Of a stretch of 64,000 nt of DNA, positions 1-64,000 are shown in pieces. Each line of letters starts with the position of its first letter. Position 1 is the first letter of the stretch. The notes under the pieces were generated by a model. It worked only from the letters and a program-made list of their open reading frames with translations. It did not search any database and was not told the origin of the DNA. The translations under genes and the position numbers were made by a program. This stretch comes from Polytrichum commune (taxonomy: Eukaryota > Streptophyta > Polytrichopsida > Polytrichales > Polytrichaceae), in the NCBI GenBank assembly GCA_950295325.1, contig OX485807.1, positions 35,494,440-35,558,439 of the forward strand. The letters run 5' to 3'.

Positions 1-1509
1 AAGTAGAATACACCCCTTGGTGATGAGTCCTCGTTTCTCTTACTTTTAGCATGTATCTACTACCCAGTGAGTATACACAAAGCTCACCACACCTCTCACT
101 TGCGTGAATGGTAAAAGAAGGCTTTTTTTAGGGTTACGGGTTTATATTGGATTTCTTACCTATGGTATGTTTTCGTAAACCCTAATTTTACCATGTATTA
201 GAGACATGGGTCACGTTTGTAACTATGGTTATTTTGCTTTATTCATCTACGCCCTTGTTACATCCATTTCATGGTAAGTATGATTTCTTTCCATGTATGT
301 AAACTTATAATCTTCCAAGCCTAGAGTCATTTATTTATAAAGAGGACCGTTTCTAGGTAGATTAATGTAAGAGTTTAAAATCAAAATTTTGTGGCATGGC
401 ATCAATCAAGAACGAGAGAGAGAGCTGATTTTTTCAAAACTTTTATAAACTTCCTCTTTTCAGAGGCCAAATCCTTCAATATCTTCACCATTGCAATACA
501 AGGGTGGGTGGGTGGGAACATCCACTAGACTCTTTCTATGTCTTTTGCATCTTCCTATTTGATAGCATAATCACATTTTGCACAAGCAAGTTACTTGCAA
601 ATATGCCTAATTGGATGTTTTGTACCACATAATCATTTTGTGTCATAATCTATCTTGCTTTGCAATAATATGCACCTTAGTTAGAGTATTTGCTACCATG
701 TGGTATCCACCATCAAGTGTTTGATATTGACTGTCCCATGCTTTGGAAGCTAATCATCAACCTTCTTGCTTCTTTGCAAAGTACATCTAACTAATCCACC
801 ACATGTATGGGGTACTTACAAAGGAGATCTTCCTAGTAACCTCAACCAATAAAAGTGCATAAAATGTCATAATCACAATACACCACTGCATTGAATGTGT
901 GAAGGGCATGCCTCACATGTGCCCATGCAACCAAGCAACAAATAATTGAGGATTAGTTATGTACACAAGGTAAATAACAACATGACCCAATTGTTATCCA
1001 TGTCGCACACACATAATCCATTTCAAATGCACCAAAGTATTTCAAAATACAACACTCATTGTAAAACAACACATGGGTGTTCAAACATGTTCCTTGCCCA
1101 TGATTGGGTTACTCCAAATAGAATACTCCTCTTGGTGATGAGCCCTAGTTTCTCTTACTCTTAGCACGTATCTATTACCCTAATGTGTATACACAAGGTC
1201 CGCTGCACCTCTCACTTGTGTGAATGGTAAAAAAACAGTATTTTTTAGGGTTAAGGGTTTATATTGGATTTCTTACCTATGGTAAGTTCTCGTAGCCCTA
1301 TTTTTACCATAGATTAGAGACGTGGGTCATGTCTATTACCTTCGGTCACTTTACCCAGTCCATCTACATCTTTGTTACATCCACTTCATGGTAAGTATGA
1401 TTTCTTTCCATGTATGTAGATTTAGGATCCTCTGAGTTTATAATCATATGTTTTTATAAAGATGGTCATTGTTAGAAGCATAAAATTGAAACTTTTTGTG
1501 TAACATGGC

Positions 1510-1520
<11 letters not shown>
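1..1520. repeat. Direct repeat pair of about 400 bp
   Basis: The segments at about 1-425 and 1117-1515 are diverged direct copies. Both run through a 'ggtgatgag' stretch, a 'tttagggtta.gggtttatattgg' stretch and 'catggtaagtatgatttctttcc', and both end beside a GA-rich run. About 690 bp of unique, AT-rich sequence lies between them, with no ORF I recognise. The pair could be a tandem duplication or the two ends of a small retroelement. The first copy may begin outside the window, so its full length is not known. I saw no primer-binding site or polypurine tract. Confidence 0.6.

Positions 1521-1551
<31 letters not shown>
1513..1551. repeat. (GA)n microsatellite
   Basis: An uninterrupted GA dinucleotide run of about 19 units at the end of the second copy of the direct repeat. 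The first copy has only a short GA run at about 415-425, so the tract expanded in one copy. Confidence 0.95.
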
Positions 1552-1556
<5 letters not shown>

Positions 1557-1560
1557 GGTC

Positions 1561-4439
1561 GGTGAGACTAAGAAATGCTTCACCGGTTGATTGAAGTTGC
1601 AAACGTAAAGGCCAAGAATGATGTTTCTTTTGAGCAACCACCTCTACCCGACCAAAACATTGTACGCGTTTACATTATAATATGACAATATAAGACACGT
1701 AGTTGCTTGAAGTTTTGTGTGAACAATCATAACTCCACAACAATATCATCCATATAATTAGATCCACCATCAAAATTACATATCATCTTTCATAAGATAT
1801 TGATTTGGGATGAATTTTTTAAAACAGTTTTGTGTATATTTCACTTTTGCCTTTGGGGATCAATAAAGAATACCAAAATCATAGTTTCATCTTTCTTTGA
1901 GAGACTTTACGGACAATTCTAACATGGAGCTAACACGGATTATTGGGAAGGGCTTATGGAAAACATGCCAGGTCTTTTGGGGTCCACGGAGTAAAGACAA
2001 GTGTTCAACTAACTATGTACCTAACAACGCACTACCTATGTAAAGCTTAAAGTATAAAGTGATGGAAAACCGAGGGTGTAGACAACAAACGAACTCCAAG
2101 GATGACCCTTTCAACAACCTAAAATTATTCTCGACCCATTCTTCGTAAGTAGTGACATACACGACTGCATTGACCACGTACTTTTATGTAAGAGACCTCG
2201 AATGCTAATTAATAGTCCCCTTGGGGGACATTTAGATGTCCCAAAAAATCCCAAGTTAGAGGCTCAAATTTTGTGTTAATGGTTGGAGAACCTCCACCGT
2301 CATCCAAATTTGAGATTTCTTTCTTTGAAATTCAAAAACAATAATGTCAAAATGAAATGAAATCGATTTTAACGTCGAAAAAGTCAAAATGGCTAATGGG
2401 ATTGGAAGTACATCGAGATGGTGTCGAACTGACTGATTCCTTGGAGTGGCAGAGTGCGGTGGTCTCGTAGTGACCTTGCAATTCCAATTTGTTTTATGTG
2501 ATCTCATATGTAAGTTTCAATTTGGCAAATAAGGCAAGGGCGATCACTATTGAATGTCATTGAGGCCACGACCCCAATATGGAGATAATAAGATTTGCAT
2601 TGAAACCTCATGACTCAAATCATAACATTACTCAGCGGTGTGTGGCTATTATGTGGGCCCACTCATTTGTTTGGATGATTTCAAAAGTAAGCTCCAAATT
2701 AACAATAATGATATGTGCACTTGGATTGCCTTTGCGATTAGGTAGGTTGCCTCTTGTCTCGGGTCAAAATTTGATCACAAAACTTAGAACTTTGTTTATT
2801 CAACCACATAGCAACTATAGCAAGATTGTAATTTCTATACGTTGTTATCGTGAGAATGAATATCCAAAATCAGTGCAAAATGTTGTCGAATCAATGTGGA
2901 CCAACCTAATTCCACATATCAATGTTGTTTTAAGGTTGAATATGATTACTTTGGAGCGTTTCCATTTGGCACATGATAGTGACATGCCCGTAAATTTCAA
3001 TACCATTTATTTTATGCTACTTTTTAATCCTTGTATTGGCATCCAAAGTGTCGGAAGGAGGTCTTTAGGAAGACTTAGAAGAATACTTGGGGTCTTGGAC
3101 CCACATTATTTTCACTTTGACTACAAAATCAGTGCACCCCACACTAATTGTTTCCACATTAATTTCCACAAATAGGATTGTTTGATGTACTTTTCAACCT
3201 CTAGTATATTAAGATTTAAGTTTCACTTGTTTCCTTTTTAGTTTTAGTTTAGTAAATAGTTATATTTGTAAATCTACCCTACAAAAGGAAAAAACGTTGC
3301 AACAACTTTCTAGTTCACAATTTTAGAGATTTCGTAAGCTAAAACAATGACCGTCACACCCGTTCTTACTTGATGAACATGGGGTCCAATGTAACATGCA
3401 TATTTTTTTTAGAGTTTATCATTCAAATATAAGTAATGGGGCACTCGATGCATGGAGAAGACAATATCCTATTTGTCGTTGGCTTGTAAACCACGTGAAG
3501 CACGGTGAAGAAATGCCCAAAATGTTAGCAAAAAGGAATAAACATTTGAGTAGTGGCTTGTATTGAGCTAGGAACTAACTCCAAAGTAGGTTATTTAGTC
3601 CAACACTTTGACTTTCAAGAATGAAACACGATTGCCAAACAAATTTGTCATTGGAACATATAATGCTAGAGAAATAAACACTTCATTTGTGGCATAACAT
3701 GAAACTCTTGTTTCTTCGTTTTTCTTAATCTCTCTAGCATGAAAGAGGGTTACTACAACATATATGAAATTTACTATCACCAACCCAATAATGCCACTTA
3801 CTTGTATTCAAGCCTATGCATCAGTTACATCAATTGCCGACTTGTTTCATAATTAGTGTCATAACAAAGATAAAAATAATATTGAAGTAAAAGTGAGTTA
3901 TGGAATTGCATTTTAGTCTACTATAATGACGGAACCAATAATAAAAAATGTACAATACGGTATTCAATGATTGCAAATAACCAAGTTATTTTTTTTAATA
4001 TAATAAGGTCTCTCACATGTGGTGGATTGATCTTATATTACCATCTTGCTCCTTAGTTCCCTTCTCAATCTCATTCCTTACATTAAATGTCGATTGTAAG
4101 AAAGTATCAATTTCAAAAGATGACTATAGTTAACAATGACTAGATGTGACATGTATAGGGTTCTATGAATTTTACTGTAACCTTATGCAAAACGTGTATG
4201 CGACACTAAATATTGTAAATAATGCAAGATGAATGCACCTATTGTGGATGGTTTGAGCATTTCAAACTATGTAAGGGTTTATGAGTTTCACTTCAATAAC
4301 TTAGAAGAGTTTTGCATGAATTGCACATAAGGTATGCAAGCTTATACATACACTTTTGGCTTCACATGCATGTGTCGGTTGTTGAATGGGACCATGAATT
4401 GTCTCATCTAGTTAGCAATTATGAATCACGAAGAGTGCA
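1561..4439. other. Intergenic, AT-rich, no recognised gene
   Basis: This stretch has no gene I can support. An open frame of 198 codons (2579-3175, + strand) has no recognisable motif and AT-driven composition. It is listed separately at low confidence. The part at about 2340-2470 recurs in inverted orientation at about 36600-36730, sharing the 'gagatggtgtcgaactga' type core, so this is at least partly dispersed repeat. Confidence 0.5.
2579..3175 (+). CDS. Unsupported 198-codon open reading frame
   Basis: This is the longest uninterrupted frame outside the recognised genes, starting with ATG and ending in TAG. The predicted 198 residues show no domain, signal peptide or repeat I recognise. 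The residue mix (many Asn, Ile, Leu, His) follows the AT-rich background. No splice-site pair extends it into anything familiar. It could be a decayed transposon fragment or chance. It is recorded only because a frame of this length is unusual for such AT-rich DNA. Confidence 0.15.
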   Translation: MEIIRFALKPHDSNHNITQRCVAIMWAHSFVWMISKVSSKLTIMICALGLPLRLGRLPLVSGQNLITKLRTLFIQPHSNYSKIVISIRCYRENEYPKSVQNVVESMWTNLIPHINVVLRLNMITLERFHLAHDSDMPVNFNTIYFMLLFNPCIGIQSVGRRSLGRLRRILGVLDPHYFHFDYKISAPHTNCFHINFHK

Positions 4440-4815
4440 CTACACTAAATATGATATTTAGTGTCATATTGTATTTAGTATCACTATGGCAACTTTTCGG
4501 ATGACACTTCCTATGAATAAGCAAACAAATAGTGTCATGGATGATGGATGAGTTCATCCATTGGCCAAAACCCTACCTTCTCTTGCCAGCAACTTGTGAT
4601 GAAATATTGTCATGGAGGGTTGAAATTCAGGTGAAAGATCACTAATAAATACAATAACTACAACACTGTAAATCTATAACCCCCCTGAAAATTTACAAGG
4701 ATTGACAAATAATGTTGGGTTGACATTTAGTGTTGGTGGCACTATACCGCGGTTTACAAGTAGGATTGAGCAAGACAATTAGAATTGGTGACACAAAATA
4801 TCACATTTAGTGTAG
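4440..4815 (+). mobile_element. MITE, CTACACTAAAT family, copy A
   Basis: The ends are inverted repeats. The left end reads CTACACTAAATATGATA and the right end is the complement of CTACACTAAATGTGATA. The 376-bp interior has no coding capacity and matches three other copies at 35709-36392, 57817-58337 and 60029-60359. They share 'atggatgagttcatccattgg' and 'gttgggtt.acatttagtgttgg'-type blocks. The palindromic 'aaatatgatattt' makes each end self-complementary. I see no clear target duplication, so the superfamily is left open. Confidence 0.85.
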
Positions 4816-5479
4816 TTTCAAGTGTCAAAATCATGGTTTAGATACAAAACTTACATGAGGTCAAAGTGATGATTCTTCTTTCTCTTAAAGAGGTCACATA
4901 TGCCCTCCCAATTTTGTTAACTATCGGATGGTGTCCATATTTTGCGTATAGTCCAATCACATCATAACATGTGTTTTGTTTCGGTTTTCATCCTCATCTA
5001 CAAGCCTTGTTACATACCACTCGTATATAAGTGTATGCATAAAACTAGTGTTTGATTAAGACTTGCAAATCTTAAATCAAATTCAATTTGCTAGTGTGGT
5101 CATGTAGGTGCGAGTATGTCTACACCAGTGACCAATGACTGCGTCTACCACTTTTTCTTAAAAAAAATTCTCTCTTTAGTTGGGAAACAAACATTTCAGT
5201 AAGTGATGTGGATTTTTCTTGATCATGCTCATAGGACTACCGACCATAACCATGAAAAATCCAAAATCATTTTCTCATGGCCCTTGGTCATGTGCATAAA
5301 ACAACCCTTGATCATGTGTGTAAAACGACCCTTAGTGGTAATCGATACTCAAATGTAAAGCTTTACGATAGAGGACCCCCAACACCAAGCCTTGAAAGGC
5401 CCATCCATTTGTGATTGAATGCATCGAGGTGTTGCTTCTATGATTGCTCCACGTCACACCCCGTCATACCATTCAATCA
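4816..5479. other. Intergenic, repeat-derived
   Basis: No gene is seen. About 5100-5290 is an inverted copy of 36890-37075. Both carry a 'gtgaccaatgactg'/'ggtcactggtgtag' block and 'atgtggattt.tct' with 'ccatgaaaaatccaaa'-type flanks, so a small non-coding dispersed element is likely. Composition becomes GC- and CpG-richer from about 5400, at the approach to the CDC48 promoter. Confidence 0.45.
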
Positions 5480-5964
5480 TAGGGTGCGTGGCCCAAATCT
5501 ACGTATTGACCCAGTTTCCGTCGCCCAATCTTCCCGAAACATAGATACCCGGGTCCTCCAGGCGTGAGGTGTGCCAGAGTAGCTGACCCCGGTCTTGGCC
5601 GCCCAGCGCCCGGGTCCAACCCGGTCATTATCCCTGGGTGAGGCCCAGAAGCTTCTGGTAACCGGGACCACAAAAGACTCTGTTCACACCGTTCCGGATG
5701 GTGCCCTTGCTTTTTCCCTTGCTGTCCTCTCGTCTCATTCATCGCCATACAAGGCCTCCTCTCGCACTTACATACATTGTTGCTCCGCTGGCCCCTCGCA
5801 TAAGTTATAATCGTCCGTTCGCAGATCACCACCTCGCGAGGCCGGAACATCCTTTGCGTATTTTGTAGATCAGTCCGCGCTTCCAATTTTGGCAACAGTC
5901 GCCTTCAATTTAGCTGCTGCGTGCACCGAAAAGGGCTGCGAAACTGTGACCGGTCCGAGGAGCT
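5480..5964 (+). promoter_or_regulatory. Promoter and 5' UTR region of CDC48
   Basis: This is a GC- and CpG-rich block immediately upstream of the CDC48 start codon, standing out from CpG-poor surroundings. No convincing TATA box is placed well; 'ttataat' near 5806 is a weak candidate. The open frames on both strands here look like consequences of GC richness. The exact transcription start is unknown. Confidence 0.5.
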
Positions 5965-12189
<6,225 letters not shown>

Positions 12190-12680
12190 AGCCGTCTGTC
12201 CACAACCTTTCCAGTAGCTCCTCAAGTAGGGGTTGGGTGCACAAAATGTACACAATTTCTTCTCTGTCCAGTCCAGTTGGTAAGAGACCAGACACTTGAA
12301 TGAAAATTTCAATCCACATGTGCATAGGAGCATGAGTACATGTTGATACTTTCTGTGCAGGTGAGAGTGTGCAACAAAACTCATGTTCCAAACTATAGGA
12401 GATTGGGGCCATCTTTTCCTGATGAGGAATCTGTTGAGATATATTTGTCTTCAATTCAAGGCTATCGGCAGACATAACGCCTCTCTGCTTTTGAAGCTTC
12501 CAAAGCATGCAGAGTGCTGTTGGCTATTGAGGTGCCGCAGATCATGTTTTAATTGCTTGAAACTGACACGTATGCTTCCTAAAAGTTTTGTTGGTTAAAG
12601 TTGTATGGTGTTGATAATACTTTGTTGTATTTGATCTTGTTGGGCACAAGTGAATGCAATGAATAAACCCCTCACCTTTG
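12190..12680 (+). other. CDC48 3' UTR (probable)
   Basis: Sequence after the TAG stop keeps the composition of the gene. The candidate polyadenylation signal AATAAA lies at 12662-12667. Several out-of-frame ORFs on both strands here are not credible genes. The exact cleavage site cannot be set from sequence. Confidence 0.5.
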
Positions 12681-13944
12681 TGAAGCATTGAATATTTTTG
12701 GGAAGGTGGAAATATGGGCAATTTTGTGTTATGCAGAAATACGGGATATTCCGAGAAGGTGGGCCATCTACATTCTGTCTCACAACCCTTTCCCTACTTG
12801 CACCAGATTAATGGGAAAATAGTCCTGATTGCACTTGCACCACTGCAGTACTAACAATGAGCAGCACAATGTTAGGCGTCTGGCAAATACATCGTTGGTG
12901 AGTGAGGGCCAGTGTCAATAAAACTTTGAGAGACTGGCGTAGGGAAAATAGATCATGTGCTTTTATGAATAATAGCAAATATTCCACCTACAATCATCTT
13001 GACAAGAGCTTGACCCCGGTTTCTGATGCATTTTCAGGATTTCTTTGTCACCTAACCAGAATAGAGATCAGTTGAATGAGGTCCTCTTGTTGTGTGGGGG
13101 GAAAATGTGAGTGTTGCACAGAAGCTTTGCTGCATGTCCTTGCAATGTGTCTGTTTCTGTGTAGCATTGAATGGAAGGAAAAAGTCTAGAGAAACCCTTA
13201 CTTTTTTGGAGATCATGCTGGACGAATATTGTGTCTGATGATGGTGTTATGAGCTTCCCAAGTTTCTTGCTTGTTTCTGCTGCCAATTACCGTAAAACTT
13301 CAATTGCCTATGAAGATTCTTCACTTTCGACTCTGCTTTTACCAACCTTTGTGCAACCATGTTCTTGGCTGCATGTATCTGATTGTGCAGAGCCTCGTAA
13401 TTTTGCAATTCCTTCTGCATCTGTGGCCAGGATATAATGTTAGCTACTCAGATAATTATCTTTCTAAATGCTGTAGAGCCTACTCCCCCGCTTCCTGTCC
13501 ACTTCATAGATTTAGCATCTTATATTCTACAATCAAAGTGTATCCCACTAAGATTGTTCCGTGAGAAAGAGCACATCCTCTCCCCACGTAATAATGTGAT
13601 GACAATGTCGCTCCTATTTGAATGCACATATCAATATCCAAATATTACATTGCATCAATGCGATGCAAGATGTGTGCATTCCAAAGGACGATTAGGTTGA
13701 TCATTGAAATTTCCAGCAAAAACATTTTCACTCCATGCTTTGCATTGGCAACAATTAATGTAGGATGTGAAGAATCTTTAACATATAACGTTAAATTGTT
13801 GCTTGGACATTCATACATGGTGCTCTCTTTGAAATAAGTATCAGATAGACCTGCTAGGAACTTGAGGAAGCAAAGCATACTCAATCTGGGACGATAAGCA
13901 ATAAGGTAGAAGGGTTTGATGGTATTTTTTTTTTGATTAGCCCA
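12681..13944. other. Intergenic downstream of CDC48, moderate GC, no recognised gene
   Basis: The stretch to about 13440 is less AT-rich than typical intergenic sequence here and shows no match to the dispersed repeats. An 88-codon frame at 13171-13437 (+) and overlapping frames to 13700 have no recognisable motif. It could be extended 3' UTR, a lncRNA or a decayed neighbour gene. Confidence 0.35.
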
Positions 13945-14270
13945 GTTTTCTTAATATACTCAGAAAATCGATCAGTACAAGATGATTACTAAAACTACAT
14001 TGAGGTGGTTGTTTTCCTTGTACATTTTGGAGCTCATATGAACATTTTATCCATTAGCAACTTGAAGATTCTTTTTCTTCGTAAATGAGCACATGGGTTC
14101 TCCCCAATTATGTTCACTATTGAACTTAGAACGATCAACAAATTTTGAGCATGTAGCCATTCTCTCTTGTACACATGTTTTTTTTTGTGTGTGTTCTTAG
14201 AACCACCTAAGCACACACCACTCACAAATATAAGTGTCCATTTAAGATTAGTAACCAAATTTTAGACCTA
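13945..14270 (+). repeat. Dispersed repeat ('aagatgattac' family) copy
   Basis: Related sequence recurs at about 29395-29590 and 47265-47520 in the same sense, and in part inverted at 17160-17300 and 63910-63985. Shared blocks are 'acaagatgattac', 'gagctcatatgaacat.tta.tcatta' and 'cccaattatgtt.a'. It is non-coding, and no terminal inverted repeat was identified. Confidence 0.6.
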
Positions 14271-14334
14271 GTTACCATAAGATTACTCAACCACCCTTGC
14301 ATTACTCCCCCTACCACCCAACTTTACCCTAAAA

Positions 14335-14335
<1 letters not shown>

Positions 14336-14382
<47 letters not shown>
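14336..14382. repeat. (GT)n microsatellite
   Basis: An uninterrupted GT run of about 23 units, of the kind that can adopt Z-DNA. It lies in intergenic AT-rich sequence. Confidence 0.95.
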
Positions 14383-14384
<2 letters not shown>

Positions 14385-15359
14385 AATATATATTTTGAAT
14401 GTTTGAATGTTTGAATTTTTTAATAAATCGATTTTTAACGTGGGAAGTCCCACCTGACATGTGTATGATTTCCTTGTAATAGGAAGAGAACTCCAACTTC
14501 TAGTTGAATAATTTCATGACCTTAACACCTAAATGTGACTCCAATTTCAATGACCATAGCTGAAGATCTAAAGCTTTTTTGACGAATCCAATTGTATAGA
14601 TGTTTTAGGTTAGAGGTGACTACTCTTAGTCCAAATTTTAAATGTTGAAGTTCTATTACGTAGGAGAATAAAATAGGAATGTCAAGAGTGGTCTTGAGGG
14701 GCAACAATTTAGATTTTTTGATCAAACCTCCACTCAAATCATCTCCAAATGACAAAATGTTACCCTAATTCAAAAGAGGGGAATTATACCTACTCAAATC
14801 AGCTCACAAATCTTGAAACCATTATTTTGTGAATTTTTGGGAAGCTTTGCAATTTGAGGCAACAATTTAGAAATAAAATTGGGGTTGGTTTTTTGATCGA
14901 AACTCCACTCAAAACATCTCCAAATGATTTTTTTTATCCTCATTCAGAAGAAGGACAATATACCTACTCAAGTCAGCTAAATTTTTTTGGAAACCATTAT
15001 GTTGTGAATTTTTGGGAAGCTTTGCACATAGGGTTCAACAAAAAAAACATGTCTAGGATATGTTGCCCCTAAACCATGGAGGTGACAAACATCAAGCAAG
15101 CGTTTGTGGATTGGTTCCATAATAAATCAATTGAGAGCACACTCCCATATTTGAATTAATTCAAAAATAAATAACTTTGTTGGATCACAACTACATGGCA
15201 AGACATAACAATCCTGAACATGAAAAAAGAGAGCAATCGAAAACATTCCAGAAACCATCCGAACTTTTGTCAAAGGGGTCAAAGCAAATTGTTTGCGACC
15301 AAATTATAGTCGCATAGGACATTAGGGCTTAATGAAAATGAAACTCCCCCCCCCTCCCT
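14383..15359. repeat. Intergenic with a tandem duplication (period 175 bp)
   Basis: About 14690-14855 and 14862-15027 are head-to-tail copies. Both contain 'cctccactcaaa.catctcc', 'atacctactcaa.tcagct' and 'tgtgaatttttgggaagc' (at 14830 and 15005). The rest of the interval holds nothing I recognise. Confidence 0.75.
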
Positions 15360-15610
15360 TCCCTTGAGACATTCCTCCGGCAGTGTCTACAGAGATTCTT
15401 GGGCATAATCGGTCAAGATCCTAATGTTTCCAAGTCCAACCAGTTACATGCTGACATCTTTTGTTTTGTGTTTTCCCTTTAATTATCTGAGCTCTACTCT
15501 ACAGATCCCTCTCAAACAATCGGTGATTTTCCTGAAATCGTGAACTTCGCAGCCATTTATTTCCTCCAAACTCAACCAGTTCATCTGTAACTAGTTCGTC
15601 GTCGTCCCGA
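15360..15610 (+). repeat. Dispersed repeat ('ggcataat-cggtc' family) copy 1
   Basis: Four diverged copies exist: here, inverted at about 40020-40225, and again at about 48240-48460 and 62520-62730. They share 'gggcataat.cggtc.agatcc', 'ttccaa.tccaacca' and 'agttcatctgtaactag'. The copy here overlaps the 3' end of the coiled-coil gene on the - strand. The block is non-coding or captured exon sequence; its ends are undefined. Confidence 0.7.
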
Positions 15611-16042
15611 GGAACGAAGAGAAGAAGTGGTGCAACAACTTGCACCAGTTTTGTTTTGTTTTCGTTGTGGTTGTGGTTGTGATGAGCTTTCAATTTTTAC
15701 CTTGGCGCGCAAGGTGCTGGAGGCTTTCAAGGCCTTGGAGACTTTGGACAGCCGTGTGTTCTGTGCGACTCGTTTCTTCAGCAAAGCGTTCAGCCTCTGG
15801 GCGGCCACCTGCCGGCGCTTCAAGGCCGCCTTCAACATGGCCCTGGTCGTGCCCAGCTTCGTCTCCACCATCCGCTTCTCCTCCAGAAGCTGTTCCTTGA
15901 GCTTCCTTTGCACGCGGTGCAGCGATTGCTGCAAGCTATTCTTCGTGCACACCGCTTCCTTCTCCTCCAGCTCCTGCTTGAGGAGGAGGTCCCTCACGGA
16001 CTGCAGTATGAAGAATTTGGTGGTCTGTTCCATCATCATCAT
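15581..16042 (-). CDS. Small basic coiled-coil protein (hypothetical)
   Basis: The predicted product has 153 residues. It starts at a run of four ATG codons (16042 down), and any of them could be used. Residues about 10-110 are almost wholly helix-favouring, with a heptad-like Leu/Ala pattern (e.g. LLKQELEEKEAV, LKEQLLEEKRMVETKL, RLNALLKKRVAQNTRLSKVS), so an extended basic coiled coil is likely. The tail is Ser/Arg-rich with no motif. The reading frame lies in a local GC-rich block, which supports coding. A GTAAAA site after 'TLRAK' could splice to an overlapping acidic frame ending at 15499. Upstream on the - strand is a telomere-like CCTAACCCTAACC at 16153-16165, a common motif in plant promoters. 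I do not recognise the family. Confidence 0.5.
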   Translation of the reverse strand: MMMMEQTTKFFILQSVRDLLLKQELEEKEAVCTKNSLQQSLHRVQRKLKEQLLEEKRMVETKLGTTRAMLKAALKRRQVAAQRLNALLKKRVAQNTRLSKVSKALKASSTLRAKVKIESSSQPQPQRKQNKTGASCCTTSSLRSSGRRRTSYR

Positions 16043-16169
16043 CACATCATAGTCTTGTGGTTTTGCGGAATACTAAAACTCGCCGAAATCAAGAAACGGC
16101 GGGCCTCGTTACGTTGAAATAGTGACGGTGGTGTTGAAAGATGACCGTTAGCGGTTAGGGTTAGGAACC

Positions 16170-16945
16170 TTAGGGCCGCTTCACACTATGGCTGAAGGTC
16201 GAGAGGTCGTGGATTTCCACCAATCAGATTGCAAGAAACCATGAATTCGGCCTCTCGGGTTGAGTCACACTAGAGGTCAAAGTCCAAAGGCCGTTGCTCT
16301 CCAAAATGCCTACATGGCAGTACTTTTTGACCAAGGCGACGGACTCTTGAAGGAAGGTTGGGTCGGACAGGACTGGAAACCCAAACTATGGTCGAGAGGC
16401 TGTTGATTTTTTGGCATAATAAAATAGAAAACTGACAAGATCGTGGCCATTAGATTGAAAGGGTTGCTTTTGGAGGGACGAATGATGTGGGTTTGGATTT
16501 TGGGCTTCGCCTTTGGAGGCTTCACAGTGTGCCTGGCCAAGGCTCAAATTCCTATATTGTATTGGCTATTTTCATCCCATTTCTTTGGACTCTCAACAAA
16601 GTTTGGCCATTCAATTAATCCCACGGCCTCTCAACTTGGACGGCCATAGTGTGAAGCAGCCCTTAATGAACGAAGTGGGATGCTCCTTCTTCCTTTGGAC
16701 TTGAGGCTTGGCCTTTGGAGGCTTCAAACTTTGGCTGTCCAAGTCGAGAGGCCTTGGGAATTCATGGCCAAAGGTTTGGACTTAGGGCTTGGCCTTTGGA
16801 GGCTTCACACTATGCCCGACTGAAGGCTCCAATTCCCATATTTTATTGGCTATTTTCAACCCATTTCTTTGAACTCTCAAGAAAGTTTGGCCATTCAATC
16901 CCAAGGCCTCTCGACTTGGACAACCTTAGTGTGAAGCGTCCCTTA
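16170..16945 (+). mobile_element. TIR element, GGGCCGCTTCACAC ends, copy 1
   Basis: The left end is TTAGGGCCGCTTCACACTAT. The right end is the near-complement 'cttagtgtgaagcgtccctta', with an earlier alternative right end at about 16646-16665 ('catagtgtgaagcagccctt'). So the right part is duplicated. A second copy lies at 59232-59834. The interior repeats 'ggcctttggaggcttcacac' several times and has no coding capacity. The end sequence suggests a hAT-like MITE, but I found no 8-bp target duplication. It begins five bases from the telomere-like motif upstream of the coiled-coil gene. Confidence 0.75.
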
Positions 16946-16959
16946 CAAACAAGTACTCG

Positions 16960-17800
16960 TAGAAGTTAAGTTGACTAAAATAGACCCTAGGCTCGGAAAT
17001 TCTGAGCAATATCCTCCCTATGGTCGCTTGAAGAGGTGGGGGGTGTTTCCATCATTAAGGTAGTTGGTGGCTTGAAGAGGTGGCTCATTTTCTAAATTGG
17101 ACCCCTAGATTTCGTGGGTATGTGGTTTGGCGAGGATGATAGAGTATATAACATAAAGACACATGTTTAGAAGAGATTAGACTATGTCTTTAAACGTTAA
17201 TAACTACTCTACACTCAATAGTGAACACAATCGGGAGAACCTATGTATCTAGTTAAGAAATCAACAAATATGAACTTTAGATAACCACAACTAAATAAAG
17301 GGAGGTATGATGTTCTATCTAGTTTTTTTTTGTAGATGTTTCATCGCAAATTTGCTCATGCAACATGAATTTTGTTGTGTAAATCTAATCGATAGAAGTT
17401 GGAGAACATGAAAAATGAACCAAATAACACCCACATACCTTATAGATGACATAAATAGGCAATCAAACGATGAAGGTGCTGTTAAATGTCCACTGTTAGT
17501 GCTACAAAATACTCATAGAAATTAAGTTGGTTAAAACAAACCCTAGGCTTGGAACTTTGAAGCAATGTGTCACGTATAGGGGCTAGAAGAGTTGGGAGCT
17601 AAAGCTATGGCCTCCTCCATCATTATGGATGAATGGGTGATAAACTCTTCAAATTAGAAAATGGCAAGCTTTTGAAGGTGATGTTGAATGCCCACGGTTA
17701 GGGTTGCAAGCTTACAAAGATATGCTTGTAGAGACAAAATTATATTAACCAAACCCTAGGCCTGGAATTTTTAAGCAAATGTGCCACTTATAGTCGAACT
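16960..17800. repeat. Degenerate triplicate repeat
   Basis: Three diverged copies of a block containing 'aaccctaggc.tggaa.ttt..agcaa' occur at about 16965-17050, 17505-17600 and 17720-17800. They are separated by partly repeated filler such as 'ggtg.tgtt.aatg.cca..gttag'. About 17160-17300 is an inverted copy of the 'aagatgattac' family. No gene is seen. Confidence 0.55.
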
Positions 17801-18024
17801 CTCAACACAAGTTTCAAGCCTCACTTCCAAGAAATGTTGTCATGTAGGCATGGATGTCATACTTGAAACTTAAGACTTGATACTTTGTATGAAGTGATAA
17901 GTCCCAACTTCCATGCTCTCAACGGCTAAGATTGCACGGATTGACTCCAAGTGACTTGGTACTTAGAAAATGGGATCATGTGTGAACCAACCCTCATAGT
18001 GGCTTGAAGAGGTGGGAGCTAATT
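17801..18024. other. Short intergenic stretch, nothing recognised
   Basis: The stretch is AT-rich and non-coding. 'ggcttgaagaggtgggagct' at 18001 repeats a block seen at about 17024 and 17580, so it continues the degenerate repeats upstream. Confidence 0.4.
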
Positions 18025-18216
18025 AGGTCCAAGATGACCCTAACCTACCGGGTGATAGTGGAGAGGTACCCATTTCCGAATGGAGCGGTTGACGGTTCGA
18101 TTCCCGCTATGAAATCTTCTCTCTACTTGACGGAAAAAACTAGCTAGGTAAATAAGAAGCCAAGAGCCCACCCACCCCAAGGTAGGCAGTAAACCCCACC
18201 TTGCACCAAGAAGATT
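18025..18216 (+). mobile_element. tRNA-derived SINE (probable)
   Basis: It contains a good RNA polymerase III B box, GGTTCGATTCC at 18094-18104, and an A-box-like TGATAGTGGAGAGG at about 18053-18066, at tRNA-like spacing. The downstream body ('aagagcccaccca', 'ggtaggcagtaaa', 'ccttgcaccaagaagatt') is matched by a partial copy at 53346-53400. A CACTA element begins exactly at its 3' end. No cloverleaf with a usable anticodon is evident, so this is not a functional tRNA gene. Confidence 0.65.
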
Positions 18217-21200
18217 CACTACAAGGAAAACACGAAAAAATTACTATGGCCATATGACTGGATATGACTATCAGTTTTAGGGCAGTCATGTTAAACCAAA
18301 GTGATGACTAGAAGTGACTTTAGTCATCATATGACTAAGGTATTAGTCACATCGGACAGTTCCTAGATGGGAACTGCGTAGAGAATGTGTTGGGAACACA
18401 TTCTCTCCATATTTTTTATTTTCATGATTGTCATAACGGACCACATGACTCAGATTAATACTTAGTTGACTACGATTTTCAGGTCCTAATAGTGAATGGT
18501 TTTTATATTGCATTTGGATCTCCTTCGTATTTATTTATGTAGTGAGTCTCTGGTCTTATGAATGAATCATGCAATGTTTCCATTCAAAACATCCCCATCT
18601 TGGTAGACAATTTTCTTTAGTTATAGCACATATTTATAAACCATGGGTTTGCTTTGCACATACTTTTGAACTCCAGTTTCAAAAACAATTGCCCTACAAA
18701 TGACAATAATTCATCCTTGATCTTTGTTGCTTGCAATGCAAATACATCTCAACCCATGTATGGATGCATTGAAACTCTAACCTCCCACTTCCTATTCCAA
18801 TATGTAAAGGGAGTAAGCTTCGGAATTGCTCATGAGCCCCATTGCCACGCCCATTGCCCATGGAAAGTATCCGTCCCATAATTACGCACCAACCTTTGTT
18901 GGTTGCTAAATGAATAGGCTCTCCCTCCCTTTGAAGTAGTAGAGTAACTGAAATTATAGATTGTAAAGCAACAATTGTTGTAGCCTGCACATAATCTCCG
19001 CATTTTCTATAGGTTTGAATGCAACATAGCAAGCTATGCACCATCCCACCTAGACATTACTCAAAAGAGAAAAAAACATCAACGACGTTTAGCAAACATA
19101 TCAGGATTGATTTCTTGAATTTAGGATCTCACTTGTACTCTCGAAGATGCTTGCGGATGGTTTTCCTTTACAACAAGTTTACACCCATGCATTTTTTACA
19201 TGGGCATGTGTAACTTGTGAGATATTGTCTCTTTGCTATGTCCCACAATTGCAACTGCAGAAGATCCTCTCGTGATCTCGGATTCATTTCCAAATGTTTC
19301 TATGCACTTGAAGGGGGTCCAATTTTTTTCTTGTGCACGATAGTCCTACGAAAGACATATACAAGTCCATGAATGATGGTTGGATTATTTAGAATTTCAC
19401 TATGAATGAGGTCGATCACGTCTATGCCAAGTCAAGTTATAACTAGTTGTAATGCTCAATAAAGCAGATTAATAACTACCAATAATTATCAATGTAGTAA
19501 GCAATGAAGAATGACCTAAACCTAACCGAGGATCTGTTACTAAGACTAGTCATACATGTAGGACAACTATGACTAAATATAGTTATTTCTTTGTAAATTG
19601 ATGACTACATCTAGTCATCAAGAATAGAAAACCTAAAATCTACATGCAATGTGGATGCCATGCAAGAGAATTTCCAAACTCTAATACATCTACCATCTAT
19701 TAAACACACAAACCATAAACCTAGAACCACCATTTAAGCCACCATTGCCATTCACTACGATGTTGGCGTATCCGCAACTTCTTGCCTTAATTGCTTATAT
19801 TGGGAGGGTTTGTATCTAACCTAATCTTGTGAAGATTGGGTGCAAATGACATAATCAAAATGATTTGAGTTGGCAAAGAAAATTTCATGTTAGATGCTAA
19901 TTACTAGGCCTATATTCTCCTATAATGTCCTCATAAGTTGTTCTTTTAATTGATAATATTGCTATTCATAATTTCCCTTGCACATTGGAGATCTTTTTCA
20001 TGGAAACCATTGCCTATCTTATCCCCGTGGGTTACCTACCCTATTACTGCACTATTTCCTTGTAATTTTGTGGCCGAGTACCTATTTCCGTGGCCGCTTT
20101 CCGATTTATTCCAGTGTGTTCTTCTTTGAACTTCCTTTGTTCTTTGGCGTTCTCCCTTTTGGTCTAGTGTGCTTGGTCCTCTCCTTCATCTCCTTGTTGA
20201 AATTTTGTTGCTACATTGAGGTATGAGGCTTGCTTCTAGGTGTCTCTAACATTTGAATAAATTGTTGTCTCAACATTAGTCTTCCATTGCAAGGAAAATG
20301 CCTCAAATACCTCCACTTTTGTCGACTTCCTCTGTATGTGTAATGCTAAGGTCCGTAGCCAATTTACTAGGCGAGCATGTGAAAGAGGTATTTAAAGGTA
20401 TTGCTAGAATGCCATAGATATTGAGTGTTATTTTTTTATCGAATGTCAAGGTTGTTATTTGACATGTTTGAGGATTCCAAGAAGGTCTTTATTCCGGGCA
20501 AGGGAAGGTCAATTCCTCCGTTCCAAACCAGGGTGTGGACCTTCTTCCAAATGACACATAACTAGATACAGTGCTAGACCAAGGAAGGATGACCTCTACA
20601 CTGGACATAGTGGGGATGACGACAACAATGAGAGAATAAAGTCAGATGAAGAGCACATATTGCCGCCGAGTCAACGACCCGCAACAAAGGTATGTAACTC
20701 TAAACCCAAAACCCTTAGAGAATATGGCTAAGACTAGTCATTAGTTTAAACAATATGACTAAGATGAATCATTATTTTAGAAAATATAACTAAGATTAGT
20801 CATTTAAGTCATAGCTATGATTAATTATAATAACAAGTTTAGGAAAAAAATACTACGGCTAGTTATGTAGTTAGTCATCACTGGTGGTTGTGTACTAACT
20901 TGTGAATCACCCATGTGTATAGGAAAAATGCCAAACATTAGAGCCTCAAATCTGGGAGGTAAGAAGACAATCCTAATTGATGTCGACAATTCCCTCAGGG
21001 TTTAGGGTTTCCAAGCCTCTTCTCCAAACATTGAATAAAAAAGAACCCCACAAGCAAATCAAAATGTCGAAGGAGTCATGGCACGATGACGGATCCAACC
21101 ATGACTACTTGGAAGAGAGATGTCAACATGGATGACCTAGTGATTTCGTCTTTGAATATTGACAACTTTGGAGGCGAAGCCCCCATACGTGCAAATAATA

Positions 21201-23469
21201 GATCTACATGTGGAGCTCTTAACTGTAAAACGAGCCTATTTGTGTAGACAAAATGGATAGCAAGGCCAACTGTCTCTCAGTGCAATTGTATAGAGGGATA
21301 TGTGATTGCGGAACCATACATCTGAGCAACAAAGTCAAAGACAATTTTTTTTTAAACAATAACTAACATGGATGACAAAAAAAGAGCAGTGCGGCAAGAT
21401 AAATAAATAAAAATAAAATAAAAATGTAAAAATGTAATATATATATATATTTGTGGTGAGGAGGATATTGCAATAAACCTGGTGGGTTTCAAACTCTTAA
21501 TTTTGTGTGAATAATTGTAGGCCATATCTGTTATTATCCAACAAATACTAATCCAACAAAATAGAATACTATATTAATGCAAATAATTGAGTTGGGTAGG
21601 GTTTCAATACTTGAAGCGATTGAGATGGATTTTTTTGATGCGTAGTCAAGTTTGTGAAGAATATGACTAGTAGTAAACATTATTTTTTGAAATGATATTA
21701 GATATAATTATTAATTTAATATGTCTTACCACAATTGATGAGGTTGCCCATTGGAAATCCTAACTGCCATTACACAATCATCGTAGACGAAGAAAAAATG
21801 TGGAAAAAAATCTAACAAGAGAAAAATAACAAGAAGCCAATAAAGACAATGAGAAGGAAAAAAATGTTGATTCAACATCAGAGCCCGAGGTCCATCTAGA
21901 AATTAAAAAATAAAAATAAAACTCACAGAGATGGATAAGTTTCAAATCGGCGCAGGTTATCATATGAGGCCAAAGACAGATATAAGAACCGCATGGGAGC
22001 AAAGGAGGTCAAGGACAAAACACAAAGAACCAAATACAAGCGATGTAACGGGTAAAGAGGATAAAAAAAATGGAGGGAAAAAACAATAAAGTGGAGCTAG
22101 AAAAAATATAAAGGTAAATCTGCCAAACTGTGTGACCATTTAGTATTTTGTTAAATCGCATGTTTACTTTCATGTCATTTCCTTGAGGTTTTGATGTACG
22201 TAATCACTACAATTTCACGTAATTGTAGCGGATGAAAAAGCCCCACCACCCTCCATATTTTTAACAGAGGATGTTGTGAAAATGATGGGAGGAAGAAAAT
22301 GTGGTTGCCCAAGGAAAAACAACAAATGTAGAAGGGGGTACAATGCATGAAATTGTAATATATGAAGGTTGTGTGTCTCTGGAGGTACAGAGAAACCACG
22401 ACAATGAGTATAACATCTTTAAAAACATATAATTGGATAATCCTCCCATCAAGAAGATTGGAGAAGTTGTAAACAATTTTATAATGTTACCACCGAATTT
22501 ATACTCTATGCATATGTAGAGTCGTAGGTGAATGTAGGAAATATATTTTGGATAAAAAATGGGTAATAGTGTATATCATCTACAATCAGTAGCTTGAATT
22601 TGCTCAGTGGATGACATGTGTACGTCAAATGTTTCATACTAAAATGTTTGAAGATATTAACTATGTTTTGCCATCTATTGTAGTAAATTATTTTAATATA
22701 TCGACTATACAAATTTATTTCTTATAGTTTATTGTTTGAATATGATGATTATGTTTAGTCATATTTTGTTGTGAATTGTTTAAATATGATGTCTATATTT
22801 AGTTATATCATAGATCATTTTTTGAAAATGATGACTATATTTAGTCATCTTGTTTATACGAATAGTTGTATAAATGTAATATTAGATGATTTTTAAGAAT
22901 AATATTATTTATTATCATATCAAATAACTACATTTAGTCGTCAAAATTGAAACGCTTATTACTAAACCAAAAATAATGATTAGCCCTTTAGAATGAAAAA
23001 TGCCAAAGATGACTCATTTTAATAAGGAATTATATATCATATGACTATTTTTAATCATAATATGACTAATAGTAGTCGTTATTGGAGAATATATTTGTCA
23101 TACGACTACACGTAGTGAAGAACATACAATCATATAAATACAATTCATGACTAATTCTAATCACATAGTCATGACTAATTATAGTCAAATAACAAGACTA
23201 TACATGACTAAATATAGTCACATATGTATGACTAAATCTAGTGAGAAATGACGAAGGGTCGAGGGGTAGCCCAAAACGAGGTCCCAAAGACCCATGGGGA
23301 ACGCGCCATGGGGAATGAAAGATGTCCGATATGACTGTAGTCATTTTGTCTAGAGCAATTGGTCTAACATAACCAGGTTGAGGACTAAAAATGATGCCAG
23401 TCTCTAGTGCACTTTCTTACCTATATCAGTCATAAAGCCGAGTTCATTTTTCATGTTTTTCTTGTAGTG
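18217..23469. mobile_element. CACTA (En/Spm) element, 5,253 bp, apparently non-autonomous
   Basis: The element starts CACTACAAGGAAAACACG and ends in the complement of CACTACAAGAAAAACATG, the canonical CACTA terminus. It is flanked by an exact 3-bp target duplication, ATT, at 18214-18216 and 23470-23472. Both subterminal regions are dense in short TAGTCAT / ATGACTA motifs (about 18240-18480, 19540-19640, 20720-20880, 22740-23250), the expected binding sites for the element's own protein. No frame longer than about 116 codons occurs and no TNP2 transposase motif was seen. Interior pieces that look foreign (for example around 19970-20230 and 20990-21200) may be captured host sequence, but I could not identify them. 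Confidence 0.92.
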
Positions 23470-23472
23470 ATT

Positions 23473-25850
23473 CAACATGATGTAGTGATCTACACATGAT
23501 GTTTAAAACCACATGCAATGTCAATTATAGGTGTTGCATTTAATATTTGGTGATGCTGTCAATGTAGATGGGCATATCTAAATATGAAATTATGAGTATT
23601 CTATCAACTTAGGAAGGCTTAATATCATTGGTGTTGATTATTTGATTGGATGTATTATATAACTTTCAACTACATTTAAGATGACAAGATTGGTTCTAGA
23701 TTCTATCTATTTCAATTTTATTTATCAATAATATCCACTTTGCCCAATAGATTATTGAATCCTTTAATACTCACATTACTCTATTTTCATTTGGGAGGGT
23801 CAGGTCTAGTAGGTTGACCATGTCTCTATACTCAAATCATTTGCTACTATAATTTACATGGACCATGGAGTCCATGGATGATTTTTTTTACTAATTAATG
23901 GTACGCTTTCTAATCTGCCCATCAATTACTCAATGTCTATAGGCCTAATGTAGATTCACAACCCTTGGTGCATTAGGATTAGACTCGGTACATATACAAA
24001 ATTTTGAAAATTGAAGACCCTCTAGCTATGTGTATTTTGTAAATAATGCCCATTTTTTGCACCCATGTGGTAATAACTTATGTTTAGCCAATAATGTATG
24101 CACCCCCTAGAATTCCACTGCAAAACGTATCGATGTAAATGTCTTGAGTGTCAATACAATTTATGTCATAATGTTGATCAACGACAACTTGAAGATACTC
24201 CCTTCAATGTTCTATGGGTTTATATAAAGATGCGTCATGCACAAGGCTCAAGCCCGATTGTCCAAGCATCCCCATAAGCTGTGTGCCAACTCCAACCTTC
24301 TTCCAAGTGGGTTTGCAATTCTGAGTTCATCGACTAGAATGCCCTCCCCGATCGGGTCACCAACTTTGACCATCTCTAAATGGCCACAATATTACATGGT
24401 TGTCTTTTTATTAATGTGTTTGGTTTGGAATTTTCTAGCCTTTCCAAATTCTAGATCTTCAAACAAGTATTCTATTGCATTAGATTACCCTATCATCAAT
24501 CACAAGTAAATGCTTACAATTATGGCCTTGTATTGAATTACCTATTGTATCCAGAATGGTGAACATATACTGAGCACACGTAGTCCAATCTCATCGTAAG
24601 ATACGTTCTTCTCTTTGTTGGTCGTTCATAACTACACATTGGCACAAGGTGTATTGCCGTATATGATTTGTGTGCAATTTTCCCTCACAAAATTAGCATG
24701 TTGAGTTTCAAAATTGGCGCATCACTTAGCATGTCTACTTAGGGTGTGTCTTCATTGAGCAAGAGGAATAGAATGTTGATGTCACCTTGGTATCATTTTT
24801 CCAAGCAGGTAGTGTAGTTGTAGGAGGTATATACTTGAATCTTTAGCTTTCCTCGAAGGCAAAAAGGGGTCGGAAGTCTCTCCAGAATTGATATTCATGA
24901 AGAAAATGATAAGCCATGTATTGAAATGATGACTTCAACATTCTGCTTTGTTCCTCTCTACACAAATGTAACTTCCTTCCAAACACTTTAAAGAAAAATG
25001 ATAACCGATACAAAGAACTCAACTCTGGGTTGCCTTCACTAGTTGCAGGAATGACGAGTGGGGCATGCCTATAACGCATCGTGCGGTGAGACGAGTCGGA
25101 TAAAACAAATAATGGGTGAGGAGAGGAATCAAGCTAAGTGAAACATCAAGATTTCTTGTCAAGTTTTTGGTCCATAGTTCAACAATCATGAAGGGATATG
25201 GCGCCACATTATCGAGATTCCTCACACCTGCTATGTGATCCACATTGATATTACACGTAACAAAAAGACACTGAGGAATTCTGCAGAAAATATGAAACAT
25301 GTGACACCGTTGATCGGTCGACAACTAGAATCATCACACTTTGCTAAAACAGACATGGGTGTGAGATTGGCGGCCAGCCATGAATTTCATATATTCTGTT
25401 GATTGAAACAAAAGATAGGATTCTTGCAGGAATATTCTCCATGCACTCGTCCATTGTTTCATGGATGGAGAGTATGAAGCAATTCATCATGAGCTCCGAT
25501 TTGGCGCTAGCTTAACCTTGAAGTTGCTCATCAAACAATTTGCTAATGAAAGTTTCAGATCACTGTGCCTCCGAGTTCTTCAATGTGTGACACTAAGTGG
25601 GCCCCCCTCTACCTAGTAGTGCCTTGGAAGGTTGTAGCACAGAATCATCAATGTGCAGATTCTGTCAACAAGGTTATCGTGCACGAATTAGATAGGAGAT
25701 CGGTCGGTGAGCTACGGTGATCAAATTTGCGATGGTTGATTGCCCTACGTTGCTACCACTAGTTTCAAATTTTTTTGTGGCATGTTCTCAAACCGAGTTT
25801 TTTGTGGCACAGGGATATGTAAACTCGGGGACGTCGCTTCACAACATAGT
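23473..25850. other. Intergenic, no recognised gene
   Basis: Several - strand frames of 78-101 codons (24843-25079, 25019-25324) and one + strand frame of 90 codons (24237-24509) are present. None shows a known motif and none joins into a longer product by an evident splice. A decayed transposon gene on the - strand is possible. Composition turns GC-rich at about 25860. Confidence 0.35.
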
Positions 25851-25942
25851 GATTGCATCAGAAGTTTCTTGAGAGGAATTGAATGCAAAGCGGCGAGAGT
25901 GAGAGAGAGGGAGGGAGGAAATTAAGGGAGGTGTCACGTCTA

Positions 25943-26305
25943 TCACCGGCCTTGTTGGAATCGAGGCTGGGTTTGAAGCACCCGTTCCTGTCGTCGCGCA
26001 TCTGCGAAACGGAAGCCCAGGAGGGCGGAAGGGACACCGACCGGGGGCTTGTTGGTGTCAAAAAGGAAAGCGGCGCCCACTGCGAATCCTAGAAGCGCCA
26101 GCAGCACGACCCATACCATAGGGTTTCGCAGCCTGCACGCACACCTCCCCCGGTTCTGAGAGCTCGGGGATTGCGCGTTTGTGAAGACGATCACATCGCT
26201 TTCATTTGGCCTCATCTTCCTGCGGTAGATGAGGTACATCGCCGTGCACGACACAACCATCGCGGCTAATGCCGTCCGCGTCACGCACGCCAGGTCATTA
26301 CTCAT
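25943..26305 (-). CDS. Small two-TM membrane protein (hypothetical)
   Basis: The product has 120 residues, starting MSNDLACVTRT at 26305. Two hydrophobic segments (about 12-27, ALAAMVVSCTAMYLIY, and about 64-83, VWVVLLALLGFAVGAAFLF) flank a hydrophilic loop with RRKMRP and a CACR motif. A hairpin membrane topology follows from this, and the compartment is unknown. The frame sits in a locally GC- and CpG-rich block. Just upstream on the - strand lies AAACCCTAG (around 26331-26339), a telo-box-like motif typical of plant 5' leaders. The last third could be intronic: an acceptor-like TTTCGCAG lies near 26005. Family not recognised. Confidence 0.5.
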   Translation of the reverse strand: MSNDLACVTRTALAAMVVSCTAMYLIYRRKMRPNESDVIVFTNAQSPSSQNRGRCACRLRNPMVWVVLLALLGFAVGAAFLFDTNKPPVGVPSALLGFRFADARRQERVLQTQPRFQQGR

Positions 26306-26329
26306 CGGACGAACTCCACTCGGTCATGG

Positions 26330-26339
26330 ACTAGGGTTT
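26330..26339 (-). promoter_or_regulatory. telo-box-like motif
   Basis: AAACCCTAG on the - strand, about 25 bp upstream of the start of the two-TM protein. Telo-boxes are known in 5' regions of plant growth-related genes; function here is inferred. Confidence 0.35.
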
Positions 26340-26459
26340 CGCGCTGGAATCTGGTCTCCAGAGACAGAGGAGGATTCATGCTTCCTATGAAATTGTAGGA
26401 GCTCCGGGCGTTGGTCTACACTTGTGTGCACGTCTTAATTTGGTCATTGGAGGATGTCG

Positions 26460-27510
26460 GTTGCCTTAGACTCCTTTCTTTTGGCTAAGGGCAGGTTGTC
26501 TTACTCTGGCACTGTGCTCTACGATTCGGACACCACGCCGTCTGCCATTTGCATGATGCCTACACTCTCCAGCTGAGGTAGTGTAAATTTGAGAGCACAG
26601 AGCAAGGGTCCCATTGTTCTTCTCGGTATCAAAAAATTGAGACGTTAGGGATCGGCAGATTGCAATCAAAGCAAATGCTTATAAGCAAGATTGATTGATT
26701 TGAAGTAGGTAAGGCTAAGGGAGGAGCAGTACAGCCTCGACTCCTCCCTCATGTCTTCAAGCCATTCGACGAGTTTCGTCTTCGGCGTGCGAAAACAAAA
26801 CCCTTTCACGGCCTCCACATTATTCGAGAACTTAGGGAGTGCAATCACAGCAAATAATTGTTGGAAAGATTGATTAAGTTGAAGTAAAGTAAGGCTGGGG
26901 AGGGGCAGTACAGCCTCAACTCCTCCCTCATGTCTTCAAGGCATTCAACGAGTTTCGTCTTCGATGTGTGACAACAATAAGCCTTTCACTTCCTCCACAT
27001 TACTGATTGTCGATCCACCTAGCCCTTATATGATCCCGGACTACACCACAGTCATCATCCTGTCCTCTCAGACCGCAAGAAACTCATGCTCTCACTCCTG
27101 CTGCAGTAATAACATGATGCACTCGGCAAGGATCCCATTGGTCTTTTCGGTTTCAAAAAGTTTGATAACGTAGGGATCTAGATCACAGAAAATTTATTAG
27201 CAAGCTTAAATATTCTTGAAGAAAGTATTAAGGCTGGGGAGAGGCGGCAGTACAGCCTCAACTCCTCCCCCTTTCTTCCAGCCATTCGATGCGTTTCTCC
27301 CTCTTCGGTATGTGATAACATATGCCTTTCATGGCCTCCACATTTTTGATATCCGTTCTTCATAATCAATCCTTAAAATCTTCGACTAGAACAGAGCGCG
27401 ATCTGCCTCGTACAGACAGAGAGTCATCATCCTGTGGTCTTAAACCGCAACAAACTCATCCTACTCCTCATGATGCTGCAACAACAACAGCAACAAGATC
27501 ACTGGTGTGA
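26460..27510 (-). repeat. Tandemly duplicated exon-like units (three)
   Basis: Three related units are read on the - strand, centred at about 26657-26825, 26838-27000 and 27178-27355. The first encodes NVEAVKGFCFRTPKTKLVEW and then LEDM in a 60-codon frame. The third gives NVEAMKGICYHIPKREKRIE in one frame, and the middle one is broken by a stop. Each is bounded by shared flanks: 'cagtacagcctc.actcctcc' inside, and 'gatcccattggtcttttcgg' or its relatives at about 26605, 27130 and also 28289. Conservation of an amino-acid pattern across copies with different frames suggests descent from coding sequence. The family is unknown. Confidence 0.55.
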
Positions 27511-27572
27511 TCGAAACAACAACACCATATCTGATATCAATTCCAATCGCTCAAATTTAAGTTTTGGACAAT

Positions 27573-27607
27573 ATTCATGGCCCTCGGATGAATCGAGGGC
27601 CATGAAT
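27573..27607. other. Perfect 14-bp stem hairpin
   Basis: ATTCATGGCCCTCG (27573-27586), a 7-nt loop, then CGAGGGCCATGAAT (27594-27607). Three further outer pairs form after a two-base bulge. It is a short isolated palindrome in GC-richer sequence; its function is unknown. Confidence 0.8.
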
Positions 27608-27758
27608 TGTGAGAGCTCCGGGAAGCGACAGACGGCGTGAGGGGACGCGACTGTGCACCCTGCCCCCCATCCAAAACTTTTGCCACGGGCTGGCCTGCCC
27701 GACCCAAAGAAACCGGCCGGCCAAGGTTATGGAGAAAGTGCAGGCGGCGACCATGATA

Positions 27759-29346
27759 TGCAGTGACTCTCAAAACCTGAGTCATTGACTTACTACATCA
27801 ATTTTCACACACAATGCCAGGAAAAAGAAAATAAAAACAAGAACATATAAACTTTCATTTATGTAAGTTGGTAGTCATAGTTTAGTACATCATTTTCAAA
27901 GTCTCGTGTCTATTGCAAAATTACATGTGAAGAAACAGTGATTTGAAGAGGACTATATACATTGACTCAATTTTGTAACCTACATCTACCTATAGATCGA
28001 TGATTTGCCCAGCCTCTTTAGAAGTTAAAACAACTTGGATACGATTGGGCATGCTATGGTAGAACTTTTGGCACTATTCACAAGTGATGTAATGGAAGGA
28101 AGTTTGCACACGCTCCCACAATTGAACCATTCCTTTGATTGGTATTGGATACTCATTTACTTTCTGTTTCACAAGTGCCCACACATGCTCCATTGGAATT
28201 AGGTCAGGTGATTGAGGAGGCCAAGTAAGTACATCAAAATTTTGCATTGAGAATCACTGCTTGACTGATTTTTCAGTGTGTTTAGGATCCCATTGGTCTT
28301 TTCAGTTTCAAATTGTTTCATTTTTCTTATCATGCTAAAATATGACACGAGAAGGGTGAAACGGTACCGTTCAATTGTCTCCATAGCCTCATCTTGAAGA
28401 ATGCCAAGATACAAAGCTTGTGTCATCATCCCCTCTATCTTGCACATGTAATCCATGCCACGGAAAGTCATACAACCCCATGCAAAAATTGCACCACCTC
28501 CATGTTTAAGTTGTCTGACTCACATGATGAACTTATAATTGAGATTCGCCATCCCCGCCTAACACCAACCTTGACCATTAGACTTACATCGATTGATCTT
28601 ACTCTCATCACTAAAAATCACCCTATAGCAATCATGAATAGTCCAAACTTGATGACGTTGAGCAAATTCCAACATGCAACGCACATTCTTGGTTGTGAGC
28701 AACAACTTCTTTTGCTTCTTTAATGACCCAAGACCTGCTTTATAAAGTGCACACCTCACTATGTTCGTGCTCACTCCCACATTTAGGTGCTCACTCAAAG
28801 CATTCCTCACGTCTACAACATTATCTAGTCCACCAACTATGACGGCTCTTACACACGCTCGTCGTTGAGCGGGGGTGATGGTTCTTGGGCGCCCTCCTCT
28901 TGAAGGCTTCACATGAGGAACACACTCTCTACAAATCCTAGACTTATAGATTGAAAGATACCCAACAATTATGATACTTCACGTGTGCTACACCCATGTT
29001 CTAACAAGGTTGTAGTATTCAACCTCTTTTCTAGTAATGTCCTAAGAGACCACATTTCTAATCAGAAGTGAGAGGAAGTACCCTAGGTGGCATTGTGAAC
29101 TTATTCTTGCAACTAAAGGTGAGTGATGGAAACCGTTCCAAAACTAAGTCAATAAACCTAAGTTCAATTGAAATGCAATTTTGTCTCTTGTTGCTATAGT
29201 ACTCACACTGAAAATTGGAAGGATGATAGCCAGCTTGGTTGCACATTTGAACCAATTTACTGTCTAGCAAAAAGATCAATACTCTTCCAAACATGGCTTC
29301 CTGTAATTTGTTGTTTTGTTGATTGACTCAATTTTGAGAGTCGGTG
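27759..29346 (-). mobile_element. Tc1-type (DD34E) transposon, complete but decayed, 1.6 kb
   Basis: The left end contains GACTCTCAAAACCTGAGTCA and the right end is the complement of GACTCTCAAAATTGAGTCA. TA lies just outside each end (27757-27758 and 29347-29348), as expected for the superfamily. The length is that of a full Tc1 element. It encloses one transposase relic on the - strand (separate entry), about 250 bp in from the right end. Confidence 0.85.
27990..29093 (-). pseudogene. Tc1-type transposase relic
   Basis: The - strand shows the parts of a Tc1 transposase in order. They are a start MPPRVLPLTSD, a helix-turn-helix linker GRPRTITPAQRRACVRAV at about 28890-28830, the first catalytic Asp in VIFSDESKIN (about 28620-28590), GGGAIFAWGCMTFRGM, the second Asp in a broken 'HD..DPKHT' block, and WPPQSPDLIPMEH with the catalytic Glu. 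Leaving out a roughly 39-bp insertion, 34 residues separate the second Asp from the Glu, which is DD34E. The gene is dead. Stop codons and frameshifts occur in the first 60 codons, TGT-TAG follows NGQGWC at 28559, another TAG lies before HD, and the filler insertion sits at 28285-28325. Plant mariner-like elements are normally of a different DDD type. Confidence 0.9.
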
Positions 29347-29394
29347 TAAGTAGGGTGGATAGATGGGTCTTTAATGGTTATTTTTTCCAACTAG

Positions 29395-29590
29395 CCCGCT
29401 TCTTCTAGGATATGAAAACACGATTAGTACGAGGCAATAAACAAATATAAATCGAGGCCTTGGCCACTAATTTCCTCGTAATTTTTGAAGCTCGTATGAA
29501 TATTGAATTCATTATCAAAGTAAAGATTCTCATGCTCATTAAATGGTCATATATGTCCCCAAATTATGTTGAGTACTAAGCTTTACCAAT
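29395..29590 (+). repeat. Dispersed repeat ('aagatgattac' family) copy
   Basis: Shares 'gctcgtatgaatat.gaattcattatcaaagta' and 'ccccaaattatgttga' with the copies at 13945-14270 and 47265-47520. It lies just outside the Tc1 element. Non-coding. Confidence 0.55.
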
Positions 29591-29609
29591 TCTCTTTGGA
29601 GGGAAATAA

Positions 29610-29919
29610 GGGTGGGTTTACACTAGGTTCCGAGACAAAAGAAGCTCCAAACTCAAGTGGTCCTATTGGTATGAAGTTGTTTTTTTGGACCCAAGGAGTT
29701 CACACTAAAGTCTAGGTCTAAGGTATGAACAACTGAAGTAGTGCTAATGTGGCATCACTTTTCCACCAAATCTTGGCAAACCCCACTCCATAAACCATCC
29801 AAGTTTGAAAAACCAATAATTAAGCTTAAGTCTAATGTTGAGTACAAAATTAAAGTCCATTAAGGGGTGTTTTGAACCCCAATTTTCTTGGACTTGGGCC
29901 TCTAGTGTAAACCCACCCC
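29610..29919. mobile_element. TIR element with GGGTGGGTTTACACTAG ends
   Basis: Left GGGTGGGTTTACACTAG, right the exact complement CTAGTGTAAACCCACCC. About 310 bp, non-coding, so a MITE. The ends follow the same pattern (G-rich, then ACACTA) as the other TIR elements of the window. No target duplication is obvious. Confidence 0.8.
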
Positions 29920-30467
29920 AGTAGTGCATGTCCTAGAACAAATGAAATTATTGTATTCTTAAAATCATGTAGTCTGGAGTTGGTACACATGTTATGTTTG
30001 GGCTCTTCCTCTAACTCTATCAACATAGCACAAAAGATGTTACAACATACGAGGCTGTGTCACAAAATTGATAATAATCAAATCTAATAAATAAAATGCT
30101 TTCCTTTATTGAAAGTGCTTAGATTATGCATTGTAATGTACCTTGCCTCATGGCCTTGTCATGCAACCAAGCTAGCACCCCTCTTTAAATACACATTCGT
30201 TTGGGGTCCCAAAAACACACATTTGTTTGATGTCAACATAGTCATCCTCTTAAAGTCTCTCAAAAACTCATGTTATGGTAGGGAGGTTCGACATTTTATA
30301 ACATTCAAGGAGCATTGAAGTGGTGTTGGAACCCCCAATGTTTGATGAGATGAAGGGCGGGTGTTTGACTTAAGCCAAAAGATGGCAATTTAAAAAAGGG
30401 CTTTATGGCTAACTTTTGAAGGCCCGTGAAATGGTGCTTTCAAAAATTCAGTATATTGTATAACTTT
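29920..30467. other. Intergenic, nothing recognised
   Basis: AT-rich. The short frames (e.g. 30109-30318) show no motif. Confidence 0.4.
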
Positions 30468-30915
30468 AGGCCCCCCTTCGCACTAGGAGTTGCAACTTGC
30501 AATTTAATGGGGGTTTGATATTGGGATTTGACGAGCGTTCATCCAAAACTATTGGGAGCTTGATCAAGCCTCAAGCTCACAATAAATTTAGGTAAATGTA
30601 AAGTGGACATGAGATATCCTGGAAAGAATGACATTATGATTCAACAAAGGAAAATTCATGACAAATTCAATGCTGGAAAGCTGATTGGCTTTGAACCCAC
30701 AAATCAAGAGCTTAAACTTAACATTCTTAAGCAACCAAGAGCTAGTCGTTGTCGTTCCACATGGGAATCATCAAGGCACCATCTACACGTTGTTACCCCG
30801 ATAAAAGGTTAAGCTCTCAAGTTCCTTTAAGTGATGTGAGTCAACAAACGTGACTAATAAGAGGCTCCTTTCGTCAAGGTCTTTGAGCTCTTATTCTCTA
30901 GTGCAAGGGGGCCTT
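30468..30915. mobile_element. TIR element with AGGCCCCCTTCGCACTAG-type ends
   Basis: The left end reads AGGCCCCCCTTCGCACTAGG. The right end is the complement of AAGGCCCCCTTGCACTAGAG. The 448-bp interior has no gene. Its ends are of the shared G-rich/ACACTA type. Confidence 0.75.
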
Positions 30916-33400
30916 ATCATCATGGCTGGATCGCTACAATATCACTAAATTTGGCATGGTTAGGATGTAACCACAGGGGTCTAGGAAGTGCTACATCTAT
31001 CTACTTCCCCGTGTAGTTAACATATATAAGTATGAACATCCCTGTGCTCCAAGGACCTTCATCGGCTGAATTCACAAACAGTGGAGCCTGCAGGTCCGCA
31101 TGGAGAAGAAACGATTAATGAAAAAAAGGGTAAATATCCAATCCTCCTGTAATCATCACACCACCCAACAGATGTGGGTGAGTGGCTGAAGAATGTGTGA
31201 GGGGCTGCAAATATGCCCGTCTTTATCCCCTTAATGAGGAGCAGTTGGAAGGGGTGTCTTGAATAATGAGAGTTTCTGCCATCCCTATGATCACTAAAGG
31301 GTAGTTCAATGCCTGCTTACACTCAAGTCAGAAGTAGATAAAAGAGTAACTCTGACTTGAGCTTTTACACGAACAGTGCCGCAGAAAGGAGCATCGGTGC
31401 CGACATTGGATTGAATGCTTCACTTTTGCGATCTGCAAACAAAATGATTGCAGTCAGTGCCACATTTCATACTGTCATATGTACCTTGTACAAATCCATA
31501 GCAAATTGATCTTTCACTTGTGCAGTATGTGGCTATTTGGTCACTTGTGAGGTTTAGTTGAGCTGCATAGTTGTACAATGTGACTCTGTCAACCAACCCT
31601 GATGCATTTTGTACCTTGTGGCTCAAGGACATAGCAATTAGTACGTAAGACCTTCAAATAATTTAGGAGCCAGCACTTGCACACCGTTCCCTACATCCCT
31701 TCGTGAGAAAACATTGTAGGTCTCGATCGTCATGAGCCTAATTGGTGTGTACGGGCCGTGCACTTCGATATGGATGATGAGACAGAAGAGTTGCAATGAA
31801 TCAGTCGATAGGTGCTTGGTAGTCAAGAGGTATATACTGGAGGTTATTCATAAGAATAGAGGCTCAGAGAGGGTTGTGCATTACCATGCTATGCACTATG
31901 TGCGCATGTAGAATTGCCTTCTCAGCACTTCCCAGGTCACAACCCAAAACTCTGCACACACAAGATAAATCGTTTAGACTACACTGTAGCAGTCCCAGAA
32001 GCTAGTTAGTAAGGTCTGATGTTACTGACAAGAAATCAAGTCACAGGCAATGGATCCAGGTAGTCAACATCTACTGCGCATCCCCAATTGTTGGTAGACC
32101 CCAAGTAGGCATCCATGTTTAAACTTGCTGCTTCTTTTTCAAACAGTCAGCACCACAAGTAAGATCAAGCCCCGGTCAAGCTTGCACAGAGCTGTTCATA
32201 TGAGTTTATAGTCTGATGAACCACATGAAACACCTAAATATTTTCTCACTTCTGAGGAGTACTTTCTTCCTGAAAAGTGATCATTAGAAAGGCATTTCAC
32301 TTGTGCAATCCAGGATGTCCTTTAAACTGGTGTAAAGCCAATCGAGAAGGTTAGTATGTGACGCTGGTCTTGAAAGTCATAAACAGCACACAGAAGCAAA
32401 ATGCTGGAGTTTCCTACAAATACACGAACGTCCTGGAGGCACAGCAAGCATTACGCTGTGCACGTTGTGATTTTCTAGCTGAGACAAAATCGGTTGGATT
32501 AGTATTGAAGATGAAAATCTCTTTCAAACTTCCCTTTAAGATATTGATGTTTAGTGTGGTCATTTTCTTAAATTCCCTGTCTTCATTCTACTTGTACACA
32601 GGGTTTCAGGATCCAAAGAACTTCCATAATTGTGTCCAATGTGAGTCTAATTTGTGGTAACTCCTTGCAATACAGAAATACAGGATAGATGATTACCTCG
32701 AAGAGGTGCACTGAACCCACGCTCTAATAGTTGCCTGGGAGCACTCAGGAGTTATCATATTTGATCTCCTAACAATTGCAAAATGATATGTGGTCGCTTC
32801 CAGCCTGCCGAATTGTCAGAAACAGCACAATAAAAATAAGTTACAATTTAGTAGCATAAGAGTCTCCCGAAGCAACAGAGCAAAACCATACTGTTGCGAA
32901 GGAAATTAAAGACGCAATTTCAATGCTGCAGTACTTTATGCAATATGTGGTCTGCGCTCTCCTCACGCCAAGTGGTATGACTGTCAAAATGGAGGTGTTG
33001 TTAGTTACTTAGCGTCTTCAGAGAGCACAAGCGGGACGGCGATCCGATTCAATGTTTTCAATAACGCTCTTCGGTTCGCTCAGGCAACTTTTCAAAAGCA
33101 TTTACTCGACTATTTGATCATGTACTACTGCTTCCCAATCAATTCAGTGCAAGTGAAATTCGTACGATCCCGCAGGAAACATTTACATAAAATGATAAGA
33201 AAGTCTAAGAACGAAGAATATGTCAACCACATGCTTGTCCTGGTCAGGATGCACTTTCAATAGAACAGGTAAAGTTTTTAAAAGTGGAAGTTTTCTGTTA
33301 TTGTAGAAGACCAGTTCACGTGCATTAATTTGTAACATCTGACGCGATGCAATAGTTCTCGATTACATTATAGTTGGGAGACTTGTGTGAAATATGCTTA
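30916..33400. other. Non-repetitive region, moderate GC; possible transcript downstream of OSR gene
   Basis: From about 31080 this stretch lacks matches to the dispersed repeats and is less AT-rich. Frames on the - strand (31420-31632 with a Cys-rich tail; 31638-31826) and + strand (32358-32660) show no known domain. An acceptor-like TTTGTTTGCAG occurs on the - strand at about 31433. It may be 3' UTR or introns of a - strand transcript shared with the OSR gene; this is inference. Confidence 0.35.
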
Positions 33401-33407
33401 CCAGGAG

Positions 33408-33602
33408 TCACACGCTTGTGGCAACGGTATTGAATTCGGACGGCACGAACGCGATGAACATGAGCATGATTAAGATGAGGACAGGGAGCAGCATAATAAT
33501 AGGTGGCGGGGGAGGCAATGGCGGCAGCAAAAGAGGTAGCACCAGCAGCATAAGTGAGAGGCTCAGTAGCAGCACCGCTGATAGCAGCCTAAAATTCACC
33601 AT
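33408..33602 (-). CDS. OSR/ARGOS-type organ-size microprotein
   Basis: The product has 64 residues. An N-terminal hydrophobic segment (5-22) is followed by the proline-rich loop LPLLLPPLPPPPP (22-34), a second hydrophobic segment (35-53) and FVPS (52-55). Two TM segments joined by a conserved Leu/Pro loop, closed by an F-M/V-P-S motif, is the OSR domain of the plant ARGOS, ARGOS-LIKE and OSR1/OSR2 proteins. Those are known to promote organ growth and dampen ethylene response from the endomembrane system. The family's variable hydrophilic N-terminus is almost absent here. An in-frame TAA at 33609-33611 shows that the ORF is not continued upstream unless spliced. The gene lies alone in a GC-rich, non-repetitive island. 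The + strand frame over the same bases is a Ser/Gly-rich shadow. Confidence 0.8.
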   Translation of the reverse strand: MVNFRLLSAVLLLSLSLMLLVLPLLLPPLPPPPPIIMLLPVLILIMLMFIAFVPSEFNTVATSV

Positions 33603-35708
33603 CAAACTTTAAATGCTCTTCTTGTGAACTACTCGATCTCTTGCAAACCGCCAGAACGACGCTTCAGCCGAACGCACGACCAAGAAGCAGCTCAGAAACC
33701 CGTCCGGCCAGCTTTACGGCTTGCATCCCCAGAGCGCCTGAGAAAAATATGTCGCCGATCAATCGGAAAGCGTCACGTTACCAATCAATCCAAAGAAAAG
33801 CTTCAACTCCGGCAGCAGCGACCAGCTAACCTTATTATGCTGGACAAGGGGCTGCTGCCCCATCTCTAGCGTCTCCTCACGGCTACGATCGATAAGACTC
33901 TCCTTTCTTTCCGCTCTCGAGTTTCGATCCCTCTAATATATTGTACAACATCGTGTGTGTGCAAATTTCAGTCGCCTGTATGATCAAGCCATTGGACTGC
34001 GAAAGGCTGCACGAGAAGCGCGAGTGAAGTTAGAGTAACTCCAGCTCTCACATTGAAAGGAGAGTAGGAAGCAATGATCGAGGTCCCCAAACGATCAGGG
34101 CTACCTCTCGGAATTAATCCGTCGGCAACCCTCTGTCATGTGTACAAGAAGTCTCAATAACAGTTCCTCTTGCAACTTGAAGCAGTGGCCCCCGCCGCAA
34201 TGACAGACATTGTTGTGCCAGGCTGGTTCCAAGTAGAAATGTGTATCATGACATAAGCAAGTGCACTCTGATTCCGTACGAAACCTGCCCGAGTACAGAG
34301 ACCGTGTCAGAGTGCATGAACCTCCCGGGACGCGCGGCAAGCGATGCATGAACCTCCAGGAAATAAAAATATGTATCCAAGAACAAACACAAATTCCTCA
34401 CGACTCCGTTCCTGGCCTGTTTTGTTCCCTTGCAATTGCCACTGTGGGAGATTGATCGCAACAACAATTGCTGCGCCTGAGTCCCCAATGGACACCGGAC
34501 TCGTGCCACTGCGAGGTCGCTGTCAAGGAGAAACGCAGCAAACACGTCTCCTCGATTTAAAGCTGTACTGCAGTGCGCTGGATCAGTGGTGTCTTTCGCC
34601 GGCCTTCTTCAGCAGGGCGATCGCTTTTTAAGACGAGGCATATCGAAACACACTCAAACTCTGCACATAAATAAACTAAAGCAATTAGCAGACACTAAGA
34701 TCAGTTCACACGCTAATCTTAACAAGAGGAGAGCGCACCCTAAGCACCGCGGACAGAAACCCCCTCAGCTGCTTCCTCCACCTCCTCACAGTGGAGCCGA
34801 ATACCTAAGTCCAATGCTCTCTCCACTCACACAATCACGCCACTACTAAGTAGACCTCTAAGTACACATATCACATGGGAAAAGAACTCAATCGTACTCG
34901 TTCCCTGCCTCTCTCCCCTCCCTCCCTGCCCGGCTAAGTAACAATTTGGAGCAGCTGGTGACGGAACCCACGAAGCTCGTGCCGAGGTCGAATGCATTCA
35001 CCTGGCTGCAAGTGCAACTGCGCTCCACTCCACGCACATAATCAAGCCACCCCTAATTAGTAGACCTCTACAGTAAGTACACATATCACGTGGAACAACA
35101 ACTCGATCGGACATTTGGAGCAGGTGGCGACGGAACCTGCGAAGCCGGGGTGGTCGAATGCATTCACCTGGCTGCAAGCGCAACTGCGTGGAAACAGTAA
35201 AGCGGGGCACAGTGTCCTACAGACTCCACTATTTTAGGCCGCAGAGAGGAGCACTGTCAGCAGCACCGGGTGTGGCCTACCTCTATCTTACACAATTAAC
35301 CTAGCAACGTCACGAGGGGAGGTCATGCGGACGGGGAGCTAGACGTCGATCCGAGCTCAGTATCTCATAAGTAATGTAAGTTATTAGCGCACCTGGGGTT
35401 GCAGGTTGGCTTCATTCATGGCCTGGACGCTGCCTGAAACTCATCTGTGACGATTCCGCACCCTGAGCTCCGGGGAGCGTGCGGGTTTTGAGTTGGGCCT
35501 CGGCTATGGCGGAGCTCCACCAGCCCTAGTGCCTGGCCTCGGCGTAGGGGTAGCCTAGGCCCTACGCCTCCTTCCCCTTAATCCTCTCCATCGGTCGGCC
35601 TCTCCCTGCCGTCCGATCCCGCGGTGGGCCCCGCCGTCCCCCCCCCCACTTCCCCCTGCTGCTTGCATCTGCGTGCCCTTGCTTCCTGTTTTAACTTCAT
35701 CATTCGGA
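33603..35708 (-). promoter_or_regulatory. GC-rich 5' region of the OSR-type gene
   Basis: This roughly 2-kb block is GC- and CpG-richer than the surroundings and free of the window's dispersed repeats up to the MITE at 35709. It plausibly holds the promoter and leader of the - strand OSR gene. Several 60-99-codon frames occur on both strands without motifs. A local palindrome surrounds 'cgtaggggtagcctaggcc' at 35543-35567. No TATA box was assigned. Confidence 0.4.
34815..35195. repeat. Tandem duplication upstream of the OSR gene
   Basis: About 34815-35020 and 35023-35195 are head-to-tail copies sharing 'tagtagacctcta', 'agtacacatatcac.tgg' and 'gtcgaatgcattcacctggc' (34987 and 35153; offset 166). 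The first copy has an extra CT-rich insert (about 34903-34945). It is the only repeat in this island. Confidence 0.85.
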
Positions 35709-36392
35709 ACATCAAATGTGGTATTTAGTGTCACCAATCCTAATGGCCTTGCTCAACACCACACTAAATAGGATATTTAGTGTTTGATACACTAAATATG
35801 AATGCATACACCAAATATCAATAACCCTGTGAAAGTAAGTAACATAAAATGTCAACTTAAACACTAAATATCAACTACAATAATATGCAGAAGTTACATG
35901 TTTGAATTTAGTAAGGCTATGAAAAATAAAAATAAAAATGATAAAAAGGAGAATTCTAACATATCTTCTAACACTAGTTATCAAGGAATTGAAAATCAGT
36001 GTTGAGCAAGGTAGGGTGGTAACAATGTTAAATATAATCAAACCCTAAATATCCTATTCAGTGTACTTGAAAACTGTTGTATAGTGCCACCAACACTAAA
36101 TGTGAACCCAACATTATGTGTTTTTCCTTGTAAACTTCTAGGGGGATTATAAATTTACAGTGTTGCAATTACTGTCACTTACCAAGTGATTTTTCATCCA
36201 AATTTCAATCATCCATGATAATAATATTTCATCACAAGTTGCTGAGAAGAGAAGATAGGGTTTTGGCCAATGGATGAACTCATCCATCATCCATGACAAA
36301 TATTTGTTCACTTATTCATAAGAAGTGTCATCTGAAAAGTTACCATAGCGACATAAAATACCATATGACACTAAATATCATATTTAATGTAG
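35709..36392 (-). mobile_element. MITE, CTACACTAAAT family, copy B, with a nested relative
   Basis: This is the inverted counterpart of copy A. The right end is 'catatttaatgtag' and the left end a degenerate 'caaatgtggtatttagtgtc'. The core is identical in type ('ccaatggatgaactcatcc'). A second element is inserted at 35761-36064. Confidence 0.8.
35761..36064 (+). mobile_element. Nested MITE of a related family (304 bp)
   Basis: Its ends are ACACTAAATAGGATATTTAG on the left and the complement of ACACTGAATAGGATATTTAG on the right. It splits copy B between 'gctcaacacc' and 'acttgaaaactg', blocks that adjoin one another in copies A, C and D. Its 'gttgagcaagg' block matches the main family in the opposite orientation, so it is a sister family inserted in a relative. 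Confidence 0.75.
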
Positions 36393-37563
36393 TTCGAGAT
36401 CGTTCTCACTCATGCAGTATTTGAGAATGGAGTATAGTATATAGGGAGTCTCAAGTCTTTTTTTTATAATTAAACTATTCAGTTGATAGTAGCCTAAAAT
36501 CTCACAGAGGCTATTGCACCAATGAACAAGGAGAGTTGTACACTAGTTACATATGAAATTGGTTGACAATAATGCCCAAACATGTCCCCGGACATTGTAC
36601 CACACTCTGCCACTCTAAGGAATTAGTTGGTATGACACCATCTTGATGTACTTTTAGTCCCATCAACCTTTTTGGCTTCCCAATTTTTAAAAGCAATTTC
36701 ATTTCATGTTGTAAGGTAGAGTCTAGACATGCCTAATTCAACTCCTTATCTTAATCGGTCATGTATATTTGAGTGGTGTAGAGTGTATACTATATTACTA
36801 ATATTTATATCATTTTTATATATTAAAATCAATTGAAAATTCTATTAGCCGCCTTCTTTTCAACCTAGACATTGAATACATTGGACCATGGTAACAGGTG
36901 TGATTGGTCACTGGTGTAGTTTTTTCAGTCATGCCGTAAAGTTTGAATGGTCATTTTCCACACGTGATCAAGTGTTGTGAGAATAAAATGATTTGGGGTT
37001 TCTCATGGTTTTAGTTGACAATCCAAAGCCATGACCAAAGAAATCCACATCACACTCTAGAAGCCTTGTTCATGGTGCAGACATAGAGTAAAGCATACTT
37101 AGACTAGACATAGAGTTTTTAATGAAAATCTAATTCAAGCAGCCCACTCAAGGAAATCATTTTTAGAAGAAATTGATGCTTCAAAAACAAATGTTGTAAA
37201 ATACTTCCCATGATGTTGTATATTATTGTAAAATACTTCCCATGAAGTTGTGATTAACTTAAGGACACTGGGCTCACATTCACATCGGTGCAAGAGGATT
37301 GATGTTTCTTTTCTTCATATTGTATGAGATTATGCATTTGGTGAAGGTCCTCGTGTTGGTCGATTAGTGGTTTGTTTCATTGAACCCACCACCCAAATGT
37401 GGCATCGCCCTAGGTGGTGAAAGAATTTCACAATGACATCACACATCAAACTTGGTGAAGGCAGTTTAATGAATCCAAATGGTTGATAGATGAATTCAAA
37501 AACAACATTTCAACTTATCCCATATTCTCCAAGGAGTTTATTTACAATTATCCAATGAAGCAG
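36393..37563. other. Intergenic with inverted relatives of 2.3 kb and 5.1 kb repeats
   Basis: About 36600-36730 and 36890-37075 are inverted copies of sequences near 2340-2470 and 5100-5290. No gene is seen. Confidence 0.5.
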
Positions 37564-38270
37564 CCTTAGGAGGTGGACTCTTCATGCCATGTATGAACTA
37601 ACGTCAATGTAAGAATTAGCATACATAATATAAATAAGGGAGAGGTTTTTTTCTCTCTCTCTCTACTATGTACAATTAAGTAAATTGCTAAGAGTTTTGA
37701 AGTGAAGGTAGATGTGCAAGAGGAGGCCATGAGGTTCAAAGAAAATTCTCACAATAGATGACACGTTAGTTTCATCCAGTTCACATTCTTATCCATTGTT
37801 ATCATATGTTAATAATCCTCAATGACTATCTTGTTCATTATTGTTAGGGTTTGCATTTGTGTTTTAGGTTTTTGCAAATTGGAGGCTCTTGGAACGCTTG
37901 TGGGCTCCCTTGAGTTTTGCTCTCTAGATTGTGGCTAAGTTATTGTGCTCTTGTATTTGTTTGTATTTTATGCAATCATTGAGTGACATGCTATGGATGA
38001 CAACCTATTCTATGACTTTCTCATTAGAAAGTGAAGTGAATTTTATAAATGTTACAATCCTTTGAAATTCATGATTTATACTTTATAAATGTAGTGGATG
38101 TATTTATCACAAGACATTGGAAACCTTAATATAAATACACAAGTGCACTTTCTAGCTTGCCATTACTACATGTACATTTTTTAACCTATAAAATTCTTGT
38201 ATGTAGGGGGTTACTTTAATAGTGACCCACACACGTCATTTATGTTTACAATAAAGAGTCCACCACCTGG
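37564..38270 (+). mobile_element. TIR element, GGTGGACTCTTCAT family, copy 1
   Basis: Left end AGGAGGTGGACTCTTCATG; right end the complement of CCAGGTGGTGGACTCTTTA. The body includes 'ttagggtttgcatttgtg', 'ggctcttggaacgc' and 'gtgggctcccttgag', all found again at 38679-39390, 56235-56775 and inverted at 58395-59222. No intact ORF. Confidence 0.75.
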
Positions 38271-38454
38271 GGATGCAACCTACATGACTCTTGCCTCCCC
38301 GAGGGGTCCCTTGATTTGGATAACACCCTCCCCTTCAAACCTTACTGAATACAGAACATTCATTTGTTCTATACTTTGATAAGACAGTGCTTGCCCTTGA
38401 CGATCCTGATACCACTAGCACTAGCAATATCAATGCCAACACTAATACTTTGTG

Positions 38455-38678
38455 TCCCCCAGGGGGTGCACTATACTAAACCCTTACGACTATACATGAG
38501 TGCATAAAAGGGGTTTTAATTTGAACTTTGTCATATTATGTATACATATGCTACACAAAACATTACTCGTAGTTATGTACATGTACGAAGGACCTTTAAA
38601 ACAAATACAACGTATGTACTTGTATGTGGTGCCACTAGATTTTATAGCATATATATATATTGGACGAAACTAGGTTCG
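38455..38678 (+). repeat. Fragment related to the 43.5-kb element
   Basis: 'gggggtgcactatac..aaa', 'gagtgcataaaaggggt', 'tgctacacaaaacatta' and 'gtggtgccactaga' parallel 43475-43660, with the same order of blocks. It ends where GGTGGACTCTTCAT copy 2 begins. Confidence 0.55.
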
Positions 38679-39390
38679 GGGGGTGGACTCTTCATACCAC
38701 GTACGAACTAACATGAATGTAAGAAGGGGTATTATTTGAGGCACCAATGTACAAAATATTCATAAGGGAGAGGTATTATTTTCCTATGGTGTGTACATCC
38801 AAGAAGGCTATTTAAAAATTTGAAGTAAAGGTAGATGTACAAAGGGGGCCCTAAGATTTAGAGAAAAACTTGACAATAAATGTTCTAGTCTCATACAATT
38901 TACATTTTCATTCATTATTTGTCATATGGACCTAATAGTCCTCAATGACTACCCTATCTATTCTTGTTAGGGTTTGAATTTTGGGTTCTAGGTGTTTACA
39001 AACTGGAGGCTCTTGGAGTGCTCATGGGCTCCCTCAAGATTCGCTCTCCATATTGTGGCTATTAATGCGCATTGGTCTTTGTTTCTTTGATGTAATCACT
39101 GAGTTACATGATGTGGATGCAACAATGTTCAATGATTATCTCATTTGAAAGTGAAAGTGGATTTCATATAAAGTCGTATTTTATTCATGATTTATATCTC
39201 GTATATGTAGTGGAGGCATTTATCACATTAAACTGAAAAGCTTAATCCAAATACATGAATCCATTTTCTAGGATGCAGTTAGTACGTATACATTTGTTTT
39301 TCTCTATAAATTTCTTGTATATAGGGAGTTTAATTTTAAAGTGACCATGCACATCATTTAGGTTTCAAATGGAGAGGTCCACCCTCTGGG
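38679..39390 (+). mobile_element. TIR element, GGTGGACTCTTCAT family, copy 2
   Basis: Left end GGGGGGTGGACTCTTCAT; right end about 'gaggtccaccctctggg'. The body is colinear with copy 1 at 37564-38270, so two copies lie head-to-tail 400 bp apart. Non-coding. Confidence 0.75.
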
Positions 39391-40019
39391 AAATTAGGAT
39401 GCCGAGTTGCAAAGTGAGCTTTGACATGCCTTGGATGTTCTAGTTGATGAGCATCAAAGTGTTGAATTCCCCACTCAATTTCATATGAAATCCACTGTGA
39501 CTTATGTAAATGTAGGGGACCCTAGAATTTTCAAAAGCATATTTAATAGTCAATTGAATGGCAATCCAACATTATTTTAAATATTGATTGACTTGGATCA
39601 AGGCGAGCATATTCTATACGAAGCCCAAACTCCTTACCGTCGGAGACCATAACACTATGTTAAATCTTGGTTGTGATTGCCATGTGTGTTTTTTAAACAC
39701 TCCTGAAGCTAAAATTATATACAAAACAAGGTAGACCAAAAAAATTGCTCCATTTAAGGTTTGGTTTGCTGAGAGGGTTTATAGAATGCATGGAAAATTT
39801 GATATCGTTTGGTGGAGAAAAGGAATCCAATGGACTTGATGGATCGTCCATTGAACATGGAGACTGGCTTATCATCGATTACGCTTGTGAGAGTAATCAA
39901 TCATAAGCCGCCAACACATAAACCTTAACTCCGTTTACCTAGAAATTGTGGATCTCATCCACATCGGCATTACATGGCCCAAGTGAGCAGTTAAATGAAC
40001 CTAGTCGACTATGGATACG
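39391..40019. other. Intergenic, nothing recognised
   Basis: AT-rich. A 'catggagactggctta' block at about 39858 recurs at 44617, hinting at another fragment of the 43.5-kb element. Confidence 0.35.
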
Positions 40020-40225
40020 TTGACCTTAGTTACAGATGAACTAGTTGAGTTTGAAAAATAACCGGTCGAAGTTCAAGACTTCAGGAAGATTACCCATCAT
40101 TTTAGAGGAGTCTATAAAATATACCTCAAATTAGTAAAGAAAACCCGGAAGATGTCAACATGTAACTGGTGGGACTTGGAAACACTACCAGGACCTTGAC
40201 CGATTATGCCCAAAAATCTCCCCAG
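40020..40225 (-). repeat. Dispersed repeat ('ggcataat-cggtc' family) copy 2, inverted
   Basis: Reads 'ttagttacagatgaacta', 'gttgagttt' and later 'gaccgattatgcccaaaaat', the complement of the copies at 15360, 48240 and 62520. Confidence 0.7.
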
Positions 40226-40390
40226 ACACTGGGATGAGGGAGGTTCACACTTAACAATATATTATGGTGCAGCATGATCTATCTATTTATGAAGGCCCGA
40301 GCGTTTAACTTCATTTATTCCTTGAGATTGGTAAAGATCTGGGTAATCAATGAGAACAAATTGATGATGCATGATGTGTTCTAATATCTC

Positions 40391-41740
40391 AGGGCCACGT
40401 CACACACGAGACTGCGAGCCCGTGACCATTACACTTCAAGCACTCTCATTGGTGGAAAAGGCAGAGCCGGTCCAAGTTCGCTTCACACTACGCTTGAGGG
40501 ACCAACGGAGTGTGTGAATGCAAGATGGATGTGAAGTCTACATGGATTCCTACATGGCATCGATTGGATCATGTTTCATGGTCACTTGGATTATTTTTAA
40601 AAACCACCTCTTGGAGGTAGGCTTAACACAAAACCAGGAGACCATGGTACTCCGAATGCTCACAACCATTGACTTATTTTATTTTATCATGTGTGAGGAC
40701 CCGCATGAATAGAAATTCATTGAAATAGCATTTGGTTGAGGCCCCAATCACATATGACTTCACACTACACTTGAGGGTTTGTGACCACACTACATGATTT
40801 TGGAGGTGTGTTGGGACGGCCTTTGGACACTTTCTTTTGGGCTCTCATAATTTCATGGTTGCGGCTCTTGGCTCATGTGTGAAGTGACCTAACATCTTAC
40901 TGAGGTTTGTTGGAACACACCATTTAGGGTGTTTAGTGTCGCATGTGTAATAGTGTCACTTAACCCATTTCGAGACATATGCTAGGTTACACTAATGATC
41001 AACAACTTCACCGTTAGTGTCACCTCATGACACTTGGCATTCGAGTGCGCATACTTATGTCTTGGCATGAGTATGTTCAAGAGTGTTATGAGGTGTATGC
41101 CTTATGTTACACAATGGTCCACTACTTGACTAAAAGTGCACTCAAATGGCACTTGGCATTAATTTTTGTTCAAGAATAAACACATGATGCTTGCCATTAG
41201 TAATAATATCTTCCACTTGCAAGTCCGAGATGAACCTAAGGGCCACGTCACACACGAGCCAAGAGTCGTGACCATGGAATTGTGAGAGCCCAAAAGGAAA
41301 GTGTCCATAGGTTGTCCCAACACACCTCCAAAGTCATGTAGTGTGGTCACGGATCCTCAAGTGTAGTGTGAAGTCATATGTGACCGGACCCTCAACCAAA
41401 TGTTATTTCATTGAATTTCTATTCATGCGGGTCATTGCATAAAATAATATAGAATAAATCAACAGTTGTGAGTGTTCAAAGTGCCATGGTCTCCCGGTTT
41501 TGTGTTAGGCCTACCTCCAAGAGATGGTTTTTGAAGATAGTCCAAGTGACTATGAAACATGATCCATTGGATGCCATGTAGGAATCCATGTAGACTTCAC
41601 ACCCAACTTGCATTCACATACTATGTTGGTCCCTCAAGTGTAGTGTGAAGCGAACTTGGACTGGCTCCGCCTTTTCCACCAATGAGAGTGCTTGAAGTGT
41701 ATCAGTCACATGCTCTCAGTCTCGTGTGTGAAGTGGCCCT
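40391..41740. repeat. Long inverted repeat: two TIR elements facing each other
   Basis: The arms 40391-40890 and 41239-41740 (about 500 bp) are near-complementary along their whole length, with a 348-bp spacer. Each arm has its own ends, AGGGCCACGTCACACACGAG at the outer left and an 'aggtcacttcacacatgagc'-type end at the other side. Each is therefore itself a MITE-like element of the GGGCC/ACAC type. The arms contain 'tacatggcat..gattggatcatgtttcat' and no ORF. A read-through RNA would fold into a roughly 500-bp hairpin. Confidence 0.9.
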
Positions 41741-41756
41741 AAGTTCTTCCATACTT

Positions 41757-43146
41757 AGGGCCACTTTATACTTGGGGCCGGATTGAGGGCCGGCCTGAAC
41801 TCTCAAAATTTGGGCCAATAGGATCGCTCGATTTCATCAAATCGGGCCCAAGGGCTTTATACTTGGGGCCAACCCGAACACTCACTCATCCCATGTGGCG
41901 TCCTAGGTGGCACAATTTTGGCGCCAAACCATCGGGCCCTAGATGAGAGTTCGGGACGAGTTTTTCCTCAGCCCGAACTCCCATCTAGGGCCCGATTGGG
42001 CTCCTCCGTTGGATTGAGCTCATCTTGTCCGTTAATCATTAGGGGTGAATTCTTTTCCTCTCCTCTTCACTCCACTCCTCTAATAACACAACAATTAGCA
42101 TAAATATGATTGCATTAGACTAATAAGGCAACAATTAGGACGTTGATCACACACTAAAGATAAAAATGAAACATTCAAGCATTTAGTCAAGCAAATAGTA
42201 TGGCTTAGGCTATGGGTTAGTCTAATAATGCATTCATTAGCTAAAATATGATAGCATTAGGCTAATAACACAACATTTAGGGTGCTAATCACACACTTAA
42301 GATAAAAATGAAACATTTAAGCATTTAATCAAGCATATGGTATGACTTAGGCTTGGGTTAGTCTAATAAGGCAACAATTAGTCTAAGTATGTTAGCAATA
42401 GGGTAATAACACAACAATTAAGACGCTAATCATACAGTTAAGATAAAAATGAAACATTTTAAGTTGTCAATCAAGAATTTTGCGTGCATTAGGCAATGGG
42501 TTAGTCCAGGAACACAATAATTAGCTTAAATATGGTAGCATTAGGCTAATAACACAACAATTAGGGTGCTAATCACACACTTAAGATTAAAATGAAACAT
42601 TTAAGCATTTAATCAAGCATATGGTACGGCTTAGGCTATGGGTTAGTCTAATAAGACAAAAAAATAGTATAAATATGGTAGCATTAGCCTAATAACACAA
42701 AAATAAAGGTGCTAATTATACACTTAAGAAAAAAATGAAAATTTTAGCCATTGATCAAGAATATGGTGTGCCTCCTAAACCACACTCATCGGTTAATCCA
42801 TTGAACATGGTAGATAAATTTATAGGAGCATTTTGATGCCGGAATAGATTCAAAGGCCCAGTTTAGTCTAGTGGGACCCAATTTCGATTCACTAACCACA
42901 ACCCTATAGATGTCATCCCCCATGGTATTAAGTGTCGTGAAACTTAATTATCGAGAACACTGAACATTGACCATGGTAAGTTTTATGAAACTTAACCCTC
43001 AAGACCATCAGGCCCTAGAATCGGACCTCACCACTTTACATGTGACAAGGTTGGACCCCAAGAAAGTTCATAAAGTGGGGCCGGATTGAGGGCTTCATCA
43101 GGCCGGTGCTCCGGCCGGCCCCAAGCCATGTATAAAGCCGCCCTTA
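41757..43146. mobile_element. TIR element with GGGCCACTTTATACTTGG ends, 1.39 kb
   Basis: The left end reads AGGGCCACTTTATACTTGGG. The right end (about 43115-43146) is the complement of AAGGGCGGCTTTATACATGG. The GC-rich ends also share 'ggggccggattgagggc', which occurs directly at 41777 and 43079. It begins 16 bp from the preceding inverted repeat. The interior is filled by a minisatellite (separate entry). No transposase. Confidence 0.8.
42078..42775 (+). repeat. Minisatellite, five units of 131-152 bp, inside the TIR element
   Basis: Each unit carries 'taataacacaacaattag', 'gctaatcacacacttaagat', 'aaaaatgaaacatt' and 'ggttagtctaataag'. The repeat anchor falls at 42145, 42297, 42428, 42571 and 42714. 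The outer units are the most diverged. Confidence 0.9.
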
Positions 43147-43474
43147 ATGTTTGGACTTGAAATCACAATTTCTTTTTAGTTTCGTGCACATCAATATATA
43201 AATCCTAAAAGGGCCAAGCAGTCTTTGAAAACATGAAAGTACACACCACTAGGTCATCTCCTACTAGGCCGATATGAGAACCAAAGATCGCATGCCAAAG
43301 AAGTCAACAAAAAAAACCCTTGCAAAGGCACCATAAACATATTTTGGGGGTCCCCATCTCACTATTGATTCACCGTCTATTTATTCATGCGAGATGCGGA
43401 GCCATTGACTTCATGCCATGTAATTGGTAGTTGGTAGGTTACAATGAGAAAAAGTTTCCTACTTCACAACTTCC
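43147..43474. other. Intergenic, nothing recognised
   Basis: Short AT-rich stretch without ORFs or repeats that I could place. Confidence 0.4.
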
Positions 43475-45056
43475 CGGAGGGTGGACCTTTCATTACATGT
43501 GTGAGTACACTTGAGTGCACAAAAGGGGTATCAATTTGAACTTCTGCATACTACATATGCATGTGCTACACATATTACAGCTCGTGATTTTGTACATGCA
43601 TGTGGGACCTCTAGAAAGTATGTAACATTTGTACTTCTGTGGTAGGGTCACTAGACTTTGTGGGATAAGTACTTGATATTGCATGAAACTGGGTGCAAGC
43701 ATGGTAATGTGGACCAAAAGAGTGTTGTTGTATACTAAAACCATAATTTTTTTGGTCAAAGGCCTAAAAAGTAGTAGCAAAGTGTTGTTTAAATTGGATT
43801 TTTTTTTTCATGACGACCTCCTCTATTGTTGTGTTAGATACCCAAATGTAGAATATCAAGTTGAGATCTTCAAACTTATTATTAGAAGTGATGCTCAAAA
43901 GAAAATGTTTGAATCTGATTTTGGACATAGATTTCATGACCTTAAATATTTTGAAGTTGGATTTTTTTTTAATTCCTTGAATTCATTATCTACTTGTAGT
44001 CATCATCACAAAACTTTGTAGAAAACCATCAATTTAATGTAATTTTAATGATAATTTAGACAATCACTTGTTAAATATCACCCTACTTACACACCACTTG
44101 CACAATATTCTTAAATATGTAGATTTTCCGTGGAATTTGTCATCAGAAATTGCTTGGCTTTGTAGATCTCTTTTTTCTTTTTTAAACGTCTACGAATTTT
44201 CCTTAACAAAATTCAAAGTTAGTGTATAGTTTTGAATCACTTTCACATAACACTAGGCAAGGATCAGGAGCTATCCACTTTATTGTGCTTGCACACAACT
44301 AGGATGAACAGTTTTCTCATTTCCTTATCTCATCCATGCATGTATGGAAGAGGCAATACTAGGGTTTTTAATAGGGGTGGTTGAGCGGAGAACAAAGCCA
44401 CTTCTTGCTTAGGGTTGCGAGAGGAATTGTTGGCGCTTCTTTGTGGTGGTTGCAGGTGGTTGATGCCTTTGTTAGATCATAGACAACATCTAAATTGCGA
44501 AGGTGTTGAAGCCCATGTGTCTCTATCGTTTTCATATCATTAGTAAACCTCCAATGTGTGCAACAATTTGGATTAAGCATTTAAGATTGCAATTGTTGCA
44601 AGTTCTAGTATCAAGCATGGAGACTGGCTTATGTTGGTATCAAAAGGGTTCAAATAATAAGCGGACTTACAATCTTATAGATCATTTGATGGTAGATTTA
44701 AAACAAAAATTACATTGGCTTCTATGACATATATAATAGACTTAGATGCTTATGAGTTACATCCAATGGATGAAAAAGTCTCAATGACTTTATTAATGAA
44801 TGCTAGGGTTTTACATTATACATATGATAGGGGTTCATTATTGTTCAAAGTATATTTGTGTACTTATGTTAATGACTATATATGAATGTAAATGTTTTAC
44901 GTATACATAATGTCACTTGTATTGTTATCATTGAAATTGTATGTATTTTGCTTGATTTTACAAAAAAAAAAAAAAAAAAAACTTGTGTAGGGGGTTTTTA
45001 GAGTATGTTGTGAATGCACGCGGTTCTCAGTTTTTAATGAAAGGTGCACCCCCTTG
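43475..45056 (+). mobile_element. TIR element with GGGTGGACCTTTCATTA ends, 1.6 kb
   Basis: Left 'ggagggtggacctttcatta', right the complement of 'gggggtgcacctttcatta'. The flanks 'cacaacttcc' and 'cacaaccttc' may be an imperfect 9-10-bp target duplication, which would fit a Mutator-like element. The interior holds decayed coding sequence. A 112-codon frame lies at 43683-44021, and a block near 44610-44790 reads METGLCWYQKG, then YNLIDHLM, then ELHPMDEK. A homologous block is on the - strand at 49901-50092. Further partial copies lie at 38455, 51470 (inverted) and 53420. Confidence 0.65.
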
Positions 45057-45422
45057 GCCACAACCTTCTTTAAAAGTGGTAATGTGGTCATCTCTCCTCT
45101 AACTTAAGTTAGTAATAGCTTCAACTTTACACTTGGTGGATGTTTTTAAAATTTATTGAATCGAAGAGCTTTTTCTTTGCAAATCTTCACATTGGGTCAC
45201 TTGGTCCCCACATACAAATGGTTGATTGCAATTATGTTTATGACAATGAGTTGATCTATTCTCAACATCAAGGGTGATATGACAGTTCCAAGTTCACTGG
45301 GTTGCATGTGGGGGCAACAAAGGGTTAGGGAATCACATTGATGTGACACTCCCAAATGGTGAATGGGATTCATGGCAAACAAGAAAATTTTCATTCATCT
45401 AATGAAACGTCTCAAAATAGTA

Positions 45423-45705
45423 CTCCCTCCGTCCCAAACTGATTTGTCTGTGTTTCTAACTTTGGCGAGATTAAGGCCCGCTGACCATTGACCGAGTAGT
45501 TACAAGTATGACTGTTAAAAAAGAAAACAACAACTACTCCGAAATGCCCCTGGAAGTTGTGATGTTGAGACTTCTTGATATCAAAAGTTTGGTGCGAAAA
45601 TATATGCCTTCGAACCTAAATTTTCTAGCCAGGTTGATAAACCGGACAATCATTTTGGGACCAAAAAATCCAGGACATAGGACAATCAATTTAGGACGGA
45701 GGGAA
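45423..45705. mobile_element. Stowaway-type MITE (283 bp)
   Basis: Left end CTCCCTCCGTCCCAAACTGA, right end the complement of TTCCCTCCGTCCTAAATTGA, flanked by TA at 45421-45422 and 45706-45707. CTCCCTCCGT ends plus a TA duplication are diagnostic of Stowaway (Tc1/mariner superfamily) MITEs. The internal 66-codon frame is fortuitous. Confidence 0.92.
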
Positions 45706-45707
45706 TA

Positions 45708-46273
45708 ATGTAACACACAGTTTTTTTTTCTTCTTAAATTTGATTCGACATTGGAATTAACTATAAAAACAATTCAAATTAGTCCACTTATACATAGTTA
45801 TAATAAATAAATCATAAACACATAAGTGGCATACTTTCCACATGTACAGATGAGAGGCCACATGTTATTTTAGGCTACCTCGGCAACCAAATCCCATGCC
45901 TCAGCTAGAAACACAATCACATTAACAAATTGATGTCACCCCAACTTCACATTATTTTGAACACTTGTGGCTGCATCTTGGCCTTCTCTTCAAATCCAAC
46001 ATTTTTTGGCCTACCTAACCACTCCGCCAATGTATGTGTATACTAGATCCACATGGTTTTATATTTTAGGGTTTACTTCATAGATAACTTGATTTGGGAA
46101 CAAAATGCAACTATAGGTCGTGAACACCGAATTTCAAAGTTGTTTTCAATGTCTCATGTGATTATGTAACCTAAAGGGTTGTATTGAGTGAAATACGGTT
46201 ACAACGTGCTTAGTTGTAATGTTTGCAAATAGACATCTATAGGAGCAAAGAACAGTTTAATATCATATCTGCG

Positions 46274-46275
<2 letters not shown>
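45708..46275. other. Intergenic, nothing recognised
   Basis: AT-rich, no ORF of note, no placed repeat. Confidence 0.4.

Positions 46276-46351
<76 letters not shown>
46276..46351. repeat. (CT)n(TA)n compound microsatellite
   Basis: About 27 CT units run straight into about 10 TA units. Confidence 0.95.
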
Positions 46352-47264
46352 TCCATCATTAACACCTAGTAGTTACGGCTTTCAAATTTCATCCACAATC
46401 GATCGTGTCTCCAACTTGTACACTTGAATGCACATACTTCTTGAGTCACCAATCTTACCACTTTGACCTTGAATAACATGAGAAATGCTTAGTCATAGTA
46501 TTCAAAATCGAAGCACTTGAGATACTTGTTCTAGGTTTCCCTAGATTTATTTATTTATTTTTGGTTTTATTATCTAGGCGGCGATTTTCATGACATGATA
46601 GATTAAGCATGCACATTCTGCATGCTTACCACTCAACACCTTGCACCCTAAAAGTCCATGGGACTCAACCATGTTGTAATGCATGTGTGTGTAATTCTAA
46701 AAACAAGCATCCTAATGGAATGAGAGCAACAACATGCACAATGTATATGACACCAAGAGAGTTGCAAGTTGCACATTCTAACTTAAACTAGGCCTGCAAT
46801 ATAAAAGAAGAAGCTTGCAACTTATGGCCATGGGAATGTGAACATGTACATTACATATGCATGCACCCTAATCCATGGGAATTGTGCGCATGATCAAATA
46901 TTGATAGGTTTTCACTGGACTCCATAGCATTACTTACCTCCTTGGCTGCATTCCGTGGGAGCATGTATCGGGCAAGCATAATTCTCCTTTAATTCTAGGG
47001 CTCTCTGTTTATGAGGAGCACCTAGGCTATATACTGTAGAGTTTTTGACAAGCAACTATAATTTATCATAGTTTTTTGGTCACAACCTCTTTCTTTGGAA
47101 AGAGACCTTCATCTAGTTGCTTAGTAATGTTATGTCCCCAACATGGCTGCCATTGGATTTAAGCATGCAATGATCAGATTGCATTGTGTATAGCATAATA
47201 CAATGTACTAAGAGAAATTGATGGTAAGATAAAATGGGCCTTAAATGGACACTTTCAACTTTGC
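46352..47264. other. Intergenic, nothing recognised
   Basis: AT-rich with short motif-free frames (e.g. 46609-46791). Confidence 0.4.
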
Positions 47265-47520
47265 ACCCACTTCTCCTTGGATATGAAACATGAAACCAAT
47301 GCAAGATGATTAGCAATACACTGATTATGATGAACATCTTATTCATTATCAAAATAAACTCTCTCTCTCTCTCTCTCTCTCTCCAACCACAAATTATGTT
47401 GATTACAAGATGATTACCAATACATTCATTATGGAACTCGTATGAACATCTTATTCATTATCAATATAAACTCTTTCTCTCTCTCAACAACCACAAATTA
47501 TGTTGATTGTTGAGTTCTTT
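47265..47520 (+). repeat. Dispersed repeat ('aagatgattac' family), internally duplicated
   Basis: The block 'acaagatgattaccaataca', 'atgaacatcttattcattat', (CT)n, 'accacaaattatgttgat' occurs twice in succession (about 47303-47404 and 47405-47516). It is related to 13945 and 29395. Confidence 0.7.
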
Positions 47521-47981
47521 TTACCTACATGCACAAACATAATTATCCTACAACACTCTTGATGGCAGGTGTTAGGAACAAAATCCGAAGTGGATGCATG
47601 GCCACACCACCTACCATTGGAAAGGGTAAAAACATTGATTCCTATGTAGAGCCTGGAACTAATCTACCGAGGTTACTCTAGTACGTATCCACAATTAACC
47701 TATATGGACAAAACTACAACCACAACCCCCAATGATAGGTGTTAGGAAACGGAATCCGAAGTTTGGGGCTCACGACATCCTAGTTCCACTGTTTGGAGTA
47801 CATAATAAACCAAGCAAATCGTAGTACATGCTTGCACAACATGTAGGTTGCAATGTGCATGAATTTGGACTCACCGTCCAAGGTTTAAAGACAAGGTTCA
47901 TTAACTTGTGCCACCATGAACCATCAACGACTAATATATATACATATAAAGCATATTAAGTAAGTTAAGGGAAGGGGGTTG

Positions 47982-48012
<31 letters not shown>

Positions 48013-48239
48013 GTTGTTGAGTCAGCCAGACCACGTGCACAAGCGGCTTCTAGAAGAACAATGATTAAATGGATCATCCTTTTTTTGGCATCGTCGCGAA
48101 TTGTTGGGAAACCACCCCAAGTGGCAACCGACGCCCTAATTTCCACACGGCCGCAAATTAACAATGCCTAGATTGCATGGGACAAGGTGCTTGAGGCGAA
48201 TCCGGCCTTGCATTAACTTAGTCCTACTTCATGAACCGG
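47521..48239. other. Intergenic with a (CTT)n tract
   Basis: A CTT microsatellite of about nine units lies at 47982-48010. A short repeated block 'ggtgttaggaa..aatccgaagt' occurs at about 47568 and 47737. The 77-codon - strand frame here is made by the CTT tract. Confidence 0.5.
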
Positions 48240-48460
48240 GAGGACGGGGGGAATGTTGGGGCATAATTCGGTCGAGATCCTAGTGTTTTCCAACTCCAAC
48301 CAATTGTTCCTCAAACATATTGTGATAATTCCGTTTTTTCTTTAGTAAGTTGAGGCATATTCCATAGATTCCCCTAAAATGATGGGTATAGTTTTCCCGA
48401 AGTCTTCAACTTCAACTAGTTATTTCTCAAACGGGGCCAGTTCATCTGTAACTAGCAGCC
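48240..48460 (+). repeat. Dispersed repeat ('ggcataat-cggtc' family) copy 3
   Basis: 'ggggcataattcggtcgaga', 'tccaactccaaccaa', 'gttcatctgtaactag' as in the copies at 15360 and 62520. Confidence 0.75.
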
Positions 48461-49616
48461 CCCCCCCACCCTTCATTGTGGCCATGGTCATTTTCTATGT
48501 GGCCACAAGTTACAACTGGGTGATGTCACTACATACTACACTGATATGTGCAATTAGGTTGCTTCACACTAATATATTGGTTTTTCACATTATTTTGGAT
48601 ATTTATTATCACAATACTAATAAAGTGCAGTATTTTAAAAAATATTTTATCGATGTTGTTATACAAATGAACTAACAAAGTTATAAGTTTTTGTTATTTG
48701 GTTTTGACCCAAGATAATTTATAGGGTAAAGAGGCAACCCATTTGCGAAGGCACCTTGAATGCACATGTGAGTGTCATAGTCAATGTCCATCCTCGAAGA
48801 AGTTCATAACAAATAAGTAATCTTATACATAATCCATATGTTGTGATACTATGTACTAGTACTAATCTAGTCTCAAATTGTATATAACATTGTTAAGTAG
48901 CCTATTGAGGTTCCGATGCAAATGGAATAAATCTTAGGTAATTGGGATACCTTAAGAATGATTTCATTGGGGCGTGCCTCTTCAATCAAACCTTGGTAGA
49001 TGGAAAAGACTTTGCGTGAGAGGATGAGGTGTTGACTAATGAGATTTTGTGAATTGACTGTCCTCGGCATCATACATAGATGGTTTAAAGACCCTGATTT
49101 TTTAAATTCTAATTTGAAGCTAGTCTAATAGAAAGAGATTATCCTTACACATGCTTAAGAATGTTCTCTATAAACCAACTCAACCGTATTTTGCTGTGAT
49201 CAATATGCCAAAACATCAACAACATTCATACCCTTATTGCACACTTTCCAAAAGGGGGAGGGATAGGCCCTATGTTGGAGAAAGCAACCACTATTAGAGT
49301 AGAGGCATCCATAACTGACCACTTAAGGGGATTTGCGCCAAATATGGAGAAGTATAAGGCGGTGCAAAATGTTCCCATCTAGGATGATAGAAATCTAGAG
49401 GATTGTATTTTTTTTTTGGTAATTTTATTCCTTTAATTGAAAATACTTTGAATTCTTGAGGCCAAAAGTTGACCCAAACATGTTACCAATGTCTAGAGTT
49501 TGTCATAACCGCTCATTTTGAGACAAATTTCTCCTCACTTTAGCTCTCAAATATGGGGACATGTCTCATGGCACTATCGATGCCTTGGTGATACCATAAT
49601 CAAAGTTGGAAACTTG
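48461..49616. other. Intergenic, nothing recognised
   Basis: AT-rich, with no ORF of interest. Confidence 0.4.
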
Positions 49617-49737
49617 AGGTTAGTTTCCATGTAGGCTACTTTGCCCACCAGATTCTAGTGAAAAACTAGATTCACCTAGTGGCATCTTTATTTCCACTAG
49701 AATTTGGTGGGTGAGCGGCCTACATGGAAACTAACCC
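49617..49737. repeat. Small foldback (about 44-bp arms)
   Basis: Left arm 49617-49660 starts 'gttagtttccatgtaggc' and ends 'ccaccagattctagtg'. Right arm 49694-49737 is its near-complement, with a 33-nt loop. About six mismatches cluster mid-stem. The size and shape match a plant miRNA precursor or a very small foldback element. Confidence 0.75.
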
Positions 49738-49859
49738 TTAGAAACCGTGAAACATGGAATCTTATTTTAACCACCCACAGTAAGAAATTATGTAGCTAGG
49801 AAATCCCCTTGAGTACATACACAAGTGAGAAACAAATAAATCATATAAATCCTAATGAT

Positions 49860-50215
49860 ATGGAAAAAAATGGCTATATAATACTCTTAGCTAAACATAT
49901 TTATTTATCATTGATGAAATCATTGAACATTTTTTCATTTGTTGGATGTAACTCAAATAAATTTGTTTCTACAGTATAAGTCATTGTTGCCAATGCAACA
50001 ATGGTTTGTAACTTTATCATCAAATGATTTGTCAAGTCGTACATCCACATTATCCCATTCTTTTTTTGACACCAACATAACCTTATTTCCATATAGGAAG
50101 GCCGGTTCCAGAGTTCAATTAGTTGTCAATGTTCAACCCACTTATTGCCAATTTTGCAGTGCATTCTATAGACCCCCCCCAAATACCAAGTCTTGATGGT
50201 CAATGTTTCAACCAA
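49860..50215 (-). pseudogene. Decayed coding block shared with the 43.5-kb element
   Basis: The - strand frame 49901-50092 reads LCWCQKK, YDLTNHLM, ATMTYTVETNLFELHPTNEK and then MFNDFIND. The same order of words is found on the + strand near 44610-44790. Two diverged copies keeping an amino-acid pattern indicate a former protein of the element. I do not recognise it. Confidence 0.5.
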
Positions 50216-50277
50216 CTTTCTTTTTTTATCCTTATTTTCTTCACTCCTTCAAATATTGCTCGAGAGACAAATGATAC

Positions 50278-51192
50278 CGGTGTCGTGAAGCAAACTTTTC
50301 CAAGATATAAAATAACAATAAAAATGATATTGTTATTTCGTTTGATTTCATAGAAATGATAGTATAAGGAAAAGTTAGGAGTGATCACCCATTTGTCTAA
50401 ATATAGTGAGTTATCTAAGGTTAGTTATTAAAAGTTAGATAATTGATAGTTATCTATAGAAAGTTGCCTAAAAGATAATGAGTTGTCTAAAGTTAGTTGT
50501 TAAAAGTTAGATAGTTGATAGTTATCTATAGAGAGTTGCCTAAAAGATAGTGAGTTGTCCGAAGTTAGTTATATGGTTGTCTAAAATGTGAGTGGATATA
50601 TAAAAGTGGGGGGAAGGAAGTCTTCTTTCCTTCGAACAATTTCCGCTCTCTCATGTTTCTGTCATGAGTTCCGAGTTTTGAATTTGAATTTTTCCATCCT
50701 TAACTTAGTCTAGTTGCAGCTAGAAACTCTGCGTTTTTCTATAGCAAAGTTCTCTAAGTGGAAGCACCAAAAATATCGTATACAAAACTTTGCTATGGGA
50801 AAACGCGAAGTTTCTTTTGCAACTGGACTAAGCTAAGGATGGGTAAAATCAAAACTCAAAACTCAAAACTCTTGACGGAAACATATGAAAGAGAGGAAAT
50901 TGTTTGAAGGGAAAGAATACTTCATTCCCCCCCACTTTTATATATTTTACTCACATTTTAGACAACCATATAACTAACTTCAGACAACTCACTATCTTTT
51001 AGGCAACTCTTTATAGATAACTATCAATTATCTAACTTTTAACAACTAACTTCAAACAACTCACTATCTTTAGACAACTAGCTGATCACTCCTAACTTTT
51101 CCTCATACTATCCTTTCTATGAAATCAAATGAAATAACAATATCATTTATTTATTTATTTTATATCTTGGAAAAGTTTGCTTCACAACACCG
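50278..51192. repeat. Long near-perfect inverted repeat (head-to-head, 33-nt loop)
   Basis: Left arm 50278-50751 and right arm 50785-51192 are complementary from the outer 'gtgaagcaaacttttccaag' to the inner 'tatagcaaagtt'. The left arm is longer because a 72-bp unit ('gagttgtctaaagttagtt...') is present twice there and once in the right arm. Each arm holds TATATAAAAG or TATATA followed by a CT-rich stretch (about 50597 rightward, 50945 leftward), like an LTR or promoter pointing at the loop. No ORF. The arms could be two solo LTRs joined head-to-head or a foldback element. Confidence 0.9.
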
Positions 51193-52217
51193 CACAATCA
51201 CATCTCAATGTCAATAAGTAATCGTTATCCCTGGCTCTAGATAGTTGAACTTTAGGTTTGCCATACAACATACCATACACGATTGTAACGAACCAATCAT
51301 TTGACAAGGTGTGATTACCATTCAACTCACATATTGGATGAAATATTCATTTGGACCTCTTGTAGCTTACCCACTTCATTCTGATTGACTGTGGGCCTAA
51401 ATGTAGAAATACAACTAGTAGTATATGAATAATACGCCTAGTATATTCAAAGCTAGAATAAACAATACTCGTACCTTATGTATATTTTGTAACCCCTGGG
51501 CAAAAAATAACACCCCTTTTGTGCACCCACGTGGGTACATACTTTCAACAATGAATGCGCCCCCCCCAGTTTGGCGCACACGGCTAGCCGGTGCCAAGCT
51601 ATGACTGGGCTTCAAAAATCAATTGATTTGCCAACGACAACAAAGGAGTAACTTTTTGACAATAAAACATGATCAAAATATTGGCAAACCAAGCCTAGGG
51701 CCCCAGCAAACTGTCGGTTTACTCTTGTAGAATTGTTCGCGTTGAGAATTGTTCATTTTGTAAAGGTGGCCCAACATAAATGAGACATTTAATGCTTGCA
51801 AAATTCTGGGCCCCACTTGCTGCTGAGGAATGTTATGTTGCTCAATCACCGGTAGAGCAGCCTGCTTGAATTCTCGGTGGAGAGGAGGATTCGAGGGGAG
51901 GACGCGCAACAATTTTGTTGGGTCTTCCAAGTGCATATCCGCATTGGTGAAGCGATTTCATGAGACAAGCCTCGGGAGAGTTAATTAGGGCTGGTAACCA
52001 TCACAAGGTTGGGCTGGTAATCTGAGGCGGCGAGGAATTACGAACGCCAGGAGCTGCTTTGCGAGGCGGCGACTCACCCCAACCTCCTCATGGAAACACC
52101 ACCAAATTGATGGTTGCAGAATGCCCAAAGAATGTCGGCGAGAGATTTGCAATAAGAATGCACGCGCGTGTGTATATATGCTACAACCACCAGGTCAACA
52201 ATGGACTCCCTCGTTGA
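51193..52217. other. Intergenic with a fragment of the 43.5-kb family
   Basis: The - strand at about 51470-51570 reads 'gtgggtgcacaaaaggggtg' and 'ttacaaaatatacataagg', as at 62790-62860 and 43510. GC content rises from about 51900 towards the ORF at 52218. Confidence 0.4.
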
Positions 52218-52793
52218 ATGTCCGTCGTCTTGATTTTAATTGTGTCGATCACCCTGGGCGTCTTGGTGGTGTTGATTGCCGACGCCTACTTGTCTCGCAT
52301 CATCCTTCCCCTCCACACCAGACCCTCCCCAATCTTGCTTTGTTGTGGCCGCACTACTCGGCATCAGTTCACATCCAGCAAAGCAGCTTGCCTCCGCCAC
52401 CTTGAGACACCCGAGGGCACAGGTGTCACAGTTGTGGCTGTAACCTCGTCGGCATCGGCGGTCCGATCACCGACCTCCTTCCTGCTGCAAAGCACACATC
52501 GAGTTCTTCATTGCGCTCGTTTTAGCTACAGCTACAGCCACTCGCGAGCAAGCTCGCATGTCATTGTGGACTCCTCCAGGGTGGACAAGATCAGCGACCA
52601 CGGTGGCTTGCTAAAAGCGCATCTTGCTCTCATCGACGTCGTCTTTGCCAAATTTGCAGTGGCTCCGTGCGTGTGCGCTTGCAGACAAACTCCTTCGCCT
52701 TCACACTCACTTCTGACACCGCCATCCGTGTTGCAAAGTGAAGTTGCCTTGACGATCTCCACTTGGATTTCTATATATATAAAACATCGGTAA
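52218..52793 (+). CDS. Hypothetical protein with N-terminal TM segment
   Basis: An uninterrupted 191-codon frame lies in a local GC- and CpG-rich block. Residues 2-24 (SVVLILIVSITLGVLVVLI and on) are strongly hydrophobic and could be a signal anchor. The rest is Ser/Thr-, His- and Arg-rich, with Cys pairs near 42-43 and 150-154 and no motif I know. The opposite strand and another + frame are also partly open, as expected in GC-rich DNA, so coding status is uncertain. A splice near the middle could change the C-terminal part. Confidence 0.35.
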   Translation: MSVVLILIVSITLGVLVVLIADAYLSRIILPLHTRPSPILLCCGRTTRHQFTSSKAACLRHLETPEGTGVTVVAVTSSASAVRSPTSFLLQSTHRVLHCARFSYSYSHSRASSHVIVDSSRVDKISDHGGLLKAHLALIDVVFAKFAVAPCVCACRQTPSPSHSLLTPPSVLQSEVALTISTWISIYIKHR

Positions 52794-53419
52794 TCAACAT
52801 GACAACCACCAACACAACACCATCCCACCATGGATACTAAGCTGCACCTGCAACTCTGCATGATGTGAATGTTTTGCAAAACTAAGGTCAGATATCGTAT
52901 ACGTACAAAGCACCACTTAAAGACAAAAATGGCATGTTAATACTTACACTCGACCTAACCATCTAGATCATTGAATTCATCTTCACACATGATAGACTCC
53001 TTGACCAAGGCATGATACAAACAAAAGAAGATAAGTACCACCCATTCATAGATGCAGCAAGAGCACATGGCTGGAAAGTTAGATCCCTCATAGCTATCAT
53101 TGTAGGAGTGAGGGGAGCCGTATATACAAGAAGCATAGGACCCCTTGAAAACCTACATATCCCCCACATCACTAATGGCTAAAAACCAATGAGAATTATC
53201 CACCAAATAGCCATCAAATATCTTACATACCTCATACTTCATAAGAGAACGCTTGATAATAGACAAGAACCCGTACCCCCCCCCCCTAACGTGGTTAAGG
53301 GATATTAAAATCGGATAACTTTTACAAGCAAGAGCCCATCTACTGTAGGTAGGAAGTACATTCCACCCTGCACCAAGGGGATTCTTGAGTAGGGGAGGGC
53401 CAATACAATGAGCTCAAAT
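52794..53419. other. Intergenic with SINE-like fragment
   Basis: About 53346-53400 ('aagagcccatcta', 'ggtaggaagta', 'ccctgcaccaaggggatt') matches the 3' half of the SINE at 18025-18216. No other gene. Confidence 0.5.
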
Positions 53420-54560
53420 TCACGTTAGATTGCCGGGAGCAAGCATGGTCAAGTATATGAAAAAAGTGCTCTGATATACTAAAACCATATTTTTTTATAC
53501 AAAAAAATTAATTTAATGTTATTTTATTTTATTTTAACAATTTTTAGACAATTACACGTTCAATATATCTACTGCACACCACTTGCACCATCTTAAAAAA
53601 ATGTAGACTTTTCTTGAAATTTGTTTTTGGCAACATAAATTACTCAGCTTTGTAGATCAATGTGTTTTTCAAATGTTTATGATTTTTTCCTTCACAAAAT
53701 TCCTCAGGGAGGTGACTATCGGAATTTTAGAAACCACGCGAGATTAAAAAAATCAATTTAAATCGTTGAGGGTAAAAATTATAAATTTGTTAGATCTACC
53801 ATAGCATTGGAAATATGTCCCCTACATGATTATATGTAAAATAGTGTGTTGAATAATTCCTTCATTCTAGTAATTAGTAGAAAAAAATAGGGTTATAGAT
53901 ATTGGATCCCCCTAAAAGTGTGTAGCAAGATCAATAGAATAATTATGGCTTTTGTATTTAGCTTTCTTCTATAATTTGAATGCAATTTTTTTTGAAGTAG
54001 GTAGTTGTGCAATATTCTATGTCTTGTCATAACTGATTATAATTCTTGTTTTGTACTATTTGTGTTTACAACTTGTCTATGTTAGCTTGTATATTTTGTT
54101 ATCTTCATGTTTATTGGTAACCCTTTAACTAGTACCCAAATGCTATTGGTAGTGTTTTGAATGATACTTTGAATGATTTAGGATTGGTATAACTAATTGA
54201 AACCAATTGAATGACAAGATGGATGGTATGAAATGTTTGTTGCTCACATAGTTGATTTTGCAATGCTATAGTATTTTGTCCACTATTTGATACTTGTACA
54301 ATTTATAAAAAAAATATGATGCCAAAAATTAGCCTCTCTAAATAATTACAAATAAATATAGGGTGTTAAAAAATACATCAAAGTAGCTTTATATCTACAA
54401 ATAGGGCGGGAAAAAATATTGACAAGTGCATAAATATCCCCCCATTGAATACCCCATTATTGTATGTGGTTACAAAACATAAAGGGGTGTGATCTCCCTG
54501 AGCAAAATTCAAAGTTAGTATATAGTTTCGAATCACTCTCACTTGAACCTATCCAGGGTA
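53420..54560 (+). mobile_element. Partial copy of the 43.5-kb element, interrupted by a later insertion
   Basis: 'gcaagcatggt', 'atactaaaaccata', 'cacaccacttgca' and 'aaaattcaaagttag' follow the order seen at 43690-44230. The copy is split by the element at 53703-54502. Confidence 0.65.
53703..54502. mobile_element. hAT-like insertion with 8-bp target duplication (800 bp)
   Basis: Left CTCAGGGAGGTGA, right the complement of CTCAGGGAGATCA, flanked by an exact CAAAATTC at 53695-53702 and 54503-54510. The undisturbed target 'caaaattcaaagttag' exists once at about 44214. An 8-bp duplication with CAGGG ends fits hAT. No transposase frame remains. Confidence 0.85.
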
Positions 54561-56234
54561 ATGGAGTTGTCTGCTTGACTGTGCTTGCGCCTTGCCCAGT
54601 GTTGGGTTTTTTATAAAAAAAATTCCTTTTTTAAATGGTGCTAACGACGCTACTTTAGTGTTGGATATAATTGTTATTGCTTGCGATGCAAAGGGGTTTT
54701 CACACACCATAGTATGTCTTCTAAGAATTTTGTATACATAAATTACAAGAGTTCACAATGATCCAACACTATCATGGGAGCTTGATCTTGATATGGTGGA
54801 TATTCTCACAACCAACATGTCCATATTGTGCAAGATTTGAGATGTTGGTTTTGGGTAGGTAATTGTTTCATCATGCCAAGCATAAATCAACAATTCACCC
54901 TAGTTGTCCCTGTATCGAGGGCACACTTCCATATGCCAATGCAGACTAGATAACAAAAATGTGGACCCTTCTCCACCTGGAAGTGTGCACTAACTTTCCT
55001 TAGAAAACAAAAGTCTATAGCCAACATAATTGTACAAGATACATGAAGTTCGAGGAGAAGGACTTGACTGCATCTCTTTTTAGGAGCTTGGATATTGACT
55101 TCATTTGAGCATGAAATACTTGATTGTCATCTTTCATACACATGTTGGCATGTACATTTCATAAATTTTGGATTTGAAAGATTTTCTAGCATCCCACGAT
55201 TTAAAGTTCAATCAATCCACTTATACTATGCGCATACAACCTTCGAAATGGATACGTGTGAGGACAATCACATTTCAACTTGCATGTTGGACAACATGAC
55301 AAATCTACTATTTAATATGATGGCATCCCTACTCCACATGCAAGTGGTGTCCTTCAAGATGATTGAAGATACTGGTGAAAGCTTTACCAATGTTGGCAAA
55401 GTATGTTTTGCTTCACTAGAATGACCAACACATGGGAAGTGTGCCCTAAGGAACTAAGGTCAGTCCGTGCCATAGAGTCCACCATTACCATGTGACGAAT
55501 AGCCCATGGGTAAAAAACTCTCCACATATGTTTGTGTCTTCTCGGGATCCACATGGTGGCTTAAACATGAGCCCTTAACCCGTATCCCTATGAAACCTTC
55601 AAGGTTAACCCACCCAAGGTTGGAATCGATTTAGAATGAGTGACCTTCCCAACACTTGATTTCAAGTACACTCTACCACTATGGTCCACTCAATCTAGTG
55701 GGATAATATGTGTGAACCAAATATTTTTAATCTAGCATGTGAGAACCTAGGGGCTTGTTCTCTGGGAACAATAGATGCAAGTTGACTTGTTTGCACATGT
55801 TCAAGATGCTCACCTATGAAAAGAGGCCTGATTCTCCGAGGTACCTCTTCTTACATTCGTGATGCACATTTTTGGGGATTATGTCAAGAATTCCACCAAG
55901 TCGAAGATGAAGCAACACCAAAATTCACACCATTGGTGACATCATACTCACTTACTATTATAAATTCTTCTTATGCTAACTTAATCCTCTGCCAACTCAG
56001 CATGAAAATTGAAACACGCCACATCATCACAAAAAGTCATGCAAAGCTAAGTTACACTTGACCAAAAGCCACTTCAGTATTACAACATGCTAATTTATGT
56101 GCAATTATGATTATGGCGATATTAAAATAATTGTTCTAATTAGACTTCCTTTTTCTATCAATTTCAAAATTATAACATTCAAATCATCATTGGGAATGTA
56201 CATGACCCCTAGGAAGTGCATATATAATGAAAAC
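54561..56234. other. Intergenic, no recognised gene
   Basis: A 109-codon frame (55095-55424, +) and an 81-codon frame (55816-56061, +) show no known motif. The repeated word 'cacacttccatatgcc'/'ggaagtgtgcac' near 54930-54990 forms a weak inverted pair. No other structure seen. Confidence 0.35.
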
Positions 56235-56775
56235 CCAAGGGTATTATTTGAGGCATTAACGTACAAATGACACATAAGGGAGAAGTGTTATTTTTCTTCA
56301 TTATGTACATTTAGAAAGGCTATTAAGAATTTTGAGTCACAGTTGAATGTACAAAAGGGGCCCCTAAGGTTTAGAGAAAAAAGTTGACAGTAGATGTGTT
56401 AGTTTCATCCAATCCACGTTTTCATCCTCTTTTTTCATATAATAATAGTCCTCAATGACTATCTTGCTCATTCTTATTAGGGTTTGCATTTGCATGTTTT
56501 TATTTTTTTAAGTTTACAAAATCTAGGCTATGGGAGCGCTCGTGGACTCCCTTGAGTTTTGGTCTTTGAATTGTGGCTAAGTTATTATGCTCTGGTCTTT
56601 GTTTGTTTGATGCAATCATTGAGTTACATGCTATGGATGTGAAAACCTTCAACGACTTTCTCATTGGAAGTGAGGGTGGATTTTATTAATAATAAAGGCC
56701 TATTTAATTTAATGTTTTTATTTTGTATGTGTTGTGGAGGCATTCATCACATTAAACTAAAGAGCTTAGCATAAA
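56235..56775 (+). repeat. GGTGGACTCTTCAT family, copy 3 (partial)
   Basis: Colinear with the body of copies 1 and 2 ('gggtattatttgaggca', 'agggtttgcatttgca', 'gtggactcccttgag', 'gttacatgctatggatg') but lacking a recognisable left terminus. Confidence 0.7.
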
Positions 56776-57816
56776 TACATGGATTCTCTTATTTTGTTTT
56801 TTAAAAAAGTGAAAGACTCGGCTGCATGTTGAGTTCAGAAGTAGCCAAGGTGGCAAGCTTGAGAGTTTTTGTGGAGTTTAAGGTGGTTGCATTAGATGCA
56901 TCAAAGGGAGTATTTGACCATTGCACATAAATTACTTGTCAAGTTAGGTGGCAACTTCTTATTGTACATGGAAGAAATCCAAGGCTACGTTTATGCTTGA
57001 GAAGGTGAACAATGGCCGCACATATAAAACAATCAGTGGCCCGATATTCATATTCACGGTCTATAAATGGCGCCACACACCCAAAACTAAGGAAGAAGTT
57101 GAAATTGCAGTGGCCCCTTAAACCTCTAATCAGATCCAAGTTCAACTAGTTTGTCAAATGTATGAGAGGATCAACATGCACATTTCATAGATGTCAAGCA
57201 CTTAGCAACATCTTAGGCCAACAAGTGTTGCACCGGCCCTCTTAAATACCAATGTGCACCAAAATGGAACCAATATGCACACATATAAGATGATTAGCAT
57301 TGAAACATTATACATTTGAAGTACCTAATGACTTTCTACACCCAAAACAATTGGACCAGCTCACTTAAATAAGAAAATGTACCCAAAATGAACATCATTG
57401 CTTCAAAAGACCACTCTTACAATCCACACATACAAGTACAAATAGGGTAGGGAGGGATCTTGGCGCCTTCAAGCACCACCAATGTGTTCCACTTCGAAAC
57501 TTAAAATTTGGTACCCAAAATATCTAAACTCCACTACAATAAAAAAAAAAGGTGGCACCACTAATCACCACTACATGAATAAGGAGGCTACAAGGTAAAA
57601 AGTTGGGAGAGCAAGAGGATGGCGACTACAGGGGTGGAGAATGGAGGAGAAAGTGGTGACACCACTCACCCTACCCAACTAAACCTTAGGTGATGTGAAC
57701 CCTCGGATGGGAAGATGGACTTCATCCACGGCTCATAGTGGAGCTCACTAGTTACTCCCAATAATGGAGCTTAGAGGCATGTCTTGATGAGGCAGCTCCA
57801 TTCCACCCATGTGAAG
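56776..57816. other. Intergenic, nothing recognised
   Basis: AT-rich with short frames only. Confidence 0.4.
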
Positions 57817-58337
57817 CTACACTTAATATGATATTTCGTGTCACCAATTCTAATTGTCTTGCTCAATACTAATTGTAAACGGCGGTATAGTGTCACCAAC
57901 ACTAGATGTTAAACCAATATCATTTGTCATTCCTTGTAAATTTTTGGGAGATTATAGAATTATGGTGTTGCAATTATTGTCACTTACCAAGTGATTTTTC
58001 ATCCAAATTTCAATCATCCATGAGAATATTTCATCACAAGTTGCTGACAAGAGAAGGTAGATTTGGCCAATGGATGAACTCATTCATCATCCATAACAAT
58101 ATTTCATCACACGTTACTGACAAGAGAAGGTAGAGTTTTGGTCAATGGATGAACTCATCCATCATCCATGACAATATTCCATCACAAGTTACTGACAAGA
58201 GAAGGTAGGATTTTGGCCAATGGATGAACTCATCCATCATCCATGACAATATTTGTTCACTTATTCATAAGAAGTGTCATCCAAAATAATACCATAGGAT
58301 ATAAAATACCATATGACATATACCATATTTAGTGTAG
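57817..58337 (-). mobile_element. MITE, CTACACTAAAT family, copy C, internally triplicated
   Basis: Left CTACACTTAATATGATATTT and right the complement of CTACACTAAATATGGTATAT. It is longer than copies A and D because a block with 'gacaagagaaggtag', 'ccaatggatgaactcatcca' and 'atccatgacaatatt' is present three times (anchors 58046, 58119, 58194; about 74 bp each). Confidence 0.88.
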
Positions 58338-58394
58338 TTGCCACCACCTCTTACCCACAGAGAGTGGAGGTGGCCCCTTATAAGGCAAAAATCT

Positions 58395-59222
58395 ATTTTT
58401 TTAACAATTTACCTTGATAAATATCTCCACTGCATACATAAAATATAAATCGTGAATTACAAAAGTATTTTATTACTTACAATATTTTCTTTCACTTTCA
58501 ATGAGAAAGTCATTGAACACTTTTTCATCCGTTGCATCACACAAACCTAGGCATAACATAGCCACAACCTAGAGAGCAAAACTCAAGGGGGTCCATGAGT
58601 TCTCTAAAAGCCTCCAGTTATAAAAAATCAGAACAAAAATGCAAAACTCAACAAGAATGGATAGGGCAGTCAATGATGACTATTACCATATGACAACTAT
58701 GGATGAAAATGTAAGGTGGATGAAACTAACACATCTATTATTGTCAATTTTTCCTCTAAGCCTTAGGGTCCCCTTTTGTACGTCTACATACACTTTAAGA
58801 TTCTCAATAGCCTTCTTAATCGTACACACTATAAAAAGAATAGTATCTCTCCCTTATGTAGGAAGAAAAAATAACGCCCGTATCTTATTACCGGCATGAA
58901 TGTGAGCCCATTGGCCTCACACTGATCACGGTTGTCCGTGATGCAACTTAAGGTGTTATGCCTCTTTTGGGAGGTGGGCTATGAAGGAGTACTAGTCATC
59001 GTAGTTCATTGAGGGGGGGGGGGGGGGGGGACGGGGGGATAGGTGCTTGTTTATTATCGAGGTATTTCATGGCATTCTGGTGTATATTTTTTATGAGGGT
59101 TTTAATGATTGATTTTGGGATTTTTAGATTTCCCTTGTGTATACTATGTACGTTAGTGCCTCAAATAATACCCCTTCTTACACTCACGTTACTTCGAAGG
59201 GTATGAAGAGTCCACCCCTCGA
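58395..59222 (-). mobile_element. GGTGGACTCTTCAT family, copy 4, inverted, with insertion
   Basis: It ends at the right in the complement of GGGGTGGACTCTTCATACCC. The body is an inverted copy of 37564 and 38679. About 230 bp at 58880-59130, including an 18-base G run (59013-59030), is absent from the other copies and so was inserted. Confidence 0.7.
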
Positions 59223-59231
59223 GCGTGGCTG

Positions 59232-59834
59232 AGGGCCGCTTCACACTATGGCTGAAGGTCAAGAGGCCGCCGATTTCCACCAATCATATTGCAAGAAACC
59301 AAGAATTCGGCCTCTCGACCCTTCACACTAAAGGCCAAAGTTCAAAGGCCATCACTCTCCAGAGTGCCTACATGGCAGTTATTTTTAACCAAGGCGATGA
59401 AATCTCGAAGGAAGTTTGAGTCGGAGAGGAATGGAAACCCAAACTATGGTCGAGAGGCCGTTGAATTTTTTCATTGATTTTTAAAAATAAAAAAAATAAA
59501 AAATAAAAACTAACAAGATCTTGGCTGTTAAATTGGAGGGGTTGTTTTCGGCAGGGAATAAAGTGGGATGCCCCTTCTTCCTTTGGACTTTGAGCTTGGC
59601 CTTTGGAGGCTTCACACTATGGCCGTCCAAGTCGAGAGGTCGTGGGAGTTCACGGCCAAAGGTTTGGACTTTGGGCTTGACCTTTGGAGGCTTCACACTG
59701 TGCCCGGTTGAAGGCTCCAATTCCTATATGTTGTTGGTTATTTTCAGCCCATTTCTTTGGACTCTCAACAAAGTTTGACCATTCAGTCCCATGGCCTCTC
59801 AACTTGGACGGCCATAGTGTGAAGCGGCCCTTAG
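59232..59834 (+). mobile_element. TIR element, GGGCCGCTTCACAC ends, copy 2
   Basis: Left AGGGCCGCTTCACACTATGG, right the exact-type complement 'ccatagtgtgaagcggccct'. Colinear with 16170-16665, including 'ggcctttggaggcttcacac' repeats. Non-coding. Confidence 0.88.
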
Positions 59835-60028
59835 AGCCGGGAAAAAGGTTGCTTCCAACTGCTATATTATGCCATGTCATTGTTGCCTCTACTCCATTAG
59901 TGACGCCATTGTTGCCTCCATGCCCATTATCAACTATGTGCGGGCAATTTTGAAATCTTCTTGGAGGGACCATCTCTAGTTGTAAAAGTTGTCCTTGCTT
60001 GTCCTATTTACTAATGGGACATTAATGG
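59835..60028. other. Short spacer, nothing recognised
   Basis: No ORF or repeat placed. Confidence 0.3.
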
Positions 60029-60359
60029 GACTAAATATGATATTTAGTGTCATATGGTAATTTTTCAGATGACACCTTTATGAGTAAGTGAACAAATATT
60101 GCCATGGATGATGGATGAGTTCATCCATTGGTCAAAGTCCTACCTTCTCTTGCCAGCAACTTGTGATGAATTATTGCCATGGATGATTGAAATTCGGATG
60201 AAATTACAACACTGTTAATCTATAATCCCCCAAAAAATTACAAGGAATGACAAATAATGTTGGGTTAACATTTAGTGTTGGTGACACTATGCCACGGTTT
60301 AAAATTTGTATTGAGCAAGACGATTAGAATTTGTGACACTAAATATCATATTTAGTGTA
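60029..60359 (+). mobile_element. MITE, CTACACTAAAT family, copy D
   Basis: Starts 'actaaatatgatatttagtg' and ends 'aatatcatatttagtgta'. The interior is colinear with copy A at 4440-4815. It is the shortest copy, about 331 bp. Confidence 0.85.
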
Positions 60360-61059
60360 CTTACTCCACAAAGTGGCCTTGTAGTGGCCCCAATTTTCCT
60401 CTAACAAGTTAAGCGTCAAGCTTGGGTGTAATTGATACGCAAGGACAGAGACTACTTGCCCAATCTCAAGCATCCAAGTGTTGCAATGACTAACTCACTA
60501 ATTGTGGGTCATTATGTCAAAGCTAAGTTGCACATGTATTATGTTTGCAACCTATTTAGGACACTTAATACTATGGGTATGATGGGCACGTAACATATGC
60601 TAGTACCTGATTTTCAAAAATAAATAAAATAAAATGGAGACAAAGCATGACCTATGTGCACACCTATGTGCACACATGAGGAAGTCCACTATGTAACACA
60701 CTACGACATAGACACCTAATGAGTGGAGACTCTAACATAGGTAGGTCCATGGATGTGTCAATTTTGAGACTTTATTGATATATTTACGAAGCATCTGAAG
60801 CAAATGTGATCACAAATGACATTTATGATCCATCATTCTCACAATCATGGGATTTATGACAAGGCTATGACATGCTATTTCGGCCCCGTTCAAGAAGCAT
60901 TATATCGTATGCACTAGGTAGCACAAATAAACGCCTAACCCTCACCATCACCCACCGTGTGACCCTATTTCATGGGTTTTGGAACATTTCAACCTAGACA
61001 TTTCAACAAACTTCGCAATATAGTTCCAACATTTTGAATCGCACGACTTCCTAAACCAC
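60360..61059. other. Intergenic, nothing recognised
   Basis: AT-rich, no ORF or repeat placed. Confidence 0.4.
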
Positions 61060-61910
61060 TTTGAAAGGTTATCTTAGTGAGATGATCGCCAAATAAGTTG
61101 GATCGATTAGAATACCCAAAATTTTCCAAACTACTGGGAATAGGTCCGACCGCGTTATTAGGTGTAGGCTACTATTCGCATGTTGGTTCCGAATCACCCT
61201 CAAGTGGGTGTTCCCCCTATGCCCCACACGGTCAAACGAGCCAACGACCAACACGAGTGTGTGTTGTTTTCCCTCCTCAACACGAATAAAATAACAACCA
61301 AAATCCTCTCCTCGCGTTCGAGACCGGCCTACATATCCCACCCACGAGACACTAGACCTAAGATGCTCAATAGTGGCAAGTTGGCCATGACGCGATGCAC
61401 GTTGCAACACCAACGTCGGCATGAGGGTCGACTACGTTACGTTATGTTCATTCGAGCCGACGGTCTCGAAGCCCAAGTGCACTCCCCGATCGATCAAATC
61501 AAATCCCATCCTCGGATCCCAAGAGGCGCATTATATCGGTCAAACAATGTATATTAGATTAAGGAGGCCGTTATTAGTCAATGTAAAACCCCGGCCCCGG
61601 ATGCATTCATAAGCTCGCTCTAAGGGGGATGAACATCCCCTCCCCCCCCCCCCCCTTCCCGACCGACATATCCTCATCACGGGACTCACTTGATGGGGGG
61701 CTTGCAACTTGCATGAAGGATGCGCAAAATGCTCAAATATAGACCCCACTCATTCGAAGTCCGGTATTAACCATCTTGGCCCCACATCGATTGGGTTAAG
61801 AGAATGTTGCATGTTGCGGGTACATCGAGCGAGGGCAACGATACTTGGGCCCAGAGTTTGGGAAGTTTTTGAAGCCTTAGTGGCTAATTGCCGGTAGTTG
61901 CTACAAAGGG
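61060..61910. other. CpG-rich island without a recognised gene
   Basis: This stretch keeps many CpG dinucleotides, unlike the rest of the intergenic DNA. Overlapping frames of 60-125 codons are open on both strands (61180-61557 +, 61069-61422 -). I find no domain in any. It could be a recent insertion of a retroelement LTR or a fragment of a gene. A run of C's sits at 61641-61655. Confidence 0.4.
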
Positions 61911-62519
61911 TCGGATTTTTTCCAATTTACATCGGCAAGAGCCGGTCTTTTGTATAATCAATCGCCCAATTGCCTATATTTTCATATTTTCATTGGCCAA
62001 TATCCGATTAAATGGAATTCATATCCGCACTAATTGTTTAAAAAATGTATGAAAACTTATTAGAAATCATTTCTTAGTACAAAATCTTGAATAAGTGAAA
62101 AGAAAGGCATGTTCAAAACTTTAAATTTGAAGAGTTAATATCCTTGGCATGAATTGAACCTAGCAATGCCTTCACCGCTTGAAGGCCAAGGGTCCCCCAA
62201 TTCTTCATAGAAGCAATTGGATTTGGTCATGGAAAGGTTGCATAATTCAAAAAGTTTAAGGTTTAGGGTACCTCCTCAAGTGCATCATTAGATGCCCCAG
62301 ACAAATAGCGCTCTGGATGCTCCCGGATGAAATCCAGTAACTCACAAGAAGAATCAGCTAAATTTCCGGGACATTTTTTGGTCCATCGACTAATTGCCAG
62401 AGGATTGAAATTACAGTCGGATTGCCATCCGATGGTTGAAAATTTAGACCGGCCATGAGGGGAAATCCATCGGCTGATAATGAACTAGCCGTTGGTTTTC
62501 CCCGAACATAGCTTGGGCC
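61911..62519. other. Intergenic, nothing recognised
   Basis: Mixed composition. 'gccggtc', 'gccgatg' and 'gccggta' words recur in both the 61.9 and 62.4 kb parts, which may belong to one decayed element with the CpG-rich block. Confidence 0.3.
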
Positions 62520-62730
62520 GTGTCCGGAGAGATTTTGGGGCATAAGTTAATCGACCGGGATCCCCGCGTTCCCAAGTCGAATCGTCGGCCATAAGTTAAT
62601 CAAGTCTTTCGGGGTGCTCTTTATGAGTTTTGAGGTATATTCCATATGAAACGATCGATGTGTTTTTCCCTGAAGTCTCCAACTTCAACCGGTTATTTCT
62701 CTAACTCAAGCGGTTCATTTGTAACTAGAG
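62520..62730 (+). repeat. Dispersed repeat ('ggcataat-cggtc' family) copy 4
   Basis: 'ttttggggcataagttaatc', 'cttcaaccggttatttctc' and 'gttcatttgtaactag' correspond to copy 3 at 48240. Confidence 0.7.
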
Positions 62731-62764
62731 GTCCCTTCTTCCCATTCATTGTGCGCTTGGGGCC

Positions 62765-63259
62765 CCAGGGAGTGCACTGTTCAAGTATTGTATTTATACA
62801 CGTGGGTGCACAAAAGGGGTATTATTTAAAACAAGCATGTACAAAATGTACATACAAGAGACATATTGCTATTAAGCAAGAAGTAGATATACATGAGGCT
62901 ATAGAAAAATATATGTAAAGTACGGATTTACGCGTTTACACGTTCAAGTCAGACCTGGACCAAGAATCATGTGTTTTTTCATCCACTAAGTAACGACTTT
63001 ATAACTAAAAATCCATGATTTGATATTATACATATAATAGGGCCATATTTTTGCATTTCCAAACATTTGTACACATGTTATATACAATTTCTGTATTTGT
63101 TTTTGGACCCTTGTGTACGTATGGAAATGTATTTTGAAGCAATGAGATTTGTAAGTATATTGCTTGATTTTAGCAAAAATAAAATGTATACAAGGGTATT
63201 TTAATAAGGGGCATGCACGCACGTGATGCTTGGTTTTAATGAATAGTGCACTCCCTGAG
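62765..63259. mobile_element. TIR element with CAGGGAGTGCACT ends and 9-10-bp target duplication
   Basis: Left CCAGGGAGTGCACTGTTCA, right the complement of TCAGGGAGTGCACTATTCA. The flanking direct repeat GCTTGGGGCC is at 62755-62764 and 63259-63268. The interior shares 'gtgcacaaaaggggtatt' with the 43.5-kb family. About 490 bp, non-coding. Confidence 0.8.
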
Positions 63260-63261
63260 CT

Positions 63262-63752
63262 TGGGGCCGTTTTACACACGGACCAAGAGCCATGGAATTG
63301 TAAGGGCCCTTGAAAACCGTCCAAAGACTGTGTCGTGGGAAATGGAAAGTCAATTTTGCAATTGGTGAGCCCTCAAGCTTAGTGCGAAGTGAAAGTGGAT
63401 CATGTTGAGGGGCTGCAACATATTTTATGGAGAACATAAAACTAGTAGTTTGGGACCCATCGTGGCGATCCACTGACAATTTAAATGTTAGCTACAACCC
63501 CTAGTTTTGCTTCAAACTCACCTCTCTTTGATGAGCCTATTGCATTGTTTGGTAGACCACGAGACATTATCCACTAAATGTCATATAGGACGCAATGTAG
63601 AATATTTTCATCCATTCAAATTTCTTTTGTTCCTTCATGCCTTCAAAGTCTGGGTAAAGTGAGCATGGACCATCTTCATCATCTCCATCACTTACATAAT
63701 TTGTATATCATGGGTCGAGGGCCCTCAAGCTCTAGTGTAATGTGGCCCTTGG
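63262..63752. mobile_element. TIR element with GGGGCCGTTTTACACACGG ends
   Basis: Left 'ggggccgttttacacacgga', right 'ctagtgtaatgtggccctt'. It carries 'accaagagccatggaattgt' and 'gggccct' blocks like the arms at 40391/41239. It abuts the preceding element, whose target duplication overlaps its terminus. Non-coding. Confidence 0.6.
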
Positions 63753-64000
63753 GTACATCACTTGCCTCCAACATCTAGTAGTAAGAAATGTGGGCCTCAT
63801 GTGGTCACTTCTAAATTGGACGCCTATATTTGAGTGGTAAGTATATGGCAAGGCTTGCAATCAAGAACATATTGACTCCCAAAAGTCACCTATTACAATG
63901 ACATTGACTTAAACTTATGTGTTGTGAACATAAACAACTTTCTAGATTAAAAAATGAACACAACTCGGAGGGCCTATGTGATCATTTAAAGATAAAGATG
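63753..64000. repeat. Inverted/partial relative of the 17.1-kb repeats
   Basis: 'ctaaattggacgcctatatt' and 'aatgaacacaactcggagg' parallel 'ctaaattggacccctagatt' and 'agtgaacacaatcgggag' near 17091 and 17219. The window ends inside it. Confidence 0.45.

Follow-up and report, generated by a model that had tools for sequence, protein, structure and literature searches.

The transposon described here, at positions 27761-29346 of the window (the whole 64,000-nt stretch of DNA under analysis, G000:C5:35494440-35558439), is almost certainly a dead copy of an old family of cut-and-paste DNA transposons of the Tc1 (DD34E) type, residing in nuclear DNA of a bryophyte that is most likely a moss. Repeats and frames were listed over 27400-29700. 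The family was aligned in 38 copies, with L019 and L040 excluded, and this alignment gave the limits of the element. Features of the window copy are as follows.

27759..27760, no strand: left target-site copy on the gene 3' side, TG, decayed from TA (the change to TG is in the window copy)
27761..29346, 1586 bp, minus strand: whole Tc1-like (DD34E) element, decayed
27761..27789, plus strand: left terminal inverted repeat, starts CAGTGACTCTCAAAA
27961..27975, minus strand: inner inverted site near the left end, 15/15 match to CAAAATTGAGTCAAT, pointing outward (from the repeat listing)
28000..29031, minus strand: transposase gene remnant that lacks the start-codon region; 339 codon columns across the family
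28188..28190, minus strand: catalytic Glu (PMEHVW), codon column 402, E in 26/38 copies
28291..28326, no strand: 36-nt insertion relative to the majority columns, window copy
28329..28331, minus strand: second catalytic Asp, immediately before the insertion, codon column 367, D in 33/38 copies
28607..28609, minus strand: first catalytic Asp (VIFSDES), codon column 274, D in 35/38 copies
29139..29153, plus strand: inner site on the right side, inverted and outward-facing, CAAAACTAAGTCAAT with 2 mismatches
29318..29346, minus strand: right terminal inverted repeat, starts CACCGACTCTCAAAA on the minus strand
29347..29348, no strand: right target-site copy TA, on the gene 5' side

Mean column agreement among the 38 copies is 0.76-0.82 just inside these limits versus 0.37-0.39 just outside them, and terminal inverted repeats are present at both ends of the family alignment. 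The TA-flanked inverted ends, about 1.6 kb apart, that a preliminary description of this DNA had reported are real, with the refinement that the left TA seen at that time (27757-27758) sits 2 bp outside the actual target-site copy. In the family majority, the end on the gene 5' side reads TA followed by CACTGACTCTCAAAATTGAGTCAATC, and that on the 3' side, read inward, TA followed by CATTGACTCTCAAAACTGAGTCAATG. TA is found at the 5' side in 29 of the 34 copies that keep this end and at the 3' side in 18 of 28; both ends are kept in 25 of the 38 copies, 13 of which are flanked by TA at the two ends. To look for empty sites, the flanking sequences of 14 copies were joined; 11 of the joins entered the search in full, and 40 of its 4929 candidates were scored. 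Three copies (L021, L018 and L004) have an element-free paralogue, 77-80% identical, in which the sequence continues through the junction with one TA, and from these related empty sites it follows that the element inserts at TA and duplicates it. The other eight of the 11 joined flanks gave no countable empty-site match among the 40 scored candidates; some matches of L014 reach no more than 14 bases past the junction, or at most 3 from the other side, and were excluded from the count. Outside the element, about 150 bp to its left, a perfect 14-nt inverted repeat with a 7-nt loop occupies window positions 27573-27607.

The gene on the minus strand of the window copy carries all three signatures attributed to it in the preliminary description, GRPRTIT, VIFSDESKIN and WPPQSPDL. 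The spacing of 34 residues between the second Asp and the Glu, claimed on condition that an insertion be set aside, proved exact: 34 codon columns separate the two residues, three rows counted directly agree, and the insertion is the 36-nt segment at 28291-28326. When the copies are combined, a single largely open, intronless frame spans 339 codon columns and includes the GGRPRSIT columns; a GRPR-like stretch is typical of the region between the two helix-turn-helix parts of Tc1-like transposases. Against Pfam, the window copy alone matches HTH_Tnp_Tc3_2 barely past the cut-off (E 1.7e-07) and DDE_3 below the cut-off for that fragment (E 8.9e-05). In a family profile built from eight of the 38 rows, DDE_3 is found in 8/8 rows, HTH_Tnp_Tc3_2 in 7/8 and HTH_23 in 6/8. 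This profile aligns to the catalytic domain of Sleeping Beauty (PDB 5cr4), the one named DD34E transposase of solved structure that turned up for outside comparison, with 158 bits (E 2.9e-45, 227 profile positions), versus 30 bits (E 2.4e-06) for the best Mos1 chain. By these scores the family is closer to Tc1-type than to mariner transposases.

The element was said to be whole in length and decayed, of Tc1 type and not recent, and its state bears this out. The window copy contains six in-frame stops and six internal places with a missing or out-of-frame codon, and has lost its start-codon region. None of the 38 copies is intact: every one is interrupted by one or more stops and by one or more codons that are missing or out of frame; the longest stop-free piece covers 185 of about 339 amino acids.

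The family is dispersed over the whole genome. The assembly comprises 408 Mb, with seven large contigs (C1 to C7) of 42 to 78 Mb. The preliminary description had proposed a count of copies in the host, and a DNA search with 27759-29346, in which 40 of 203 candidates were scored, returned 47 matches at 40 loci, a lower bound. With the window copy counted among these loci and L019 = L020 taken as one locus that is duplicated exactly on a small contig, the family occupies at least 39 distinct places, the window among them, on all seven large chromosomes, a recurrence beyond chance. At 31 of the 40 loci, the window included, the match spans 1,430 or more of the 1,588 bases, with 76-80% identity for those besides the window; the remaining nine are partial or broken. 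The small contigs G000:C32 and G000:C59 repeat the matches of C2:2063690 and C1:37826942 with equal scores and are probably duplicate haplotype pieces. A 23-base end motif, allowing at most two mismatches, occurs 117 times versus 0 for the reversed control, and internally shortened copies probably exist, as some end-motif pairs among the listed places are 0.57 to 1.05 kb apart.

Divergence was computed from 31 copies; the other seven of the 38, in which an end or a long segment is missing, were dropped. K2P distances between pairs average 0.212 (range 0.149-0.270), and distances to the column majority average 0.118, with 0.100 for the window copy. Because the pairwise distance is about twice the distance to the majority, the family radiation was star-like. 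Raw change by codon position, without correction for base composition, is 0.080 at third positions versus 0.111 and 0.103 at the other two. We take the copies to have decayed without selection on the protein: third positions are not more diverged, as expected in that case, the rates being uncorrected. At 1% per million years, the rate used for moss by Liu and Yang (PMC4054914), the family burst would be some 10 to 12 million years old; the rate is borrowed and may not be that of the host.

By analogy with the Tc1 family in general, the transposase would have bound a 15-bp motif, CAAAAYTGAGTCAAT, at the ends of the element, excised the element by cleavage at both ends and integrated it at another TA. 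The star-like pattern of the copies is that expected after a single burst from one or a few active sources; the window copy no longer makes transposase and is a fossil of this burst.

Concerning the host, the element had been placed in plant nuclear DNA. This is right, the plant being a bryophyte by its plastid genes and not an angiosperm. The assembly includes a 146,561-bp plastid contig with rbcL, trnR-CCG, a short accD (315 aa), ycf4, cemA, petA, ndh genes, rpl21, chlL, chlN and chlB, and with ycf2 between trnH and trnD; gene names are Pfam-supported or else a reading of frames. The chlL product matches Fer4_NifH with E 1.1e-114. For chlN and chlB, whose first 60 residues give weak Oxidored_nitro matches (E 0.0027 and 0.0016), the names come from reading the frames. 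To our knowledge, chlL, chlN and chlB are missing from angiosperm plastids, and an angiosperm host was rejected on these three genes together with the 315-aa accD and trnR-CCG. Plastid G+C content is 21-27% in five unmasked 10-kb pieces; such low values and the gene order fit mosses and liverworts. Judged by plastid gene content, the host is a bryophyte and most likely a moss; that it might be of the Polytrichum kind (n = 7) is a guess. In the window itself, exons of an AAA ATPase, CDC48-like by eye, are present at 9087-11675 on the plus strand (Pfam AAA E 2.4e-28, AAA_lid_3 E 7.1e-15).

The same genome harbors at least five further DD34E families. A protein search with one copy, in which 120 of 945 candidates were scored, gave at least 135 matches; many of them have identities of 34-47%, and several are free of stops. 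Twenty further loci were read for comparison. The Pfam model PF01498 gave 150 matches (150 of 337 candidates scored); it also matches a DD39D plant element, so this figure does not give the number of Tc1-like copies. In the tree computed from 24 rows, seven copies of the window family form one clade with support 100/100, next to four well-supported further DD34E groups (L046/L048; L053/L064; L051/L054; L047/L049/L050/L052). Group II (L056-L058), which has long terminal repeats, is separate, and two DD39D plant-type elements are far off. The rows of this tree from outside the genome were Sleeping Beauty and the metagenome contig L119, and the order among the DD34E groups and the position of Sleeping Beauty were poorly supported in it; when L119 was omitted, the groups persisted and Sleeping Beauty joined group II (86/97). 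By direct count, 34 residues separate the second Asp column from the Glu in L046, L050, L051, L064, L053 (with Asp changed to Gly) and L056.

Some of these families are young. The L046 family has nine near-complete copies including itself at 97-98% identity (for example G000:C6:7061197-7062787), one of them with a stop-free frame of 351 aa, and the L050 family has six, again including itself, at 95-97%. In group II, L056 (G000:C1:3572871-3575006) and L058 (G000:C2:34857615-34859739) are DD34E elements with 213-bp terminal repeats that are 96-98% alike (98% in L056). Their open frames are 354 and 352 aa long, and identity between two long copies is 96%. The two DD39D plant-type mariner-like elements, L059 (G000:C7:29448300-29451200) and L060 (G000:C2:6872700-6875600), have frames of 480 and 517 aa from stop to stop; L059 has CTCCCTCCGT ends, and its DD39D spacing was counted by eye. 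In the superfamily survey of Dupeyron 2020, none of the PlantMar elements belonged to Bryophyta (PMC7325037).

Terminal sequences differ among the families. CAGTGA-type ends are found in the L046, L047/L050/L052 and L051 elements, with variants in L054, and were not found for L053 and L064. CAGT is the terminal tetranucleotide stated for plant members in PMC4054914. The majority ends of the window family, CACTG and CATTG, are unlike the CAGT stated for Tc1 and moss elements, and this counts against the explanation we favor; the window copy itself ends in CAGT on the left and CACC on the right. CAGT termini are present in L046, L047, L050 and others of the same genome.

How the family came to this genome can be explained in several ways, and the weights we give to long residence and to transfer are judgements, not calculations. 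The preliminary description had inferred entry by horizontal transfer, perhaps from a fungal associate. A lone foreign relic is rejected by the at least 39 distinct matching places, including the window, on seven chromosomes; at least five sister DD34E families, two of them young, are likewise at odds with an isolated arrival. The premise that plants have hardly any known DD34E elements is outdated, as DD34E elements of moss and nine angiosperms were reported in 2014 (PMC4054914).

Vertical descent of Tc1-like elements within mosses, with repeated bursts and deaths of which the window family is one old burst, has in our judgement roughly an even chance. It accords with the presence of at least five sister DD34E families of different ages, with copies 95-98% identical in two of them versus 76-80% to the window copy. 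In the tree without L119, a single clade of all group I families is not rejected (AU p 0.111), but it is not recovered in the free tree (2 changes; 0% of 200 bootstrap trees), and data from one species cannot separate long residence from several arrivals.

Horizontal transfer from a fungus or another eukaryote into the lineage, followed by the burst and death of the family, is possible but somewhat less likely than not. Transfer involving fungi and moss has been proposed by Castanera 2016 (PMC4905642) and Vendrell-Mir 2020 (PMC7466625), the latter with moss PpTc1/PpTc2 grouping with fungal elements. According to the former, a moss element shares, across 71% of its length, 71% DNA identity with a Tc1 element of Pleurotus, and the 213-bp terminal repeats of group II L056 and L058 are close to the 214 nt of this Pleurotus family. 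The window family, however, does not belong to group II: catalytic domains of three of its copies share 22-25% identity with L056, whereas identity with Sleeping Beauty is 34-36% and with L046, L050, L051, L053 and L064 of this genome 39-49%. Nor was any closer outside relative found in the virus and prokaryote collections, which do not cover fungi. There the family profile had 0 of 45 matched stretches confirmed in viral contigs and 0 of 51 in genome contigs. A broader profile had 54 of 95 confirmed in viral contigs and 3 of 15 in genome contigs. Eight of these 57 loci were aligned (five and three, respectively): six look like bacterial IS630 types, and two, L119 and the partial L120, are more eukaryote-like. 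Both are filed as bacterial metagenome bins, and only L119 entered a tree, on a long branch. L119 (JAGXRD010000121.1, 3128 bp), filed under an alphaproteobacterium, encodes a eukaryote-like DD34E transposase at 26% identity and is perhaps a misbinned eukaryotic contig.

An assembly artefact or fungal contamination, named in the preliminary description as a route to refutation, has a negligible probability; nothing in its favor was found, and it is not plausible, given dispersed copies with different flanks on all seven chromosome-scale contigs and three copies with empty-site paralogues in the same genome.

The kind of element, its host group and the explanation by transfer offered in the preliminary description are already known; the window family and its age are additions. 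Liu and Yang 2014 described moss DD34E elements with many young copies, those of nine angiosperms being mostly single and fragmentary (PMC4054914). A close likeness is seen in their PpTc1 and PpTc2 of Physcomitrium patens, which share with the window family a moss host, a TA target, the DD34E signature and short terminal repeats of about 30 bp. These elements, compared through their published description, are 1584 and 1709 bp long versus 1586 bp here, with a frame of 338 aa versus 339 codon columns. In contrast to the window family, with 76-80% identity to the window copy and 38 of 38 copies broken, PpTc copies are young (about 96% identical, some frames intact), and their ends are CAGT versus the CACTG/CATTG majority here. 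The Pleurotus TIR_1 and moss Mariner2_PPa elements are likewise of Tc1 type with a TA target, and the TIR_1 repeat of 214 compares with 213 in L056/L058 (PMC4905642); the window family differs from them in its short terminal repeats and stands apart from group II in the tree. L056/L058 may be of the moss and fungal TIR_1 type. Sleeping Beauty, whose catalytic domain aligns and has the same D, 34, E spacing, is by contrast an animal element, at the 34-36% identity given above, with direct inner repeats where those here are inverted. Bari, Sleeping Beauty, Paris, S and Minos also have more than one copy of the end motif per end; there the repeats are direct, whereas the inner copy of the window family is inverted (PMC3828361 for all five).

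This inverted arrangement is the most distinctive trait of the family. The 15-bp core CAAAAYTGAGTCAAT occurs four times in the family majority, facing inward at both ends and outward about 190 bp inside each. An inverted inner site matching at 12 or more of 15 positions is present in 30 of 37 copies on the 5' side and 30 of 38 on the 3' side; a directly oriented inner copy is found in 0 of 37 and 1 of 38, so the arrangement is not of the IR/DR kind. The core is partly palindromic, which could blur orientation, and its asymmetric CAAA side agrees with inversion. Aligned copies share descent and are not independent, and the real repeat of the finding comes from a second family (L046, L048) with the same plan: 14-15/16 positions match at 195 bp and 14/16 at 192 bp from the other end, scores reached by 0 of 200 shuffles. 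Elements L047/L050/L052, L051 and L054 have a weak inverted match on one side, 11-12/16 at 193-195 bp, which 8 to 128 of 200 shuffles reach, and on the other side the inner match is absent or elsewhere. Six single copies of the window family were also tested alone, and most fail on at least one side; in this test the right ends of the elements lacked one base, and a few flank bases may be present in the copies of the window family. Only the window family and L046/L048 count as showing the inverted inner arrangement.

The inner sites may have served the transposase, as candidate additional binding or regulatory sites. That they are instead sites of a host transcription factor, or a product of chance, we consider unlikely. 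In its favor, the motif contains TGAGTCA, a binding sequence of bZIP (GCN4-type) factors, the start of the gene is preceded by the inner 5' site, and the arrangement is not convincing in three further families. Such a reading is countered by the presence of the inner motif at both ends at nearly equal distance, by the identity of its 15-bp core to the outer sites and by its recurrence at the same place in the second family. In a limited literature search that included the available part of PMC3828361, no description of inverted inner sites was found for Tc1, and an inverted motif copy about 190 bp inside each end is possibly new.

A broader proposal, which we put forward tentatively and below an even chance, is that bryophytes own a DD34E Tc1-like lineage with several coexisting families, at least two of them marked by a pair of sites per end, the inner facing outward and the outer inward, a layout in which each end could be synapsed or silenced through a back-to-back pair rather than a tandem one. 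If the shared inverted inner sites bind transposase, they would extend the range of Tc1 end architectures described in animals by one arrangement. If the host is a moss other than Physcomitrium, DD34E Tc1-like elements of mosses are not peculiar to that genus and comprise, in this genome, at least six families of different ages. With genomes of further bryophytes and of fungi, such a set of families would also allow a test of the transfer from fungi to mosses that has been proposed.
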